Of a stretch of 64,000 nucleotides of DNA, positions 1 to 64,000 are shown piece by piece. The notes under the pieces are model-generated. The model had not been told where the DNA came from. It did not search any database and was given only the letters and a program-made list of their open reading frames with translations. The position numbers and the translations under genes were made by a program. Source of the DNA: Kiritimatiellota bacterium. Its GTDB lineage: Bacteria; Verrucomicrobiota; Lentisphaeria; Oligosphaerales; JAADHN01. The DNA is taken from contig JAADHN010000137.1 of NCBI GenBank assembly GCA_013151865.1, positions 1 to 64,000 of the forward strand, in the 5' to 3' direction. Positions within the stretch are counted from its first letter, which is position 1; each line of letters begins with the position of its first letter.

Positions 1-3000
1 GAGGCGGGCTTCTTTTTAGTCGACTCCGCCCGCTTCCGGGGACGGGGTGTTTTCGGCTTGGCGGACGACCGCTTCCCTGCCCCGGCCGCGGCGGCGGGCC
101 CGGGGGAAGTCGCGTCATCCGCGGCCGGACCTTTCGGGGGTGTCGACCGGGAGGTCGGTTTAGGCGTTTTCTTCCCCGCGCGCTTTGCCGCCGGCGACTG
201 GGAGGCGGGCTTTCTTGCTGCACGGACTTCCGAAGGGGAGGCGGTCTTGACGGGCTCAGCGTCGGTTTTCGGTGTGCGTTTACCCGCCCGTTTCCTCGAC
301 CGGGGCGGTTTCTTATTCTGCGGTTCGGCCTTGGATGCGGGCCCCGCGTCCTTCGGTCCCGGCGCGGTTTCTGCAGGAGGCGGTGCGGAGGCACTCTTTT
401 TGGACCGCGCCGGGAGTTTCCGGGCTTCGGCGCTGCGCCGTTCCCATTCCCTGGCGAGTTTCCGGGCACTCTTCTTCGGCTTCGGGGATTCTGTTGTTTC
501 GGGCTCGGGCTTTGCGGCCGCCGGCGCGACGGTCCCGATGTCCTCGGCGGGAGGCGGCGGCGGGGCGGTGGGTTTCGCGATCTTGCGCCGCGGCGTGCGT
601 GCGGACTTCGCACGTCCGGTCTTGGGGCGAGTTTTCTTTTTCTGCTTTTTGTCGGGTGCGATGTCCCGCTCTTCGGCCTCGGGGTTTGCAGTGTCGGGTC
701 GACTGGCTCCCCGCGCCGTTTTTTTGGGGGGACCGGCGTCCTCGCCCCTTGGAGCGTCATCCGGTGGTTTTGGGGCGGACGGCGTCGGACCGGACGGCTC
801 CGAGGTCACGGGTTGCTCGGGTGGGACCGGGGCGTCGGCAGCGGCCCCCGGAACGATGTTTTTCTCCGAGTCGGAAGCGAGATGTCTCCCGGTTGTTCCC
901 GCCGGGACGGTTTCGGGTTGGGGGGCGCTTTCGTTCGCTGATTCGGCGGCGGCGGGGGGCGTTGCGTCAGACGCGCGGTCCGCCGAGGCGGGCGTACCCC
1001 GTTTGAGTTGCACCATGGTTACGACTTTGTGTCCGGTCACCTTGAAGCCCCGTGCGCCGGTGGAGCGGATTGGGAGTTCATCAAAGTTGATGTCTGCGTA
1101 CTGCTGTTTCCGGCGCGGGTTCGGCTCGAGTTCGCACCGGACCACGACCCCGGTATTGGAATAGAGGTTTTCCACGATACAACCCTTGGGGATGCTCGTA
1201 TATTCACGGTTCAGAATGTACCGGTCGAACCGGAAGCGTTTTGCGTAGTAGGCCCCGGTCTTGCGGTCGCGGTAGATCATGGAGTAGACTTGCCGCTTGT
1301 CGGCTTTGAGCAGGAATTTGACGGGGCCGACGTACAGTTTGTCGGCGACGGGAACAATCTTGAAACGCCCGTTGCCGCGGAGCAGGATCAGGTGGTCGAA
1401 TTCCGAACAGGCGAGGTACGGTTCGTTCTTGTTGCTGTTGCGGACATCCGTTCCAACGAATCGATTGACCCGGTCGTGCCCGACCTTGAGGTTTTCGAGG
1501 GCCACTTCTTTGACGTTGATGGTTTCGAGGTCGGCGATTTGGGTCCGACGCGGGAATTGGGCGCCGTACTTTTTGAGTATGGACTTGAGGTATCGGATGG
1601 TGAAACGGGTGAGGTGTGCGAGGTTGTCCTCGGTTTCCTCGATGTTGCGGACGATGTCGTCGATGTCTTTGCGGTTCTTATTGATATCGAACCGCGAGAT
1701 TCGGCGGATTTGGAGCTGGAGGAGTTTCTCGATATCTTCATCGGTGATATCGCGTCGGAGCATGTCCCGGAATTCTTCCAATCCGCCCCGCACCTCGTCC
1801 AGGACGTGCTGCCAGGTCTCGCACTCTTCGATCCGTTTGTAGATACGGTTTTCGATGAAAATCTGCGCCAGGGTCTTTTCGTGGAAGCGCTCCCGGAGTT
1901 TGTGAAGAAGTATCCGAAGTTCCCGCTCGAGGTCGTGCACGAGTTTTTCGGTGTTGTAGCGGAGGACCTCGCTCACGGTCATCTCGACGGGACGCTGATC
2001 TCGGATGACCAGGATATGGGAAGAAATGCCCACTTCGCAATCGGTATAGGCGTAGAGGCGTTTAATGGCTTCGGCGGCATGTTCGCCGCGGGCCAGTTTG
2101 ATTTCTATCTCGGGTTTTTCGGCGGTGTAGTCGCGGATGCTCACGATCTTGATTTTGCCTTTGCGGGCCGCATTTTCGACCGAGTTGGTGAGCGACTCGG
2201 TCGTGGCGCCGGCGGGTAGTTCGCGGATCACGAGGGTTTTGTCGTTGACCGCCTCGATACGGGCTCGAATCTTGATGCGGCCGCGTCCGTCATCGTAGTC
2301 GGCCACATCCATAATGCCCTCGGTGGGGAAATCGGGATAGACTTGGAAAGGTTTGTTGCGCAGGATGGCGATCTGGGCTTCGAGGAGTTCGATGAAATTA
2401 TGGGGGAGGATGCGGGTACTCATGCCGACGGCGATGCCTTCGGCGCCGAGCATGAGCAGGGCGGGGACCTTGGCGGGGAGGGTTACCGGTTCACGGTTCC
2501 GCCCGTCGTAGGAATCGACGAACTCGGTGATTTCCGGATTGAACAGGACTTCACGGGCGAGGGGCGTCAAGCGGCATTCGATGTAGCGCGCCGCGGACGC
2601 CTGATCGCCGGTATAGATGTTGCCGAAATTCCCCTGGCGGTCGATGAAGTACTCCTTGTTGGCGAGCACGACCAGGGCATTGCCGATGGATGCATCGCCG
2701 TGGGGATGGTAGCGCATGGTGTGGCCGATGATGTTGGCCACTTTGTGGAACCGTCCGTCATCGAGTTCGTAGAGGGAGTGGAGGATTCGACGCTGGACCG
2801 GCTTGAGGCCGTCGTTCAGGTCCGGAATGGCTCGGTCCTTGATGACGTACGAGGCGTATTCGAGGAAGTTGGAGGCCAGCATATCCCGGAGCCCCTCGTC
2901 CCGGCCGCTCCGGGCCAGGGCGACGTCGCCGTTCTCTTCGCCGTCCGAATCGGTTTCAGCCGCCGTTTGCGGGGGCGCATTTTCGTCGGTGTCCGGGGTC

Positions 3001-3032
3001 TGGATTTCCCGGCCTTCCATGTCGTCGCTCAT
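1..3032 (-). CDS. parC: DNA topoisomerase IV subunit A (ParC/GyrA family), 3' end off window, long basic tail
   Basis: Breakage-reunion subunit of a type IIA topoisomerase, which passes duplex DNA through a transient break. Read on the minus strand from ATG 3032-3030 (MSDDMEGRE), with an AAGAG-like site upstream, the frame stays open to base 1. About residues 60-520 form the GyrA/ParC core. Signatures are [18 protein letters not shown] and the catalytic tyrosine in [10 protein letters not shown] near residue 150 (codon 2583-2585). No GyrA box is seen in the reduced C-terminal domain, which favours topoisomerase IV over gyrase. From about residue 675 to the window edge at about residue 1010 comes a low-complexity tail: first Ala/Pro/Glu-rich, then Lys/Arg-rich with motifs such as [14 protein letters not shown]. 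Such a tail is not part of the ordinary family and should be disordered and DNA-binding; that role is inferred. parE lies 190 bp upstream on the same strand. Confidence 0.93.
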
Positions 3033-3222
3033 GCAATGCTCTTTTCAGCAGGGGGGGTACTCGAGGCAAAACTTGTCGATCCGCTCCGGTGGGAAGCGTG
3101 GCAATTGTCGCTGACGTTGTGCCGCGGCTTGTCCTGCGAGAGGCGGCCGCACTTTGTCTGAGGCGCCGGTGATTCCGAGGGAAAAGCCGTTGCGGCGGGC
3201 GGCTCGGGCTTCAGGCGTCTGC

Positions 3223-5028
3223 TCAGATGAGGTTTTCCATAATGTACTCGCGCCGGGCCGGTGTGTTCCTGCCCATGAAAAACTGGAGTAAACCAGGGAC
3301 GGAGTGCATACTTTCGACCGTGACGGGCAGGAGACGAATATCGGGCCCGATAAACTGGCCGAATTCTTTGGGGGAAATCTCCCCGAGGCCCTTGAAGCGG
3401 GTCACTTCCGCACTGTTCCCGAGGGTCTCGCGTGCGTCGTCGCGCTCGCGTTCGCTGTAACAATAGATGGTTTTCTTCTTGTTGCGTACCCGGAAAAGGG
3501 GGGTTTCGAGGATGTAGAGTCGTTCCGAAAGAACCAATTCTTCGAAGAAAACGAGGAAAAAGGTGATGAGCAAGTTCCTGATGTGGAGGCCGTCCACATC
3601 GGCGTCCGTGGCAATGATGACTTTGCCGTAGCGGAGCCCTTCCATTCCGTCTTCGAGTCCGAGGGCCTTCATGATGCAGTAGAATTCTTCATTTCGGTAG
3701 ACGGTGGCCAGTTTGTGGCCGTGGCAGTTCAAGGGCTTGCCGCGCAGGCTGAAGACCGCTTGCGTGTCCACGTCCCGGCAACTGACCATGGAACCGGCCG
3801 CCGAAAGTCCCTCGGTGAGGAAGAGGACGCTTCCGGCGCCTTTGGGGTTGTCGTCGTTTAGGTGGTACTTGCAGTCGCGCAGGTTGGGGATTTTGAGCGC
3901 GGTTTTGCGGGCCTGTTCCCTGGCTTGTTTCTTGACTGCCTGGATTTCGTGGCGGACCTTTTCGTTTTGCGAGATCTTGCTGAGCAGGCGCTGGGCGGTT
4001 TCCGGGTTCTTGTGTAGGTAACCGACCAGGAAGTTCTTGATTTTGGCTACCAGTTCGCCCCGGATGTCGTGGTTTCCCAGTTTGTTCTTTGTTTGGGACT
4101 CGAACACCGGCTCTTTAAGCTTGATGGCAATGGCGCCCACGATGCCGTTACGTACGTCGCCGCCGTCGAGGTTCTTGCCGGTGAATTCGTTGATGCCCTT
4201 AAGGATCCCTTCTCGGAAGGCGGACTGATGCGTACCGCCGTCGTTGGTGTATTGGCCGTTGACGTAGGAGTAGTAGGTTTCGCCGAAAGCCCGGGTGTGA
4301 GCGAAGGCGAACTCGAGTTGCGAATTTCGATGGTAGATGACCTCGTAGACTTTTTCCTCTTCAACTTTTTCCTGGAGAAGATCCAGCAACCCATGCCGAG
4401 AGTAGAATCGTTCGCCGTTCCAGTAGAGGGAGAGGCCGCTGTTGAGGTACGCATAAATCCAAAGCCGGCGGCGGACGTACTTGGCCTGGAACTCGAAGTC
4501 GGGAAAGTACTCCGGGTCGGGCAGAAAGACGACTTCTGTTCCGTCGCGGCCGTCTGTGGCGCCGTCGTCCTCTTCGCGCAGCACGCCGCAACGGAAAGTT
4601 GCGGACTTGTATTTTCCGTCTCGTATCGAGCGGATCATGAAGTATTCGGAAAGTGCGTTGACCGCCTTGGTGCCGACGCCGTTGAGGCCGACGGAGAACT
4701 GGAACACGTCGTTATTGTACTTGGCTCCGGTATTGATCCGGGAGACGCAATCCACCACCTTGCCCAGTGGGACGCCGCGACCGTAGTCCCGAACCCGCAC
4801 TTTGCCTTCGGGGCTGATTTCGACCTCGATTTTGCGGCCGAACCCCATGATGTACTCGTCGACCGCGTTGTCGATGACCTCTTTCAGCAGGATATAGATG
4901 CCGTCGTCGGGGTGACTGCCGTTCCCGAGTCGCCCGATATACATCCCCGGCCGGGTTCGGATGTGCTCCAGCGAACTCAGCGTGCGGATCTTGCTCTCAT
5001 CGTAAACCGGTACGTCTGTCCTTCTCAT
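3223..5028 (-). CDS. parE: DNA topoisomerase IV subunit B
   Basis: ATPase subunit partnering the ParC upstream of it in this list. It has 601 aa, near the usual ParE length and much shorter than most GyrB. The GHKL ATPase domain is in the first 200 residues: EVIDNAVDE carries the metal-binding Asn, followed by DYGRGVP and GLNGVGTKAVNAL. The transducer domain follows, then the Toprim domain with the acidic metal site DADVDGLHI and the C-terminal FKGLGEI. The first Toprim motif reads EGLSAAGS, where most GyrB/ParE have EGDSA; the catalytic Glu is kept. The ATG at 5028 gives the normal N-terminus (SSLEHIRTRPGMYIG). No clear Shine-Dalgarno is visible. The order parE-parC on one strand with a 190-bp gap suggests co-transcription. 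Confidence 0.96.
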   Translation of the reverse strand: MRRTDVPVYDESKIRTLSSLEHIRTRPGMYIGRLGNGSHPDDGIYILLKEVIDNAVDEYIMGFGRKIEVEISPEGKVRVRDYGRGVPLGKVVDCVSRINTGAKYNNDVFQFSVGLNGVGTKAVNALSEYFMIRSIRDGKYKSATFRCGVLREEDDGATDGRDGTEVVFLPDPEYFPDFEFQAKYVRRRLWIYAYLNSGLSLYWNGERFYSRHGLLDLLQEKVEEEKVYEVIYHRNSQLEFAFAHTRAFGETYYSYVNGQYTNDGGTHQSAFREGILKGINEFTGKNLDGGDVRNGIVGAIAIKLKEPVFESQTKNKLGNHDIRGELVAKIKNFLVGYLHKNPETAQRLLSKISQNEKVRHEIQAVKKQAREQARKTALKIPNLRDCKYHLNDDNPKGAGSVLFLTEGLSAAGSMVSCRDVDTQAVFSLRGKPLNCHGHKLATVYRNEEFYCIMKALGLEDGMEGLRYGKVIIATDADVDGLHIRNLLITFFLVFFEELVLSERLYILETPLFRVRNKKKTIYCYSERERDDARETLGNSAEVTRFKGLGEISPKEFGQFIGPDIRLLPVTVESMHSVPGLLQFFMGRNTPARREYIMENLI

Positions 5029-5487
5029 GTTCTGGTCTGTTGCCTGCGGCCCCTTCGTTCAAGGCAGTCTCCGGGTGAGTTGGGTAAGTGAATGCCCGCC
5101 CCATGCGAAATCCGATGGCGATGCGCGGTCATTGCATCATAGCACGCCGCACCCGAAGCGTCAAATCGTCTGCCAAAAAGATTCAACGGCGCGACGGGGG
5201 TCGGACCCATGGATTCAGGCCGGTCGAAATCGAACCGACCTGTCTGTCGGCCGCCGGGTTTCGGATCGGTTCGTGGGACGGCTTGTAGCGATCCCGGGAG
5301 ACTCGGGTATCTTATTGTCCGGCGACAGACCAGGAGTGCAGAGGAATGCGCAATCTCCCCGGCCGCCCGGACAATGCCGCGCCCCATCGTACCCGGACTG
5401 GTGGGCCGATTGCCGGCGCTGTACTGTCTTCTCTTCTGTTGCAGCGTGCTCGGGGCGCAGCGCTCGCCGAGACGGGAGGACGGGAAA
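5029..5487. other. divergent intergenic region parE / membrane protein
   Basis: About 460 bp between the start of parE (leftward) and the chosen start of the membrane protein (rightward), so it must hold both promoters unless the downstream gene starts earlier. I see no strong -35/-10 pair and no RNA gene. An in-frame ATG at 5374 would add a hydrophobic, signal-like leader to the downstream protein, so the right half may be coding. Confidence 0.4.
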
Positions 5488-6627
5488 ATGAAGATTCGGG
5501 ACAACGGCCTCACGGATGTGCTCGAGATGCGTGGCGGCGGCGGCATGTTGGTTGTCTTCGGCCTGCCTTTCCTGGGGGTCGGCCTGTTTGTCTTGGGGAT
5601 GGGGCTCGGACTGATTCCCGTCAAGAACGGCCCCCCCGTCTTTTTTTCCATTCCGTTCGGTTCGATTTTCGTCCTGGTGGGGCTGGGGTTGGTTTTCGGA
5701 CGGCGCGGTTGTCGGATGGACAAGAAACGGCGCACGATTCAATGCTGGTCGAGTTTGATCGTGCCCCTGAAGCAAAAGCTGTACCGGTTCGAGGATTTTA
5801 CGTCGGTCTCGGTCACCCGCGAGGTGCGGCGTTCGGACAAATCGACGTACATAGTTTTTCCTGTGCGCCTCAGGGGGGAAGACGATACCAAGCTGGATCT
5901 GCAGGAATTCCGGCAATACCCGGAATCCCGGGCGCTGGCCGAGCAGGTGGCGAAGTTTCTTGAACTGCCTTTTGCCGACAGTAGTGCGGGCGCGGAAGTC
6001 GTGCGGGCGCCGGACGAACTGGACCTTTCACTCAAGGAGCGAGTTCAGCGGTCCGCCGCGCTCCAGCCGCTGCCGGAGCCGCCTTCGAACCTGCAGACCC
6101 GCATTTTGCGCAAGGACAGGTCTGTTCGACTGGAAATACCGCCGGGCGCAAACGTTTTCAGGAGCTTCGGCAAGTTGATCTTCATCCCCATTGCCATCGT
6201 CGAACTCGTGGTCCTCGGCGTGGCGCTCAATATTTTTTTCAAAGAGGGCGGGGTTATCGGGATTGCGGCCCTGGTCCTGATCGGCGTCTTCTCGCTGGTT
6301 TTTCTGTTTGTTTTCGTTCGCAAGGTACTGCCTGTCCTGGGCGGTGGCGCCACACGGGTGACCGTTACGGACCGCGAACTCCGAGTCGAGCGCCGGTCCG
6401 CGTTCGGTTCGCGTGTGGAAACGATCCCGGCCGACGAGCTGGAGGAACTGTTGGTGGCCCCGACGCCGCAGGAAGAGATCGAGAAGGTGCCGGCCTTGCT
6501 GACCGGCTTGGTTCAAGCGCCGATTGTTGCACGAAGCGATACCAAGACCATCCAATTCGGCGGGCACCTCCCAGAGGCAGAAAAGGAGTTCCTGGCGGCC
6601 GTGATTCTGAATGCGCTCGGCCAGTGA
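5488..6627 (+). CDS. predicted integral membrane protein, function unknown
   Basis: Product of 379 aa that I cannot assign to a named family. Two hydrophobic hairpins stand out: residues about 15-70 (GGGGMLVVFGLPFLGV, then a second span ending in VGLGLVFGRRG) and about 240-300 (LIFIPIAIVELVVLG, then IAALVLIGVFSLVFLFVF). Each is followed by a soluble beta-rich stretch. The two halves look like a repeated layout of TM pair plus PH-like globular segment, as in small DUF3592/PH-type membrane proteins, but that is a guess. The ATG at 5488 is preceded by GGGAGGA at 5474-5480 with 7-bp spacing, so it was preferred. An upstream ATG at 5374 in the same frame would add a leader ending in LLFCCSVLGA. 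Confidence 0.7.
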   Translation: MKIRDNGLTDVLEMRGGGGMLVVFGLPFLGVGLFVLGMGLGLIPVKNGPPVFFSIPFGSIFVLVGLGLVFGRRGCRMDKKRRTIQCWSSLIVPLKQKLYRFEDFTSVSVTREVRRSDKSTYIVFPVRLRGEDDTKLDLQEFRQYPESRALAEQVAKFLELPFADSSAGAEVVRAPDELDLSLKERVQRSAALQPLPEPPSNLQTRILRKDRSVRLEIPPGANVFRSFGKLIFIPIAIVELVVLGVALNIFFKEGGVIGIAALVLIGVFSLVFLFVFVRKVLPVLGGGATRVTVTDRELRVERRSAFGSRVETIPADELEELLVAPTPQEEIEKVPALLTGLVQAPIVARSDTKTIQFGGHLPEAEKEFLAAVILNALGQ

Positions 6628-7016
6628 GGCGATCCTTGCAAGGCTGCTGCTGTGTGCCTATCGGCGGAAGTGCGGGACTGTTCTCTCCCCCGAGATCCGC
6701 GCCGGATTCGCTCCTCGGCGCGCGGCATCAGGCAGGCATGTCCCACCGCGGAGATCAGCAGAGCGGCTCCGGAGGTCGGTGAGTCCGTGAAGTTGCTCGC
6801 CCGGTTCGTTTCACCGAGGGGAGGAAGGTGCAGCCGGGAGGGCGACAGAATCGGACACTCTCAGGCACAAGTTCGGAAGGCCTCCGGGAACAGCCGCATC
6901 CCCTCAGCGTTATGGGATGATTGCGGTTGCGTCCTTGCCCCGGGGCCTCTTGTGCCAACGTACGGCAAGTGCGAGCCCGGCTCCCGGCCGGGCCGGGAAT
7001 ACGAGGAAGACCTGTT
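6628..7016. other. intergenic, no feature seen
   Basis: About 390 bp between two plus-strand genes. Reading frames here are short and composition-driven; I see no RNA gene, hairpin with T-run or clear promoter. Confidence 0.4.
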
Positions 7017-8084
7017 ATGGAATTGGGACTGCTCGGTCTGGCTCAGGCCGGAAAGAAAACCGTTTTCAGCCTGCTCACCGGCACTCCGGCCGAGGCAGCG
7101 CCGAAGCGGCGGGGTATTCGGTATGGGACCGCCGTTGTCCGCGACCCCCGGGTGGACAGACTGTCGGCAATGTACAACCCGAAGCGGACCCGATACGCCG
7201 AGTTCGGCATCTCCCTGTTGCCCGACGTGCAATCCGGCGGGTCTGCCGGGGCGGACTGGCTCGACCCGCTGCGGGGTGCGGATGCCTTTCTGCAGGTGGT
7301 GCGTGTTTTCGACGACCCGCGCGTGTTTCATCCGGTCGGGAGCGTTGACCCGGTCCGGGACATCGCCGACCTCCAGACGGAACTCTTGTTGGCCGATCTC
7401 GCCCTGACCGAGAACCGACTCGAACGCATCGCCCGGGACAACCGGACAGTGCGTGTTTCCGAGCATCAGGCTGAAGCTGCGGTCCTCGAGATATGTCGGT
7501 CTCACCTCGACGGCGAAGCCCCGCTACGAGTGCTCGAACTCACCGCGGAGCAGGACCGTGAGATTGCGCACCTCGGGTTCTTGACACGCAAGCCCGTGGT
7601 GACCGTGCTCAACGCGGCCGACGATCTGGCGGGGGCCGCCGCGGCGCTTGCGCCGCTCGTCGCCCGTTTGGAATCGGAGGGCGGGAGTGTCGTGCTCTTG
7701 AGTGCCGCGCTCGAACTGGAGATGGCGGACCTGCCCGCCGACGAACGAGCGGAATTCATGGAGGAACTTGGGGTTCAAGAGCCCGCGTCGCACCGGCTGT
7801 CCCGCGCCGCATTCGAAGCGCTCGGCCTGCTGAGTTTTTTCACGGTCGGACCGGATGAAGTCCGGGCTTGGCCACTGCGTCGGGGACGGACGGCCCCGGC
7901 GGCGGCGGGCGTCATTCACTCGGACCTCGAACGGGGCTTCATTCGGGCCGATGTGGCGTCGTGCACGGAACTGTTGGCAGCCGGCAGCGAGAGAGCGGCA
8001 AAAGAGTTGAACCTGTTTTCCCTCAAAGGGAAAGATTACATCGTCCAGGATGGTGACGTGCTTGAAGTCCGTTTCAGTGTATAG
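7017..8084 (+). CDS. YchF/DUF933-type P-loop NTPase, divergent
   Basis: 355-aa protein of the YchF branch of Obg-like NTPases, which in other bacteria bind ribosomes and hydrolyse ATP. The N-terminal P-loop is GLAQAGKKT (residues 7-15). The family blocks RDPRVDRL, FDDPRVFHPVGSVDPVRDI and LLLADLALTENRLERI follow. The C-terminal TGS-like end has GVIHSDLERGFIRADV and KGKDYIVQDGDVLEVRF. Two nucleotide-binding signatures deviate: where the family normally has a D-x-(A/P)-G switch motif this protein reads SLLPDVQSGG, and the specificity block reads VLNAADD. The ATG at 7017 has GAGGAAG at 7002-7008 upstream; longer in-frame starts lack this. A canonical YchF may exist elsewhere and this may be a second, altered paralogue. 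Confidence 0.85.
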   Translation: MELGLLGLAQAGKKTVFSLLTGTPAEAAPKRRGIRYGTAVVRDPRVDRLSAMYNPKRTRYAEFGISLLPDVQSGGSAGADWLDPLRGADAFLQVVRVFDDPRVFHPVGSVDPVRDIADLQTELLLADLALTENRLERIARDNRTVRVSEHQAEAAVLEICRSHLDGEAPLRVLELTAEQDREIAHLGFLTRKPVVTVLNAADDLAGAAAALAPLVARLESEGGSVVLLSAALELEMADLPADERAEFMEELGVQEPASHRLSRAAFEALGLLSFFTVGPDEVRAWPLRRGRTAPAAAGVIHSDLERGFIRADVASCTELLAAGSERAAKELNLFSLKGKDYIVQDGDVLEVRFSV

Positions 8085-8214
8085 GGGGACGCCTCGGATC
8101 GAGCGAGCCACGGGGCGCCGAAAGAAAGGTATTCGCGACACGATTGGGACGGCCATGTTCGGGGATCGCCGGACGACATTCCCGGGCGGCGTCCAGCATA
8201 TGGAGACCTATCTC

Positions 8215-9540
8215 ATGGACCGGGATCCGCAACGTACGGCAAGACCAGGGCCGCAAAGGCCGAACATCATCGTGATTCTCACAGACGATCTTGGCTACGG
8301 GGACCTGTCCTGCTTCGGCGGCCCCAACCTGCGGACTCCGCACATTGATCGGATTGCCGCCGAAGGTGTGCGTCTGACACGATTCTACGCCAACTCGCCC
8401 GTGTGTTCCCCGAGCCGCGCCTCGCTGATGACCGGTCGGTATCCGGACTTGGTCGGGGTCCCGGGCGTGATTCGGACGCTGGCAGAGAACAGCTGGGGCT
8501 ATTTTTCGCCCGACGCGGTCACACTGCCCGACCTGTTGAAGCGCGCCGGATATCACACGGCTCTGGTGGGGAAGTGGCACTTGGGGCTTGAACCGGAGAA
8601 CCACCCCTGCCTTCGCGGATTCGACTATTTTCACGGTTTTCTCGGGGACATGATGGACGATTACTGGACGCACCGGCGACACCGGCAGAACTACATGCGA
8701 CGCAACGACCAGGTGATCGACCCCGAGGGTCATGCCACCGACTTGTTCACCGACTGGGCCGAAGCGTACGTCCGGCAGCAAACCGCCGAGAACTGTCCGT
8801 TTTTTCTCTACCTCGCCTATAACGCGCCGCATCTGCCGATTCAGCCGCCCGAGGAGTGGCTCGCGCGCGTGCGCGAGCGAGAACCGGGGGTGTCGGAGAA
8901 GCGGGCTCGTTACATCGCGCTGATCGAGCATCTCGATGCGGGCGTCGGCCGTCTCCTGGAGGCGCTCGATGAGATCGGGGCGGCCGGGGACACGTTGGTG
9001 ATCTTCACTTCCGACAATGGCGGGCTCTTGAGTGCAGGGGCATGGAACGGACCGCTCCGCGGGGAGAAACAGGACATGTACGAAGGGGGCATCCGGGTGC
9101 CGGCCTGTGTGCGTTGGCCCGACCGCATCCCGGCGGGGACCGAGTCGGATGCGTTGGCCATGATAATGGATATTCTGCCCACGTGCTGTGAAGCCGCGGG
9201 CGTGTCGGTCGAGCACTGGATCGAAGGCAGTTCGTTCCTGCCCGTGCTGATGGGCCAGGCACGGGATATGCCCGACCGCGTTCTCCACTGGGTCCGGCGC
9301 GAGGGGACCGGTACCGGCATCCGAACCTACCTGGGACAGGAATACTACGCCGTGCGCCGGAAAGACGCAAAACTCCTGCACAACGGGCCGTTTCAGTCAC
9401 TGGAACTGTACGACTTGGCGGAAGACGAACGGGAGATTCGGGACCTTGCCGGGTCGGCCCCGCATCTTTTCCGGGAACTGGGCCGGCTCATGCAGAGGCA
9501 GGTCCAGCGCGCCGGGGCCGTTCCGTGGCAGAAAGGTTGA
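8215..9540 (+). CDS. sulfatase (arylsulfatase A family), formylglycine type
   Basis: Hydrolyses sulfate esters. Family marks are the metal-binding N-terminus RPNIIVILTDDLGYGD, the formylglycine motif CSPSRASLMTGR (Cys type, needs oxidation of Cys to formylglycine), GKWHLG, and the distal FTSDNGG. Length from the chosen start is 441 aa, within the family range. The ATG at 8215 has GGAGA at 8202-8206; upstream ATGs at 8155 and 8200 lack a good ribosome site. From this start there is no signal peptide, unusual for a sulfatase thought to attack extracellular glycans, so it may desulfate imported sugars. No formylglycine-generating enzyme or anaerobic sulfatase-maturing enzyme lies in the window. 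It follows the YchF-like gene by 130 bp on the same strand. Confidence 0.92.
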   Translation: MDRDPQRTARPGPQRPNIIVILTDDLGYGDLSCFGGPNLRTPHIDRIAAEGVRLTRFYANSPVCSPSRASLMTGRYPDLVGVPGVIRTLAENSWGYFSPDAVTLPDLLKRAGYHTALVGKWHLGLEPENHPCLRGFDYFHGFLGDMMDDYWTHRRHRQNYMRRNDQVIDPEGHATDLFTDWAEAYVRQQTAENCPFFLYLAYNAPHLPIQPPEEWLARVREREPGVSEKRARYIALIEHLDAGVGRLLEALDEIGAAGDTLVIFTSDNGGLLSAGAWNGPLRGEKQDMYEGGIRVPACVRWPDRIPAGTESDALAMIMDILPTCCEAAGVSVEHWIEGSSFLPVLMGQARDMPDRVLHWVRREGTGTGIRTYLGQEYYAVRRKDAKLLHNGPFQSLELYDLAEDEREIRDLAGSAPHLFRELGRLMQRQVQRAGAVPWQKG

Positions 9541-9604
9541 CCCGAGACCCGCGTTCGTGCGCCGGGACGAGGGCGGACCCGGGATTGGGCCGCCGATTCC
9601 GGAC

Positions 9605-9632
9605 TTGCTCTCCGGACTCGAGGCGGTATAGT
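9605..9632 (+). promoter_or_regulatory. candidate sigma-70-type promoter for the rpsP block
   Basis: TTGCTC at 9605-9610 and TATAGT at 9627-9632 are separated by 16 bp. The -10 matches consensus at five of six bases; the -35 matches weakly. The -10 sits inside a small inverted repeat, CGGTA-TAG-TACCG. The rpsP start lies about 130 bp downstream, leaving a long leader where ribosomal-protein feedback could act. Confidence 0.4.
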
Positions 9633-9764
9633 ACCGATTCTTTTGGATTGTTCTCTCGATTGCGCGGCCCCCGCGTCCCTTTTCGTCGTCGAACGATTCC
9701 TCCGCAACCAACGGCGAGGGGCAACGGGCGGTTTCCGTGTGTATAGAAAAAAGGACCTCGGGTC

Positions 9765-10151
9765 ATGGCTGTCAGACTGAGATTGCGGCGTACGGGCAAA
9801 CGCGGTGCTCCCACCCACCGGATCGTGGCGGCGGATGCCCGCAGCCCCCGGGACGGACGCTTTATCGAGAACCTCGGGTATTACGATCCCCGCGGTAAGG
9901 TCGAGAAGATCGACCTCGAACGGGTCGACCACTGGCTGAGCCACGGGGCCCAGCCCAGCGAAACGGTGGCGGCCATCATCAAACGCGCCCGGGCCGGCAT
10001 GTCTCTCGGGAGTCAAACCGCGTCGGCTTCAGCCGAGGCAACCGAGGCAACCGAAGCGGCCGATACGGTCGAAGGCACGGCGGTATCATCCGAGACCGAA
10101 GACGCGCCGCCGGCGGCTGCCGACGCGCCCGCCGCCGGGACCGCGGACTGA
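9765..10151 (+). CDS. rpsP: 30S ribosomal protein S16
   Basis: Small-subunit assembly protein. The N-terminal 80 residues carry the S16 pattern: MAVRLRLRRTGKRGAPTHRIV, then DGRFIENLGYYDP and the VDHWLSHGAQPSETV block. The protein is 128 aa; the last 40-45 residues are an Ala/Glu/Thr-rich, acidic low-complexity extension (ASAEATEATEAADTVEG) absent from short S16 proteins but seen in several phyla. AAAGGAC lies upstream of the ATG. It is the first gene of the block rpsP-khpA-trmD-rplS. Confidence 0.97.
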   Translation: MAVRLRLRRTGKRGAPTHRIVAADARSPRDGRFIENLGYYDPRGKVEKIDLERVDHWLSHGAQPSETVAAIIKRARAGMSLGSQTASASAEATEATEAADTVEGTAVSSETEDAPPAAADAPAAGTAD

Positions 10152-10215
10152 ACCGGCGATTCCGCCCCGTGTATTCTCCAAGTACCCGCGGGGAGATATC
10201 CAGAGCAGGAAACTC

Positions 10216-10530
10216 ATGCTGTCACTCATAAAGAAACTTTTGTCTCCCTCGCCCAAGGCCGAAAAGCCCGTAACGGCTTCCGGCGCGCCGGCTGCCGACC
10301 CTGCCGGTTTCGTCGAGTATGTGGTTCGGTCGCTTGTCGATGAGCCGGCTTCTGTGGAAGTCAAAGTGGATGAGAAAGAGCGGGAAACCGCGATCCGCAT
10401 CGGCTGTGCCAAACAAGACATGGGCAAGATCATCGGCAAGAGCGGTAAGACGATTGCCGCCATTCGTACTCTGGCGAGCAGCGCAGGCGGTCGGCTTGGC
10501 AAGAAAGTCTCCGTCGAGATCATCGAGTGA
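10216..10530 (+). CDS. khpA: KH-domain RNA-binding protein KhpA
   Basis: Small single-KH protein (104 aa) that binds RNA and, in Gram-positives, pairs with KhpB in control of cell elongation. The KH core is the second half: [13 protein letters not shown], then the GxxG loop in [16 protein letters not shown]. The first 35 residues are a Ser/Pro/Ala-rich extension. The place between rpsP and trmD is conserved in many bacteria (ylqC of Bacillus). There rimM normally follows, but here trmD starts only 8 bp after this stop. Confidence 0.93.
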
Positions 10531-10537
10531 ACTGCGG

Positions 10538-11230
10538 ATGCGTCTGGACGTCATCACGCTGTTTCCGGACATGTTCACCGGGCCGTTGAGCGCCTCTATC
10601 CCGGCCCGGGCACGCAGCCGTGGCGTGGTCGACCTGCGGATCATCGATCTCCGGGATTACACCCACGACCGGCGGCGGACCGTGGACGACCGTCCCTACG
10701 GCGGCGGTGCCGGGATGGTCTTGAAGCCGGAGCCGTTGTTCGAGGCGGTCGATGATCTGCGGACGCCCCGGGCGCGGGTGGTCTTGCTGACGCCGCAGGG
10801 CGAGCCGTTCACGCAGGCCGGTGCGCGTCGTCTGGCCTTTGAAGAGCACCTGATCCTGATTTGCGGGCATTACGAAGGCGTGGACGAACGCGTGCGACTG
10901 GGCTTGGCGGATGAAGAGATTTCGGTCGGTGATTACGTGCTGTCCAACGGCAGCCTGGCCGCCATGGTGGTGGCGGATGCCGTGATCCGACTGTTGCCCG
11001 GAGCGCTGGGTTGTGCGGAGTCCGCAGAACAGGAGTCGTTCGGCCCGGACGGGCTTCTCGATTATCCCCAGTACACGCGCCCTGTCGAGTTCCGCGGGAT
11101 GCGGACGCCCGACGTATTGATTTCGGGCAATCACGCCGAGATTCGAGCCTGGCGAGAGAAACAACGCCTGCTGCGGTCTGTGGCTCGTCGCCCGGACCTC
11201 ATCCGGCGACGTGTGGAGAAAACGGAATGA
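10538..11230 (+). CDS. trmD: tRNA (guanine-37-N1) methyltransferase
   Basis: SPOUT methylase that modifies G37 next to the anticodon and prevents +1 frameshifting. The start [13 protein letters not shown] is the family N-terminus and lies 8 bp after khpA, although the frame is open further upstream. Trefoil-knot motifs are present: [13 protein letters not shown], then [13 protein letters not shown] where the usual form is GDYVLTGGE, and the loop through LPGALG. The C-terminal domain has the expected HAEIRAWRE. Length is 230 aa, normal. The stop overlaps the rplS start as ATGA, implying translational coupling. Confidence 0.97.
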
Positions 11231-11571
11231 ACGCTGTCGAAAGAATCCATCACGAAAACCTCAAGTCCGACATTCCCGATTTTGCCGTGGGCGACACCGT
11301 GCGTGTCGACGTGCGTATTGTGGAAGGGGGCAAAGAACGTGTCCAGGCGTTCACCGGCACGGTCATCGCCCGCAGCGGCGGCGGAGTGGCGGAGTCGATC
11401 ACGGTGCGCCGAGTTTCGTACGGTCAGGGCGTGGAACGCGTTTTTCCCTTGCATTCACCGCGGATTGCAGCCATCCAAGTCGTTCGTCGAGGTCGGGTCC
11501 GCCGGGCCAAACTTCATTACCTTCGCAACTTGGTCGGCAAAGCGGCACGCGTCAAAGAGCGCAAGACGTGA
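11227..11571 (+). CDS. rplS: 50S ribosomal protein L19
   Basis: Large-subunit protein at the 30S/50S interface. It is 114 aa with the family signatures [37 protein letters not shown] and [11 protein letters not shown]. The ATG at 11227 overlaps the trmD stop by four bases. A terminator-like hairpin follows after about 45 bp, so it probably closes the ribosomal transcription unit. Confidence 0.97.
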
Positions 11572-11617
11572 TTGAATGAGTCGTCCCTTCGTCTTTTTGG
11601 AGGGGGTGGCGTCCTTC

Positions 11618-11663
11618 ATTCCCGCGGCGGATGCGGTTTCGTGCGGGGATTGTCGGTTTTTTT
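11618..11663 (+). terminator. probable intrinsic terminator after rplS
   Basis: ATTCCCGC at 11618-11625 pairs with GCGGGGAT at 11643-11650 (eight pairs, one G-U). Seven T's lie at 11657-11663. The loop is long (17 nt) and the T-run starts 6 nt after the stem, so the geometry is imperfect. Confidence 0.45.
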
Positions 11664-11846
11664 GATACAAACTGCACTGCGGAAGAATTTGCAGGATCCG
11701 CTATTGGACTCCGGACAACCTCGAGGGCCGTTTTGTCGGTCGGTGTGAACCGGGCTTTCCACAGTATCAGGCGCCCGGCGCAAACCGTGCCGGCGCTCAT
11801 CGAGGGGCCGGAGAACGTCACCACCAGCTTTGCGGCCTTCTACCTC

Positions 11847-12530
11847 ATGCGTGAAGACAGCGACCGAGCGCAGCGCGTCCCCGACCTGTTTGCTCTCGAA
11901 CGTGCTGCCTGGCGCGAATTCGGTCCGCGTGTGGCCGGCGTGGACGAGGTGGGTCGGGGGCCCTTGGCGGGCCCCGTCGTGGCAGTGGCTTTCATCCTTC
12001 CCGGTCCTGGGGCGCCGGCTGGCGTGACCGACTCGAAGGCGCTGCGACCGGCGGAACGCGAGCGTCTGGCGGAGTTGCTCGAACGAATGCCCGGTGCGGC
12101 ATACGGCATCGGGCAGTGCTCGGCGGCCGAGATCGATGCCGGCGACATTCTGAGTTGCACTCACGCGGCCATGCGTGCCGCGCTTCTTGCCTTGGAGCCT
12201 CTCCCCGACTCGGCCCTGGTCGACGGCCGTCCCGTTCCCGGATTGCCCGTTCCCTCCCGGGCGGTCGTCGGCGGCGACCGGCGGAGCGCCAGCATTGCCG
12301 CAGCCAGCATTGTGGCCAAGGTCTACCGTGACCGAATCATGGTGGAAATGGATCGGTGCTATCCGGGTTATGGATTTGCGCGTCATAAGGGGTACGGTAC
12401 CCGCGAGCACCTCGAGTGCCTGGCGCGTCTCGGCCCGTGTCCCATTCACCGCAGGTCGTTCGGGCCGGTGGCGCGTCTCCTTGCGCAAGGTCCGGAGCAG
12501 CTCGAGTTGGGGCTGCCGCCTCCGGGGTAG
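11847..12530 (+). CDS. rnhB: ribonuclease HII
   Basis: Cleaves RNA in RNA-DNA hybrids and single ribonucleotides in DNA. From the ATG at 11847 (227 aa) the catalytic residues are Asp33-Glu34 in GVDEVGRGPLAGP, Asp126 in ALVDG and Asp144 in VGGDRRS. ASIVAKVYRDR and YPGYGFARHKGYGT complete the signature. The frame is open to 11631, but the extra residues look non-homologous and cross the terminator, so the later start was taken; it lacks a good ribosome site, so the exact start is unsure. pcnB follows after 85 bp. Confidence 0.93.
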   Translation: MREDSDRAQRVPDLFALERAAWREFGPRVAGVDEVGRGPLAGPVVAVAFILPGPGAPAGVTDSKALRPAERERLAELLERMPGAAYGIGQCSAAEIDAGDILSCTHAAMRAALLALEPLPDSALVDGRPVPGLPVPSRAVVGGDRRSASIAAASIVAKVYRDRIMVEMDRCYPGYGFARHKGYGTREHLECLARLGPCPIHRRSFGPVARLLAQGPEQLELGLPPPG

Positions 12531-12615
12531 TCCGGCGGTTTGCGGCGGAGCGCCCCCCCGCAGTTCGTTCGGACACCCTCGATACATCAACGTTTCTCAA
12601 GCGCCGGTAGGTGTC

Positions 12616-13839
12616 ATGCCCATCATGGAGAAAATCGCCCCTGAGGTCCGGCACATCGCCCGGCGGCTGGTGCAGCACGGCTTCGACGCGTTGGTGGTCG
12701 GCGGCGCCGTGCGCGACCTGTTGCTGGGGCGCGAGCCCAAAGACTATGACATCGCAACTTCGGCCCGGCCGGAGGAAGTCAAGGAGATCTTCGGTCGCTC
12801 GGCCCGGATCATCGGGCGGCGTTTCCGCTTGGTTCACGTCTACCGCGGCCACACTTTTTACGAGGTCAGCACCTTTCGCCGCGAACCAACGACGGAGGAA
12901 CGCAAGGGCCGGGTGGACGACGATGGCGTTATGCTCTGGCGCGACAATGCGTACGGCACGCTCGAGCAGGACGCGCATCGTCGGGACTTTACGGTCAACG
13001 CTCTCTACTACGATCCGGTAGGCGACCGTGGCGTCATCGACCTGACCGGTGGTGTGGCCGACCTGGAGGCCCGGATCGTTCGCTCGATCGGACCGACCGA
13101 AGTGCGCATGGCTGAAGATCCCGTCAGAATGCTGCGTGCCTGCAAGCTTGTGGGCCAGTATGGCTTTCGGTTGGCCCCGGAGGTCGAGGAGGCCATCGGA
13201 CATTTGGCCCCTCAACTCCGACTGTGTTCTCCGGCCCGCCTTTTCGAGGAAATCCTGAAGATTCTCGCCAAGCCCTGGTCGGCCTCCACGTTCCAAACGC
13301 TCCACGAGTACGAACTGACGCCGGCCATGTGGCCCGGACTGGCCGAAATGTGGGACGGGCCGCGCGGTCCGGAATTGCGCCGTCTCCTGGCCGCCCGCGA
13401 CGCCCGTGTCGCCGCAGGCGGTTATTCCAAGTCCCGCACGCTCGCGCTCGCCACGCTGGCTTTTTCCGCGGTGGAGGCGGAATTGAAAGGCCCATCCGAT
13501 ACGGTCCTTTGGGAACGTCGGCCCGGACTCGAAAAACCGTGCCGTGCGGCAATTCAGCGTTTTTTCGCCCCGTTCCGGGTGCCCCGTTACCTTTCGGCGC
13601 GTGCTCGGGATCTGATCTTGTTGCTGCCGAGGTTCTTCGATGGGCGCCGTCGGGGGAGGGTGCTCGAACATCCGGAGTACAAGTATTCCCGGGAACTGTT
13701 TTCCCTGCTGTGCGAAGTCCGCCGATGGGACGGTGACTTGTTGGAAGGCTGGCCGCCGCCGCACTCCCCGCCCGGGGCGTCGGGCCGCCGCCGGAACCGT
13801 CGCCGTTTTACCCGGACGACGGGCAAGGCGAGCGGATGA
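12616..13839 (+). CDS. pcnB: poly(A) polymerase / tRNA nucleotidyltransferase family
   Basis: Class II nucleotidyltransferase adding A residues to RNA 3' ends or CCA to tRNA. The N-terminal head has VVGGAVRDLLLG and the catalytic DYD (residues 44-46), followed by RRFRLVHVYRG. DNAYGTLEQDAHRRDFTVNA and RMAEDPVRMLRACK are closer to PcnB than to CCA-adding enzymes. The 407-aa length and a basic C-terminal tail (GRRRNRRRFTR) also fit PcnB. The ATG at 12616 was chosen because homology begins just after it; the frame is open for 440 bp upstream over rnhB. CCA addition remains possible, since no other such enzyme is visible here. Confidence 0.9.
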   Translation: MPIMEKIAPEVRHIARRLVQHGFDALVVGGAVRDLLLGREPKDYDIATSARPEEVKEIFGRSARIIGRRFRLVHVYRGHTFYEVSTFRREPTTEERKGRVDDDGVMLWRDNAYGTLEQDAHRRDFTVNALYYDPVGDRGVIDLTGGVADLEARIVRSIGPTEVRMAEDPVRMLRACKLVGQYGFRLAPEVEEAIGHLAPQLRLCSPARLFEEILKILAKPWSASTFQTLHEYELTPAMWPGLAEMWDGPRGPELRRLLAARDARVAAGGYSKSRTLALATLAFSAVEAELKGPSDTVLWERRPGLEKPCRAAIQRFFAPFRVPRYLSARARDLILLLPRFFDGRRRGRVLEHPEYKYSRELFSLLCEVRRWDGDLLEGWPPPHSPPGASGRRRNRRRFTRTTGKASG

Positions 13840-13890
13840 GGCGGCCCCCTCGCCGCAGGTCATTTCTATCCTGAAAGTTTCACGCCGAAA

Positions 13891-14955
13891 GTGAAAAGAC
13901 TCGCGACCATTTCAGTCATCGGTTTACACGCGTTTCTCCTGTGGTGTCTCCTGTCCGTGGTGCGGTCCTCCGGCCCCGGGGGGAACGTGCTGCAACCGGC
14001 CTCCGCCACGGCGTCGAATACCGCTGCCGACGGTCCTGCCGCGGAAGAGGCGGGGTCGCCGGCGGCGCGGGCCGGGGACCGCTTGGATCGAATGACATTC
14101 CGCCGTGCCTCCAACCCGCTGCCGTCGGAATTGGCCCGCCGGACAGCCGAGTGTCGGAACGGCGTCCTGATCGATTGGGATAAGCGGAAAATCCTTTGGC
14201 GCAAAGACGCGAACCGGCCCGTACCCATTGCCTCCCTGACCAAGATGATGACCATGTTGCTGCTCATGGAGACAGTCCGGGACGATCCCGGGGTGACCCT
14301 CGACAGTCGTGTGCGCGTGACCCGTGAAGCGGCTGCGGTCGGGGGGAGCCAAGTCTACCTGGATCCGCGGGAGACGTTCACCCTGGAGGAACTGCTGAAG
14401 TGCGTGGCGATCTTCAGCGCCAACGACGCGGCGCATCTGATAGCGCAGTATCTTGGCGGCGGGGACGCGGCCCGCTTCGTCGAGCGGATGAACCGTCGGG
14501 CCCGAGAATTGGGGTTGAACCAGATGCACTTTTACACGCCGAGCGGCCTGCCGCCGAGAACGGGCGGAGTCGAGAACCGCGGGACTGCCATGGAAGCGGC
14601 ATTCCTCGCTGCACGCCTCAGTCGTTACCCGGAGGTGGTCAAGTGGACCTCTACGTGGCTTGCCTGGATTCGGGAAAAGTCGTCCAAGCCGTTTCAGCTC
14701 GTGAATCGGAATCGACTGATCAAAGAGTGTCCGGGGGTGGTCGGCATGAAAACCGGCTTTACGCAGAAAGCGGGTTTCTGCGTCGCGGCGGTCTGCCGCC
14801 GGAATGACCGAGTCTTGATTGCTGTAGTGCTGGGGTGCCCTTCGCAGAAGATCCGGAACCGACTGGTTCGTGATCTGCTGAATTGGGGATACGCCGCGGA
14901 AGACGCTCGGTTCCGTTCCCGCACCGCCGGGGCGTCGGTGTCGACGGGGCAGTGA
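13891..14955 (+). CDS. D-alanyl-D-alanine carboxypeptidase (peptidase S11, PBP5/6 type)
   Basis: Trims the terminal D-Ala from peptidoglycan pentapeptides in the periplasm. It starts with GTG at 13891 and has an N-terminal hydrophobic segment (residues 6-24) acting as signal or anchor. A Ser/Ala-rich linker leads into the catalytic domain with SLTK (Ser115, Lys118), SAN (176-178) and KTG (287-289). The protein ends soon after the catalytic domain, so the C-terminal beta domain and amphipathic anchor of E. coli PBP5 appear absent. Length is 354 aa. No strong ribosome site is seen. It lies 51 bp after pcnB, probably read from the same transcript. Confidence 0.93.
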   Translation: MKRLATISVIGLHAFLLWCLLSVVRSSGPGGNVLQPASATASNTAADGPAAEEAGSPAARAGDRLDRMTFRRASNPLPSELARRTAECRNGVLIDWDKRKILWRKDANRPVPIASLTKMMTMLLLMETVRDDPGVTLDSRVRVTREAAAVGGSQVYLDPRETFTLEELLKCVAIFSANDAAHLIAQYLGGGDAARFVERMNRRARELGLNQMHFYTPSGLPPRTGGVENRGTAMEAAFLAARLSRYPEVVKWTSTWLAWIREKSSKPFQLVNRNRLIKECPGVVGMKTGFTQKAGFCVAAVCRRNDRVLIAVVLGCPSQKIRNRLVRDLLNWGYAAEDARFRSRTAGASVSTGQ

Positions 14956-15281
14956 GCGTCTCGGTCGCGCCTGGACCAAGAGTGAAGCTCTGGGCCGGTT
15001 AGCCAGAACTATTCATGAAGCCGACGATATTGTGTCGACATAAGCTGGGCGCAAAACGGTTACAGATGGCGCTGCAACAGAACTCGATTCTTGGTGCTTG
15101 CGTCGCAAAAAGGGGCAATGCGCTTCCCACTTCGGGCGCGCCGCCTGCCTGTCGGGCCGTAGCCTTGGCGAAGGCCGGCACGGCCTCCGGCCGGCTTCAC
15201 GGCTGCAACTTGCCGGGGTCACCACACCGGCGGCGTTGCCGCGAAACCGTCTGCGGCACAGGCGGGGCGTGGATAGTCTGG
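14956..15281. other. convergent intergenic region, GC-rich inverted repeats only
   Basis: About 325 bp between the carboxypeptidase and the end of the frameshifted gene on the other strand. Around 15160-15205 are overlapping inverted repeats (GCCTTGGCGAAGGC and GGCCGG/CCGGCC) able to fold on either strand; they could terminate both genes, but no T-run follows. No coding signal is seen. Confidence 0.35.
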
Positions 15282-16353
15282 TCAGTCGGCAACCCAAACC
15301 CGCGTGTTCCTGGTGCGCCATGTGCCGTGCAACTGCGGGTCTTCGCCGTCCGGCACGATTCGCCCGAAAAACTCCACCACTGACCATCGCGCCCTGGAGT
15401 GCGATGCGGCGCACGCCGGCCCCGCTATCGCAAGAACGACTATTGTCCCTTCGGCGCCTCGATCGCCAGAGTCACACAGGGACTTTCCGCCGCGGTCCGC
15501 AGGCGCTCGAGGCCGAGCGCAGAATCGGCCTTAGCCGGAGGTATGAGTTCCACCCGGCGGGGAGGCCGACTGTTCCGCAGAAACGGTACACACGTGGCGG
15601 CGACATCGGCCCCCCGGCCCTTCCATTTGTCCGGCGGGGCGAGGGCCGCAAGTTCTTCAGGGGGTCCCTCCAGGAGCAATGCACGTAAGCGAATGATCGA
15701 GGGAGCAATGTGTGCCGCGTGTGTCAACAGCCTGTACGGGGGACGGCGGACCCCGAAGGCCACGCCGCGGCGTGCACGCCCGGTAAGCAAATCCAACTCA
15801 GGACGTATTTCATCCGGCAATGTCCGCCGGTAGAATACAGCGACTTCGTCACAGGAAAATCGGCCCCACCGATTGTTGAATTGGCGCTCGCCGGTCGTTT
15901 TCGGATCGGTCGGACCGTCGATCTGCCATCCGGCCACATCGCCCCACAGGTTGGGCACGCACACCGCCTCCGGCATGAACTCATCGCCATTCCAGGGCTG
16001 ACGCAAGCGGGAATAGGGTGCCCCGACCTGTTTCACGTAATGGTGCACCAACTCCCGCACAAAGATGCATGAGGCAAACGCGGCGGGGTCTCGCCCCAGC
16101 GGCCCAAATCCCGAAAGGACCCGGTTTTTCGGTATCGACACTGCACGAGAATGGCGGGAGAAAACTCACTGCACAGAAGCGCAAGAGCGTGACGCTCCAA
16201 TTCCGCCGCGATGTCTGTTCTCGCACGCGACGCCGGGGCAGGCTCGCGCAGCGTGATTCGGGTCGGGGTTTCTTTCGCTCCCGCTGTGGCCACCGCAATC
16301 CCGAGTGCGACGAACCAGGCGATCATCCTCGCCCAAAGTCGTTTCACGCGCAT
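15282..16353 (-). pseudogene. frameshifted gene for a secreted protein, family unknown
   Basis: Three minus-strand reading frames join into one plausible protein. Frame 1 starts at 16353 with a signal peptide (MIAWFVALGIAVATAGA) and reads through ELERHALALLCSEFSPAIL. Near 16110-16140 the sense passes to a second frame, reading GPLGRDPAAFASCIFVREL, EFMPEAVCVPNLWGDVAGW and QFNNRWGRFS. That frame stops at 15440. In the 15430-15470 region sense passes to a third frame, reading RWSVVEFFGRIVPDGED and ending in TRVWVAD at TGA 15284-15282. Two shifts in 1.07 kb indicate a decayed gene or assembly errors. The exact shift points and the function are unknown. Confidence 0.6.
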
Positions 16354-16438
16354 TCGTACAGCCTCTCAGCGTGAACGGGGGCCCATGGCACGACCGCAAA
16401 ATCGGGAGCAAGGCGCCACACAGGCTGCCAAAGGCAAT

Positions 16439-16458
16439 CCCCCCATTCGAATGGGGGG
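16439..16458. repeat. 20-bp perfect palindrome
   Basis: Six C's, ATTCGAAT, six G's: a perfect palindrome centred on TTCGAA. It lies about 120 bp beyond the 3' end of rsmG and upstream of the frameshifted gene, both on the minus strand. It could be a hairpin terminator (no T-run) or a protein-binding site. Confidence 0.6.
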
Positions 16459-16579
16459 GCCATGCCGTGGAAGCAGTCTCTGTCCGTCCTCGTTCATCTT
16501 AAGAGATCCAAGTCGATGCCTCCGGCGGCTCCGGGGGGCCGTCATGACCGGGCGATGGTCCGAGCCGGGCGTCGCGTCG

Positions 16580-17290
16580 TTACTGTTCGATGGACTTGCC
16601 CGGTGCGCTCTGGCGGTTCTGCGCTACCAAAAACTGGCGCTCTCCTACGGACTCAGGCAGCGAAAACGCCGCGGAACGCTTCAGGAAGAGACAGCGTTTC
16701 TTGGCTTCGCGAAGGGCCTCTTCCCATTCGTTGCGGACGGCGCGCGGCGTCTTGTACAGCACGATCCGTCCGCCGGGCGCCAGGGCCGGGTACGCGTCCC
16801 GAATGATTCGTGCGCTCGAGCCCACGGCACGGGCCGTCACCACGTGACACATCCCTCGAATTCCCGGCAGGCGTGCGGCCTCGCACGCTTGGCGGGCCAC
16901 GACTCGCACCCGTGCTTCCACGCCCAGGTGTCGCGCCGCCGATTCGACGAACGCCGCGCGGCGCTTCCGCGGTTCCAACCCCACGGCGTCCAGTCGCGGA
17001 TTGAGCAGGACCAGCGGGAACAGCGGGAACCCCGCCCCGCATCCCACGTCCAGGAGACGCACGGTCCGGTCCAGCAAGTCCGGGGCAGCGAGGGTTGCGG
17101 CCACACTGTCCGCCACATGCTTGATCCAGAACTCGCGAGCAGACAGGATACGAGTCAGATTGCACTGGACATTGACCGCTCGGATTTCATCGAGCAAGCC
17201 CGCCAGTTTCTCCAGGCGTCCGAGCGCTTCCGGGCTGACTCCGCACTGCGCTGCCAAGAAGGCCACAACTGATTCAGGTATTTGGTCCAT
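16580..17290 (-). CDS. rsmG: 16S rRNA (guanine-527-N7) methyltransferase
   Basis: SAM-dependent RsmG/GidB, which methylates G527 of 16S rRNA; its loss gives low-level streptomycin resistance in other bacteria. From the ATG at 17290 (MDQIPESVV) it is 236 aa. The family blocks are the approach to the SAM site NLTRILSAREFWIKHVADSV, motif I LLDVGCGAGFPLFPL, and TARAVGSSARI. A start at 17328 in the same frame would add 13 residues. The usual mnmG/parA neighbours are absent; bcp is divergent on the right. Confidence 0.93.
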   Translation of the reverse strand: MDQIPESVVAFLAAQCGVSPEALGRLEKLAGLLDEIRAVNVQCNLTRILSAREFWIKHVADSVAATLAAPDLLDRTVRLLDVGCGAGFPLFPLVLLNPRLDAVGLEPRKRRAAFVESAARHLGVEARVRVVARQACEAARLPGIRGMCHVVTARAVGSSARIIRDAYPALAPGGRIVLYKTPRAVRNEWEEALREAKKRCLFLKRSAAFSLPESVGERQFLVAQNRQSAPGKSIEQ

Positions 17291-17604
17291 AGAGTTTCCG
17301 CTCCACAGGTCGTTTCCATGCCCGGGGACCGTCGGGTCCCCGGGTCGGGTGCTTGGAGGGATTGCCGAGAGGAATTGCTTCCGGTGAGGTATACTATCCC
17401 ATGAGGTTGGTGAAGTAACAACTCGTGCGGAGTCGGTCGCTGGGGCAATGTTGGCGGGGGCCCCCACCGGCGCGAGCCGAACGCAGTCCACTCCCGGTTT
17501 TGCCCTGCGGTTCCCGGAGGTTTGTGCCACAGCCCGTCGGTACCGTTCCCGTTCGCGATTGACCGAAACGAGTGTTCCAACTCAATGAAACAGGAGAATG
17601 CACC
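17291..17604. other. divergent intergenic region rsmG / bcp
   Basis: 314 bp that must hold promoters for rsmG (left) and bcp (right). A TATACT at 17390-17395 is a good -10 on the plus strand, but no -35 lies at the right distance (TTGCTT at 17375 is too close, TTGCCG at 17362 too far). No RNA gene is seen. Confidence 0.35.
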
Positions 17605-18087
17605 ATGACAGTCCCAAAACTGCAGAAAGGGGACCTTGCCCCGGATTTCGCGTTGCCGGATCAGAACGGCAACACCGTGCGCCTGGAAGACCTCCGGGGA
17701 AAGAAAGTGCTCCTGTATTTCTATCCTCGCGCCATGACGCCGGGATGCACCACACAATCCTGCGCCGTACGCGACGCGCTGCCTGACCTGGCGGCACGCG
17801 AAACCGCAGCCCTGGGGATCAGCCCCGATCCGCCGGATCGCCAGAAGCGGTTCGACGAGAAACATGGTCTCGGCTTCCCTTTGCTGTCAGATCCGGACTT
17901 CAAGACTGCCGAAGCGTACGGAGCATTCGGTCAAAAGAAACTGTACGGCAAGACATTCCTGGGGATCACCCGCTCCGCTTTTCTGATCGACGAAGCCGGC
18001 CGGATCGCGGGGGTGTGGTACAAAGTCAGCCCCAAGAAGACCGTCCCCGAAGTGTTGAAAGTTCTCGAAGCCCAGGCTGGGGAATAG
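17605..18087 (+). CDS. bcp: thioredoxin-dependent peroxiredoxin (Bcp/PrxQ)
   Basis: Reduces hydrogen and alkyl peroxides using thioredoxin. It is 160 aa with the PrxQ active site PGCTTQSC: peroxidatic Cys48 and, five residues on, Cys53 as resolving Cys. APDFALPDQ and LLYFYPRAMTPG precede them; ITRSAFLIDEAG and GVWYKVSPKK follow. The ATG at 17605 has AGGAG at 17592-17596. A start at 17572 would only add a weak leader. A strong hairpin follows 12 bp after the stop. Confidence 0.95.
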   Translation: MTVPKLQKGDLAPDFALPDQNGNTVRLEDLRGKKVLLYFYPRAMTPGCTTQSCAVRDALPDLAARETAALGISPDPPDRQKRFDEKHGLGFPLLSDPDFKTAEAYGAFGQKKLYGKTFLGITRSAFLIDEAGRIAGVWYKVSPKKTVPEVLKVLEAQAGE

Positions 18088-18098
18088 GGCACTTTCAT

Positions 18099-18132
18099 GC
18101 GGGGGGGAGTCCGAAAAGGGTCTCCCCTCCGC
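18099..18132 (+). terminator. strong hairpin after bcp, no T-run
   Basis: GCGGGGGGGAG (18099-18109) pairs along all 11 bases with CTCCCCTCCGC (18122-18132), allowing one G-U. The loop is 12 nt. There is no T-run behind it, so it may protect the bcp 3' end or pause polymerase rather than terminate alone. Confidence 0.5.
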
Positions 18133-18641
18133 ACGGGCACGATTGCAGGCGAGGCTTCGTTGTACTCGTGCCCGGCGACGTCTTTGCCGCCGTGGTGGAT
18201 CGGGTACGCGGACGGGGGCTTGCCTTGCGCGGCATCCGCGACCAGGCGTTTCCGGCGCACTGCGTCGTGGCTTGGTCGCGTCGCCTTGTCGGGACCGGGG
18301 TGCCCCGTGCCTGAGTGCGGACCCCGCAGGCCCCGCCCGGCACGGTTGGGATTGGCTATCGTTTCGTTCTCGTTGTCGAAATTGACGTAAGGGGCGGGCG
18401 CTCTCTCACGTCGCATTCACGTCCGCCGCGCTTGGTCGCGAGCCCGTCTCGCAAGGACGGCGGTCACGACGACAACCGTTCTCCGGCTGAGCGGGACCTC
18501 CGACAACGAAGCGGCCGCCCGTGTCCTGTCTCAACAATGGTTGATCCTTCTGGAATCGGGCGTCGTCGTTGAATGAGGGAAACGGGCATGCTATTGTCCC
18601 GAACGCGTCTCGGGCGACGCGCAACTTACGGAGATCCTGCC
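18133..18641. other. intergenic, no feature seen
   Basis: About 510 bp between the bcp hairpin and the start of the beta-helix protein. No frame has convincing protein character, and no RNA gene or repeat is recognised. GGAG at 18630-18633 is the ribosome site of the next gene. Confidence 0.4.
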
Positions 18642-21600
18642 ATGTACCGATTCTCGTGTTTCACCGTTTTCCTGGCCCTGATCGCGATTTCGCTTCGGGC
18701 GGCCGACCGAAAGCTGCTCATTTACTGGCCATTCGACGAAGGGAGCGGCAAGATCGCCAACGACTTTTCGGGCAACGGCCTGCGCGGGACGGTGAGCGCG
18801 GCCTGGGTCGATTCCCCGTCCGGCAAGGCGGTTCGTTTCGACGGGACCCCCGGGGGGATTGTTCGGGTTCGGCTTCCCGAAGCACAACGGTTCGGCAAAC
18901 ATTCGTGGACCTTCATGGCGATGCTGAAACCGCAGCAATTCAAGATCGAGGATCGGCAGAACCAGCGTCGCATCTTCGCGTATGGAGTTTTTCCGGACGC
19001 GTACCTGGTCGTCGATATCGGCGGTTCCGGTGTGCCGATGTGGTATTTCTGCTACAAAAACGAGAACGGCAAGGTTGTGGCTACAGGAGGCTCGGCGGGG
19101 TCTGTCAGGCTGAAGCGGGACGAGTGGGCGCACGTCGCCTTGGTCTGCGACCGCGGGAAAAACGAGGTCCGGCTCTATGTCAACGGGTACGCCGAGGCGA
19201 GCACAGCCATGCGCCGGGGCTTTGACGGGGATTACGCGCTCGACGGCGAACTCACGCTTGGCAGTGCCTGGCACAATTACTGGGGCGTGATGGATGAAGT
19301 GAAGGTTTTCCGCTCCGCCCTGGGCCGGACGGAAATCAAGGCGGAAGTGACGCGGTTGAAAAAAAGGTTTCCCATGAAGGAATTGCCTGAAGCCGCAGCG
19401 GCGGAACGCCGAGAGGTCTTGCTGGAGGGATTTGTTCGGGCCAATCGGGCCTGGGCGTCGGGTGATTTTGAAGCCGTTCGCGCCGAACTTGTTGCTATTC
19501 TCGCGAACCCCGAGGCCCCGTCTCAGTTCAAGAGCTACGCACACCTGCGTCTGGCGCAGAGCCGCCTGGCGGCGGGCAAACCCCGGGAAGCGGCGGCAGT
19601 ATACCGGCAGATTGCCGCCACGGAAGCCTATCCAGAGGTCCATCGTTACGAAGCCCGCGAATGCCTGAAGGAACTGGCGCGTTCCGCCCGGGGATTGCCC
19701 GCCCGTGACCCCGCCGTTTCTCGGACTCATGTGCCCGACATCTCCTCGTTTGCAGCTGAACTCTATGTGGCGCCCGATGGAAACGACGACGGCGACGGCA
19801 GCGCCGCGAAGCCCTTTGCCACGTTGGCCCGGGCGCGGAATGCCGTGCGGGCCCTGACGGCGGCGGGCGTGGACGGACCGGTTTGCGTTCACATTCGCGC
19901 CGGAGAATACCCGGTTGCCGAGACCTTGGCACTGACGGCGGAGGATTCCGGCAGGCCGGATGCGCCGATCGTGTATCGGGCCGACAAGAAGGGCGAGGTG
20001 GTCTTCTACGGCGGCGCCCGCCTTTCAGGCTTCAAGCCGGTTACGGACCGAGCGATACTCGAACGTCTTCCCGAGGAAGCGCGCGGCAAAGTGGTCCAGT
20101 GCGATCTGAAGGCCCTGGGCATCAGCGATTACGGCGAACTGAAGACGCGCGGTTTCGGTCAGGGCCGTCCACCGCCCACCCTGGAGTTGTATTTCAACGA
20201 CCGGCCCCTGACGCTGGCCCGCTGGCCGAACCGGGGCTTCGTCGGCATCCGCAGATTGATCGAGCCTGGCTCGGCGGCTGAGGGGAAACCGTCTGTTTTC
20301 GAATACGACTCGGACCGTCCAAAGCGCTGGACCGAGGCGGAAGATCCTTGGCTGTTCGGTTACTTCCGTTACCTTTGGGCTGATGCGGCACTGAAGATCG
20401 GCGCCATCGACACGGAAGCCCGCACCATTACCACGGCCGAGCCCTATCGTTACGGCGGGGGGGGCATGAGCACCAGGCAGGGCATCGTCTATTACGCCTT
20501 CAACCTGCTGGAAGAGATCGACATGCCGGGCGAGTGGTATTTGAACCGGGAATCCGGGATCCTGTACCTCTACCCGCCCTCCGACCCCGCTGCGGCCCGG
20601 GTCGAGATCGGCATGCTGTCCGTACCGATGATTACCATGGACCGAGTGACCGACGTGCGCTTCGAAGGGGTGACTTTCGATTTGAGTCGGTACAACGGAA
20701 TGCGTCTCGCCGACTGCGAACGCTGCCTGATTGCCGGTTGCACGATACGGCGAATGGCGGGCAACGGGATCACCATACGCGGCGGGCACGAAAACGGCAT
20801 CCTGGGATGCGATATCCACACGATCGGACGCCGTGCCACGGAAGTGATCGGCGGCGACCGGGCGACGCTCACTCCCGGCAGGCATTTCGTGGAGAACTGC
20901 CGGATCTATTCCATGGGCCGCATTGATCGGACCTACACGCCGGCCATCCAGCTCGAAGGAGTTGGAAATCGCGTGGCCCACAATCTCATGTACGATGCGC
21001 CAAGCAGCGTGATGCGCATCGAGGGCAACGACCATTTGGTGGAATTCAACGAAGTGCACAGCGCGGTTCGGGAGTCGGACGATCAGGGGGCCATGGAGCT
21101 GTTCCGTAATCCCACGTATCGGGGGGTGATCTTCCGGTACAACCGGTTTTCTCACGTGGGCAAGACGGGCGGGGGACCCGCCGTGCACGGGCAGGCGGCC
21201 ATCCGCTTCGATGACGCCATCAGCGGTATGCTCGTTTATGGGAACGTGTTCTATCGCTGCGCCAACGGGAACTTCGGCGCCATTCAGATGAACAGCGGTC
21301 GCGACAATGTTATTGACAACAACATCTTCGCGGACTGCAAGCAGGGGATCAGCGGTGGTTGGCGCCCGGGAAACAGTGTCTGGAGAATGCTGCGCGCCGG
21401 GAAGAAGCCGCCGGGGTTCTTTACCACGGATCTGTATTTGAAACGCTATCCGGAGATCGGTCACATGCTGGACGAGCCGGGCATCAACCATGTGTGGCGG
21501 AATGTATTCTACCGCTGCGGTCGGGTTGTTACGGGCTCCCAGGGGTTACTGGATATGCTTGGAAACGGGGTCTTCGAAAAGATCAATCCGGGCTTTGCCA

Positions 21601-21779
21601 ACCCATCCGAGGGGGATTTCCACATCGTTTCAGGTGCGGCGCTGCTGGAGACGGTCGGTTTCAAGCCGATTCCCATGGACGAGATAGGGCTTTATCACGA
21701 CCGCTACCGGGCGAGTTGGCCGGTGGAAACCACCCCGGTCCAAGTGCCCGATTGGCGGGCGCCTTCTGCCGGGCGGTGA
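18642..21779 (+). CDS. secreted LamG plus right-handed beta-helix protein
   Basis: 1045-aa exported protein probably acting on or binding polysaccharide. The start at ATG 18642 has GGAG 8 bp upstream and gives a clean signal peptide (FTVFLALIAISLRA, cut before ADRK). Residues about 25-220 are a LamG/concanavalin-like domain (YWPFDEGSGKIANDFSGN, then GVMDEVKVFRSAL). About 250-360 is helical and TPR-like (YAHLRLAQSRLAAGKPREAAAVYRQIA). From 388 the sequence ELYVAPDGNDDGDGSAAKPF, typical of the N-terminus of parallel beta-helix proteins, leads into a helix core with repeated N-rich turns (NRVAHNLMYDAPSS, GNVFYRCANG, NVIDNNIFADC). Polysaccharide lyase or epimerase activity is possible, but catalytic residues cannot be named. 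The gene stands alone between divergent or convergent neighbours. Confidence 0.85.
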   Translation: MYRFSCFTVFLALIAISLRAADRKLLIYWPFDEGSGKIANDFSGNGLRGTVSAAWVDSPSGKAVRFDGTPGGIVRVRLPEAQRFGKHSWTFMAMLKPQQFKIEDRQNQRRIFAYGVFPDAYLVVDIGGSGVPMWYFCYKNENGKVVATGGSAGSVRLKRDEWAHVALVCDRGKNEVRLYVNGYAEASTAMRRGFDGDYALDGELTLGSAWHNYWGVMDEVKVFRSALGRTEIKAEVTRLKKRFPMKELPEAAAAERREVLLEGFVRANRAWASGDFEAVRAELVAILANPEAPSQFKSYAHLRLAQSRLAAGKPREAAAVYRQIAATEAYPEVHRYEARECLKELARSARGLPARDPAVSRTHVPDISSFAAELYVAPDGNDDGDGSAAKPFATLARARNAVRALTAAGVDGPVCVHIRAGEYPVAETLALTAEDSGRPDAPIVYRADKKGEVVFYGGARLSGFKPVTDRAILERLPEEARGKVVQCDLKALGISDYGELKTRGFGQGRPPPTLELYFNDRPLTLARWPNRGFVGIRRLIEPGSAAEGKPSVFEYDSDRPKRWTEAEDPWLFGYFRYLWADAALKIGAIDTEARTITTAEPYRYGGGGMSTRQGIVYYAFNLLEEIDMPGEWYLNRESGILYLYPPSDPAAARVEIGMLSVPMITMDRVTDVRFEGVTFDLSRYNGMRLADCERCLIAGCTIRRMAGNGITIRGGHENGILGCDIHTIGRRATEVIGGDRATLTPGRHFVENCRIYSMGRIDRTYTPAIQLEGVGNRVAHNLMYDAPSSVMRIEGNDHLVEFNEVHSAVRESDDQGAMELFRNPTYRGVIFRYNRFSHVGKTGGGPAVHGQAAIRFDDAISGMLVYGNVFYRCANGNFGAIQMNSGRDNVIDNNIFADCKQGISGGWRPGNSVWRMLRAGKKPPGFFTTDLYLKRYPEIGHMLDEPGINHVWRNVFYRCGRVVTGSQGLLDMLGNGVFEKINPGFANPSEGDFHIVSGAALLETVGFKPIPMDEIGLYHDRYRASWPVETTPVQVPDWRAPSAGR

Positions 21780-21902
21780 GCCGCCCGGGAGGTGTTTGGG
21801 ACCGCGCGATTTGTGCGGCGGGCGTCGCGAATCGGGGTTCTTTTGCCGAGCTTTCGTCTCGGGCCCCACCGGGGGGAAGACCGCATGGACGGTCTCGGCG
21901 CA

Positions 21903-23048
21903 TTATCCCGGCTGGTCCGAGTCGTCGTCGTGCGGCGTCCGGGCGAGGTCGCGGTAACAGCGAAACAACGCTTCGGCGTGTTTCTCGAGCGTGAAGTCTT
22001 CGGCCCGTTTTTGTCCGTTCTCGGCCAGCCGTTTCAACAGTGTTGGTTGCCGCAACAGCGTGGAAATGCTCGCCGCGACGGCGGAGGGAGATTTTTCTCG
22101 AAAGAGCCACCCGGTCTCTCCGTGTTCGACGATCTCAGCGGGTCCGCCGCTGCCGGTGGCCGCGACGGGCAGACCCGCGGCCCACGCTTCGGCGATGACG
22201 CGCCCGAACGGTTCGCCGTGCGAGGGCAGCAGAAGGAGATCGGCCCCGCGCATGACCGCAGGCAGATCGTTGCGATGTCCGGCCCAGGAGATGTGTCCGT
22301 CCACCTCGTTGCGTCGCGCCAATTGTCTGAGTTCGGTCGTAAACGGTTGACCGGGCGTCAACTCTCGGCCGGCAAACACGACGTGGACCGCTCGCCGTAC
22401 GCCTTTCGGCAACAGGGCCAGGGCTTCCACGACATCGCGCTGTCCCTTCCATTCCACCAGCAGAGCGGCGACAAGGACGATGCGACGCTCTCCCGGGATT
22501 CCGAATTCGGCGTGCAGGTTCGCAGGACGGGCCGTGCGAAACGGCGCCTGGTCCACCCCGTTATAGATCACCGTTGTTTTGCGGGAGGCAGTCAGATACG
22601 GTTTCAGCGTAGCGGCCACAGCCCGTGAATTGCAGACGATCCGCCGGGCCAAGAGCGAACGGACATGGTCCAGGCGCCGATCCCGCTCCAGGACACGGAC
22701 ATGCCAAAGCACGGGTATCCCGGCCAATCGTCCGGCCGCTCCCGCGTACAACATGCAGCGCGCGCCGTTGGCATGAATCACTCGGCATTCTTCAGCGCGC
22801 ATCAGCGCTGCCAACCGCCGGGTGATCGGCGGCCAATGGCGCACGCCTGCACCGCGTAGACCGGGGAGGGAGAAAAGGCGGTAAACCACGCCGAGTTTGT
22901 CCAAACGCGCCGAGACTTCTCCGGGGCCGGGGACCAGCACCAGGGGGTCGATGTCCGGGACCTCGAGTGCGCGGCGGATCAGTTCGGTGAAACCGATTTC
23001 TCCGCCCCCGATTATACGGGTCGAGTTGTAGAGAAATGCGACCTTCAT
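21903..23048 (-). CDS. GT4-family glycosyltransferase
   Basis: Retaining GT-B glycosyltransferase of 381 aa, probably building a surface glycan in the cytoplasm. The N-terminal acceptor domain starts MKVAFLYNSTRIIGGGEIGF, and CRVIHANGARCMLYAG follows. The C-terminal donor domain has IYNGVDQAPF, VLVAALLVEWKGQRD and the nucleotide-sugar motif GEPFGRVIAEAWAAGLPVAA, with the EX7E pair at the two Glu residues. The ATG at 23048 was taken because homology starts there; the frame runs 96 bp further. It lies 92 bp downstream of the lipoprotein gene on the same strand and may share its transcript. Confidence 0.9.
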   Translation of the reverse strand: MKVAFLYNSTRIIGGGEIGFTELIRRALEVPDIDPLVLVPGPGEVSARLDKLGVVYRLFSLPGLRGAGVRHWPPITRRLAALMRAEECRVIHANGARCMLYAGAAGRLAGIPVLWHVRVLERDRRLDHVRSLLARRIVCNSRAVAATLKPYLTASRKTTVIYNGVDQAPFRTARPANLHAEFGIPGERRIVLVAALLVEWKGQRDVVEALALLPKGVRRAVHVVFAGRELTPGQPFTTELRQLARRNEVDGHISWAGHRNDLPAVMRGADLLLLPSHGEPFGRVIAEAWAAGLPVAATGSGGPAEIVEHGETGWLFREKSPSAVAASISTLLRQPTLLKRLAENGQKRAEDFTLEKHAEALFRCYRDLARTPHDDDSDQPG

Positions 23049-23140
23049 GTCTGCCTGCTCTCGCGGGTGCCGTCCATCTCCGGCCCAATGCGAGAGGGAC
23101 ACAGTCCGCCTTCGATCGTCTCCGCCAATGCGGGGCGGGG

Positions 23141-25051
23141 TCACGGCTCGGATGGCGGGCCGGCAAACTCGAAAATCCCCAACAACGCCGGGGAAGTCTC
23201 ATCCGACTCGTTGCCGGAAAAAAAGAGCGCGACGGGCCGGGCATCGTCGCTATCCTGTTCGTGCACTGCCGCGTCGAGGCGGATCGACTTGGGCTGCGGG
23301 TCGGCCGGAAACACGAGGTCGAGGGGCAACGCGACCTCGACAGAGTAGCCCCGCTCGCTTCGTCTCGCGCCGGCCCGAATCCGGGAAGCGGCACCGCCGG
23401 CCGTGGCGCTTCGAACCTGAAATTGTCCGTCCGGCATCACACGGACCCGGAGGGGCGGCGGCGGGGTCGTTTTTTCCGGATCGGACTTGTCGGCTGTGGG
23501 TGCAATAAAGAAATCCACGTATTCGCGGGGCCTGTTTGGGCGGGAGGCGCTTGCCGGGGGTGCATCGTCGAGCACGGCCATCGCCAAGTACAGGTTCGTT
23601 CGGTCGCCGGCGGCAAAGAAGGAAGCGGACAAATCTTCAGGCCCTTTCCAGTCTTCGGAGCCGAGCACGACCTGGGTGGGGTGATTGATCAGGTTGGCGC
23701 CGTCCGCAGCCCACTCCCGAATGTCGCCGTCCACCGTCGGCGGCGTCGCGACCCAGGCGACGGTCCCGGTCAGGATGCAGTGGGGGACCGCCTCGAGGCG
23801 CACCGGGACCTCGAACCCGTCGCGGTTCCGGTAATTCGTGGACATGACGAAGGCGGGTCGGGCGAACTTGAGCGCCAAGCCGCGTTCGCAGAGGAAGCGG
23901 AATCGCTGGCGGAACTGCGCCTTTGGTTCGACCGTGAACTCCAGGACTTCCGGGTCGACCCGGAACCCCGCCGCCGCAAACTGCCAGGCCGCGTGATAGG
24001 TCAGGGTCTGATCGGTGGGGTTGGTGCACACGACCACCGTGGTCGGGTCGAGGTCCGAAGTCGGCGTGGCGCTCACGGCGGCACGGATGGCCGCGCGCCG
24101 GTCTTGATCTCCGGCGAAAAGTGCTTCCGGCAGGAAGAGGGCTTGGGCGGGCAGGAAAGTGGCGACCGGGCCTTGCTCTCCGAGCGTCACCCAGAAGAAC
24201 CCGGCGGCGAGTCCGTCCCGCACGTTTTCCGGATCTGCCGGGGCATCCTGCCTGGAGAATGCCACCCGAAACATGCCGGCGCTGGGTATCGGGCCGGGGA
24301 TCCAGGAGGTTCGCGGAACTCCGGGATAAAACACGGCGCAACGCGCCGACGACCGCCGCACGGCCTGCTCGAGGGCTCGTGTCGGCGGTGGGGCGTCGAG
24401 GAAGAGGATAACCTGACTGTCCGGGGAGAGTGCGCCCAGTTCCCGGGCGAGCCGGGCCGGGGTCGCGGTGGCAGAAAGGAAAAGAAGTTGTCCGCCCGGG
24501 GCTTGGACGCGGAACGGCGCGCGTTCGACCTCGGAACTGTCGCCCGGGAAAACGATTACCCGGCACGCCCCGGCCTCATGGGGGCCGACCGGCAACAGAG
24601 TCCGCCCCACCCGGAACCGGCCTCGCGGGGAAATCTCCAGGGAGCCGAGAACCACAACGATGTCCGGGCCGAGGCGGAGGGCCCGGCGGAACGAACGGGT
24701 GAAAGCGATGACGGCCCGACCTGCTCCGAGGGGCGCCGGCAGCACAGCAATCCGTCCCGGTCTGCGATTCGGACGTGCGGCCGTCGGACGTCCGACCGTC
24801 GGACGTGCGACCGTCGGGCGGTGCGGCAGCCGGGTGTGGGCGGGCGTTCGGGACGGGGTTTCTGGGCGGTCGATGGGAACGGTTTCCATCGCCGGCAAAG
24901 GGCGTGGGGCCACATCTCCCCAGGCAGGTTTCGGGGGCGGGGCCCACAGGCGGCACCCGGTGCTCCCGACCAGGAGCGGGACCGCAGCAGCTGCACACGA
25001 CGCGAGATGACGCAGGTTGAGGCGCTTGCTCTTCACGGGGTTCGAATCCAA
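23141..25051 (-). CDS. exported, probably lipid-anchored protein with C-terminal CBM9-like domain
   Basis: 636 aa. The N-terminus MDSNPVKSKRLNLRHLASC followed by AAAVPLLVGSTGC has a signal and a Cys33 that could be lipidated, though the lipobox (S-T-G-C) is weak. Residues about 60-100 are a Pro/Arg/Thr linker with three 5-residue repeats. The middle (about 100-410) has no family I recognise. From about 425, TPPTVDGDIREWA, then DRTNLYLAMAVLDD, YVDFFIAP and YSVEVALPLDLVF match the pattern of a CBM9-like carbohydrate-binding domain. Location in the periplasm or on the outer membrane is inferred. The GT4 gene lies 92 bp downstream. Confidence 0.75.
   Translation of the reverse strand: MDSNPVKSKRLNLRHLASCAAAAVPLLVGSTGCRLWAPPPKPAWGDVAPRPLPAMETVPIDRPETPSRTPAHTRLPHRPTVARPTVGRPTAARPNRRPGRIAVLPAPLGAGRAVIAFTRSFRRALRLGPDIVVVLGSLEISPRGRFRVGRTLLPVGPHEAGACRVIVFPGDSSEVERAPFRVQAPGGQLLFLSATATPARLARELGALSPDSQVILFLDAPPPTRALEQAVRRSSARCAVFYPGVPRTSWIPGPIPSAGMFRVAFSRQDAPADPENVRDGLAAGFFWVTLGEQGPVATFLPAQALFLPEALFAGDQDRRAAIRAAVSATPTSDLDPTTVVVCTNPTDQTLTYHAAWQFAAAGFRVDPEVLEFTVEPKAQFRQRFRFLCERGLALKFARPAFVMSTNYRNRDGFEVPVRLEAVPHCILTGTVAWVATPPTVDGDIREWAADGANLINHPTQVVLGSEDWKGPEDLSASFFAAGDRTNLYLAMAVLDDAPPASASRPNRPREYVDFFIAPTADKSDPEKTTPPPPLRVRVMPDGQFQVRSATAGGAASRIRAGARRSERGYSVEVALPLDLVFPADPQPKSIRLDAAVHEQDSDDARPVALFFSGNESDETSPALLGIFEFAGPPSEP
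24771..24815. repeat. three tandem 15-bp units inside the lipoprotein gene
   Basis: GGACGTGCGGCCGTC, GGACGTCCGACCGTC and GGACGTGCGACCGTC follow head to tail. On the minus strand they encode the linker repeat RPTVA/RPTVG/RPTAA. The copy number is prone to slippage. Confidence 0.8.
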
Positions 25052-25275
25052 TTCGGACAGTGACTCGAAAAGCCGATTTCGTCGAGCCCCGTCGAAGTTC
25101 GTGCCCGGGGCTCGTGCGAACGGGGAACAGTACCCGCAAAGCGCCCGGCGTCAAACTGCAATGCCGTCGAATGGTCGCAGCGCGGCGCCTCGGGCGGGCA
25201 CATGCCTCGGTTCGGCGATCCCACCGCGAGCTGCGCTGCGCTTCGCCTGGGAGGCGATTCGCGCGGCGTTCAGGC

Positions 25276-25295
25276 AGGCTTATCTAGGCTTATCT
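25276..25295. repeat. tandem 10-bp duplication over a stop codon
   Basis: AGGCTTATCT occurs twice in a row (25276-25285, 25286-25295). Position 25290-25292 is the TAA stop of the DUF4091 gene read on the minus strand, so the duplication spans its end. Confidence 0.75.
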
Positions 25296-28200
25296 GGCTC
25301 CGGCCGCTGTTTCGAGTACTTCCGCGGCGTGGACGGCGGCTTGACGGACCGCGGCCGGGTCGGGCATGATCGCGGTCGAATACCGTCCCCCGGGGTTGGG
25401 TGAAGTCACGAGTTTCCGGATTCGCGTCAGGGCTGCGGCCGCCCGGGGATCGCCCCGGTCGGCAAGCCGCGCAAGCCGGACCAGGATCTCGTAATCGTCC
25501 ACGCCTTGTCGCGCCGCCACGAGCCGGATGCTCGGGATCGGTCCCCGGCGGCCGGCGCCGTCGCCGGGGTACGCCAGGAAACCGTCGCCGTTCGGGTAGC
25601 GGACCCAGCGAAATTCCTTACCGTCGGAACTTTGGGAGATATAAGTGTGCCAGCCCCGCTCCCACGGATTGTAGGTCCACCAGGAAACGCCCCAGAATTC
25701 ATAGGCCTCGCAGCCGTATTTCAAGCAGAACCAGGGTAGCAGGTACTCGATGCCCAAGTACGGCGTATCGAGGCACATCTGGCCGTCGGTGGTGAACCAG
25801 AACCGGTCGCCCGCCTTTTTCCGCGCCTCGAACTTTTCAGGATCGAACGAGCCTTGCGGCCCGGCGCCCCATAGCGTAATGTGCCCGGCCAAGCCCTCGA
25901 TATAACGCCAGGTGCTCGAGTAGATCGGGACATCGGGCGCGATTTTCCGCGCCATGTCGGCAATGCGGGCCAAACCCGTAATGGTGACCTCGCTGCTTTC
26001 GTGCGGCTCGTCCGAAAGGTAGAACACGAACCTGTTGCGCCAGCCCCTGGTCGTGACATGATCGATAAACAGGCGGTAGGCCTGCTTCCAAGCCTTCACG
26101 TACTCCGGGCTGAACGGTTCGAGACCGAGAATCTTCCTGGGCGGATACGCCCAACCGCAGGCATAGAAGAACTGCGGGGTGTACACTTTGGACACATGGA
26201 GCTTGTCGAACAGGAAGGTCGCGTCGTCGTCGAAGGCAGCCGTGTCCATGGAGACAAGTCCGTCTTTCCATTCGAATCGAGGTTGATCCAAGACGAAGCT
26301 GGGGGACACGTTGTAGCGAGCCAGAAAACGGTACCAGGATTTCGCGTCCGTCGCCGCGTTGCCCCCGAACGCCTTTTTCCCAGGGCCGTTGCGCAGATCG
26401 TACAAAGCGGGCAGGCGGCGTTCGTCGGGCAGGCGCAGGCTCCAGACGCGGACCCGAAGAGGGACTCGTACCGCGTTCTGTCCGGCCGTGAGCACCACGG
26501 CGCCGCGATACCCTCCGGGCCGGGCTTCGGCCGGGATGCGAAAGTCGATGTATACGGCAGTTGTTTCCCCGGAACGCAACGCCACGGGAGTCTTCGCGTT
26601 CAGTGGCACGAGAGGGTCGGGCCACCAGCCAGCCCAGCCATCGTTGCCCCGACGTCGCGGAAAGTGCCGGTACCAGTTCGGCTCGGTGGTCGAGTCGTAT
26701 CCTACCGGGAAGTCCACCGGTACATACCCCGCCCGGTAGAGGATCGGATCGGGCAGCACGGCGCCATCCACTGTTTCGAGGCGGGTCACGTGAACGCGGA
26801 GTTCGCCGGGGCGGGTGCTGCGCACGGCGATCGCCGCGGTACGCCAAGCATTGCGGGCGGCGTACACTTCGGCTGTCGCTGGAGCATTTGCGGGGGGTAA
26901 ATCCTCACGAAAGATTTTGACCAGGGGGTTGACGGGCCACGCGGCCAGCGGGACGGCCTGTGGGGTCCGAGCCTCGAAAGTCCCGGTCCGCCCCCTCAAC
27001 AGCTCGACCAACGCCACGTTGTCGTGCCACACGGTCCCGTGAGAGTTCATGGTCAAATGGATCTCGATGAAGGCGCAGTCTGCCGGCGTGAGCACCATCG
27101 CGGTGGTCGAGGTCCACTCCCGGTCGCCCTCGATCTTGGGGGTGGTCGAGAAATACGGTCGCTCAGTCAGACTGCCGTCCGCGCGGAGAAAATGTCCGTA
27201 AATCGCGACCTTGCCGTCCACTCCGCGGCAGCGGAGCGACCCGGCCAGCAAGTAACGTGTTCCGGGCTTGACCGGTACCTTTTGGCGCCAGCCGCACCAC
27301 CCGGGTTTTTCGACCGAGGCGGGCACGGACAGTTCGAGCTGCCACTTGCCGGCCCGGCCCCCGGGCACGCGCCGGGCGCGGAAACGCCCGTCGTCCGGGC
27401 GTCCCTCTTCTCCGGCGTTCCAGGCGGACGGTTTTTCGCCCTCGCCTTGTTCCATGGCCCCGTTCTTGGCCAGGTTGGACTTGGTCGCGGCCCAGTCGAA
27501 GCGTGCGTTGACGACGCTCGCCCCGGCGGCGTTGGCTTTCGGACTGACATACAGGTGAAACGTTTTGATGGATCTGGCGGAAAGGTTGGCGGCAAACTGT
27601 ATTTCCTCCTGAGGATTCCCGAAGAAACCGAGGGGGGATCGCGGGCGAGCCGGATCGACGAGTCGGTAAGAAGGGGTGGCGGCGACCCCGACCTGCTTGA
27701 CCACCTGATTGTGAATGCGACGCAGGTCAACGGTCACGATCCCTCCGCGGACGGGCATATAGCGGTAATTGCGCACCATGATTTCCGCGCGCCAAAGCCA
27801 GTCCGGTTCGGCGCGCCAGACGGTGGCGGTCGGCATCCGCCGGAGATTGAGGGTCTCCGCCGATCCGACCTCGACCTTGGGTTGCGCGACGGTCGTCGTT
27901 TTTTCGAGTCGGGCATCGTCGAACCACGCTGTCCCCGATCCGTGCAGCAGGGTGCCGCAGGAGAGAACGGATCCGCCGGGAGGCACCTCGAACTCGAGGG
28001 TCGCCCGGCGCCAGTCGAATGTCCCAGTCCAGACCTCCGACTTGTTCACCAATTGGGGACGCTTGCCGTCCACGTGGACGTACCAGCCGACGCGTCCCCG
28101 GACGCCCCGGGCCTTGACCCAACCGGTAAAGCGGTACTTTTCTCCCGGCAGCACGCGGATGCCGCCCTGGTGGTACTTGACCCAGGTCGGGGCGGCGCCC

Positions 28201-28802
28201 GGGTCCACTTCGCAACGGGCGCACCGGCTGCCGGTGCGTGCGCCGCCTTCTTGCCAGATCATACGGTGTTCAGCGTCCACGGCCGCGGGACGCCACGCTT
28301 CCGGTTCGGACTTGCCGTTTTCGAACCCGCCATTGACCAATCGCGTGGGCCCGAGCCATTCCGGCGGCAGCCAAGCTTGGGGATTCCCGGCATAAAAGTA
28401 GACGCGTTCGGTCTTGCCCGGACCGGCCTCCACCGGCACACTGATGCGATCGCCTTGGGCCAGCACGCCGTCCCGCTTGAGCGTGCCGCTGGATGTTTCG
28501 AGCCCGACTTGGAGTTCCGCACCCTGCCCGTTTACCGCACGCAGTCCCGCCACGCGTTTGCCGATGAGGGCCATGGTCCCGTCGGTGCGCCCCACCACAA
28601 CGACTACGGGAAGGCCCACGAGCGCGGTGCGGGGAGGCGCGGTGACGGTGATCGGAACACGGGTTGTCCAGTACCCGCCCCCGGCGTAGGTCAGCTCCGC
28701 GGCCCACGGCGACGGCCCCGTTTGCGCAGTAGTGGGCAAAACGACGGCGGCGAGCATCAGGCAGGCTGACATCCACTGTCGATGGCGCGGGTTCTTTTCC
28801 AT
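25290..28802 (-). CDS. large secreted DUF4091-type glycoside-hydrolase-like protein with two CBM-like domains
   Basis: 1170 aa, exported. The ATG at 28802 has AGGAGGA 7 bp upstream and a signal peptide (MSACLMLAAVVLPTTAQ). Two lectin-like jelly-roll segments start with matching openings, LVNGGFENGKSEPEAW (about residue 156) and LAKNGAMEQGEGEKPSAW (about 444), and end in matching WFDDARLE and WHDNVALVE. The C-terminal half holds a barrel-like domain (FYLSDEPHESSEV, YSSTWRYIEGLAGH, YEFWGVSWWTYNPWERG) and the DUF4091 end RQGVDDYEILVRLARL. The substrate is probably a complex glycan; the acids that act in catalysis are not certain. It has its own upstream region of over 400 bp. Confidence 0.85.
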   Translation of the reverse strand: MEKNPRHRQWMSACLMLAAVVLPTTAQTGPSPWAAELTYAGGGYWTTRVPITVTAPPRTALVGLPVVVVVGRTDGTMALIGKRVAGLRAVNGQGAELQVGLETSSGTLKRDGVLAQGDRISVPVEAGPGKTERVYFYAGNPQAWLPPEWLGPTRLVNGGFENGKSEPEAWRPAAVDAEHRMIWQEGGARTGSRCARCEVDPGAAPTWVKYHQGGIRVLPGEKYRFTGWVKARGVRGRVGWYVHVDGKRPQLVNKSEVWTGTFDWRRATLEFEVPPGGSVLSCGTLLHGSGTAWFDDARLEKTTTVAQPKVEVGSAETLNLRRMPTATVWRAEPDWLWRAEIMVRNYRYMPVRGGIVTVDLRRIHNQVVKQVGVAATPSYRLVDPARPRSPLGFFGNPQEEIQFAANLSARSIKTFHLYVSPKANAAGASVVNARFDWAATKSNLAKNGAMEQGEGEKPSAWNAGEEGRPDDGRFRARRVPGGRAGKWQLELSVPASVEKPGWCGWRQKVPVKPGTRYLLAGSLRCRGVDGKVAIYGHFLRADGSLTERPYFSTTPKIEGDREWTSTTAMVLTPADCAFIEIHLTMNSHGTVWHDNVALVELLRGRTGTFEARTPQAVPLAAWPVNPLVKIFREDLPPANAPATAEVYAARNAWRTAAIAVRSTRPGELRVHVTRLETVDGAVLPDPILYRAGYVPVDFPVGYDSTTEPNWYRHFPRRRGNDGWAGWWPDPLVPLNAKTPVALRSGETTAVYIDFRIPAEARPGGYRGAVVLTAGQNAVRVPLRVRVWSLRLPDERRLPALYDLRNGPGKKAFGGNAATDAKSWYRFLARYNVSPSFVLDQPRFEWKDGLVSMDTAAFDDDATFLFDKLHVSKVYTPQFFYACGWAYPPRKILGLEPFSPEYVKAWKQAYRLFIDHVTTRGWRNRFVFYLSDEPHESSEVTITGLARIADMARKIAPDVPIYSSTWRYIEGLAGHITLWGAGPQGSFDPEKFEARKKAGDRFWFTTDGQMCLDTPYLGIEYLLPWFCLKYGCEAYEFWGVSWWTYNPWERGWHTYISQSSDGKEFRWVRYPNGDGFLAYPGDGAGRRGPIPSIRLVAARQGVDDYEILVRLARLADRGDPRAAAALTRIRKLVTSPNPGGRYSTAIMPDPAAVRQAAVHAAEVLETAAGAR

Positions 28803-29223
28803 GATGTGGTCCTCCTCGGTCATTCTGCATGTTCCGTGCGAGCGGGCCGGACGGCGCCCGAGCACACTCCGATCCATCGATCCGCACTCGAAGCAAGCTG
28901 AGAAGCAGCCCCTGCCGGGGGGCGCCCATGCGCTGCGAATGCAAATTCAATCTGCCTCTGCAGTCACGGAACGGTGACGTAAGATAGTGCACAAAAGCAG
29001 GGTTACCCAACAACAGCGTTTTCAGGGCCTTGGAGTTGGAAGCGAAAGCCCGGCATCGGTATTCGCCTGAGCACGCAACAAGAAAGTGCACCGTCGTGGA
29101 ATCGGCGCCGGGCCGTGCTTCGGATGCCTCGCGGAAGGACACAACTCGCGGAGACGTTTGCCCGCATACGGATGCTCGCCGACCTCAGGCGGGCCGGGGG
29201 TTGATGATTTCGCCCGGGCCAAG
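28803..29223. other. upstream region of the DUF4091 gene
   Basis: About 420 bp between gcvPB (its stop) and the DUF4091 start; both genes are on the minus strand. A small hairpin GTCAC-GGAACG-GTGAC lies near 28962-28977. A weak minus-strand pair, TTGGGT and TATCTT with 18-bp spacing near 28984-29013, could be the promoter. No gene is seen. Confidence 0.35.
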
Positions 29224-30669
29224 TCAAAGGGCGGCAAAATCCATCTGCTTGACGGCGCGGAGTTCGTCGGGTCGGGAAACGGAGGTGGTAAGGGGCGCGC
29301 GTTTCACGGCTTCCGGGTCAGTCTCGCAGAGGTGAGCGATCTGTCGCATGGCGGCAATGAAGCGGTCCAGGGTCTGCTTGCTCTCCGTCTCGGTGGGTTC
29401 GATCATCAGGGCTTCGCGGACGATGAGCGGGAAATACACGGTCGGCGGGTGGAACCCGGCGTCGATCAGGGCCTTGGCAATGTCCATGGCTTTGACCCCG
29501 CAGGCGTCGAGTTGTCGTTTGGCACTGATGACGAATTCGTGCATACACGTTCCGGGGTAGGGAACGTCGTAGACGTCTTTCAGACGGTTCATCACGTAGT
29601 TGGCGTTCAGTACGGCGTTCTCCGCCGCCTCGCGCAGTCCGTCGGCCCCGAGCAGGCGGATGTAGGCATAGGCGCGCAGTAGAACGAGGAAGTTCCCGTA
29701 GAACGGCGCGATGTAGCCGATGGATTTGGGGAAATCGTATTCGAGGGCGTAGGTGTTGTCGGAACGCTTGACCACGCGCGAAATGGGCAAGAAACCCGCC
29801 AGGTGCTCGCGCACGCCGACGGGCCCCGCCCCGGGCCCGCCGCCCCCGTGAGGCGTACCGAAGGTCTTGTGCAGGTTGAGGTGGACCACGTCGAACCCGG
29901 CGTCGCCCGGCCGGAAACGGCCGAGGGTGGCGTTCAGGTTGGCGCCGTCGTAGTACAATTGGGCGTCGTAGCGATGTGCGAGGTCCGCAATGCGCTGGAT
30001 TTCCGAGTTGAACAGTCCCAGCGTGTTCGGATTGGTCATCATGATCGCGGCGGTCTGTTCGCCGATCATGCCGGTGAGCGCCTGGAAATCGAGCGCTCCG
30101 GTTTCCCGGTCCGTGGGGGCAGGCCGGACCTTGAATCCGGCGGTGGCGGCGCTCGAGGGGTTGGTGCCGTGGGCCTCGTCGGGGATGAGGACTTCGGTCT
30201 TGCGGTTGCCGCGGTCCCGGTGATAGGCGGCGATGAGCATCATGCCGGTAAGCTCCCCGTGCGCCCCGGCCAAGGGCTGGAGGGTGAAGGCGTGCATTCC
30301 GGTGATTTCGCACAAAAGCTGTTCGAGTTCGTATAGGACGGCCAGGGCGCCCTGAGTGAGCATCCCGCCTCGGCGCAACTGCGGCAGCAGCGGGTGGAGA
30401 TTCACGAAACCTTCGAGTCCGGCCACCTTTTCGCAGACCTTTGGGTTGTACTTCATGGTGCACGACCCCAGGGGATAGAAGCGGTTGTCCACGCCCACGT
30501 TGCGGCGAGACAGCTCCGTAAAATGCCGGACCACGTCCAGTTCGGACAGTTCGCAGAGGCGCAAGGGCGTCCCCCGGCGGTAGGCTGTGGGCACTTCCCC
30601 CACAACCGGCACGTCGTTTTGGGGCAACGCCACGCCGCGCCGCCCCGGTACACTCTTTTCGAAGATCAC
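29224..30669 (-). CDS. gcvPB: glycine dehydrogenase (decarboxylating) subunit 2
   Basis: PLP-binding half of the split P-protein of the glycine cleavage system, which decarboxylates glycine and passes the aminomethyl group to GcvH. It is 481 aa from GTG 30669. The PLP lysine is in NLHKTFGTPHGGGGPG; FYPLGSCTMKYNPK and PLAGAHGELTGM are family blocks. The start codon overlaps the gcvPA stop as GTGA; a GTG two codons upstream is an alternative. It is the last gene of gcvT-gcvH-gcvPA-gcvPB. No lpdA lies in the window. Confidence 0.96.
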   Translation of the reverse strand: MIFEKSVPGRRGVALPQNDVPVVGEVPTAYRRGTPLRLCELSELDVVRHFTELSRRNVGVDNRFYPLGSCTMKYNPKVCEKVAGLEGFVNLHPLLPQLRRGGMLTQGALAVLYELEQLLCEITGMHAFTLQPLAGAHGELTGMMLIAAYHRDRGNRKTEVLIPDEAHGTNPSSAATAGFKVRPAPTDRETGALDFQALTGMIGEQTAAIMMTNPNTLGLFNSEIQRIADLAHRYDAQLYYDGANLNATLGRFRPGDAGFDVVHLNLHKTFGTPHGGGGPGAGPVGVREHLAGFLPISRVVKRSDNTYALEYDFPKSIGYIAPFYGNFLVLLRAYAYIRLLGADGLREAAENAVLNANYVMNRLKDVYDVPYPGTCMHEFVISAKRQLDACGVKAMDIAKALIDAGFHPPTVYFPLIVREALMIEPTETESKQTLDRFIAAMRQIAHLCETDPEAVKRAPLTTSVSRPDELRAVKQMDFAAL

Positions 30670-32003
30670 TGCCACAGTACAGCCTCCATGGCTTCGGCGA
30701 GGCGGCCGATCTCGTACCGGGTACGTTTTTCGGTGACGCTGACCAACAGGAAGTTTTCCATTCCGGCATAGTACCGGCCCAGGGGAAACCCGGCGGCGAA
30801 CCCCAGGTCGATCATACGGCCCACGAATTCGCCGGCATCCATGGGAAGGCGAACTGTGAACTCGTTGAACGTGGGCGACGATTCCATGACCTGTACGCCG
30901 CGGATCGTCCCGAGCCGTTCCCGGGCGTACCGGGCCTTGTTCAGGCAGAGCGAGGCCACCTGTTCGAGTCCCCGCTTGCCAAGCAAACTCAAGTAAATAT
31001 GGGCGCGCAGCGCACACAAGGCCTGGTTCGTACAGATGTTCGAAGTGGCCTTTTCCCGCCGGACATGCTGTTCCCGCGCCTGGAGCGTCAGGACGAACGC
31101 CTCGCGTCCCTCACGGTCCACGGTGCGTCCGACCAGGCGTCCCGGCATCTTGCGAACCAGCTTCTTGCGGGTGGCCATAAAACCCAGGTACGGACCGCCG
31201 AAGGACAGCGGGATGCCCAGGGACTGACCTTCGCCCGTGGCAATGTCCACCCCCATCTCCCCGGGCGTCTTGAGCACGGCCAGGGCCACGGGGTAGACGG
31301 ACTGAATGGTAAGAATGCCCAAGTCCCGGCAGCGGGCCGTCACGTCGCTGTGATCGTCCACCACACCGAAAAAATTCGGGTTCTGCAGGATTACCGCCGC
31401 GGTGTTTTCGTCCAAGGCGCCAAACAGGTTTTCGCGGTCCGTCTGACCGTGACAGACCTCGACCTCGTGAAACTCGATGTCCAAGTTGGCGGTATAGTTG
31501 TACAACATTCGGCGGTAGATGGGATTGACGCCGCCGTCCACCACCACTTTCGGCCGGCCGGTGGCATGGATGGCCATCTGGCACGCTTCATACAGGGCGG
31601 TCCCGCCGTCGTACAGAGAGGCATTGGCCACTTCCAGGTCGGTCAGACGGCAGATGTGGCTTTGGTACTCGTAGGTTGCCTGGAGCATGCCCTGAGACAT
31701 CTCCGGCTGGTACGGCGTGTACGAAGTGTAAAACTCGCTGCGCCCGGCCAGGGCGTCCACCGCGGCCGGAATGAAATGGTCGTAAAAGCCCGCACCGACG
31801 AATTTCACCAAGTGCGAGTAATTCCGGTCCGCCAGTTCCCGAAAATGGGCCACGGTTTCGAGTTCGGACCGCCCCGGGGGGAGGGCGAACGATCGCGGCG
31901 CCAATTCCGGCGGAATGTCCGCAAACAGCTCGTCGATGCTGTGGAATCCGCAGGCTTCGAGCATCCTCGCCCGCTCCACAGCAGTGTTGGCGACGTAACT
32001 CAT
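30666..32003 (-). CDS. gcvPA: glycine dehydrogenase (decarboxylating) subunit 1
   Basis: Partner subunit of the split P-protein, 445 aa, with the PLP-transferase fold but no PLP lysine. Family blocks include FVGAGFYDHFIPAAVD, YTPYQPEMSQGMLQATYEYQ, ASLYDGGTALYEA and REKATSNICTNQALCALRA. The ATG at 32003 overlaps the gcvH stop as ATGA. The gene ends in a GTGA overlap with gcvPB, so all three are translationally coupled. Confidence 0.97.
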   Translation of the reverse strand: MSYVANTAVERARMLEACGFHSIDELFADIPPELAPRSFALPPGRSELETVAHFRELADRNYSHLVKFVGAGFYDHFIPAAVDALAGRSEFYTSYTPYQPEMSQGMLQATYEYQSHICRLTDLEVANASLYDGGTALYEACQMAIHATGRPKVVVDGGVNPIYRRMLYNYTANLDIEFHEVEVCHGQTDRENLFGALDENTAAVILQNPNFFGVVDDHSDVTARCRDLGILTIQSVYPVALAVLKTPGEMGVDIATGEGQSLGIPLSFGGPYLGFMATRKKLVRKMPGRLVGRTVDREGREAFVLTLQAREQHVRREKATSNICTNQALCALRAHIYLSLLGKRGLEQVASLCLNKARYARERLGTIRGVQVMESSPTFNEFTVRLPMDAGEFVGRMIDLGFAAGFPLGRYYAGMENFLLVSVTEKRTRYEIGRLAEAMEAVLWQ

Positions 32004-32389
32004 GCTTCTTCTTCCACGAGTTTTTCGTACGCCGCTGCATCCAGCAGGGCCCCGGTCTCGCCGGCGTCTAAATCCCGGAGCTTGAACATCCACCCCTTGC
32101 CGTACGGATCTTCATTGATGATTTCCGGGGCGTCCTCGAGTTCCGGGTTGATTTCGCCGACCGTACCGGACAGGGGCGAGAACAGGTCGGAGGCGGCCTT
32201 GACGGACTCGATCGAGCCGCACTCGCTTCCCTGCGTGAGGCGCTGTCCGACTTCGGGCAATTCCACGTAGGTTATGTCGCCAAGGGCATCCTGGGCATGG
32301 TCCGTGATGCCCACCACGGCCAGGTCGCCCTCGATTCTGACCCACTCGTGCGACTCGAGGTACAGGCGATCGGTCGGCGTTTTGTTCAT
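32000..32389 (-). CDS. gcvH: glycine cleavage system H protein
   Basis: Lipoyl carrier that shuttles the aminomethyl group between P, T and L proteins. It is 129 aa. The lipoylated lysine is Lys64 in ESVKAASD; SHEWVRIEGDLAVVGITDHAQ and GDITYVELPEVG are typical. The ATG at 32389 gives the standard N-terminus; the frame continues upstream but without homology. It sits 65 bp after gcvT and overlaps gcvPA by four bases. Confidence 0.97.
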   Translation of the reverse strand: MNKTPTDRLYLESHEWVRIEGDLAVVGITDHAQDALGDITYVELPEVGQRLTQGSECGSIESVKAASDLFSPLSGTVGEINPELEDAPEIINEDPYGKGWMFKLRDLDAGETGALLDAAAYEKLVEEEA

Positions 32390-32454
32390 TGGGTTTTTTC
32401 CTCTTGTTTGTTGCCGGCAATTCGCGTTCGGTCCAACACGGCATAACGCACGAT

Positions 32455-33552
32455 TCAGACCAGGAACTCGCGGAATGGTCGGCGCGCGCTGCCCAGTCGG
32501 TAGAAGGGGGTCTCCGTTACTCGTGCCGTCAAGCGATGGCGGCCGGCGTCGATTCCGAGCACTTGACCCGGTCCGGTCAAGTCTGTGCGCACGTAAGCCA
32601 TGGCTACGGCGACCTTGAGCGAGGGCGCAAAGCTCCCGCTGGTCACGCGTCCGACGGGCACGCCGGTCGCATCGATCACAACCTGCCCGGACCGGGCGCT
32701 GCGCCGTCCTTCGAGGACCAGGCCCACCAAACGTTCTTTCACGGCGTCGGGAGTGCGTACGGCAGTCGCGCCAATGAATGTTTTGCTCCGGGAGAGGGCC
32801 CAGTCCATCCCTGCTTCGGCGGCATTCCGTTCCCGGCTCAGCTCGTGTCCATGCAGCGGGTATCCCATCTCCAGTCGAAGCGTATCCCGCGCTCCGAGCC
32901 CTGCCGGCGCGGCATCCGATTCGAGACATGCCCGCCACAACCGGGGGGCCAAGTCGGCGGAACAGTACAGCTCAAAGCCGATTTCACCCGTGTAGCCGGT
33001 TCGACTCACCAGGATCGGCTCGCGCTCGAACATGGCCTGACGAAAATGGAAGTACCTCAAAGCTTCGATCGGCTCATCGAGCAGACGGTTCAATATTCGG
33101 ACCGAAGACGGACCTTGCAGGTCCAGCTTGGCGGTCTCCGCCGAAACGTTCAAAGCCCGGGAGGCGGGTGAAAGGTGCTCGCAGATCCAGGCGAAGTCTC
33201 GGTCCTGCGTGCCCGCGTTGACCACCATCATGAACTCGTCCGTACCGAGCCGATAGACGATTTGATCGTCCAGCACACCGCCGTCTTCCGTACAGAGAAA
33301 ACCGTAGCGGCAGCGCCCCGGTTCGAGCGACGCCACGTCGCAAGACAAGAGGTTTTCGAGGTCCGCGAGTGCTGTTTCCCCCTGGATGCGGAACTCGCCC
33401 ATGTGGCAAACATCGAACACTGCCGCCGCGGACCGGACCGCATGGTGCTCCGCCAGGATACCCGTGTATTGAATGGGCATTTCAAAACCGCCGAACGGAG
33501 CCATTCGGGCGCCGAGGGCGATGTGCTCGTCGTGGAGAACAGTTCGTCGCAT
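32455..33552 (-). CDS. gcvT: aminomethyltransferase (glycine cleavage T protein)
   Basis: Transfers the one-carbon unit from the H-protein arm to tetrahydrofolate and releases ammonia. It is 365 aa with GFEMPIQYTGILAEHHAVR, VFDVCHMGEF, VSRTGYTGEIGFELY and GARDTLRLEMGYPLHGHEL. The ATG at 33552 was chosen at the onset of homology; the frame is open far upstream, and no clear Shine-Dalgarno is present. It is the first gene of the gcv operon, whose promoter should lie in 33553-34000. I see no glycine-riboswitch core there. Confidence 0.96.
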   Translation of the reverse strand: MRRTVLHDEHIALGARMAPFGGFEMPIQYTGILAEHHAVRSAAAVFDVCHMGEFRIQGETALADLENLLSCDVASLEPGRCRYGFLCTEDGGVLDDQIVYRLGTDEFMMVVNAGTQDRDFAWICEHLSPASRALNVSAETAKLDLQGPSSVRILNRLLDEPIEALRYFHFRQAMFEREPILVSRTGYTGEIGFELYCSADLAPRLWRACLESDAAPAGLGARDTLRLEMGYPLHGHELSRERNAAEAGMDWALSRSKTFIGATAVRTPDAVKERLVGLVLEGRRSARSGQVVIDATGVPVGRVTSGSFAPSLKVAVAMAYVRTDLTGPGQVLGIDAGRHRLTARVTETPFYRLGSARRPFREFLV

Positions 33553-34321
33553 GGAGAGTTTTGCATTCCGGTCGGCGCGGGGCTCGATTGTTCCCAACGG
33601 TCCCAAGGCCAAAATGAATTCGCCGGCCCTGCAACACAGTCCGAACGTTACGCGCCCGCGCCGCAAATACGACCGCATTCGGGGGTTGGATTGGGAACGG
33701 GAGAGACCGGCATCCGCTCGTGGTAGTCTATCCGGCCGTGCCCGGAAATCAACCGGGAGGCCCGCCGAAAAGGTCGGCGCGGCCATCCCGCCGCGGCCCG
33801 AGTCCAAAAGTTCGGGCGAGCGAGACACGGAGCGCCGGAGGCAAACTGTTCGGCCGGCTCGACGGCACTCGATCTTGTTTCGCGACGGGCAATTGGCCGG
33901 GGTCGCCCCAAAGCCCCCCCCATCTTCGCGGCCGGCAAACGGGAACCGCCCCGAAGGTTCTTCCCTTATCTTGACAGCTCGGTGTTCCAAGGCTATTTTT
34001 TTGGCGGATATTCCACGACGGCGCGACCCGACGTGTCGGGGTGACGCCGTTCTCCCCGCAAGTTCACCGCCGACAGACGAAAGATACCCCGGTACCCGCT
34101 TTCCGAATGTCTCGAACCAGCCTGGAACGCAGGCCGCCGCCGATTCTTTGGACGGCACCGTTCACCCGGCGGACGTCCTGCCGCAGATGCGACAAACGAA
34201 CTCGGCCTGCTCTTCCCGCAACGGCCTGAGGCCAGGACGCGCCGCCTCGACCTGCCGGGCAGTGTGCTTTGCGGCCGGGACCCTCGAGCTGCGATGCTCG
34301 GACAATTCTGAGACGCACCGT
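33553..34321. other. divergent intergenic region gcvT / sensor kinase
   Basis: About 770 bp with no convincing gene. It holds a strong plus-strand promoter at 33971-33999 and a CCCGAC-GT-GTCGGG hairpin at 34027-34040 just after it, possibly an operator or leader hairpin. The gcvT promoter should be in the left half but is not evident. A short antisense frame with a lone CRICG motif near 34190 is not enough to call. Confidence 0.4.
33971..33999 (+). promoter_or_regulatory. sigma-70-type promoter upstream of the sensor kinase
   Basis: Perfect -35 TTGACA at 33971-33976, 17-bp spacer, -10 TATTTT at 33994-33999 (four of six). It is the best promoter match in the window and points at the kinase gene, leaving a leader of about 315 nt. 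Confidence 0.5.
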
Positions 34322-36703
34322 ATGCAGACGTTGTCACGCTTGGCTGTCCATCCGGGTCGACTCGTGCGCGCCGGACCGACTGTGCCTTTAGCCGGTTTTC
34401 TCCTGCTGGTCGCGACGTTGGGGGCGGGGGGCGCTACGGCGGCGTCGGACCCGACTCCTGCACGTGTCGTCCGCGTCGGCGCTTACAGCAACGGACCGCT
34501 GGTATTTCGCGACGTTGCCGGAAAGGTTGAAGGTCTTTTTCCGGATCTGCCGGCCGCCGCGGACCGCCGGGTGGCAGTCGACCGGGCAGGCGTATGCCTT
34601 CGGCTGGAAGGGCTGATGAGCCGTTGGATCGGCAGATGGACGGAGCGGGGCAGGGCGGAATGGCTGCCGTGGCTCTTGTGGGGGGCGGTCTTTTTGGCAC
34701 TGACAACGGGCGGGGCGCTGTTGGTGGCGTTCACGTTTCGGCGGCGGCTGGCGGTGCGAACCACCGAATTGGCGCGCATGAACAGCCTGCTGCGGATGAT
34801 CCTGGACACCATCCCGGTCTGCGTGTTCTGGGAAGACCGGGAAGCGCGATTGATGGGGTGCAACCGCGCCTACGCCGAACGCCTCGGACTCGATGATCCG
34901 AAAGCGGCAATCGGCAAACCCGCCGCGGACCTGGGGTTGAATGAAGACCTCGAGAAGCGCCGGCGCGACGACCTCGAGGTCATGGAAAAACGACAGGCGG
35001 TGTTCCGGGAAGAAGAACTGCAGGACCTGCCGGACGGACGCCGTCGCATCGTCCGCACCAGCAAAGCGCCGTTAACCGACGGGTCCGGGCGCGTGATCGG
35101 CTTGGTCGGCGCCTTCGAGGATGTTACCGAAAAACGCCGAAATGAACTCGAGCGGTTGCGGTTGATGGCGGCCATCGAACATGCCGCCGAGGTGATCATG
35201 GTGACCGATGCGCACGGGACGATCGAGTACGTCAATCCCGCTTTCTCCGAAGTGACCGGGTACCAGCCTCACGAGGCAGTGGGCCGCAACCCCCGCTTCT
35301 TGAAAAGCGACAAGCAGGACGACGTTTTCTACACGAACCTGTGGCAAACCATCACTTCGGGAAAAGTGTGGCGCGGCCGTCTGGTCAACCGCCGAAAGGA
35401 TGCTCGTCTTTATCACACGGCAGCCACGATATCGCCGGTCTTCGATGAATCGGGGACGATTCTGAATTTTGTGGCGGTCGAACGGGATGTGACGCGCGAG
35501 GTCGATCTCGAGCAGCAGATCCATGAATCACAGCGCCTCGAGGTGGTCGGCCAGCTCGCCGGCGGTATGGCCCACGACTTCCGCAATATCCTCCAGGCGC
35601 AAATGGGATTGCTTGAGTTCGCCCGGGAAGATGCGGGCGCCGAAACACAGGCGGTTCGGGACATCGATGAGGCTTTGGCCTGCGCCCGACGGGCCGCGGA
35701 CCTGACCCACAAGCTCCTCGCTTTCAGTCGGCGCCAGATTCTCAAGATTGAGACGCTCGACGTGAACGCCGTCCTGGCGGATTTTATCCAGATGGTGCGC
35801 CGCCTGATCCCCGAGGACATCAAGGTGCAACTTGTCCCGGGACGGGTGGGAACGGTCAATGCGGACCGCGTGCAACTCGAGCAGGTGCTCCTGAATCTGG
35901 CGCTCAACGCCCGGGACGCCATGCCCGAGGGCGGGATCCTGAGCCTGAAAACCGAGACGGTGCATCTGGACGAAGAGTACCGGAAAGCCCATCCTTGGGC
36001 CGTGCCCGGCCGCTATGTGCTGATCAGTGTCGCCGACACCGGCTTCGGCATGGAAGAGGACACTCTGGCCCGAGTTTTCGAGCCGTTTTTCACCACCAAA
36101 GCCGTGGGGCGAGGCACGGGGCTCGGGCTGGCCATGGTGTACGGGATCGTGCGGCAGCACGACGGTATGGTGCGGGTTCACAGCGAGCCCGGCAAAGGTG
36201 CTACGTTCAACGTCTACCTGCCGGAAGCGGAACAGCGCGCCGCGGAGGGGAACGCGGACCGGCCGGGACCGGCGCCGGGCGGAAGCGAAGGCATCCTCGT
36301 GGTCGAGGATGATGCCGGGGTCCGACGTGCCCTTCAAGGGATGCTGCGCCGAGCCGGCTATCGACTTTTCGTCGCCTCGAACGGCGCCGAGGCCTGCGAA
36401 CTTATCGAGAGCCACCGGGACGAGATCGCCATGGCCATCGTGGACGTCGTCATGCCCGGCATGGGCGGCCGGGAAGTCTATCGCAGGCTCAAGCACGCCA
36501 AGCCCGAACTCCGCGTCCTGTTCAGCACGGGATACAGCGAGGGCGCCATTCACACCCGCTTCATTCTGGACGAAGGACTGGAGCTTTTCCAGAAGCCGTA
36601 TGACGGTCAGGCACTGCTGCGCAAGGTCCGCAGCATGCTCGACGAGAGTCGTTCAACCCACCGGGGCCCTCCGACGGCCCCCCTGCAGCACAGCGGAGAG
36701 TGA
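34322..36703 (+). CDS. hybrid sensor histidine kinase (PAS-PAS-HisKA-HATPase-REC) with truncated periplasmic sensor
   Basis: 793-aa inner-membrane kinase. After a signal or first span ([19 protein letters not shown], residues 22-40) comes [18 protein letters not shown] (50-67), the opening of a family-3 solute-binding sensor. Only about 65 residues later is the second membrane span ([18 protein letters not shown], 114-131), so some 200 residues of the usual binding domain are missing. PAS1 is about 155-270 and PAS2 about 280-395. The phosphorylated His418 is in GGMAHDFRN. ATPase boxes are [16 protein letters not shown] and [13 protein letters not shown]. The receiver starts [10 protein letters not shown] and has [10 protein letters not shown] and QKPY. 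No output domain or separate regulator is adjacent. The ATG at 34322 is the first that fits the membrane topology. An oxidoreductase gene follows 4 bp after the stop. Confidence 0.9.
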
Positions 36704-36707
36704 CATC

Positions 36708-37742
36708 ATGGACAAAACCAGGGGCGAAGGCCCGATGCGGATCGGCGTGATCGGGGCCGGCGGTATTGCCCGAGGCGTTCATCTGCCATCGCTCAATGAC
36801 ATGGACGACGTTGAGGTCGTCGCAATCTGCGATATCCTCGAAGACCGCGCCCGCGCCATGGCCGAGAAGTACGCCATTCCCAACGTGTATACGCTTTACA
36901 AGGAAATGCTCGAACACGAGGCTTCTGAATTGGATGCGGTCTTTGCGTTGGTCGAGCCGGGCAACATGTTTCACGTGGCCTGGACCTGTCTCGAGGCCGG
37001 TTTGGACACTTTTTGCGAAAAGCCGCCCGGCATCAACCTCATGCAGGCCGAGACCCTGGCGCGTAAAGCCGAGGAAGCTGGGAAGATCCTACAGGTCGGA
37101 TTCAACCGCCGGCACATCCCCGTGGTTCGCGAGGCGCTCGATATCGTGCGGCGCAGCACGACCGTCACGCAGGTCGAGGGGTGTTTTTTCAAGTGCGGGA
37201 CCGGGGCGTTCGATCACGGCAGCCTCAGCGCGTTCATGTCGGACACGATCCACGCCGTGGATTTGGTTCGCTCTATGGCGAACGGTGAACCGGTGGCAGT
37301 CGCCTCCGTGCAGGCCAGTCACGGCGAACCCGTCCTGAATGCCTGGAACGGCATTTGTCGGTTCGACAACGGCGTCATGGGCATCATCAAAGCCAACTAC
37401 CAGACCGGCGGCCGGGTGCACCGGTTCGAGGTGCATGGCCCGGCTGTGAGCGCCTTCATCAATCTGGGCTTCGGCGGAGCCGACTGCGAGGCGACCATCC
37501 TTTCGCACCACGGCAAGGCCCAGTATTCGCTGGCGTCGCGTGGGACCGGAGATCAGGGGGCCATCCGCCTGGACGGCAAGCAACTCGCCGGCAGCGACGA
37601 GTTCTATCGGTACTACGGCTTCTACCAGGAGGACCGGCATTTCATCGACTGCCTGAAAGCCCGGAAAGAGCCGGAAACCTCGATCGCGGATGCGGTCAAG
37701 TCCATGCGGCTGGCAGAGATGTTGGTTGCCGGTCGGATCTAG
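36708..37742 (+). CDS. Gfo/Idh/MocA-family oxidoreductase
   Basis: NAD(P)-dependent sugar or inositol dehydrogenase-like protein, 344 aa, probably cytoplasmic. The Rossmann nucleotide motif is GVIGAGGIARGVHLP; the catalytic-lysine motif is CEKPPGINL (EKP type), then QVGFNRRHIPVV. The C-terminal alpha/beta domain has GAFDHGSLSAFMSDTIHAVDL. The ATG at 36708 has GGAGAG 8 bp upstream; an ATG nine codons later (GPMRIGV) would also fit. It begins 4 bp after the kinase stop, so the two are probably co-transcribed, an odd pairing that may link the kinase to a sugar pathway. Confidence 0.92.
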   Translation: MDKTRGEGPMRIGVIGAGGIARGVHLPSLNDMDDVEVVAICDILEDRARAMAEKYAIPNVYTLYKEMLEHEASELDAVFALVEPGNMFHVAWTCLEAGLDTFCEKPPGINLMQAETLARKAEEAGKILQVGFNRRHIPVVREALDIVRRSTTVTQVEGCFFKCGTGAFDHGSLSAFMSDTIHAVDLVRSMANGEPVAVASVQASHGEPVLNAWNGICRFDNGVMGIIKANYQTGGRVHRFEVHGPAVSAFINLGFGGADCEATILSHHGKAQYSLASRGTGDQGAIRLDGKQLAGSDEFYRYYGFYQEDRHFIDCLKARKEPETSIADAVKSMRLAEMLVAGRI

Positions 37743-37833
37743 CCTGAGCCCGGTCGAAAAGGGTGCATGGCCGCGCGGGGACTCGCTCTGCCGTCCTCCG
37801 CTCGCAGCCGATCCCGGTTGGCGGGGGAGACGG

Positions 37834-37870
37834 GTCCGCCTCAGGCGGACAGCGATTCGCCTCTGGCGAA
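37834..37870. repeat. two tandem hairpins
   Basis: GTCCGCC-TCA-GGCGGAC (37834-37850) and TTCGCC-TCT-GGCGAA (37856-37870) stand side by side, each a perfect stem with a three-base loop. They lie about 90 bp after the oxidoreductase stop and before the foldback element in a convergent gap, so they may terminate transcription; no T-run is present. Confidence 0.7.
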
Positions 37871-37917
37871 GCGCGACAACTCCCGCGGCTCACACCCCCT
37901 TTGTGGCCGGGCCCTAG

Positions 37918-38086
37918 CCTGAACAATGCATGAGTCACCTACTGCGATGATGTGCATCTCGCTGGCCTTCGAACATTGCTCTCGTTCGCCAACCGAGGCG
38001 GTGTTTCAACACAGCCGCGTTCGGCGCGGTGACCTGACCCCGTGCAAGCTGCGCCCTCTCGCTCCGGAGGCTATGAACTGATCGGG
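37918..38086 (-). mobile_element. MITE-like foldback element, copy A
   Basis: About 169 bp, non-coding, between two convergent genes. In reverse complement it matches copies at 43226-43400 and 45925-46099. Shared blocks with the copy at 45925 are GATCAxTTCAT, GCGAGAGGGCGCAGC, GGCTGTGTTG-AACACCGCC and TGTTCAGG. The ends form imperfect inverted repeats (CCTGAACAATGCAT on one side, CCCGATCAGTTCAT on the other). The central hairpin is at 37997-38016. No open frame or transposase is present, so it would need enzymes supplied in trans, if it moves at all. Confidence 0.6.
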
Positions 38087-38111
38087 GTAGGTCGATCAGA
38101 CCGATGCGGCA

Positions 38112-40376
38112 TCAGTCGGCAGCTTGCTGGTCCGGAACCAAACGGCTCAGCTCGACGTTGTCGAACCAGACGCGTCCTTTTTTCGCGCCGTCGACCAGGA
38201 GCATGAAAACCAGACGCGGTTTTTCTATCGCCGGTGTACGCACGTAGGCGACCACGTGTTCCCACCGGCCCGCCGTCGGCTTCTCGAGGCGACGGTCCAC
38301 GTTGGTGTATCGCGTTGTCCACTTTCCAGTCTTATCCTGCCATTTCACAGTGATACCGACAGCGGCGGCGTTGTCGAGGTCGACGGTGCGGACGTCGCAG
38401 GCAGCCCGATACAAAGTGTTCGAGTCGACGGCGACACTGCGCAGGAAGCAGAGCGGTTGACCGTCGCTACCCCCGGCGTCGAGCGTGAGCGCGCCCCGGC
38501 TCCGCTTACCTGTGCGTCGGTCCCATCCGAAGGTTGCATGGCTGCCGGTCCGTTGCCAATGGCCCCAGCCTTTGGGCATGCCGGCGCTGCGCCAGTCGTC
38601 GCGCCCTGCGGCGGCCGGGCGGCCGGTGCTTTCTTCGCTTTCGAAATCACTGCTGAAGACCGGCGTCAAACGTGTGCCGGGCGGAGGGCCGTGCTCCACC
38701 AGCTTTTTGATCGCGAGATAGTTTGCCATTTCCGTGCGGACCAGGCCCCAGCCCGCTCGGATGAACACGGCACGCGCCTTCTGCTCCGGGGTCCGGGCAT
38801 GCGCGACGACGTTCTCGATCAATGCGTCGAGACGTTCTTCCTCGCCGATCCGCAGCGCCTCGAAGTATCCGGCCCTGCCGAAATGCAGGTAAGGTGCGGT
38901 CTTGACGCTATCCCTGAACCAATTCGTTTTGGGGACGCGTTTCGTCCAGAAGGTTTCCCAGAACTCATAGTACTCGGACAGATACGGTGCCGCACGCTCC
39001 CCGACGGTCAGCCGATACCATTCGGCGAGGGTCGCGTCGACGTCGAGATAGGGATCCCAAAGCAGGCGGAGAAAGACGTAGAGTTTCGGCCCTTCAGTCC
39101 ATTTCGGCGTCGGGTACGCCTCGGCGTAGTACGCGACCACGCCCTGCTCGTGGGCGAAGCGGATGTACTCTCCCATTAAATGGGGGTAGAAACGCGGCGC
39201 CTTGTAGAATTCGTCGCCGTAGATGTAGTCGTACCATGCCAGCCTCGGTGCGACCTGCATCCAGGCCCGGGTCCGGGCCTGGTCGAGGCGGCGCTGCTCG
39301 GGATCGGCCCAGAACATGCGGTCGATGCAGACATACGGCAAGATCCGTGGGTTGAGCCCGACCTTCTTCGGCGGGTCGGTCAGCTCATTGTACGCCAAAC
39401 ATCCAAACCACTTGTCCGGGTGCTTGGCCAGCACGCCGTCCGCAATTCGGTTGGCCCAGCCGAAGAAATAGTCGGACAGGTCGATGCGACCGACCGAGTT
39501 GCGCGTGGCGTTTGCGGCTTTCATGACCGAATCGTCCCAGGCATGGGAATCGTTCATGCCCAGAGAATACGACTCGGCGTCCGGGTGTTTGTCGAAGAAC
39601 CCGTCGATATTCCGAACGCCTTCCTCGACGATGCCTTTGGCCCGCAGGTTCGGCTGCCAGTGGTAGTCCCTGTCGTTCTTGGGTAGATAACGCTTGCCGT
39701 CGATAATGGGATAGAACTCGGGATGACTCTCCGCGTATTGCGATGCGGGGTAAAGGTGCAACAGGTTGTGATGAAAGCGCATGCGTCCGTGCATGCGCTG
39801 GCGAAACAGGAACATGGCCAGGGGATTCTTCTCTCGTCCGCCGTGGAATGAGCGACCGCTGAGCTGGCGACTGAAAAAGGCCGGTTCCTGTCGTATTTCC
39901 CGACGCGGGATCGAAATCGTTCTGTGCCGCGGGATGTACTCGCCGAGGTCGCCCGGCAACAGCCAACGGACGCCGAGGTAGCGTTCGAGAAAGTCCTGGG
40001 CGCCGAAAATCGTTCCATGAGCCGAGCCGCCGATGATCTCGATGCGGTTTGCCTCGGGAAACGCGAGAACGAAGCCGTCTTTATCGAGGCTGCGGTCTCC
40101 CGGCTCGGTTCTCAGACGGATGGTGACCTCGTTCCTCGCTTTGGGATTGCCATCGAGGATCGCCAATTTCGCACCGCTGCTCTGCTCGATCACGCGTTGG
40201 AGGAGTTTTCCCGCTTCGCGCGCCATAGCGGGCGCCCCGGGATCCACCACGATGACGGCGGTGGACTGCCCGTCGTTCACGATGTCCACCGTTTGACCGG
40301 CAACGCCTCGCACCGATGCGAGAATCAGCAGCAAACCGAAGGTCCGAACAGACAGGGCCGCCAGATGCGTTGACAC
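38112..40376 (-). CDS. secreted DUF4838-type glycoside-hydrolase-like protein
   Basis: 754 aa. It starts with GTG at 40376 with GGAGGAAAG upstream and has a signal peptide (LSVRTFGLLLILASVRGVAG). Residues about 30-150 resemble the alpha/beta N-terminal domain that precedes hexosaminidase-like barrels (VIEQSSGAKLAIL, IIGGSAHGTIFGAQDFLERYLGVRWLLPG). The barrel (about 160-500) has the DUF4838 pattern HPEFYPIIDGKR, YSLGMNDSHAW and WFGCLAYNELTDPPKKV. About 590-750 is a carbohydrate-binding-like beta domain ending WFDNVELSRL. The fold resembles alpha-glucuronidase and hexosaminidase families; activity is not proven. It is the last of three minus-strand genes, 154 bp after the URO-D-fold gene. Confidence 0.85.
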   Translation of the reverse strand: MSTHLAALSVRTFGLLLILASVRGVAGQTVDIVNDGQSTAVIVVDPGAPAMAREAGKLLQRVIEQSSGAKLAILDGNPKARNEVTIRLRTEPGDRSLDKDGFVLAFPEANRIEIIGGSAHGTIFGAQDFLERYLGVRWLLPGDLGEYIPRHRTISIPRREIRQEPAFFSRQLSGRSFHGGREKNPLAMFLFRQRMHGRMRFHHNLLHLYPASQYAESHPEFYPIIDGKRYLPKNDRDYHWQPNLRAKGIVEEGVRNIDGFFDKHPDAESYSLGMNDSHAWDDSVMKAANATRNSVGRIDLSDYFFGWANRIADGVLAKHPDKWFGCLAYNELTDPPKKVGLNPRILPYVCIDRMFWADPEQRRLDQARTRAWMQVAPRLAWYDYIYGDEFYKAPRFYPHLMGEYIRFAHEQGVVAYYAEAYPTPKWTEGPKLYVFLRLLWDPYLDVDATLAEWYRLTVGERAAPYLSEYYEFWETFWTKRVPKTNWFRDSVKTAPYLHFGRAGYFEALRIGEEERLDALIENVVAHARTPEQKARAVFIRAGWGLVRTEMANYLAIKKLVEHGPPPGTRLTPVFSSDFESEESTGRPAAAGRDDWRSAGMPKGWGHWQRTGSHATFGWDRRTGKRSRGALTLDAGGSDGQPLCFLRSVAVDSNTLYRAACDVRTVDLDNAAAVGITVKWQDKTGKWTTRYTNVDRRLEKPTAGRWEHVVAYVRTPAIEKPRLVFMLLVDGAKKGRVWFDNVELSRLVPDQQAAD

Positions 40377-40530
40377 GATTCTTTCCTCCAGGGATGAATA
40401 CTCGGGTACTCGGGCGGCCGGAACTCACGGCGCCTCAAGACGCGCTGTTACATACAATCGGACGCTCTCCGAGGGGAGATCCAGCCGACGGCCGGCCGGC
40501 CGCTCCAGATGCCGGCGCTTGGAGCCGCTC

Positions 40531-41592
40531 CTAAACGCCCCGCTCAAGAGTGTCCAGCACCACGGCCGCACTCGTGCGCCAATTGGCCGGGACTTCTTCG
40601 CTGATCATCAGGCAGAACCGGCTCGGGCCGGCTTGGCGGACCACTCGCCGGATTTGGGCCGAAAGTTCCCGGCCAGGTCTCCCATACCAGCCGAGATTCG
40701 GATGCAGCCAAAGGAATTTCTCCGGCCACACGGAACGCGCTTCGGCAACGCTCATGTCGCCTTCGGGCGGCTCTGTGAACGAGTCGATCCCGTCGAACCC
40801 CAGCTCGGCCACATCCCGGGCGATGACGCGAAGTTGCCCGTCGTAATGGACGAGCAACTTTTTGCCCGCGGCGCCGAGGAGGTCGACGATCTCCCGGTAA
40901 AGCGGTGCGAGGCGCCGCCGGTAGCACCGGGGACCGAGGGTCTCAATGGATAGGTTCTCCCAAAGCTTGATTTGTGCCGCGGCGCTTTTCGCGGCCAGGC
41001 GGACCTCTTCCAGCTTTATCTCGGTCATCTGTTCCAGCAGATCCAGCATCTCCGGGCGTTCGAGCGCAAGGTCGATGGAAAAGCGCTCGAGTCCCACCCA
41101 GTCGATCTGGAGAACCATGAGCGGCGTGCGTCCCGCGCCCAGACCTTGAATCTGCCCCACGGTCACCCCCCGGTCGCCGAGACTGGTCTCCGACTTTCGA
41201 AACGCGGAATCGTCCGCGACAATTCGCATGTCCTCCAGCGCCCGCTGCATGATCCGGTAATCCGGCGCCTTCTTGATGAAATGCTCCTGCCGCCATTCGC
41301 CCAGATACCATTCGTGCAGTTCGCCGACATCCGTGATCAGGTGTACATCGCGACGCGTCCGACCCCCCTGCTCGGTAATTGTCTCGACGATCTCGAAGTT
41401 GGGGTGCTCGTGCCGAATCACGTTCGCGTGGTTGATCCGACCCAGCCCCAGCTCGAAAAGCCCTTCCCAGTCCACGTGCGTCCGATTGTGTACAAACCAA
41501 TCGTACACGGCATAGACCGGCCATTCCACGGGCTTGCCCGCCAGCGCGTCCTCGAGCCGTTGGCGCACGCGGAAAGAAGTCATGGCCGCCAT
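40531..41592 (-). CDS. URO-D-fold protein, Asp in place of the zinc-site Cys
   Basis: 353 aa, no signal peptide. The superfamily contains uroporphyrinogen decarboxylase and zinc-dependent corrinoid methyltransferases (MtaA/MtbA). The C-terminal half has the barrel pattern (LVHYDGQLRVIARDVAELGFDG) but the strand that carries H-x-C-G in methyltransferases reads His249-Tyr-Asp251-Gly, so a zinc-thiolate site is doubtful. The decarboxylase N-terminal signature is absent, and no haem genes are near. The ATG at 41592 shares one base with the stop of the upstream gene (TGATG), and GAGGAGG precedes it, so translation is coupled. A role in catabolism with its neighbours is inferred. Confidence 0.8.
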   Translation of the reverse strand: MAAMTSFRVRQRLEDALAGKPVEWPVYAVYDWFVHNRTHVDWEGLFELGLGRINHANVIRHEHPNFEIVETITEQGGRTRRDVHLITDVGELHEWYLGEWRQEHFIKKAPDYRIMQRALEDMRIVADDSAFRKSETSLGDRGVTVGQIQGLGAGRTPLMVLQIDWVGLERFSIDLALERPEMLDLLEQMTEIKLEEVRLAAKSAAAQIKLWENLSIETLGPRCYRRRLAPLYREIVDLLGAAGKKLLVHYDGQLRVIARDVAELGFDGIDSFTEPPEGDMSVAEARSVWPEKFLWLHPNLGWYGRPGRELSAQIRRVVRQAGPSRFCLMISEEVPANWRTSAAVVLDTLERGV

Positions 41593-42971
41593 CAGGCCTC
41601 CTCGCGCATATTCCCTTTGTCCGATTGGCGCGCCGTGGCTCTCATCCACGAGTCATACCACCGAGGTGGCGAGAATTTTCGAGCGAACACGTGCCGCACG
41701 GGACCGAGTCCGTAAACCTGTCGCTGGAGGCGCTCTTGCTCCGCCCAGAATTTGTCCGCGAGGCGTAGTTTATCGTCCGTCCACTCCTCCTCGCCGGGCA
41801 CGCCGATCTTGCGGTCGAGCGCCTCCAGGATCACCTTGCGGCGCCAATGTTCGAGTCGCCACGCCGCCGGCGTTCCCGCCGCGAGTCGCTCCAGCTCCCG
41901 GCCGGCCTCGGGAAGGGACGGTTGTGTGCGGTCACCCCAGGACGCCATCCATTGCGCCCATCGGCGAGCGTGGGCCGGCGCCGCGTCGAAGTAGCGTTGC
42001 GCATACGCCCGCAACACCTCCTCCGCGTCGGCGAACCGGCCGCTGCCCAGCCCGGCGAGCAAAGCCTTGTTGACGTCGTCGAACACTCCTTCGCTGTAGG
42101 CTTGAAACCCCTGTGCTCCATGAGCTGCGACGTCATCGAGCGTGCGCGGCAGTCGACTCGGCGCCACCACCGCCCCCCACTTCGTGTAGAGGTCTCGTAC
42201 GGCAGCGTTGTCGCTGTAGCCGATGTGCACGAACGCCAGCTTGCGGCAGCCGGCAGGGACCGGGACGTTCTTGAAGCACGTCTGCCCGTATTCGATGTGC
42301 AGCGTCATCGCCTTCAGCCACCCGGGCGCTTCGTCCGCCGCCCATCGGTTGAACAGGGCGTGTTCTTCCGGGGTCCACCACCACGAGCAAACCCACGGCT
42401 CGATGCCCGGATGGTGTTTCTCGGCGACCGAATGCACCTCTCTCAGTAGGCGCGCGAACGTGAGGATCCACGGCTGACAGTGTTTGCACGCACAACCGCC
42501 GTAGTCGTACGCAAACGCAGTGAACGCCGCCAGACGGATGCCGCTGGCCGCAAAGTCCTGAAACCAGCGTTCGAAGTTGCCCAAGACGAGTCGGCGTACC
42601 TCGGGACGACTGGGGCACACGAGCTGTCCGAAGATGCGCGAGTCCTTTGTCGCGGCGCGCTCCGGGCGAAGCTGGTCGAGGTACACGTGGTTGAGCGTGA
42701 CGATCAGGTTCAGATCGAATCCCAACGCCTGCGCGGCGCGGAATGCGCGCTTTTTCCGGTCGAGCAGCTCCGTGGCGAGATCCCAGTATGCCTCGGATGC
42801 GTACGGGTTGCATACGTCGGTGGTGGTGATCCAGTCCGCGTAGCGGTTGAAACCCCAATGTTTCATTTCCGCAAGATAATCGGACATTTCGTCAGGCCAC
42901 ATGGCTTCGTACGAGTTGCCGAAGTGCGCCGGGCAGTAGCATTCGCGGAAAGGAAAGACTCGCAGCGGCAT
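41592..42971 (-). CDS. barrel-like protein of unknown family, glycosidase-like context
   Basis: 459 aa without a signal peptide. I do not recognise a named family. Features seen are an aromatic-rich N-terminus (FRECYCPAHFGNSYEAMW), barrel-like strands with terminal acids or aromatics (LNLIVTLNHVYLDQLRPE, RLAAFTAFAYDYGGC), a Cys cluster CACKHC near residue 185, and WVCSWWWTPEE. These resemble glycoside hydrolases of the DUF4838/GH20 kind. The Cys cluster could bind metal. The ATG at 42971 has AAGGAGA 7 bp upstream; a longer frame to 43172 lacks protein character. It is the first gene of a unit with the URO-D-fold and DUF4838 genes. Confidence 0.72.
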   Translation of the reverse strand: MPLRVFPFRECYCPAHFGNSYEAMWPDEMSDYLAEMKHWGFNRYADWITTTDVCNPYASEAYWDLATELLDRKKRAFRAAQALGFDLNLIVTLNHVYLDQLRPERAATKDSRIFGQLVCPSRPEVRRLVLGNFERWFQDFAASGIRLAAFTAFAYDYGGCACKHCQPWILTFARLLREVHSVAEKHHPGIEPWVCSWWWTPEEHALFNRWAADEAPGWLKAMTLHIEYGQTCFKNVPVPAGCRKLAFVHIGYSDNAAVRDLYTKWGAVVAPSRLPRTLDDVAAHGAQGFQAYSEGVFDDVNKALLAGLGSGRFADAEEVLRAYAQRYFDAAPAHARRWAQWMASWGDRTQPSLPEAGRELERLAAGTPAAWRLEHWRRKVILEALDRKIGVPGEEEWTDDKLRLADKFWAEQERLQRQVYGLGPVRHVFARKFSPPRWYDSWMRATARQSDKGNMREEA

Positions 42972-43773
42972 GAATGTCTCCTTCCGTGGTCGAAACGATC
43001 CGCGCCGGGGCGGTGCGGAAAAGGACGGTTTGCGGTACCCACGAAACCGTAACCGAATAACGGAGGTCCTTGCAAGTCCCCACGCCAGCCGCCCGGCCAC
43101 GTGGGGATCTGCAGAATTCTCAACCCATAAGGAGTGACGGACGATGCGGTTCTTGGCGGTAGCCGCGAACATAGTTGTTGCCGCCTAGGGATGCAATCCA
43201 CTGTTTGGATTCTGCCGCGGATTGGCCAGGCGATTTCGCAACCTTCGGTGTGATAAGGCTCAACTACCACGTATTCAGGTTGTTGAGGCTGACGCTGGGC
43301 GAGGCCGTGGTGAAACACCGCCTCGGTCGGCGGGGGGCGGCAATATACTGAAGATGCGTGTGATGCGCCATCGCAGCAGAAGGCTCGTGCATTCTTCGGG
43401 TCGGTCTCCGCATCCCGCGCAGCCCCGGCCCGTGCACCCCGGCCGCGGTATCGCTTGCAGGCGTTCCAGGCCTGTGCGCGACCTCCGGCATTGCGTTTTT
43501 TCTGACGCACACCACTGGACAACCGGGAAAAACCTCGCTATCATGCTGGCCGGAACGTCGGCACTTTGCCGGGGGAACGATTCCGGCGGAATCGATGCCC
43601 GAGCCCGGGATGTGTTTTTTGGGGGAGGCCGTACGCAACCTTCCTGTTTAAACCGGGTCTGCAAGCTCAGGGCGTGCGTCCCTGTCGGAAAAACTCGTGA
43701 CGTTGCGTGCGAGGGCCGGTTCGCCCGTCCCGTCGCGCCGAGCCGGTCGTGTGGAAAGGAGGTGGTTCAGGAT
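42972..43773. other. divergent intergenic region containing foldback copy B
   Basis: About 800 bp between the leftward barrel-like gene and the rightward zinc-ribbon gene. It holds foldback copy B (43226-43400). Outside that I see no gene, RNA or clear promoter; both flanking genes need a promoter here. Confidence 0.4.
43226..43400 (+). mobile_element. MITE-like foldback element, copy B
   Basis: The right half (43303-43400) aligns closely with the copy at 45925-46099: AAACACCGCCTCGG, then GGCGGCAA, CTGAAG, GATGCG-CATCG-AGCAGA and an end in TTCGGG. The left half is diverged; its start at 43226 (CCAGGCGATTTCGC) is placed by symmetry and weak similarity to the other left ends. The hairpin GGCCGTGGTGAAACACCGCC at 43303-43322 is then exactly central, as in the other copies. 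No coding capacity. Confidence 0.55.
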
Positions 43774-43983
43774 ATGGAAACCATTGTCTGTCCGTATTGC
43801 GAATGTCGCGTCAAGATCAGTGACGTGGACAACGAAGGCGGGGCTTGCCCCGAATGCGGGGCCATGATTACCGGGTCGCTCATTTTCGGAGCAAACCGTC
43901 TGGGATTTGAAGAAGACGAGTTCGACGAAGATGTGCCGGCCCCGGGCGTGGACGAAGAAGAGGGGTTCGACGAGGACGAGTAG
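43774..43983 (+). CDS. small zinc-ribbon protein with acidic tail
   Basis: 69 aa. Two CxxC knuckles, CPYC (residues 6-9) and CPEC, separated by about 20 residues, form a zinc ribbon. The C-terminal 25 residues are strongly acidic (FEEDEFDEDV, GFDEDE). The ATG at 43774 follows a near-perfect Shine-Dalgarno, AAGGAGGT at 43756-43763, suggesting high translation. The longer frame upstream is not protein-like. Function is unknown; such proteins often serve as transcription or translation accessory factors. An AsmA-like gene follows after 89 bp. Confidence 0.8.
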   Translation: METIVCPYCECRVKISDVDNEGGACPECGAMITGSLIFGANRLGFEEDEFDEDVPAPGVDEEEGFDEDE

Positions 43984-44072
43984 AAGCCGCCTGCGGGGAC
44001 GGTTGCGCTTGTCTCGGACGTCGGCGCGTTTGCTGCCCTGCCCGGGAAGTGGAAGACGGGAGAGCCCGGCCC

Positions 44073-44879
44073 ATGAAACGTACACTCAAAGTCCTGGCCG
44101 TCGGCGTTGCCGTGGCAGTCGTTCTGTTGGCGGTTGGTTTGGTCGTTGTGTATCTCTCGTTCGGGGCCATTGTGAAGAAGGGCGCCGAGACCATGGGGCC
44201 CCGAATCCTGGGAGCGCCGGTGCATCTTGAAAAAGTCGAGTTCTCCCTGTTTCGCGGCAGCCTTGACCTCCAAGGTCTGGTTGTCGGCAATCCCGAAGGT
44301 TTCAATACCGATTCCGCGTTCAGGCTCGGCCGCATCCGGGTTAAGCTTCAGCCCGCCAGTCTCTTTGGCGATACGGTGCGCATCGAAAGAGTCCTGATCG
44401 ACAGCCCGGAAGTCACCTATGAAATGGGACTCAAAGGGAGTAACATCGGGGCCATCAAGAAGAATGTCGAGGCCTTTGGCGGCGGTCCATCCGAAGTATC
44501 GGGAAAAAAACCGCCGGAAACCCCGAAGGGAGAGGCCGGCGCGGGAAAGAAATTCATCATTGACGACTTCCGCTTTACCGGCGGCAAAGTCAACCTCAGC
44601 GCGACGTTTCTGAAAGGCGGCAAGGCCGCCGTTCCTCTGCCCGAGATCCACTTGACGGACATTGGTAAGGCTTCCGGCGGCAAGAGCATTGGTGAGACCG
44701 TGGCCGAGATCGCCAAGGCCATTACAGATGCTGTTGCCCAAGCCGCTTCCGGTGCGGCCAGGGGGCTGGCAGCCGGCGGGGCACAGCTCAAGGGCGGAGC
44801 CGAGACCGCCGGAAAAGTCGTGAAGAAAAGTGCCGCCCGGGCCGTGAATAACCTGAGAGGCATCTTCCGGCGGAAGTAA
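44073..44879 (+). CDS. AsmA-like envelope protein
   Basis: 268 aa, one N-terminal membrane span (LAVGVAVAVVLLAVGLVVVYLSF), remainder periplasmic. The segment GPRILGAPVHLEKVEFSLFRG, then LDLQGLVVGNPEGF and IERVLIDSPEVTYEMG, is the AsmA/DUF748 pattern linked to lipid transport across the periplasm. Residues about 135-165 are a Lys/Pro/Gly linker and the C-terminus is Ala/Gly/Lys-rich, predicted helical. It is much shorter than full AsmA proteins. The ATG at 44073 has GGGAGA upstream; a GTG at 44049 is possible. Confidence 0.82.
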   Translation: MKRTLKVLAVGVAVAVVLLAVGLVVVYLSFGAIVKKGAETMGPRILGAPVHLEKVEFSLFRGSLDLQGLVVGNPEGFNTDSAFRLGRIRVKLQPASLFGDTVRIERVLIDSPEVTYEMGLKGSNIGAIKKNVEAFGGGPSEVSGKKPPETPKGEAGAGKKFIIDDFRFTGGKVNLSATFLKGGKAAVPLPEIHLTDIGKASGGKSIGETVAEIAKAITDAVAQAASGAARGLAAGGAQLKGGAETAGKVVKKSAARAVNNLRGIFRRK

Positions 44880-44955
44880 CCGGTTCGCCGGGGGCCGGTC
44901 TTCCGTTCCTCCGGGGGCGGGCTCGTCCTCGGAAAACGGAACCAAAGGGTTGACG

Positions 44956-45816
44956 ATGTTCATCGACGTTCACGCCCACGTCTACCGGCGTCCCGTGCCC
45001 TGGTTCCCCTTTGCCGCGCCCGAACAGGTGTTGCGCCGTTATGATGAAATCGGAATCGAGAGGGGCGCCATCTTGCCTCTCGTGGGCCCGGAGGTCTATC
45101 TCCCCCAGTCCACCGAGGACGCACTTGAAATGGCGGAGAACTCCGGGGGGCGGTTCGTTCCTTTCTGCAATGTCGATCCCCGTGCCCTGACCAACTCCGC
45201 GGACGCACCCCTCGGAGATGTATTGCGCTACTATCGGGACAAGGGGTGTCGCGGCATCGGGGAGGTCATGCCGAACCTGCCGTTTCTCCATCCGCTGGTC
45301 CAGAACCTGTTCCGCCATGCCCAGGATGTCGGCCTGCCACTCACGTTCGATATCTCGACCCGCATCGGCGGCGCTTACGGCTTGTACGACGATCCCGGCC
45401 TCCCTCAGCTCGAACAATCCCTGAAACGTTTTCCCCGACTGGCTATCCTCGGGCACGGCCCGCCTTTCTGGGCGGAGATCGCCCGGCTTGAAACTCCGGC
45501 GGACCGGGCCGGCTATCCCTCGTACCCCGTGCGCGAGGAGGGAGTTGTGCCCAAGCTGTTTCGCCGATATCCGAACTTGTACGGCGACCTGTCGGCCGGG
45601 AGCGGCTTCAACGCTCTTAAACGCGACCCCGAGTACGCCCTCCGTTTCCTCGATGAATTCCAGGATCGGCTCATGTTCGGCACCGACATCTGTTCCCCGG
45701 ACCAAGTCTTGCCTCTGGCTCGTTTTCTTCTGGACTTGCGCGACGCCGGGAAGTTGTCCGAAACCGCGTTTCGGAAAATTGCCCGGAACAACGCGATTCG
45801 CCTCCTGAAACTGTGA
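44956..45816 (+). CDS. amidohydrolase-family (TIM-barrel) hydrolase
   Basis: 286 aa metal-dependent hydrolase or decarboxylase of the amidohydrolase-2 type. The metal ligands are the HxH in FIDVHAHVYRRP, a later His in AILGHGPPFW and the Asp in LMFGTDICSPDQVL. DISTRIGGAYGLYDDPGLPQLE and NLYGDLSAGSGFNAL complete the barrel pattern. The ATG at 44956 was chosen over a TTG two codons upstream. The substrate is unknown. It follows the AsmA-like gene by 76 bp on the same strand. Confidence 0.9.
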   Translation: MFIDVHAHVYRRPVPWFPFAAPEQVLRRYDEIGIERGAILPLVGPEVYLPQSTEDALEMAENSGGRFVPFCNVDPRALTNSADAPLGDVLRYYRDKGCRGIGEVMPNLPFLHPLVQNLFRHAQDVGLPLTFDISTRIGGAYGLYDDPGLPQLEQSLKRFPRLAILGHGPPFWAEIARLETPADRAGYPSYPVREEGVVPKLFRRYPNLYGDLSAGSGFNALKRDPEYALRFLDEFQDRLMFGTDICSPDQVLPLARFLLDLRDAGKLSETAFRKIARNNAIRLLKL

Positions 45817-46128
45817 AGCGATTCGACCGGAGCCGAAGACGGCAACGGCTCGGGCGGACCGCAGGGCGTTCTTGAGAACAGGACGACTTGTCGGTTGCTG
45901 TCGGTGCCTGAAACGTCCTTCTGACCTGATCAATTCATGGAGTTCATCGCGAGAGGGCGCAGCGCATACGGACTCGGGTGATTGCGTCGAGCGCCGGATA
46001 AGGCTGTGTTGTAACACCGCCTCGGCCGGTTGGCGGCGGCAACCTTCTGAAGTTGTGTGAGATGCGTCATCGTAGCAGACGGCTTGCGCACTGTTCAGGC
46101 TGAACCGCCGCTGAGTGAGGGACGCCAG
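45817..46128. other. intergenic region containing foldback copy C
   Basis: 312 bp between the amidohydrolase and thiE, more than half filled by foldback copy C (45925-46099). I see no thiamine-riboswitch core before thiE. GTGAGGGA at 46115-46122 is the thiE ribosome site. Confidence 0.5.
45925..46099 (+). mobile_element. MITE-like foldback element, copy C
   Basis: 175 bp, the most complete copy. The left end CCTGATCAATTCATGG and the right end (reverse complement CCTGAACAGTGCGC) form an imperfect terminal inverted repeat. The centre is the hairpin GGCTGTGTTGTAACACCGCC at 46002-46021, whose midpoint matches the element midpoint. It is homologous to copies at 37918-38086 (inverted) and 43226-43400. 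It ends 30 bp before the thiE start, so it could affect thiE expression. Confidence 0.6.
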
Positions 46129-46764
46129 ATGCAAACCCGCCAACTCGACACCACGCTCTATCTCGTGACCGACCGACGCTTGGCCGCTCCCAGGCCTCTG
46201 CCGGCTGTAGTCGGTGAAGCGGTCCGGAACGGGGCGACCATGGTCCAAGTCCGGGAAAAGGACGTCGCCAGCCGCGAGTTTTACGAAATCGCCGCCGCGG
46301 TCCATCGAGTCACGCGCGCGCTCGGTGTGCCCCTGATCGTCAACGACCGACTGGACATCATGCTGGCGCTCGGGGCCGAAGGCGTACACGTCGGGGCGGA
46401 CGATCTGCCTGCCGAACGCGTCCGCGAGCTGGCGCCGGGTCGAATCTTGGGTGTGTCCGTCGGCTCGATCAAGCAACTCCGCTCCGCCGAGCTGGCCGGC
46501 GCCGACTACGTGGGGGTCGGCCCCATCTTTTCCACCCCCACCAAACCGGACGCCGGGCCGGCCCTCGGGCTCGCAGGTCTGGAGGCGATTGTCCGGGCAG
46601 CCCGAGTCCCAACCGTGGCCATCGGTGGAATTGACGCTCGAAACGCCGCCGCCGTCGGAGCGACGGGCGTGAGCGGAATCGCCGTGGTCAGCGCCATTAT
46701 GGCCGTGCCCGAGCCGGGCACAGCCGCGCGGCAGCTCAGGGCCGCTTTCTGCGGCGCCGCCTGA
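46129..46764 (+). CDS. thiE: thiamine-phosphate synthase
   Basis: Joins HMP-pyrophosphate and the thiazole phosphate into thiamine monophosphate. It is 211 aa with the TIM-barrel signatures LYLVTDRR, MVQVREKD, NDRLDIMLALGAEGVHVG, the phosphate loop VGPIFSTPTKPDAGPALG and AIGGID. The ATG at 46129 has GTGAGGGA upstream; the frame continues 72 bp into the foldback element without homology. No other thi gene is near. Confidence 0.95.
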   Translation: MQTRQLDTTLYLVTDRRLAAPRPLPAVVGEAVRNGATMVQVREKDVASREFYEIAAAVHRVTRALGVPLIVNDRLDIMLALGAEGVHVGADDLPAERVRELAPGRILGVSVGSIKQLRSAELAGADYVGVGPIFSTPTKPDAGPALGLAGLEAIVRAARVPTVAIGGIDARNAAAVGATGVSGIAVVSAIMAVPEPGTAARQLRAAFCGAA

Positions 46765-47135
46765 ATCGGTACCGGATCGTGGTCGCGGATGCGGATGCGG
46801 TCCGGGCCGATCCCGTTACGGGCGCGGTTTCGAGTTTTCCCCCCCATCACTGACCGGTTACGCTCTTCGAGAGTCGAACCTGGCAATCCAACGAATGAAT
46901 CAGTAGGGTATACCTCGCCGAGCCTCCCCCGAAACCAAACGGCCAGCGCTTGCCCACGCAACCTTGGGTCTGCGCGAGCTGGACGAATGCACGAAGCCAC
47001 GGGGCGGGCGATCCCGTCGAGCGGGGGGGCTGCCCTGCGGAAGAAGCCCCAAAAGGTTGACCGCAAGTCAACGTCGACCAACGCGCATGTTTCATTTGCG
47101 CGCTCCGACGAGCGATGCAACGACAGGAACCAAGA
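46765..47135. other. intergenic, no feature seen
   Basis: About 370 bp between thiE and the next plus-strand gene. There is a short GCGGAT duplication near 46788-46800 but no gene or clear promoter. A tRNA-arm-like string near 46870 does not fold. Confidence 0.4.
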
Positions 47136-47942
47136 ATGCAACCGCACATCGACTCGATCGACGATCATTTCTCGCTGGCCGCGTTCCCGGAGGTGTTGAG
47201 GCGGTTTCGCCCTCCCGCCGCGGACTTCGATCCGACCGGGAGTTGGCGTTGTTCGTATCGTATGTATACGCACACAATGGGGGCCGCCGTGGTGGGGAGA
47301 GTCGAAGTGTCGCGTCGGTCTCGCGGCGCGGACGGCGCTGAACTGAAGATCGAAATACGACGCAACATTGCCCGTCGATGCACACAGTTCGTTCGGGCCG
47401 TCGTGCAGTGCGGCACCGGGCCCCTGGCCACACCGACGGGTTGGCGCCTTGTGCGGGAAGTGCGGGAAGCCGATGGGAAACTCGTTCCCGATCTACGGGC
47501 CGAAGAAACCGCGACGGTCGGGAAACAGGGCGTGCACATCCGGCGCGGAGGCAAGGAACGCCTGCTCCCCGTCCGCAGCCCCTGGACTTCCGATTGGGCC
47601 CTTTTCGAGGCCCTGCCTCGAATGCCGCGGACCTCGGGGAGTGAATTGCGTTTCGCCCTGATCGAGGATTTCGAACTGCTCCGGCCCGGGCAGATCCTGG
47701 CCTTTCGCAAGACGGCCCGGATCCGGTTCGGAGCGAAACGAACCTGGCAATACGTTGCGGGTAGACGGCTCGAAAAAGGCGAAATCGACCGGCCCGTCGT
47801 CGAAGTCGGCGGTGGGAGTGTGGTCGCAGCAGTCGCCTTCGAGCGGACCGGCCCCGGTACGGTCCCGGTCGTCGCCTGGCTCGACCAAGCCGGCCGCATC
47901 CTGCTCGTACTCTCGGGCCAGAGCGCCATGGTTCTGGCCTGA
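47136..47942 (+). CDS. conserved-looking hypothetical protein
   Basis: 268 aa, no signal peptide, no family recognised. It is rich in predicted beta strands, with Arg-rich ones (AELKIEIRRNIARRC, RLVREVREADGKLVPDL) and a hydrophobic C-terminal strand pair (VVAWLDQAGRILLVL, SGQSAMVLA). A pattern of paired strands suggests a beta-sandwich or barrel. The ATG at 47136 has an AGGA 9 bp upstream; ATG 47115 is an alternative. It is convergent with the oxidoreductase gene 45 bp away. Confidence 0.65.
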   Translation: MQPHIDSIDDHFSLAAFPEVLRRFRPPAADFDPTGSWRCSYRMYTHTMGAAVVGRVEVSRRSRGADGAELKIEIRRNIARRCTQFVRAVVQCGTGPLATPTGWRLVREVREADGKLVPDLRAEETATVGKQGVHIRRGGKERLLPVRSPWTSDWALFEALPRMPRTSGSELRFALIEDFELLRPGQILAFRKTARIRFGAKRTWQYVAGRRLEKGEIDRPVVEVGGGSVVAAVAFERTGPGTVPVVAWLDQAGRILLVLSGQSAMVLA

Positions 47943-47987
47943 CTCTGCGCAGTTACCGCCCCTCGGGAACGCCTTTCCCGGGCCGGG

Positions 47988-49049
47988 TCAGTCGATCGCG
48001 ACCTCGCGCCCTTCGTGGGCCGACTGGTAAATGGCGTCGATCAGTTTCATCACGATCACGCCTTCCTCGCCGGTGGCCGCCGGCGGCCCTTCGCCGCGTA
48101 CCGCGGCAATATACTTGGTCATCTCTGCGGCAAAGGGGTCGGTCCCGGTCGAGTGTTGAACCTTGATGTCCGCCAGCCGATCCTCGAATTCGGTCAGCAA
48201 AGTGAGCGGACCCGATCCCATGCGGACTCCTCCTTTGGTTCCCAAGATTTCCGCGTAGCACTCGCCGGGAGTGTTGGCGGCCCAGCTTACATCGAAATTC
48301 ATGCTGGCCTTGCCCCCGAAGCGGACAGTACCGCACGCGTAGTCCTCCACGTCGAACACACCGGAGAAATCCGGCGGGCCGGCCCACATGCTGACGTAAT
48401 GATAATTCTCCATCGGAGAGCCGAACTTCGAGTAGATCGTCGCACTCACCGCAGTGGGGTTCCACAGTCCGGACAGCCACATGGTCAGGTCGAAATAGTG
48501 CACGCCGATGTCGATCAGGGGACCACCACCCGAGCGCGCCTTGGTCGTGAACCAACCGCCCAGACCCGGAATGCCCCGCCGGCGGGTCAGCACGACCCGG
48601 ATGTGATAGATGTCCCCGAGGTCGCCGTTGTCGATCAGTTCCTTTAGGACCTGGGCCTCGTCCCGCTGTCGCGTCACCATGCCCATTTGCAGGACCTTGC
48701 CCGCCCGATCCCGGGCCGCGCAGATCGCCATCCCCTGGGCCGTGCTCATGGCCATGGGTTTCTCGAGCATAACGTGCTTGCCCGCATCGAACGCCGCCAC
48801 GGCGATTTCCATGTGCAGATCGTTCGGCACGCAAACGCTGACCGCCTCGATTTCCGGGTCCGCCAACAGATCATGGTAGTTCTCGTACAACTTTTCCACG
48901 CCGTGGCGGCTCCCCTTCTCCCGCAAGCGGTCCGGAAGAATGTCGCACAGAGCCACGACCCCCGCATCCGCCACTTTCGCATACGCATCCGCATGCACCG
49001 AACCGATGGTTCCCACGCCGATAATGCCGACCTTCACTTGATTCGCCAT
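47988..49049 (-). CDS. Gfo/Idh/MocA-family oxidoreductase
   Basis: 353 aa, NAD(P)-binding motif GIIGVGTIGSVHADAY, catalytic-lysine motif LEKPMAMS and a substrate-domain segment GGGPLIDIGVHYFDLTMWL. The latter (G-x-x-D-x-G-x-H) is typical of sugar and inositol dehydrogenases. The ATG at 49049 was chosen at the start of homology. It is the last gene of a minus-strand series with the DUF6785-type membrane protein, a secreted enzyme and a URO-D-fold protein, and would act on the imported product in the cytoplasm (inferred). Confidence 0.93.
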   Translation of the reverse strand: MANQVKVGIIGVGTIGSVHADAYAKVADAGVVALCDILPDRLREKGSRHGVEKLYENYHDLLADPEIEAVSVCVPNDLHMEIAVAAFDAGKHVMLEKPMAMSTAQGMAICAARDRAGKVLQMGMVTRQRDEAQVLKELIDNGDLGDIYHIRVVLTRRRGIPGLGGWFTTKARSGGGPLIDIGVHYFDLTMWLSGLWNPTAVSATIYSKFGSPMENYHYVSMWAGPPDFSGVFDVEDYACGTVRFGGKASMNFDVSWAANTPGECYAEILGTKGGVRMGSGPLTLLTEFEDRLADIKVQHSTGTDPFAAEMTKYIAAVRGEGPPAATGEEGVIVMKLIDAIYQSAHEGREVAID

Positions 49050-49268
49050 GATTCGACAACGCTCCTTCTTTCCACTGAATTCGCTCGAAAGCGCCCGGTG
49101 GCAGTTCCGCCTGGTCTCGACCGAGGGACGCCGGACCGAGTCGGCCCCGGTTGCCCGCTGCAGACGAAACCCCGAGCCCCAAAACATAGGCCGCGGCAGC
49201 CGGGAGTCAATCCCCGATACATCATGGGGACAATCGGGTGCGACGATCAAAGCCCGGCGGGCCCGGTT

Positions 49269-51488
49269 TCAGGCCGGAAAGATATAGTATCGGACCGGTC
49301 TCACACCGTAGTGAACGTAGTACCAGACATTGAATAGCATGATCAAGGAGGCCATGCAGATCTCGGCCAGAATGAATCCGAAGAACACGGGCTTGAGTCG
49401 CTGATACACTCGGCCGCCGCCGTACTTGGTGACGAGGGTTTTCACCAGGCACCCGGCCAGAAACGACACCGAAAATGTCCGGCCGCCGCTGTTGCCCCAA
49501 ACCAGGAATACGATGGGATGCAGGATCCACCACCTGTAGTGCAGCTTCATGTAGTAGCAAAACACCACCGCCGCGAACCCGAACAACACCCAGCGGAGGC
49601 AATCCCGGCGCCCGGCGACGTTCCGGAGACGAAATGCGAAGGCTTCCCAATCGAATACACCTTCGTTCTTGTCGAGTCGGCACATGCGCTCGAACCGCTT
49701 CGGTTCCATGCGCTCGCGCTGGACAGTGGCGGCGATGCGATTGAACATGTTCCCCCGCAGAATGGCGTAATCGCTGCCGCGGCCGTTGTAGTTGACCCAC
49801 AGGTTGGCGAGGAATGCCGCAGCCATGCAGGGCACGAGGACGGCGGCCATCACGTTCGCCATCTTGAAGCGGGGAACGCCTTCTTTTTCGCAGATGCGTA
49901 GGGCATTGATGACGAACGGAGAAAGCTGCTCCCGCGGATCCCAGCAGAACAGGTTCGTGATCAGCCCGAACACGCTCTGCGAGTACGGGCCGATGGCGCG
50001 GCCGCCCACAAGACCGAACAAGAGGTAGAACGGCATCCAAACGGTCTTGATGAAAAACGAGCCCGTCTCCGCAATAATGCGCGCCGTGACCAGGAACATG
50101 ACCCCCATGCCCAAGATGGCGAGCACAGCGAAATAGACCGGTAACCCGAACCAAACCGCCATCACGACGAGCAGGAGAAACGCCGTCAGAAACAGGCGTG
50201 CCGCCATGCGGACGGCGGACGGGACTTCGTCGTCTGGTACCGGCACGCCAAACGCAGTCTTGATCACGTTCCAGTAATAGTGCCGCCCCAAGAGCAGGAT
50301 GATGAAGGTCATGCCCATATAAGCGCCCGAGCCCGAGTCCGTTACGTTGCGCCATTGAAAATTATAGCCGGTGCTCCAGAACGCATAGCCCAGGAGGGCC
50401 AGAACGAAGGGTGTAACCCCCAATGAAAAGGACACTTCGGTCGGGATGAAATAAGCGAATGCGAACGCGGCGAAGTAGAACCTGCCGGAGAACACGCCGT
50501 AAGACTGGTAAGCGTGCGCAGCGAACCTCGGGAAGTGATTCCGGATCGGGTAGAGTCGCCATTCGAGCGGGATATCGATCATGGTATCCGGATTCCAGGC
50601 ATGGACGAACCGCACGAAATGGACAAAAGCGACCGCGGCGAACGCGGTCCAGAAACGAGGCTCGTAAAAGAGAGCCGGCCAAGCCCGGCCGGACTTCGTG
50701 TGGATCATGGCCGACGCGAGTTCGGCCACCGGGTACGGCAGGAGTTCGTTCCGCGACCACTGCCGGTGCACGATGACCATCATCATCAGGATGAAAACGC
50801 AGAAGATCACGAAAAACGGTCCCCAATACCGGAGGATCGGCAGCCAGGACCCGATAGGAATGGCCCGCGGGGCATCCGCAGTCCAGTCAAAACCGATGGT
50901 GCGCCTTCCGGTGACCAAGCCGCGGCTCAGACCGGTGCACACGCGTCCGGCGCGTCGCTCCCGCGCCTGTCGCTGCGCCGGCGTCATCGCGGCGTCCAAC
51001 TCCGGATCTTCTCCCTCGGTGTACCAGCCTTCCGGGACCAGCTTGTCCGGGGTATACTTCAGTGTCTGCGTCGTGCGCCACTGCTGGTTCGTGATCTGGC
51101 GCGTGTACGGTCCGGTCATCAGTGCCGGGAAGTAGCGCATCAGGCCGGAAGTAGCCACTCCACAGGCAGCCAGCATCATGGCTACAACGACGGCCGTTTC
51201 CGCGTTCGAGTACGCCAGGGCCGGATATCGTCGCGCTGCCAGAGGACGCAGGAAAAGAGCGAAGAACAGCAGGGACCCGAATACCCCGACCGGCAGGTGA
51301 TTCCCCACGAGCCAGTTCGAGCGGACCATGAAGTCGTTCGGGTACGCCGCCGCACAGATGAAAAGCGCCCCGGCAGTCCCCAGCCCAATCGACTTCCATG
51401 TGAAACAGCTTCGCAAGGCAGTGCCTCGTCTCCCGATCCAGCACCGATGCGGTATTCGCTTGATGCGTCGGCCGCCGGTTGGCTGCAA
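49269..51488 (-). CDS. polytopic membrane protein, DUF6785-like (OPT-like transporter)
   Basis: 739 aa with about a dozen hydrophobic segments. The N-terminal pattern GTAGALFICAAAYPNDFMVRSNW then GNHLPVGVFGSLLFFALFL and AETAVVVAMMLAACGVATSGL matches my recollection of the DUF6785/DUF6784 membrane proteins found beside glycan genes in PVC and Hydrogenedentota genomes. NELLPYPVAELASAM resembles an oligopeptide-transporter-like motif. The start is uncertain: the frame opens with TTG at 51488 and the first ATG is about 53 codons in, which would lose the first span. Transport is inferred only. The gap to the next gene downstream is 219 bp. Confidence 0.75.
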   Translation of the reverse strand: MQPTGGRRIKRIPHRCWIGRRGTALRSCFTWKSIGLGTAGALFICAAAYPNDFMVRSNWLVGNHLPVGVFGSLLFFALFLRPLAARRYPALAYSNAETAVVVAMMLAACGVATSGLMRYFPALMTGPYTRQITNQQWRTTQTLKYTPDKLVPEGWYTEGEDPELDAAMTPAQRQARERRAGRVCTGLSRGLVTGRRTIGFDWTADAPRAIPIGSWLPILRYWGPFFVIFCVFILMMMVIVHRQWSRNELLPYPVAELASAMIHTKSGRAWPALFYEPRFWTAFAAVAFVHFVRFVHAWNPDTMIDIPLEWRLYPIRNHFPRFAAHAYQSYGVFSGRFYFAAFAFAYFIPTEVSFSLGVTPFVLALLGYAFWSTGYNFQWRNVTDSGSGAYMGMTFIILLLGRHYYWNVIKTAFGVPVPDDEVPSAVRMAARLFLTAFLLLVVMAVWFGLPVYFAVLAILGMGVMFLVTARIIAETGSFFIKTVWMPFYLLFGLVGGRAIGPYSQSVFGLITNLFCWDPREQLSPFVINALRICEKEGVPRFKMANVMAAVLVPCMAAAFLANLWVNYNGRGSDYAILRGNMFNRIAATVQRERMEPKRFERMCRLDKNEGVFDWEAFAFRLRNVAGRRDCLRWVLFGFAAVVFCYYMKLHYRWWILHPIVFLVWGNSGGRTFSVSFLAGCLVKTLVTKYGGGRVYQRLKPVFFGFILAEICMASLIMLFNVWYYVHYGVRPVRYYIFPA

Positions 51489-51577
51489 CGCAGCTCGGTG
51501 TTCTTAACAAAACACTCCAGGGCTCGTGATTTTGCCGCCGCCCGCCGTCACCGGCCTGCTCAATTAAACAGGGTAAG

Positions 51578-51605
51578 CTCCTGCACCCCCAAAAGAACTC
51601 CTGCA
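51578..51605. promoter_or_regulatory. direct repeat 20 bp apart, possible operator
   Basis: CTCCTGCA occurs at 51578-51585 and 51598-51605, a spacing of 20 bp (two helical turns). It lies about 90 bp upstream of the DUF6785-like gene on the minus strand. A dimeric regulator or direct-repeat activator could bind here; no regulator gene is adjacent. Confidence 0.3.
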
Positions 51606-51698
51606 GGGAGGGCCGGGCTCTTTTCTTGCCAATTTTTCTGAAAAACCGGTTGACTCCAGATGATGCTCCGACCCCGCGATTCACTTTGGTCCGATCAA

Positions 51699-54371
51699 CT
51701 ACGTGGGAGGGTCTTCGACAATGACGATCTCCTGCCAATCCCGGATCTTGACGTCCACCGCCCACCCCGCCGGCGTTCGACGCGTCGGGAAATCCGCCGG
51801 GATCGGCAACCCCCGGAGATTGAAGCGGTGGACTCTGGGGCGTGAGCCGACCGGTCGCAGTACAGGCCCCGAGATACACGTGACGGTGCGTTCCTTGCCC
51901 ATGATCCATCCCTCATGCAGTTCCACGGGCGTGAACGGAAACATGCGCCGGACCGGGCCGTATCCGCCCGCTCCGGGGCCCTTGTCCGGTACCGTGGATG
52001 TGTAGTAGTAGTAGAGCACGCCGTTGCGCAGTGCGGTTATCACTCCCTTGGTGATGGCCTCGGCCCAATGCTGGCGTCCGGCTTTGCCGTAACGAACGGG
52101 ACGCACGCCGAGAATGAGGGGGCAGCCGAGGTGTCCCCGGGCTTGCCAATAGAAGATGGGCGGTTTGTCGTGAAGAAACTCGAGGGGGTTCACGCCGTCG
52201 TTGTCCATTTCCTGGAAGCGCCAAGCGGGAAACGAGCGGGTTTCACGGACCGTGGATTGGCCATTGATGACGACTTTTCCGCCTTTCCGGAAGATGTATT
52301 CGAGGATATCGGCGCGTGCGGTGGCGCCGACGAGGTTGCAGTCGGTGCGTTTGCCGGTGATGCGGCCGTCGGGGCCGAGGTCCACGGTGCGTCCGTCCCA
52401 CCGGTCCCAGGAGCTGCGGTCCTTGCGGCTGAGGGTGCCGGCCTGGCTGAACTGGTCGATGTAGATGCCGTTGAATCCGAGTGCGTCCATGCAGAAGTCG
52501 ATCTGGTCCATGAACAGGCGGTAGCGGGTGTTTCCCTTGCGCAAATAGAGGAGGAGGTTGAACAGGTCTTTCCCGTTGCGGTGGTAGCCTTCGTAGTACG
52601 TGTCAATAATGATGCGATTGTTCGGTGCGTACAGGATCGAGTCTTTCCAGGGACCGATGCCTTTTTCGAGGATGCGGCTTTGTTCCGGGTCGAGGACGAA
52701 GCCGTAGCGGCCGGTTTTCCGGTCGCTGCCGGGCAGTCGGTCTCCGTCCGGGAGTTTGCTCTTGAGAATCGTGTATAGATTGGTCTCGATTTTGGGCATG
52801 AACACGCCCGTCGGCACCTGCTTGCGCAGTTCGGCGAGGATTGGGGAAACGGTTTTTCGATAGCTGTCGCGGGTTTGGGAGCCGTCGTGATGGTAGTCGA
52901 GCCAGGGGCCGAAAACGAACAGTCGGGCGCCGCGACCCGGTACAACCTTGGAGTCGAACACGAACGGGCCGTCAATGGTGTAGTTGACGCGCCAGGCGCG
53001 GCGCACGCGGTTGACAAAGTCGAAATAGTCGCGGCTGCGGCCGGGGTAAATGGTCCATTCGAGCGTGTAACCGGTTCGGGCGTCGATCCCCAGGTGGGCG
53101 GTCTGCAACTGAAACGTGTTGGCGTGGCGCATAAGCTCGAGTTGCAGGCGGTAGACATTGTCCTCGACCACGATCCCCACGCTGCTGTCGGCTTGGGCCG
53201 CGAACACGGTCGGGTTGGCGGCACAACCGCCAATCAGGGCTTCGCGGTCGGTGCCGGCGAGTCGGTATGTGTCCGGGATCGGCAGTTTGGGCAGGGTCAG
53301 GCAGTTACGAACCACGAGTCCGACAGGTTCCTCGCGGAGGTTGGTGAGGGTGTCGCGTACCCGGAGCACGTCGCCCGCGGCCCGAACCGTCCGTTGCAGA
53401 CGGTATTCGGCACATCGCGCCTCGATTTCCAGGACATTGTCTTTCGTTCTGCGAACTCGTGGGTTCCATTCCGGCCCGCCTGTGCGCGTTCCCGGAGTGA
53501 GCCCGTTGAATCGTTTCTCGGGGGTGGCGGGATACGACAAAAACGCGGCCAGCCAGTACCGGTCACGGCCGATGTTAAGCTGCATTCCACCCCCGTCGTC
53601 GACGTGAAGTTCCCAGCCATCACCCCGCAGCGATTTGCCGTCTTGGATGGGCGCATATTGGTCCATGTGCAGTTCCCGCAGCCGTCCTGCGAGAGGCGGG
53701 GGCAACCAACCGACCTCGAGGTCATCGACGATCATGTCCGGAAATCCTGTTTTGCGACCGGGGAAAAAACGTTTCAGACAGGTGTTGGTGAACACGATCC
53801 GGTTCGGGGCTTCGGACTCGACGCGGCCGTCGGCGCCGAGTCGGCGGTAATGGATCATGTCCGAGACGTCGAGGAGATACCAGTATCCCTCTTCGCGCTC
53901 CGAAAGGATACGTCGGTCCAGAGCGTCGGACGGGCCGAAGACCGTGAACAAGACCGGCATGCCCGAGCGCTTCCCCCACCATGGGAGGGGGCCGCGGAGG
54001 GTCGTTTCGACGAACTCCGCGCGTTTGAGCAGACGCTCCGTCCCGGCCCGGGTGAAACGACCGAGCTGTCGTCCGTTCACGCTGATGCCGAGGTAGGGGT
54101 TCCAGCCTCCGGGAGTCGGCGTGTGGAGGCGGGCCTGGAAACGGAGGCAGACCGCGCTTTTTTTCCGGAACGGTACGGCGGGAAAACGGACTTCGTGTCC
54201 GGCGGGCTTGTCGGAGGTGGGGATGACAATCCGCCCTGGAGCGTGCCAAGCGCTCTCCAACGGCATATCCCGGATCAAAGGCAGGGGCGCCTCGGCCACG
54301 GTTGACGCCGTGCACCAATTCAACCCCGATACGATTCCCAGAAGAGTGCGGAGAATGCACTTTCGGTTCAC
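51699..54371 (-). CDS. large secreted glycosidase-like protein, family not identified
   Basis: 890 aa from GTG 54371, which has AAAGGAG at 54378-54384 upstream and gives a signal peptide (LRTLLGIVSGLNWCTASTVA). The N-terminal 200 residues look like a lectin-like beta domain (YLGISVNGRQLGRF, GYWYLLDVSDMIHY). A long beta-sandwich-like middle follows (VLRVRDTLTNLREEPVGLVV). From about residue 570 a barrel-like part carries LFMDQIDFCMDALGFNGIYID-QF, in which the Asp after GIYI is where GH13/31/36-type barrels place a catalytic acid. KVVINGQSTVRETRS and a final small beta domain close the protein. The layout suggests an alpha-glycosidase. It lies 103 bp downstream of the URO-D-fold gene. Confidence 0.75.
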   Translation of the reverse strand: MNRKCILRTLLGIVSGLNWCTASTVAEAPLPLIRDMPLESAWHAPGRIVIPTSDKPAGHEVRFPAVPFRKKSAVCLRFQARLHTPTPGGWNPYLGISVNGRQLGRFTRAGTERLLKRAEFVETTLRGPLPWWGKRSGMPVLFTVFGPSDALDRRILSEREEGYWYLLDVSDMIHYRRLGADGRVESEAPNRIVFTNTCLKRFFPGRKTGFPDMIVDDLEVGWLPPPLAGRLRELHMDQYAPIQDGKSLRGDGWELHVDDGGGMQLNIGRDRYWLAAFLSYPATPEKRFNGLTPGTRTGGPEWNPRVRRTKDNVLEIEARCAEYRLQRTVRAAGDVLRVRDTLTNLREEPVGLVVRNCLTLPKLPIPDTYRLAGTDREALIGGCAANPTVFAAQADSSVGIVVEDNVYRLQLELMRHANTFQLQTAHLGIDARTGYTLEWTIYPGRSRDYFDFVNRVRRAWRVNYTIDGPFVFDSKVVPGRGARLFVFGPWLDYHHDGSQTRDSYRKTVSPILAELRKQVPTGVFMPKIETNLYTILKSKLPDGDRLPGSDRKTGRYGFVLDPEQSRILEKGIGPWKDSILYAPNNRIIIDTYYEGYHRNGKDLFNLLLYLRKGNTRYRLFMDQIDFCMDALGFNGIYIDQFSQAGTLSRKDRSSWDRWDGRTVDLGPDGRITGKRTDCNLVGATARADILEYIFRKGGKVVINGQSTVRETRSFPAWRFQEMDNDGVNPLEFLHDKPPIFYWQARGHLGCPLILGVRPVRYGKAGRQHWAEAITKGVITALRNGVLYYYYTSTVPDKGPGAGGYGPVRRMFPFTPVELHEGWIMGKERTVTCISGPVLRPVGSRPRVHRFNLRGLPIPADFPTRRTPAGWAVDVKIRDWQEIVIVEDPPT

Positions 54372-54474
54372 GGTCGGCTCCTTTCTTGCAGAGGCATCGA
54401 TTCGCGGTTCCAGGCGATTGTTCCGGGAGAAACAAGAGGTTTCGGGGGCGATCAGGTTCTGCTTCCGAGCCCGA

Positions 54475-55539
54475 TCAATAGGTCCCGAATTCGCGGGCCG
54501 TTCGGTACATGGCCACGACATTCTCGGTGGGGGAATTGTCCTGCAGAGCATGGGTGGGGGAGAGTGCGTAGCCGCCGTCGGGCATCATGATTTCGAGTGT
54601 TTCGCGCACCGCGCGGACCGTGTCGTCGACGTTGCCCTGTGCCACGGGGCCGGCGGTTGAGATGCAGCCGTGAAAGGCCAATCGAGTGCCGTAGCGCTGT
54701 TTGAGAAAGGCCGGGGCCATGTCCTTCGCCTCCGGTTGCAGCGTATCCACAACAGCGACCCCCATTTCGATGAATTCGTCGAAGGCCCAACTGCTCGATC
54801 CGCAACAATGGAACATCACCGGCAGATCCCAAGCGCGCGCCAAGTCCACATAGCGTTGATGGATGGGCCGGAGGCGACGCCGGTAGAGATCCAGGCTGAT
54901 CATCGGCCCGATCTGAGTTCCGAGATCTTCTCCCATCCAAAACAAGTCCGCCGCGCCGTTTGCCGCCTCGAGTGTTCGCTGCATGATTTCGAATTGGACT
55001 TTGAAACGGCGCTCGATGTAGTGCATTCCAGCCGGGTCGTCGGTGACCAGATCGATCAACGTCTGTTCCATGCCGCGAATCATCCCCGCGCTGTTGATCA
55101 CGTCAGCGACCCCGGGGCCGCCCACCACGACACAGTAGTCCTGGACACGCCGACAGGCGGCCGGCACAGCGCAGTAGTCGAAGTCGTCGGGAGAGGGCAT
55201 GGGCCAGGCTTCGATTTCGTCGAGTGTGGCGTTTTGGAGAGGGAAGTCGCAGAAATCCCAGTATCCGCCGGCGGCGTGCTCGACCCAGCGGCGGTGTATT
55301 CCCCACATATCCACTCGGACATCGCCGATGTTCTCGTGGAGTTTTGGCCCGATGTACGGGGCGGCAACGCCCCGGAAATCCACGCCCAATGCCCGGCGGA
55401 GACCTTCGGCGTCATTCGGGGCAAGATTAAAGTGGGCCTTCAACCGTGCATCGATCCCGGGGTTGGCCAGATAATCGAGTGGGACCCGATCCGGCTGCTG
55501 GTGACTGAATGCGGTCAAAACGCGTTCTTTCGGGCGCAT
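54475..55539 (-). CDS. URO-D-fold protein with methyltransferase-type H-x-C-G site
   Basis: 354 aa, cytoplasmic. The segment MGEDLGTQIGPMISLDLYRR and the zinc-type motif His244-Cys-Cys246-Gly (VMFHCCGSS) match the corrinoid methyltransferase side of the uroporphyrinogen decarboxylase superfamily (MtaA/MtbA), rather than haem synthesis. The distal end reads YALSPTHALQDNSPTENV, so a third cysteine ligand expected in MtaA is not obvious and a His may replace it. The ATG at 55539 has GAGGAGGA upstream. No corrinoid protein is adjacent. It heads the minus-strand series to 47988, which suggests a role in processing methylated or methoxylated sugars (inference). Confidence 0.85.
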   Translation of the reverse strand: MRPKERVLTAFSHQQPDRVPLDYLANPGIDARLKAHFNLAPNDAEGLRRALGVDFRGVAAPYIGPKLHENIGDVRVDMWGIHRRWVEHAAGGYWDFCDFPLQNATLDEIEAWPMPSPDDFDYCAVPAACRRVQDYCVVVGGPGVADVINSAGMIRGMEQTLIDLVTDDPAGMHYIERRFKVQFEIMQRTLEAANGAADLFWMGEDLGTQIGPMISLDLYRRRLRPIHQRYVDLARAWDLPVMFHCCGSSSWAFDEFIEMGVAVVDTLQPEAKDMAPAFLKQRYGTRLAFHGCISTAGPVAQGNVDDTVRAVRETLEIMMPDGGYALSPTHALQDNSPTENVVAMYRTAREFGTY

Positions 55540-55643
55540 TCGAGTCCTCCTCGGCAGGCAACGGGGCGACAGCACCGAGACCTCCACAAAAAACCGGGCC
55601 GAACGCGACGGTCAGGCGCCTCGATCCGAACAGGGCGGCCACC

Positions 55644-55997
55644 TCATTTCCGCGAAACGCGTGCGGGTTTCTCGCACGCCCGGGTTTTCCCCGGAAGCAG
55701 GGGCGGTTCGCCGGCGGTCGGTGCTTCGGCTTCGAAGTGGTAGATCTTTTCGCCGTCGCGGCACCAGCCGAACTTCTCCCGGGCAACGCGTTCCACCGCT
55801 CGAGGGTCGGCGCGCAACGCCCGGATTTCCCGTTCGAGACGCTGGATGTCTTGGCGCTGCTGCATGAGGTGCCGCTTCAGGTCCGTCACGTCTTCGCACG
55901 CGTTGCGATACCCTCTGTACGCCGGCAAAATGAAGTAGAGGTCACCGACTGCAAGAGCGAGCAGGATTCCGAACCAAAGGTAGGTTTTCGGCTTCAT
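55644..55997 (-). CDS. FtsB/DivIC-type septum formation protein
   Basis: 117 aa, one membrane span at residues 6-25 (YLWFGILLALAVGDLYFIL), then a coiled coil (about 35-72: DVTDLKRHLMQQRQDIQRLEREI) and the conserved end of the coil domain, VERVAREKFGWCRDGEKIYHF. This is the FtsB/DivIC layout: a bitopic divisome protein linking FtsL and FtsQ. The last 25 residues are a Pro/Lys-rich tail. It lies 99 bp downstream of the degP-like gene and 104 bp upstream of the URO-D-fold gene, all on one strand. Confidence 0.88.
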   Translation of the reverse strand: MKPKTYLWFGILLALAVGDLYFILPAYRGYRNACEDVTDLKRHLMQQRQDIQRLEREIRALRADPRAVERVAREKFGWCRDGEKIYHFEAEAPTAGEPPLLPGKTRACEKPARVSRK

Positions 55998-56096
55998 CGT
56001 TCCAATCGCGCTCTGAGGTTGCCGCCGAAGCCGACCGACGTCCGAGTGGGCGAAACGAAATCCGAATCCCCGAAGTCTCCCGGCAAAGACGCGGAC

Positions 56097-57461
56097 TCAA
56101 TGGACGGTCACGTTCACGGCGAACCGGCGACCGAACAACTGTCCCCGGCTCTGCTCGACGGCAATCAGGAAGACCGGGACGACTTGTCCCGGACGTACGT
56201 CTTTCAGGGCATTGAAAGCGTCTTCGAGAGTCGCGGTATCCACGGTTCCGATCCGGAGGATGATGTCGCCCCGGCGTACGCCGCACGCTTTTAGCTCGGA
56301 GTCCTCCCCGACCTCGCTCACGGCGAGCCCCACGAGGTCGTCCGGCAATCCGAGCGCGCGGCGGAGAGGCGGGGTCAGTTCCTGAGTTTGGACACCGAGA
56401 CGTCGGCGGACGAGAAGGCGGGGGCTCATCCGACAGAGCTTGATGGTGACCGTCTTGCCGCCGACGCACTCCACACGCAGCTTGTCTCCCGCCCTGAGGG
56501 GCCAAAGAATGCGGCCCACATCAATGGCGCGACTCACGGGACGTCCGTTGACACTCAAAATACGATCACCCTTTTTTAACTCGCTTCGGGCCGCCGGGCT
56601 GCCGGGGTCGAGTTCGGCCACCACGGCGTACATTCGGTCTTCCGTCACTTCCGTGCCCGGGACAAGTCCGCAGCAGCCGAGCGAGAAACGGCCGGGGATC
56701 AGCCATCGGGCAAGCACGTCTTCGATCCGGTGCATGGGAATGGCGAAGCCGATCCCCTGGGCTCCTTGACGAATGGCGATATTGATGCCGATAAGGTCGC
56801 CGTCCAGATTGACCAGCGGGCCGCCGCTGTTGCCCGGATTGATGGCGGCGTCGGTCTGAAGAATGTCGCTGAAAACCGCCTCGCCTTCCTGCAGCGTGCG
56901 GTTTCTGGCGCTCAACACGCCGGCGGAGACACTGTGCTCGAGCCCGAACGGGTTGCCCACCGCAGCCACGGTCTCGCCGAGAACCAGATCGTCGGGGACC
57001 GCGAAACCGATGGCGGTGAGCTTGCCCTTCAGTGCCGTCGTATCCAATTGAAGCAGGGCGAGGTCGTTGGTCGGGTCCGTGGCAATGGGGACTGCTTCGC
57101 ATGTCTCTCCATCCCACAGGCGGATGCGGAGATTGGACGCACGCTGGACGACGTGGTTGTTGGTGAGTACCAGGCCTGCCGGGTCCACGATAACCCCGCT
57201 CCCGAGCGGCATGGCTTGCTTGGAATAACGCCGGACACCGAAAAACTCGTTGAAAAACGACTCGAACGGGTCGGCCACGCGCACGTATTGCTCGGTGCCG
57301 ATGTTCACTACCGCCGGCATGACGCGCTTTACGGCCCGGACCAGCGGGGTCAGGCGCACGGAAGCAGCAGGATCGGTCGCAGCTTGTTTGGGAGGCGTCC
57401 CCGAAAAAATGCAGACGGCCGGGAAAAAACACAGAAAAAAATTTGCTATTTGCTTGTTCAT
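56097..57461 (-). CDS. DegP/HtrA-family serine protease with two PDZ domains
   Basis: Periplasmic protease-chaperone, 454 aa. The signal peptide is FFLCFFPAVCIFSG. The catalytic triad is His103 (TNNHVV), Asp133 (TNDLALL) and Ser212 (GNSGGPL), all intact. The first PDZ domain is about 275-350 (AELDPGSPAARSELKKGDRILSVNG) and a second about 365-445 (VGEDSELKACGVRRGDIIL). The ATG at 57461 is near an unusually AT-rich stretch and lacks a Shine-Dalgarno. It is divergent from the DUF2851 gene. Confidence 0.95.
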   Translation of the reverse strand: MNKQIANFFLCFFPAVCIFSGTPPKQAATDPAASVRLTPLVRAVKRVMPAVVNIGTEQYVRVADPFESFFNEFFGVRRYSKQAMPLGSGVIVDPAGLVLTNNHVVQRASNLRIRLWDGETCEAVPIATDPTNDLALLQLDTTALKGKLTAIGFAVPDDLVLGETVAAVGNPFGLEHSVSAGVLSARNRTLQEGEAVFSDILQTDAAINPGNSGGPLVNLDGDLIGINIAIRQGAQGIGFAIPMHRIEDVLARWLIPGRFSLGCCGLVPGTEVTEDRMYAVVAELDPGSPAARSELKKGDRILSVNGRPVSRAIDVGRILWPLRAGDKLRVECVGGKTVTIKLCRMSPRLLVRRRLGVQTQELTPPLRRALGLPDDLVGLAVSEVGEDSELKACGVRRGDIILRIGTVDTATLEDAFNALKDVRPGQVVPVFLIAVEQSRGQLFGRRFAVNVTVH

Positions 57462-57513
57462 GCACTATCTTTTGTTAGGTTGTATAAATCAACCATTCTT
57501 TGGAGGTCACGCC
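57462..57513. promoter_or_regulatory. short AT-rich divergent promoter region
   Basis: Only 52 bp separate the degP-like and DUF2851 starts. The AT-rich string from about 57430 to 57505 stands out in this GC-rich window. On the plus strand TATAAA (57483-57488) is a likely -10 and TGGAGGT a ribosome site. On the minus strand TTGATT and GATAGT, 17 bp apart, could serve the protease, implying a very short leader. The promoters would overlap and compete. Confidence 0.4.
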
Positions 57514-59028
57514 ATGCAAACGACCATCGAGACCGATTGGCAGGCGCCGTGGACGGACGTGTGGTACGAACGGTTCCGGCGTCGGGTGCCGCATCGAGCG
57601 CGACTCGGCCGCGTTGTTCACGAAAATACCGACGCAGGCAGGGTTTTTCAATGGGACGAACGCTTTTTGCAGGCGCTTTGGAACGAACAGCGCTTTTGCG
57701 GCGCCTTATGGACAACCGACGGGCAGCGTCTTGAGGTCATTTCCCCCGGCACGTGGAATGTGGAGGCGGGACCGGATTTTCGGAACGCCATGCTGCTTTT
57801 GGATGGTGCGATGTGCACTGGCGACGTGGAGGTCCATCGAAGTGCGCAGGACTGGTTTCGGCACGGACACGACCGCGATCCTTCCTACGGGAACGTGGTT
57901 CTCCACGCCGTGTGGGCTCCGCCGTCGGAGGCCGGGCGGGCGAGGGCGCTGCCGCCGTGTTTCGTCTTGCGTTCACATTTGGATCGGCCGTGGGAGGATT
58001 TGCTGGAAGAGGTTCGCGCTGAGGTTTACCCCTACGCGCGTCGGGTGGGGCCGGGGGAGTGCGCTGTCCGTTGGGCCGGTACGGAAAACGACGGAGTGGT
58101 TCGCTTTTTTCGTGCCGCCGGTTTGGCCCGCTTCAGCGACAAGGTTCGGCGTCTCCATCGGGAAGGTATTCGCAGAGGGTTCGAGCAGGCTCTGTACGAG
58201 AACCTGTTCGAGGCGCTCGGTTACAAGAGCAATCGGGCGCCGTTCCGCGAGCTGGCGCGCGCGACCCCGTTGTCCGACCTGGAAAAACTGCCCTCGGGAC
58301 CGCATTTCGAGGCCTGTCTTTTCGGCAGTGCCGGTTTGCTTCCGGATCCGACTGCGGTGCGTGTGCACGGGGAGTTGGCGGGCCGTGCACGCCGATTGTG
58401 GGATTTATGGTGGGCGTTGGGCCGGCAGCCGCTCCGGCTCGGTTGGCGCCGGGCCGGCGTTCGGCCTCTCAACAGTCCCGAGCGGCGCCTGGCTGCGGGC
58501 GTGCAATTGTTGCAGCGCTGGGAGTGCCGGCCGGCCCGGCGTCTTTTGGAGGTCTTCGAAACGGCCGACGGGTCGATGGACCTCTTGCGTCGTCTTCGGT
58601 CGGAATTGGACGTGGCCGGGGACTGGAGTGCGTTTGCGAACTTCGCACGTCGCCTGCGCAAGCCTGCCCGGCTCTTGGGGCCGAGCCGGACCCACGATAT
58701 TCTGGCCAACGCGATGCTTCCGTTCGGGGCGGTTCTGGGCCGACAGCAAGGCCGGCCGGAATTGGAGCATCGTGCCCGTGCGGCGTGGCTCCTGCTGCCG
58801 GCCCTCCAAGAGAATCGATTGTTGGTTCAGGCGGCCCATCGGTTGCTGTCGCCTCCGAGTCGGGTGCGGGAACTGGTGCACCGTGCCGCTGAACAGCAAG
58901 GGTTGCTGCAGGTATACCAGGACTTCTGTTTGAGGCTCCACAACGATTGCTCGAACTGCCCGCTTCAATCCGGGTCGTCGTTTGAAGATTCCTTGTCAGG
59001 CGTTACAGTGAGTGATGTGGAAATCTGA
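57514..59028 (+). CDS. DUF2851-family protein
   Basis: 504 aa, cytoplasmic, function unknown. The family pattern is clear: ERFLQALWNEQRF, VISPGTWNVEAGPDFRNAML, GDVEVHRSAQDWFRHGHDRDPSYGNVVLHAVW, and later YENLFEALGYKSNRAPFREL. The C-terminal part has C-x2-C (NDCSNC-PL) after a helical region. The ATG at 57514 follows TGGAGGT. In other genomes it is a stand-alone conserved gene; here it is divergent from the protease. Confidence 0.9.
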   Translation: MQTTIETDWQAPWTDVWYERFRRRVPHRARLGRVVHENTDAGRVFQWDERFLQALWNEQRFCGALWTTDGQRLEVISPGTWNVEAGPDFRNAMLLLDGAMCTGDVEVHRSAQDWFRHGHDRDPSYGNVVLHAVWAPPSEAGRARALPPCFVLRSHLDRPWEDLLEEVRAEVYPYARRVGPGECAVRWAGTENDGVVRFFRAAGLARFSDKVRRLHREGIRRGFEQALYENLFEALGYKSNRAPFRELARATPLSDLEKLPSGPHFEACLFGSAGLLPDPTAVRVHGELAGRARRLWDLWWALGRQPLRLGWRRAGVRPLNSPERRLAAGVQLLQRWECRPARRLLEVFETADGSMDLLRRLRSELDVAGDWSAFANFARRLRKPARLLGPSRTHDILANAMLPFGAVLGRQQGRPELEHRARAAWLLLPALQENRLLVQAAHRLLSPPSRVRELVHRAAEQQGLLQVYQDFCLRLHNDCSNCPLQSGSSFEDSLSGVTVSDVEI

Positions 59029-59436
59029 GAGCGGCGCGCCGGGCATTCGGCGGGCGCCGGTCCCGACCGCTTCTCCGTCCGGGAGTCGGCTTTTCCGGTC
59101 GCCGGGAACGGTGACAGGAGGCCGGCCTTCGTTTTCTAAGCGGCGTTCCACAACGGTCGGCCTCGGGGCGGCCGTTGTCCACAGTGGCGGGTGCAGCCCC
59201 GGTCGTATCGTCTGCATTTTTTCGTCCAGGAGCGTGCGGATGCGTATTGCCGGTCGAGGACGTTCTCCAAGCGCCGGAGACGAAGGCGCATCGAGTCCCA
59301 CATTCGGTTCTCGGCCATGGTATGGAAGTTCCGCACGTTTCCAATCCGTTCCGGGGCGATTCGGAGACGATTTCCGCCGCTGGCCCGGAACGTTCGATCA
59401 TGAACTTTTTTTCGACTGCATTACGGTCCATGACAC
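59029..59436. other. intergenic, no feature seen
   Basis: About 410 bp between DUF2851 and the phosphoesterase gene, both on the plus strand. Frames are short and without homology. No hairpin with T-run, RNA gene or strong promoter is recognised. Confidence 0.4.
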
Positions 59437-60165
59437 ATGAAATACGCGATTCTTGGCGACATTCATGCCAACTTCGAGGCGCTCGATGCGGTATTGGCCG
59501 AGTGTGAACGCCTCAAAGTGGACAAGTTTCTTTGCATCGGGGACATCGTTGGGTACAATGCGGACCCTGGCCGGTGCGTGGAGACCGTCCAAGAGCTGGA
59601 CGTGGAGGTCGTGATTAAGGGGAATCATGACGAACAGGCTTCGGTGGATACCGAATTGATTGGGTTCAATCCGCAGGCGGCGATGGCGATCGAGTGGACG
59701 CGAAACCAGCTTTCGGAAGAGCAGAGGTTGTGGCTGGCGTCTTTGCCGTTGCGGAAGACCCTCGATGCGCGGGTGACTTTGGTGCACGCCACGTTGGATG
59801 TCCCGGAACGTTGGGGATACATCTTCGACAAGTTTACCGCAGCGGCGTGCATGAATTACCAGTTCACGGCGTTGTGTTTCTTCGGCCACACCCACGTTCC
59901 CTTGGCCTTCAGCAAGTTCGGAGATGTTTCCGGGGGCCGGTACGACGAACTCAAGATTGAGCCGGGGCACAAATATCTCATCAACGTGGGCAGTGTGGGA
60001 CAACCCCGGGACGGGGATCCCCGTGCGGCGTTTGTCATGTACGATCCCGACGACCGCATGGTCCGTCTGCATCGTGTGGAATACGACATTCAGGCTTGCC
60101 AGGAGAAAATCCGGGAGGCGGGGCTTCCCGAGCGGTTGGCTCAGCGTCTGGCTGCGGGCCGCTGA
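59437..60165 (+). CDS. calcineurin-like metallophosphoesterase
   Basis: 242 aa dinuclear-metal phosphoesterase. The five-block signature is present: GDIHAN (residues 7-12), GDIVGYN, GNHDE, VHATLD and GHTHVP. The short protein resembles the YfcE/YmdB-like group that includes cyclic-nucleotide and RNA phosphodiesterases, with the PGHKYLINVGSVGQPRDGDPR segment typical of that subgroup. No signal peptide. The substrate cannot be told. Confidence 0.93.
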   Translation: MKYAILGDIHANFEALDAVLAECERLKVDKFLCIGDIVGYNADPGRCVETVQELDVEVVIKGNHDEQASVDTELIGFNPQAAMAIEWTRNQLSEEQRLWLASLPLRKTLDARVTLVHATLDVPERWGYIFDKFTAAACMNYQFTALCFFGHTHVPLAFSKFGDVSGGRYDELKIEPGHKYLINVGSVGQPRDGDPRAAFVMYDPDDRMVRLHRVEYDIQACQEKIREAGLPERLAQRLAAGR

Positions 60166-60418
60166 GGCGGCGTCGGGGTTGCAGGCCGTCGCGGCGCGGG
60201 CGTCGGTTGCGCCGGAGCGTGTCGCGGATTGAAAATGCGTTGACCCGGCTGCCCGCCCCTTCGGATTGGACTTTGATTCGCCGGCACGGGGCGTCGTCTT
60301 TGCATGAGAATGCGTGCCGTGTGCCACTGACTGGACTGTGGGTTCGGTACTTCCCGTTTGTTGCTTGTCTCGGGCGCTGCGGTCGGTCTCGGCATCTTCT
60401 GCTCGGACTCGGGATTCT

Positions 60419-61477
60419 GTGAATATCCTGATCGTCAAACCCAGCAGTTTGGGCGACATCGTCCACACTTTTCCGGCGGTTGCGCTTGTCCGGGAGCGTT
60501 TTCCCGCTGCGTGCATCGGGTGGGTGGTGAACCGGCCTTTCGCACCGGTCGTAGAGGCGTGCGGTCTGGTGGACAGGGTACTCGTGTTTCCTCGCCACGC
60601 CTTGCATTCGCCATCGCCCGGGCGGACATTGAGAGGTTTTGTCCGCGAGCTTCGCGCTTTTCGTGCGGACGTGTGCGTGGATTTCCAAGGGCTTCTGCGG
60701 AGTGGCGTGGTGGCTTTTGCCTCGAGGGCGCGTCGGCGGATCGGGTTCCGCGGAGCGCGTGAAGGGGCATGGCTCTTCTATACCGAGCGCATCGAGCCGC
60801 CGTCGGACGTGCGGCATGCCTTGGACAGGAACCGTGCATTGGTCCGAGCGGCTTTCGGTCTCGACGGCCCGGCCCGGTTTCCCGCGTTCATCTTGCCGAA
60901 AGAAGTCCGGGCCCGGGCCCGGGACATCCGTTTGCGACGGCGTTTTGTGCGCGACGTCGAAGACGCGGGGCCGGTCCTGGCGGTGGCCCCGGCGGCGAGA
61001 TGGCGGACAAAAGTCTGGCCGGCGGCAAGTTTCTCAGAGGTCATCGACCAAGTGGCCGGGGCCGTGCCGGGGCTCGATGTGTGGATCCTGGGCAGCGATT
61101 GCGAGCGCGACCTGTGCGCCGCGGTCGCAGCGGGCTGCCGGCGTGCGGCGCCGCTCGATCTTGCGGGAAAGACCGACCTCACATTGTTGGCGGCCCTGTT
61201 GCGCGAAGCCGATGCCTTGCTCTGTAACGACACGGGCGCCCTGCACTTGGCTGTGGCGCTGGGTCGGCCGACGATCGCGGTTTTCGGTCCTACGGACCCG
61301 GTTCGGACCGGGCCGTACGGTGCGGGTCATGTCGTGCTGGGGGGAGGGTGCCCGAAAGCGCCCTGTTTCCGGAAGGAGTGCGCCCTCGCGCCCGCGGGCT
61401 GCTGGCGTGCCTTGACGCCGCAGGCGGTGTCGGACGCGGTTGTGCGGACCCTTGGTCGGGTTATGCAGGAGGGGTAA
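60419..61477 (+). CDS. GT9-family glycosyltransferase (heptosyltransferase type)
   Basis: 352 aa, transfers heptose or a similar sugar to lipopolysaccharide core on the cytoplasmic face. The N-terminus NILIVKPSSLGDIVHTFPAV is the WaaC/RfaF signature. ADVCVDFQGLLRSG, LAVAPAARWRTKVWP and the donor loop CNDTGALHLAVALGRPTIAVFGPTDP follow. The start is GTG at 60419. The frame opens earlier, but homology starts here. Its presence argues for a glycolipid outer membrane. Confidence 0.94.
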   Translation: MNILIVKPSSLGDIVHTFPAVALVRERFPAACIGWVVNRPFAPVVEACGLVDRVLVFPRHALHSPSPGRTLRGFVRELRAFRADVCVDFQGLLRSGVVAFASRARRRIGFRGAREGAWLFYTERIEPPSDVRHALDRNRALVRAAFGLDGPARFPAFILPKEVRARARDIRLRRRFVRDVEDAGPVLAVAPAARWRTKVWPAASFSEVIDQVAGAVPGLDVWILGSDCERDLCAAVAAGCRRAAPLDLAGKTDLTLLAALLREADALLCNDTGALHLAVALGRPTIAVFGPTDPVRTGPYGAGHVVLGGGCPKAPCFRKECALAPAGCWRALTPQAVSDAVVRTLGRVMQEG

Positions 61478-61543
61478 TCGTGGTTCCCGTTCGGCACGTG
61501 CGGGGCCGATGTCTGCGTCCTTTCATTTCGGGAGGTTGGCGCC

Positions 61544-62524
61544 ATGAAGCGACACGACCTTCGGCTGTTCGTCGGGCTTGCAGCCCTGGCCCCGGTTCTT
61601 TCTTCCTTCGGTCAGATTGGGATCGGACTGAGCGCCGACCGGCGCAAATACCTGCGTTACGAGCCGATCGAAGTTCGAGTGGTTCTGCGGAACTACACCG
61701 GGAACACACTGGTTTTCGGGCTCGATCCGAAAGACGGTTTTCTCAAGTTCCGGGTGACGAGGACCGACCGGCGAGCTGTGCGGTCCACGGCCCCGGACGC
61801 AAATCCGGCGGCGGGCCTGATTCTGGGGACCGGAGAAACGAAAACGTTGACCCTGGCAGTGAACAGCCTGTTCGACATGCAGCGGGTCGGCTCATACGAG
61901 ATTCGTGCCGTGGTGGGGCATCCGCGGCTGGCGAACGACTACATATCCGATCCGGTCAGCATTGATGTGCGGGGCGGCATCGTCTGCTGGAAACGGACAC
62001 TCGGGGTGCCGGCTTCCAGTCCCGCGACCCGAATTCAACCTCGAGAAGCGAGTCTGGTACTGTTTCACGCCGATAAGGGGGACGTGTACTGCTTGCGGGT
62101 GGAGGACGACAGCAAAGTCTACGGCGTGGTCCGGTTGGGGCCGAGGATCGCCGGATCCAAGCCGGAGTGCGACGTTGACGCCGTCAGCAGTATTCATGTG
62201 CTGTTGTTGATTCGGCCCCGGTTTTACGCGTATCGGGTCTACGACTATAATGTTGAACTCCTGCAGGAGCGATACTACGTAATGGATCGGAGTGTGCCTC
62301 ACTTGGTCCGTGACTCTGAAATCGGGCGGATCATGGTGAGCGGAGGGCGAGTGGCCGTGGAAGGGGTGGACTACCGGATCAATCGCCCGGGAGCGCAACG
62401 CGGCTCTACGGGCGTGCCGCGGCCTCCGGCCCCTGAGGCCGCGGGAGGCGGTTCGCAGCCGCCGGAGAAGAAGAAAGAGACTGGGTTTTTCCGGCGGTTA
62501 TTCCGCTTTGGCCGGAAGGGCTGA
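61544..62524 (+). CDS. secreted protein of unknown function
   Basis: 326 aa. Signal peptide LFVGLAALAPVLSSFGQ, then an Ig-like or transglutaminase-style beta start (IGLSADRRKYLRYEPIEVRVVLRN, with YTGNTLVFG) that recalls predicted adhesion or DUF4384-like domains. The middle has no family I know. The last 60 residues are a Pro/Gly/Lys linker ending in a basic aromatic tail (FFRRLFRFGRKG). GGGAGG lies upstream of the ATG. Its last 27 bp overlap the 3' end of topA on the other strand. Confidence 0.75.
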   Translation: MKRHDLRLFVGLAALAPVLSSFGQIGIGLSADRRKYLRYEPIEVRVVLRNYTGNTLVFGLDPKDGFLKFRVTRTDRRAVRSTAPDANPAAGLILGTGETKTLTLAVNSLFDMQRVGSYEIRAVVGHPRLANDYISDPVSIDVRGGIVCWKRTLGVPASSPATRIQPREASLVLFHADKGDVYCLRVEDDSKVYGVVRLGPRIAGSKPECDVDAVSSIHVLLLIRPRFYAYRVYDYNVELLQERYYVMDRSVPHLVRDSEIGRIMVSGGRVAVEGVDYRINRPGAQRGSTGVPRPPAPEAAGGGSQPPEKKKETGFFRRLFRFGRKG

Positions 62525-64000
62525 GGCTGCGAATCGGCAGTTGGGAAAAGTGGAGCATCCGTAGAAACTGCGGCCGCGTGCCTTTCGGACCACCAGAGGT
62601 GCGCTGCACTCCGGGCACGTCGCCCCTTCCGGCAGCGGGAGTTCGGGGGGCGGTGCGGGCAAGCCCAGTGCCTGGACTTTTTCGGCATAACCCGGGACTT
62701 GGCTCGCATATCGAGCCAGGAGTTTTTCGAGCGCCTGTACTTGTCTCTCCGAGAGGCTGCCGGTTCGCTGGAATTGCCGTTGCAACGATTCGGCGAACTG
62801 GCGGTCGTCGTACTGTCGTCGCCCGCGTTTGACCGCGGGGGCCCACTCCTTGATGTGTTCCAGCAGCCCGAGCAGTTTCCGTGCCCTGTTCGCCGCCTGT
62901 TCGTCGGACGGTCCTTCCCGGTGTTCGATTCCATACTGCGTCGCCAGTTGATCGAAATCGGGGACTTGGTTGCGATACCGGACCGCCAGTTTTTTCAGGG
63001 CCTCGAGTTGGGCCGGTGTGAGAGGGCGGCCCTGTTCGACACGTTCCCGGAGCGAGTTGAAGAAAGCGGCGTCGTCATAGACCCGCTTTCCCCGTTTCAC
63101 GGGGTCGGCCCATTGGACGTTGGCCAGGGCGGTCAGGAGCGGTACGGCGTCGGGCCCGGGCACGTTCCGGCCTCCCTGCCCCTCTGCCGCCGGGGCTTGG
63201 CTTCGGGCTTCGGCCTTCTTGAAAAGGTCGAGCATACCCAGTTTTTCGACCGCCTCCCGCAGCTTCGGAACTCTGTCCGCGTAGCGTGCCGCCAAGGCTA
63301 CTGCCGCAGCCCATTGCTTGTCGGAGAGCGATTTGCCGTTTTCCACCTGGCTGCGGAGCGAATCGATGAAACGTCGGTCGTCGAAGACGCGCTTGCCCCG
63401 TTTGACCGGAGGGTCCCATTCGAGGTCTTCCGGAAAGGCGGCCAGGAAGGCGGCGGCGCGTTCATTGTCCGGTCGTTCGCCCGGCGGCAGTCCGGTGACC
63501 CATTCCCGGAAGTTGTCGTAAAATTCCCGGAGCATTTCCTGCCAGTCGAGTTTGCCCTCCTCGATTTCGTCCAACCGAGATTCCATTCGGGCGGTAAAGC
63601 CCACATCGAAAAGGTCCGGCAGTCGGGACACCAGGAAGTCGTTCACGGAAAAGCCGAGAGGGGTCGGCGCCAGCCGGCTCTTTTCTTTTTTTTCGACGTA
63701 GCCCCGCTCCTGGATGGTATTGACGATCGTGGCATAGGTGGAAGGGCGTCCGACCCCGTTGCGTTCCAATTCCCGGACCAGCAAAGCTTCGGTAAAACGC
63801 TTCGGCGGCTCGGTGAAACATTGCTCGCGGTTGAGTTCCACCAGGCGACAGTCCGTCCCTTCGGCGAGGTCGGGCAGGGGGTTGCCGGTCTGCGACGGTC
63901 CGTTCTTGTTGCCGTTGTCCCCGGCCTCTCCTTTCTCGGCTGCGCCGAAGACCTTCCTGTAGCCGGGAAAAACGACGGAAACGGCCGTGGCACGGAAAAG
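62498..64000 (-). CDS. topA: DNA topoisomerase I, C-terminal part (5' end off window)
   Basis: Relaxes negative supercoils; only the last 500 or so residues are in the window, and the frame is open to base 64000. FRATAVSVVFPGYRKVFG at the edge, TEPPKRFTEALLVRELERNGVGRPSTYATIVNTI and GFTARMESRLDEIEEGKLDW match TopA domains II-IV; the catalytic Tyr lies just outside. The usual several zinc fingers are reduced to one at the end (CPECSAP... and YGCSTFPNC, 62537-62617). Between the core and the finger lie three copies of a module of about 50 residues. The stop TAA is at 62500-62498. Confidence 0.95.
   Translation of the reverse strand, partial: LFRATAVSVVFPGYRKVFGAAEKGEAGDNGNKNGPSQTGNPLPDLAEGTDCRLVELNREQCFTEPPKRFTEALLVRELERNGVGRPSTYATIVNTIQERGYVEKKEKSRLAPTPLGFSVNDFLVSRLPDLFDVGFTARMESRLDEIEEGKLDWQEMLREFYDNFREWVTGLPPGERPDNERAAAFLAAFPEDLEWDPPVKRGKRVFDDRRFIDSLRSQVENGKSLSDKQWAAAVALAARYADRVPKLREAVEKLGMLDLFKKAEARSQAPAAEGQGGRNVPGPDAVPLLTALANVQWADPVKRGKRVYDDAAFFNSLRERVEQGRPLTPAQLEALKKLAVRYRNQVPDFDQLATQYGIEHREGPSDEQAANRARKLLGLLEHIKEWAPAVKRGRRQYDDRQFAESLQRQFQRTGSLSERQVQALEKLLARYASQVPGYAEKVQALGLPAPPPELPLPEGATCPECSAPLVVRKARGRSFYGCSTFPNCRFAASALPAKAE
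62693..63418 (-). repeat. three internal copies of a module in TopA
   Basis: Three stretches share the plan W-x-PVKRGKRVYDD-x-x-F-x-x-SLRxQV-x-xGxxLSxxQ-x-xALxxLAxRYxxQVP: 63266-63418, 62960-63112 and 62693-62845. The copies are diverged at the DNA level, so the duplication is old. Confidence 0.85.

Follow-up and report, generated by a model that had tools for sequence, protein, structure and literature searches.

The window analysed here, a 64,000-nucleotide stretch of a Kiritimatiellota draft genome (contig JAADHN010000137.1, positions 1 to 64,000), carries three non-coding repeats that had been described as a foldback family with a conserved central hairpin. Miniature transposons, REP-like elements and structured RNAs had all been put forward for them, and the question that the locus raises is which of these they are, and what might maintain their shape.

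The original prediction placed the copies correctly. A covariance model made from 13 representatives in other genomes (model R1) returned all three at their exact coordinates (Table 1), together with ~20 others in this genome. Their pairwise identity of 67–71% in local alignments (E values from 3e-16 to 2e-23) is above chance, and all three copies are intergenic: one home-made gene call extends into copy C at its 3' end, and the Pfam-supported reading for thiamine-phosphate synthase starts at 46129, beyond that copy. The thiE gene lies 29 bp downstream of copy C.

Table 1. The three copies of the hairpin element in the window, with their apical hairpins and target-site duplicates; cmsearch scores are from a covariance model made from other genomes only.
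Feature	Coordinates	Strand	Length and remarks	cmsearch	nhmmer	Flanking 4-mers	Basis
Copy A	37918..38086	-	169 bp; one arm with a small deletion	39.5 bits, E 6.5e-7	131 bits	CTAC / CTAG (3 of 4 positions match)	
Copy A apical hairpin (the central hairpin described earlier)	37997..38016	-					sequence; consensus fold
Copy B	43226..43400	+	175 bp; the most divergent of the three	36.7 bits, E 3.2e-6	148 bits	TTGG / TCGG (3 of 4 positions match)	
Copy B apical hairpin	43303..43322	+					sequence; consensus fold
Copy C left target-site duplicate	45921..45924	+	CTGA; same 4-mer on the opposite side				sequence; family-wide test
Copy C	45925..46099	+	175 bp	64.4 bits, E 3.8e-13	172.5 bits		
Copy C apical hairpin	46002..46021	+					sequence; consensus fold
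Copy C right target-site duplicate	46100..46103	+	CTGA				sequence; family-wide test

The window holds no fourth copy, as had been stated, but the family is not one of three members, nor has it spread locally. With copy C as the query, the assembly (6.21 Mb, 176 contigs) yielded at least 40 scored matches, and the 39 other matches listed are 77–83% identical to it. DNA profile searches found ~29–33 substantial copies in 829 kb of this genome, which extrapolates to ~220–250 copies genome-wide, an estimate that may run somewhat high given that the sample consists mostly of whole contigs picked for length among known copy carriers. By home-made gene calls, 27 of 29 copies lie mostly outside called genes (17% for random placement); divergent, convergent and tandem intergenic gaps are all occupied, and there is no clear bias in orientation (in tandem gaps, 10 copies in the same direction and 5 in the opposite one). 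The element is thus short, non-coding, multi-copy and dispersed, as a MITE is.

The element proper runs from CCTGAT to TTCAGG (CCTGA...TCAGG), is 175 bp long in consensus, carries terminal inverted repeats (CCTGATnAATTCATG versus CCTGAATAATGCATG) and is flanked by a target duplication of a fixed 4 bp. Among 38 relatives' copies, 25 have identical flanking 4-mers, against 13.0 expected from shuffling and a maximum of 22 among 5000 shuffles. In relatives the duplicated 4-mers are usually CTAG or TTAG. CTAG reads the same on both strands and is therefore uninformative; non-palindromic flanks form direct repeats in 9 of 19 relatives' copies and inverted repeats in none. The 32 own-genome copies display the same excess of matching flank positions (p<0.0002), and copy C retains a perfect CTGA...CTGA. 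The flanking sequences show that the copies are insertions into YTAR-type sites with a 4-bp duplication. A TA target duplication with an IS630 partner was considered and rejected: the duplication is 4 bp, and the sole IS630-type DDE gene found lacks matching ends.

The consensus of 32 copies folds end to end as one hairpin, with a folding energy of −107 kcal/mol (184 nt with flanks). The previously described central hairpin is present, but as the tip of a structure that runs the whole length of the element; it lies exactly at the midpoint of copies B and C, as claimed, and ~4–5 nt away from it in copy A. Several genera of the window's class, some records of which are titled Lentisphaeria, have elements of 172–177 bp with the same loop layout, as do further Verrucomicrobiota families and, among Bacteroidota, Marinilabilia salmonicolor (isolates), Draconibacterium, Cyclobacteriaceae and others; three genomes (G124–G126) carry a 160-bp relative. 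This taxonomic range is a lower bound, and most of the relatives are metagenome bins, with phyla represented by a single bin (Hydrogenedentota, Chlorobiota) not counted as independent. The element of the Hydrogenedentota bin (B1Sed10_210R1) is similar to one from a Lentisphaerae bin that shares its sample prefix, and may stem from a binning error; the element of the Chlorobiota bin is close to that of Draconibacterium. Elements from Neomarinimicrobiota, Calditrichota and Bacteroidales UBA2198 were set aside as well, since by eye they share the ends and not the fold (20–23 bits with model R2).

Across eight lineages the interiors of the element average 38% identity and the outer 32+32 nt 77%. 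In the 13 representatives, from which the window's genome was excluded, 91.8% of cells pair, against 75.7% after shuffling (a control that ignores relatedness) and 31–40% in slid controls, and 32 of 46 pairs have changed on both sides. Model R1 also detected families absent from its training set. Seven held-out Verrucomicrobiota elements pair in 89.0% of cells (34–42% in slid controls), and 59 of their 73 pairs, terminal ones included, have changed on both sides; with Bacteroidota added (16 elements, four of them entered again as the reverse strand), the values are 86.6% and 67 of 73 pairs, both alignments having been fitted to the model's structure and so leaning towards it. A model made from Bacteroidota-type elements alone finds Lentisphaeria-class elements with exact ends and E values down to 1e-16, and own-genome copies at E values of 1e-7 to 1e-4. 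The most constant feature of the interior is an asymmetric internal-loop motif, approximately TTCGTwryGAGA in the left arm and TCGnAryAGA in the right arm. These comparisons show that compensatory changes have preserved the pairing and the internal loops in at least two phyla.

Wobble pairs bear on which strand folds. With pairs defined from Watson-Crick matches only, the strand beginning CCTGATTAA has 51 G-U against 21 A-C combinations, and 112 against 26 in 16 elements outside the model, compared with 166 against 140 among resident copies. The excess perhaps stems partly from fitting structures on that strand, and it is counted over cells that are not independent. Since G-U on one strand is A-C on the other, the excess points to folding of the strand on which it is seen, and hints that this strand folds when single, as RNA or as single-stranded DNA.

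The copies now resident in the genome behave differently from the lineage. They average 16% divergence from the consensus; paired and unpaired sites have changed at nearly the same rate (0.158 and 0.167), one-sided changes break the pair in 260 cases and keep it in 177, and mean stability has dropped from −93 to −67 kcal/mol. Compensated pairs number 29 in one resident set (31 in shuffled controls) and 35 in the other (26.3 ± 4.1), the latter a slight excess that counts against the explanation favoured below. Resident copies are decaying almost neutrally, with little structural constraint. Between genomes, by contrast, the lineage retains the fold, and the most straightforward interpretation is that the fold matters for spreading. 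It seems that selection acts on the lineage as it spreads and not on each host copy. That relatives in at least two phyla keep the full-length hairpin, with most of the sequence changed, suggests that spread requires the folded shape itself.

The ends of the element led to a candidate mobiliser. Allowing at most one mismatch, we found the end pattern TAGCCTGAWTAATTCATG in 25 out of 198 genomes from the window's class, with up to 382 matches in one, and its reversed control gave a single match in the same search; a search of viral contigs with the two-ended pattern gave no match. A decayed transposase of the IS1380 family lies between two such ends spaced 1.4 kb apart, and IS1380 genes in four genomes (G011, G017, G062 and G063) have such ends on one or both sides. 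IS1380 elements with such ends and uninterrupted frames were found in a Neomarinimicrobiota genome and in B34T3L8, and those of Draconibacterium have such ends and frames that contain stops (the family assignment was made for L355, L356, L405 and L128). We regard G383, a complete one-contig genome with 23 PF13701 matches, as the decisive case. Its IS1380 ends approximate C[CG][CG]C[CG]ATWTCTCACC and its hairpin ends are CGGCCATTTCTCACAA, and at two places hairpin and IS adjoin across one shared CTAG; judged by these sequences, the two have departed from the usual end sequence together. Because its ends match those of IS1380 in relatives and have changed along with them in G383, the element is a MITE-like satellite of IS1380, and it appears to borrow a transposase of that family.

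A matching transposase, for which the original prediction advised looking, was found in relatives, but not in the window's own genome. PF13701 gave no match above threshold in this draft, and its one sub-threshold match lies inside another transposase type. Partial end matches inspected there as possible remains of an autonomous element looked decayed or truncated and held no transposase. Since no IS1380 gene was found in the draft genome, the family looks stranded in it.

We consider it probable that each of the three repeats is a resident and now decaying copy of a ~174-bp non-autonomous element that is moved by IS1380 and whose fold is kept for spreading. Of the identities proposed earlier, the miniature transposon is the one that agrees with the dispersed copies, paired ends, 4-bp duplications and relatives' IS1380 elements. 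An IS1380-family transposase would act in trans on the element ends and move the element into intergenic YTAR sites; copies unable to fold would not spread, so that the fold would be kept in the spreading line, and each landed copy would then decay with little structural constraint. The strand beginning CCTGATTAA would fold when single, either as RNA or as DNA exposed at replication, and would present the internal-loop motif to a putative partner. More tentatively, and with some doubt, we propose that the hairpin is a structured nucleic acid with a function of its own: a single strand of it, either RNA or single-stranded DNA, would fold around this motif, and IS1380-family transposition would need it or be recruited by it. 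If true, the element would be an RNA-like parasite of a DDE transposon, a satellite with fold-dependent spread over several phyla.

The main rival holds that the element is an ordinary MITE with a functionless palindromic body, in which the pairing of the arms is a by-product of template switching at imperfect palindromes: one arm would serve as template for the other, and the seemingly compensatory changes would arise without selection. Template switches that correct palindromes are an established process in bacteria and phage, long hairpins are common in MITEs, and the compensated pairs of one resident set, slightly above the shuffled level, speak for such a process. Its expected signs are not clearly seen, however. 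Across the two resident sets, at 16% divergence, correction of one arm by the other is slight or absent, and 260 one-sided changes break pairs; internal loops persist in both phyla, whereas correction should erase loop mismatches; length stays at 172–177 bp in most families; and G-U exceeds A-C, which is not a product of correction. We judge this reading unlikely.

Strong covariation, intergenic positions and the placement of copy C just upstream of thiE would also suit a structured RNA of benefit to the host (such as a stabiliser of mRNA ends or a terminator) that rides a mobile element and is kept locus by locus. Against this stand the freedom with which resident copies lose pairs, their loss of stability, and the use of divergent, convergent and tandem gaps without orientation bias, and a role of this kind seems very improbable. 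The earlier suggestion of a structured or regulatory RNA accordingly divides: near-neutral decay disfavours a host RNA kept in place, and covariation between phyla favours a folded strand in propagation. We give even less credence to a single-strand recombination substrate (attC-like, or served by a Y1/HUH enzyme such as RAYT) for which the likeness to IS1380 ends would be secondary. The fold and loop positions are kept while the sequence varies, as in attC; wobble pairs are asymmetric between strands; and genes of the Y1/RAYT type are present in the genome. A 4-bp target duplication fits DDE transposition, though, and is to our knowledge not expected of attC or Y1/HUH systems; no element adjoins the Y1 genes of the genome, and the element ends follow those of IS1380 even in G383.

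MITEs are usually viewed as short-lived debris constrained only at the ends. Here a satellite lineage has kept its full-length fold and its length across phyla through compensatory change, with ends that track the local transposase, which opens a testable question, namely whether a folded strand is needed for the movement of a DDE-transposon satellite. The covariance models can now be used to annotate such elements, and the case cautions that intergenic repeats may covary strongly without being host regulatory RNAs.

Among known systems, the closest are MITEs, which like the element are short, non-coding, dispersed in many copies and bounded by paired ends and a target duplication, and have ends in common with a transposase-bearing element (here IS1380 in relatives and G383, with none found in the window's own genome). 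The difference lies in its body: compensatory changes have conserved the fold of the entire element, and not of its ends alone, across phyla, at a fixed length and with a conserved internal-loop motif. With the IS1380 family (NF033539, PF13701) it shares the terminal sequence, including in several cases the GATTAA / GAATAA difference between the ends, and the YTAR 4-bp target duplication, and the ends of the two have co-diverged in G383; unlike an IS1380 element it is ~174 bp long and encodes no transposase, and past ~16 bp its sequence is unlike the IS ends inspected. The palindromic repeats ERIC/IRU, NEMIS/Correia and YPAL are likewise intergenic, measure ~100–170 bp, can fold into long hairpins and are regarded as mobile. 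They are, as far as we know, confined to narrow groups, whereas the fold described here occurs in two phyla with unrelated interiors; by sequence, the comparison was made through Rfam. Rfam 15 returned no family at gathering score on the window or on the elements of other genomes, and searches of open-access full text with the end and motif sequences found no published description, the papers returned looking unrelated by title. The lone Rfam match above gathering score near the elements of other genomes is a neighbouring tRNA. Integron attC sites also keep their fold and unpaired positions while the sequence varies, but recombine without a target duplication, and the element has both the 4-bp duplication and IS1380-type ends. 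REP/RAYT systems are intergenic palindromes in many copies as well; the earlier REP-like reading fails on the element's length (~174 bp and not 20–40 bp), on its 4-bp duplication, and on the absence of any copy beside the five PF01797 (Y1/RAYT) loci. Judged on the tested features, the element is a MITE of IS1380, and what sets it apart is its conserved fold.

In genome G383, which consists of one contig, an IS1380 copy and the hairpin element (the ~174-bp MITE-like repeat) are arranged head to tail, with a single CTAG common to both. A compact form, ~85 bp long, has just 17 bp between its two conserved end regions; a 160-bp relative displays a fold of like kind with a different subterminal motif, and its target duplications in G124, G125 and G126 are TTAG or CTAA.

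At window 45925-46129, the presumed start of a thiamine-phosphate synthase gene (TMP-TENI) at 46129 lies 29 bp downstream of copy C, which may be located within the leader of that gene. In G246, 12 bp separate a tRNA gene from the hairpin copy beyond it. A plant microRNA-precursor model matches that same hairpin at a score below its gathering score, a case of long hairpins causing false annotation.

A second dispersed repeat (~110-147 bp, sequence pattern GGCCACAAAG..GAGCCGCGGGAGTTGTCGC..), distinct from the hairpin element, is present in six copies within the 829 kb scanned of the window's own genome, and half of these directly adjoin a hairpin element copy. At L051 (G000:C19), a RAYT-like frame, recognised by eye, precedes an IS630-type DDE gene whose coding sequence is divided between two frames.

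Locations of the hairpin element, its relatives and associated features
Feature	Location	Genome	Strand
Hairpin element/IS1380 junction with one CTAG	L409 near 1088-1269	G383	
Hairpin element/IS1380 junction with one CTAG	L411 near 2979-3160	G383	
Compact form	L040 1501-1585	G002:C174	
160-bp relative	L385 1501-1660	G124	
160-bp relative	L386 1501-1660	G125	
160-bp relative	L387 1501-1660	G126	
tRNA gene and hairpin copy	L382 1415-1488 and 1501-1675	G246	
Second repeat	window 37770-37916		-
Second repeat	L080 near 8472		
Second repeat	L091 near 18364		
Second repeat	L078 near 17805		
Second repeat	L068 near 4473		
Second repeat	L067 near 7963		
IS1380-type ends, other interiors	L241, L243, L274, L277, L296		

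IS1380-type ends also bound interiors other than that of the hairpin element, in Neomarinimicrobiota, Calditrichota and Bacteroidales UBA2198. The tabulated elements of this kind are apparently independent MITEs that share a transposase family, IS1380.
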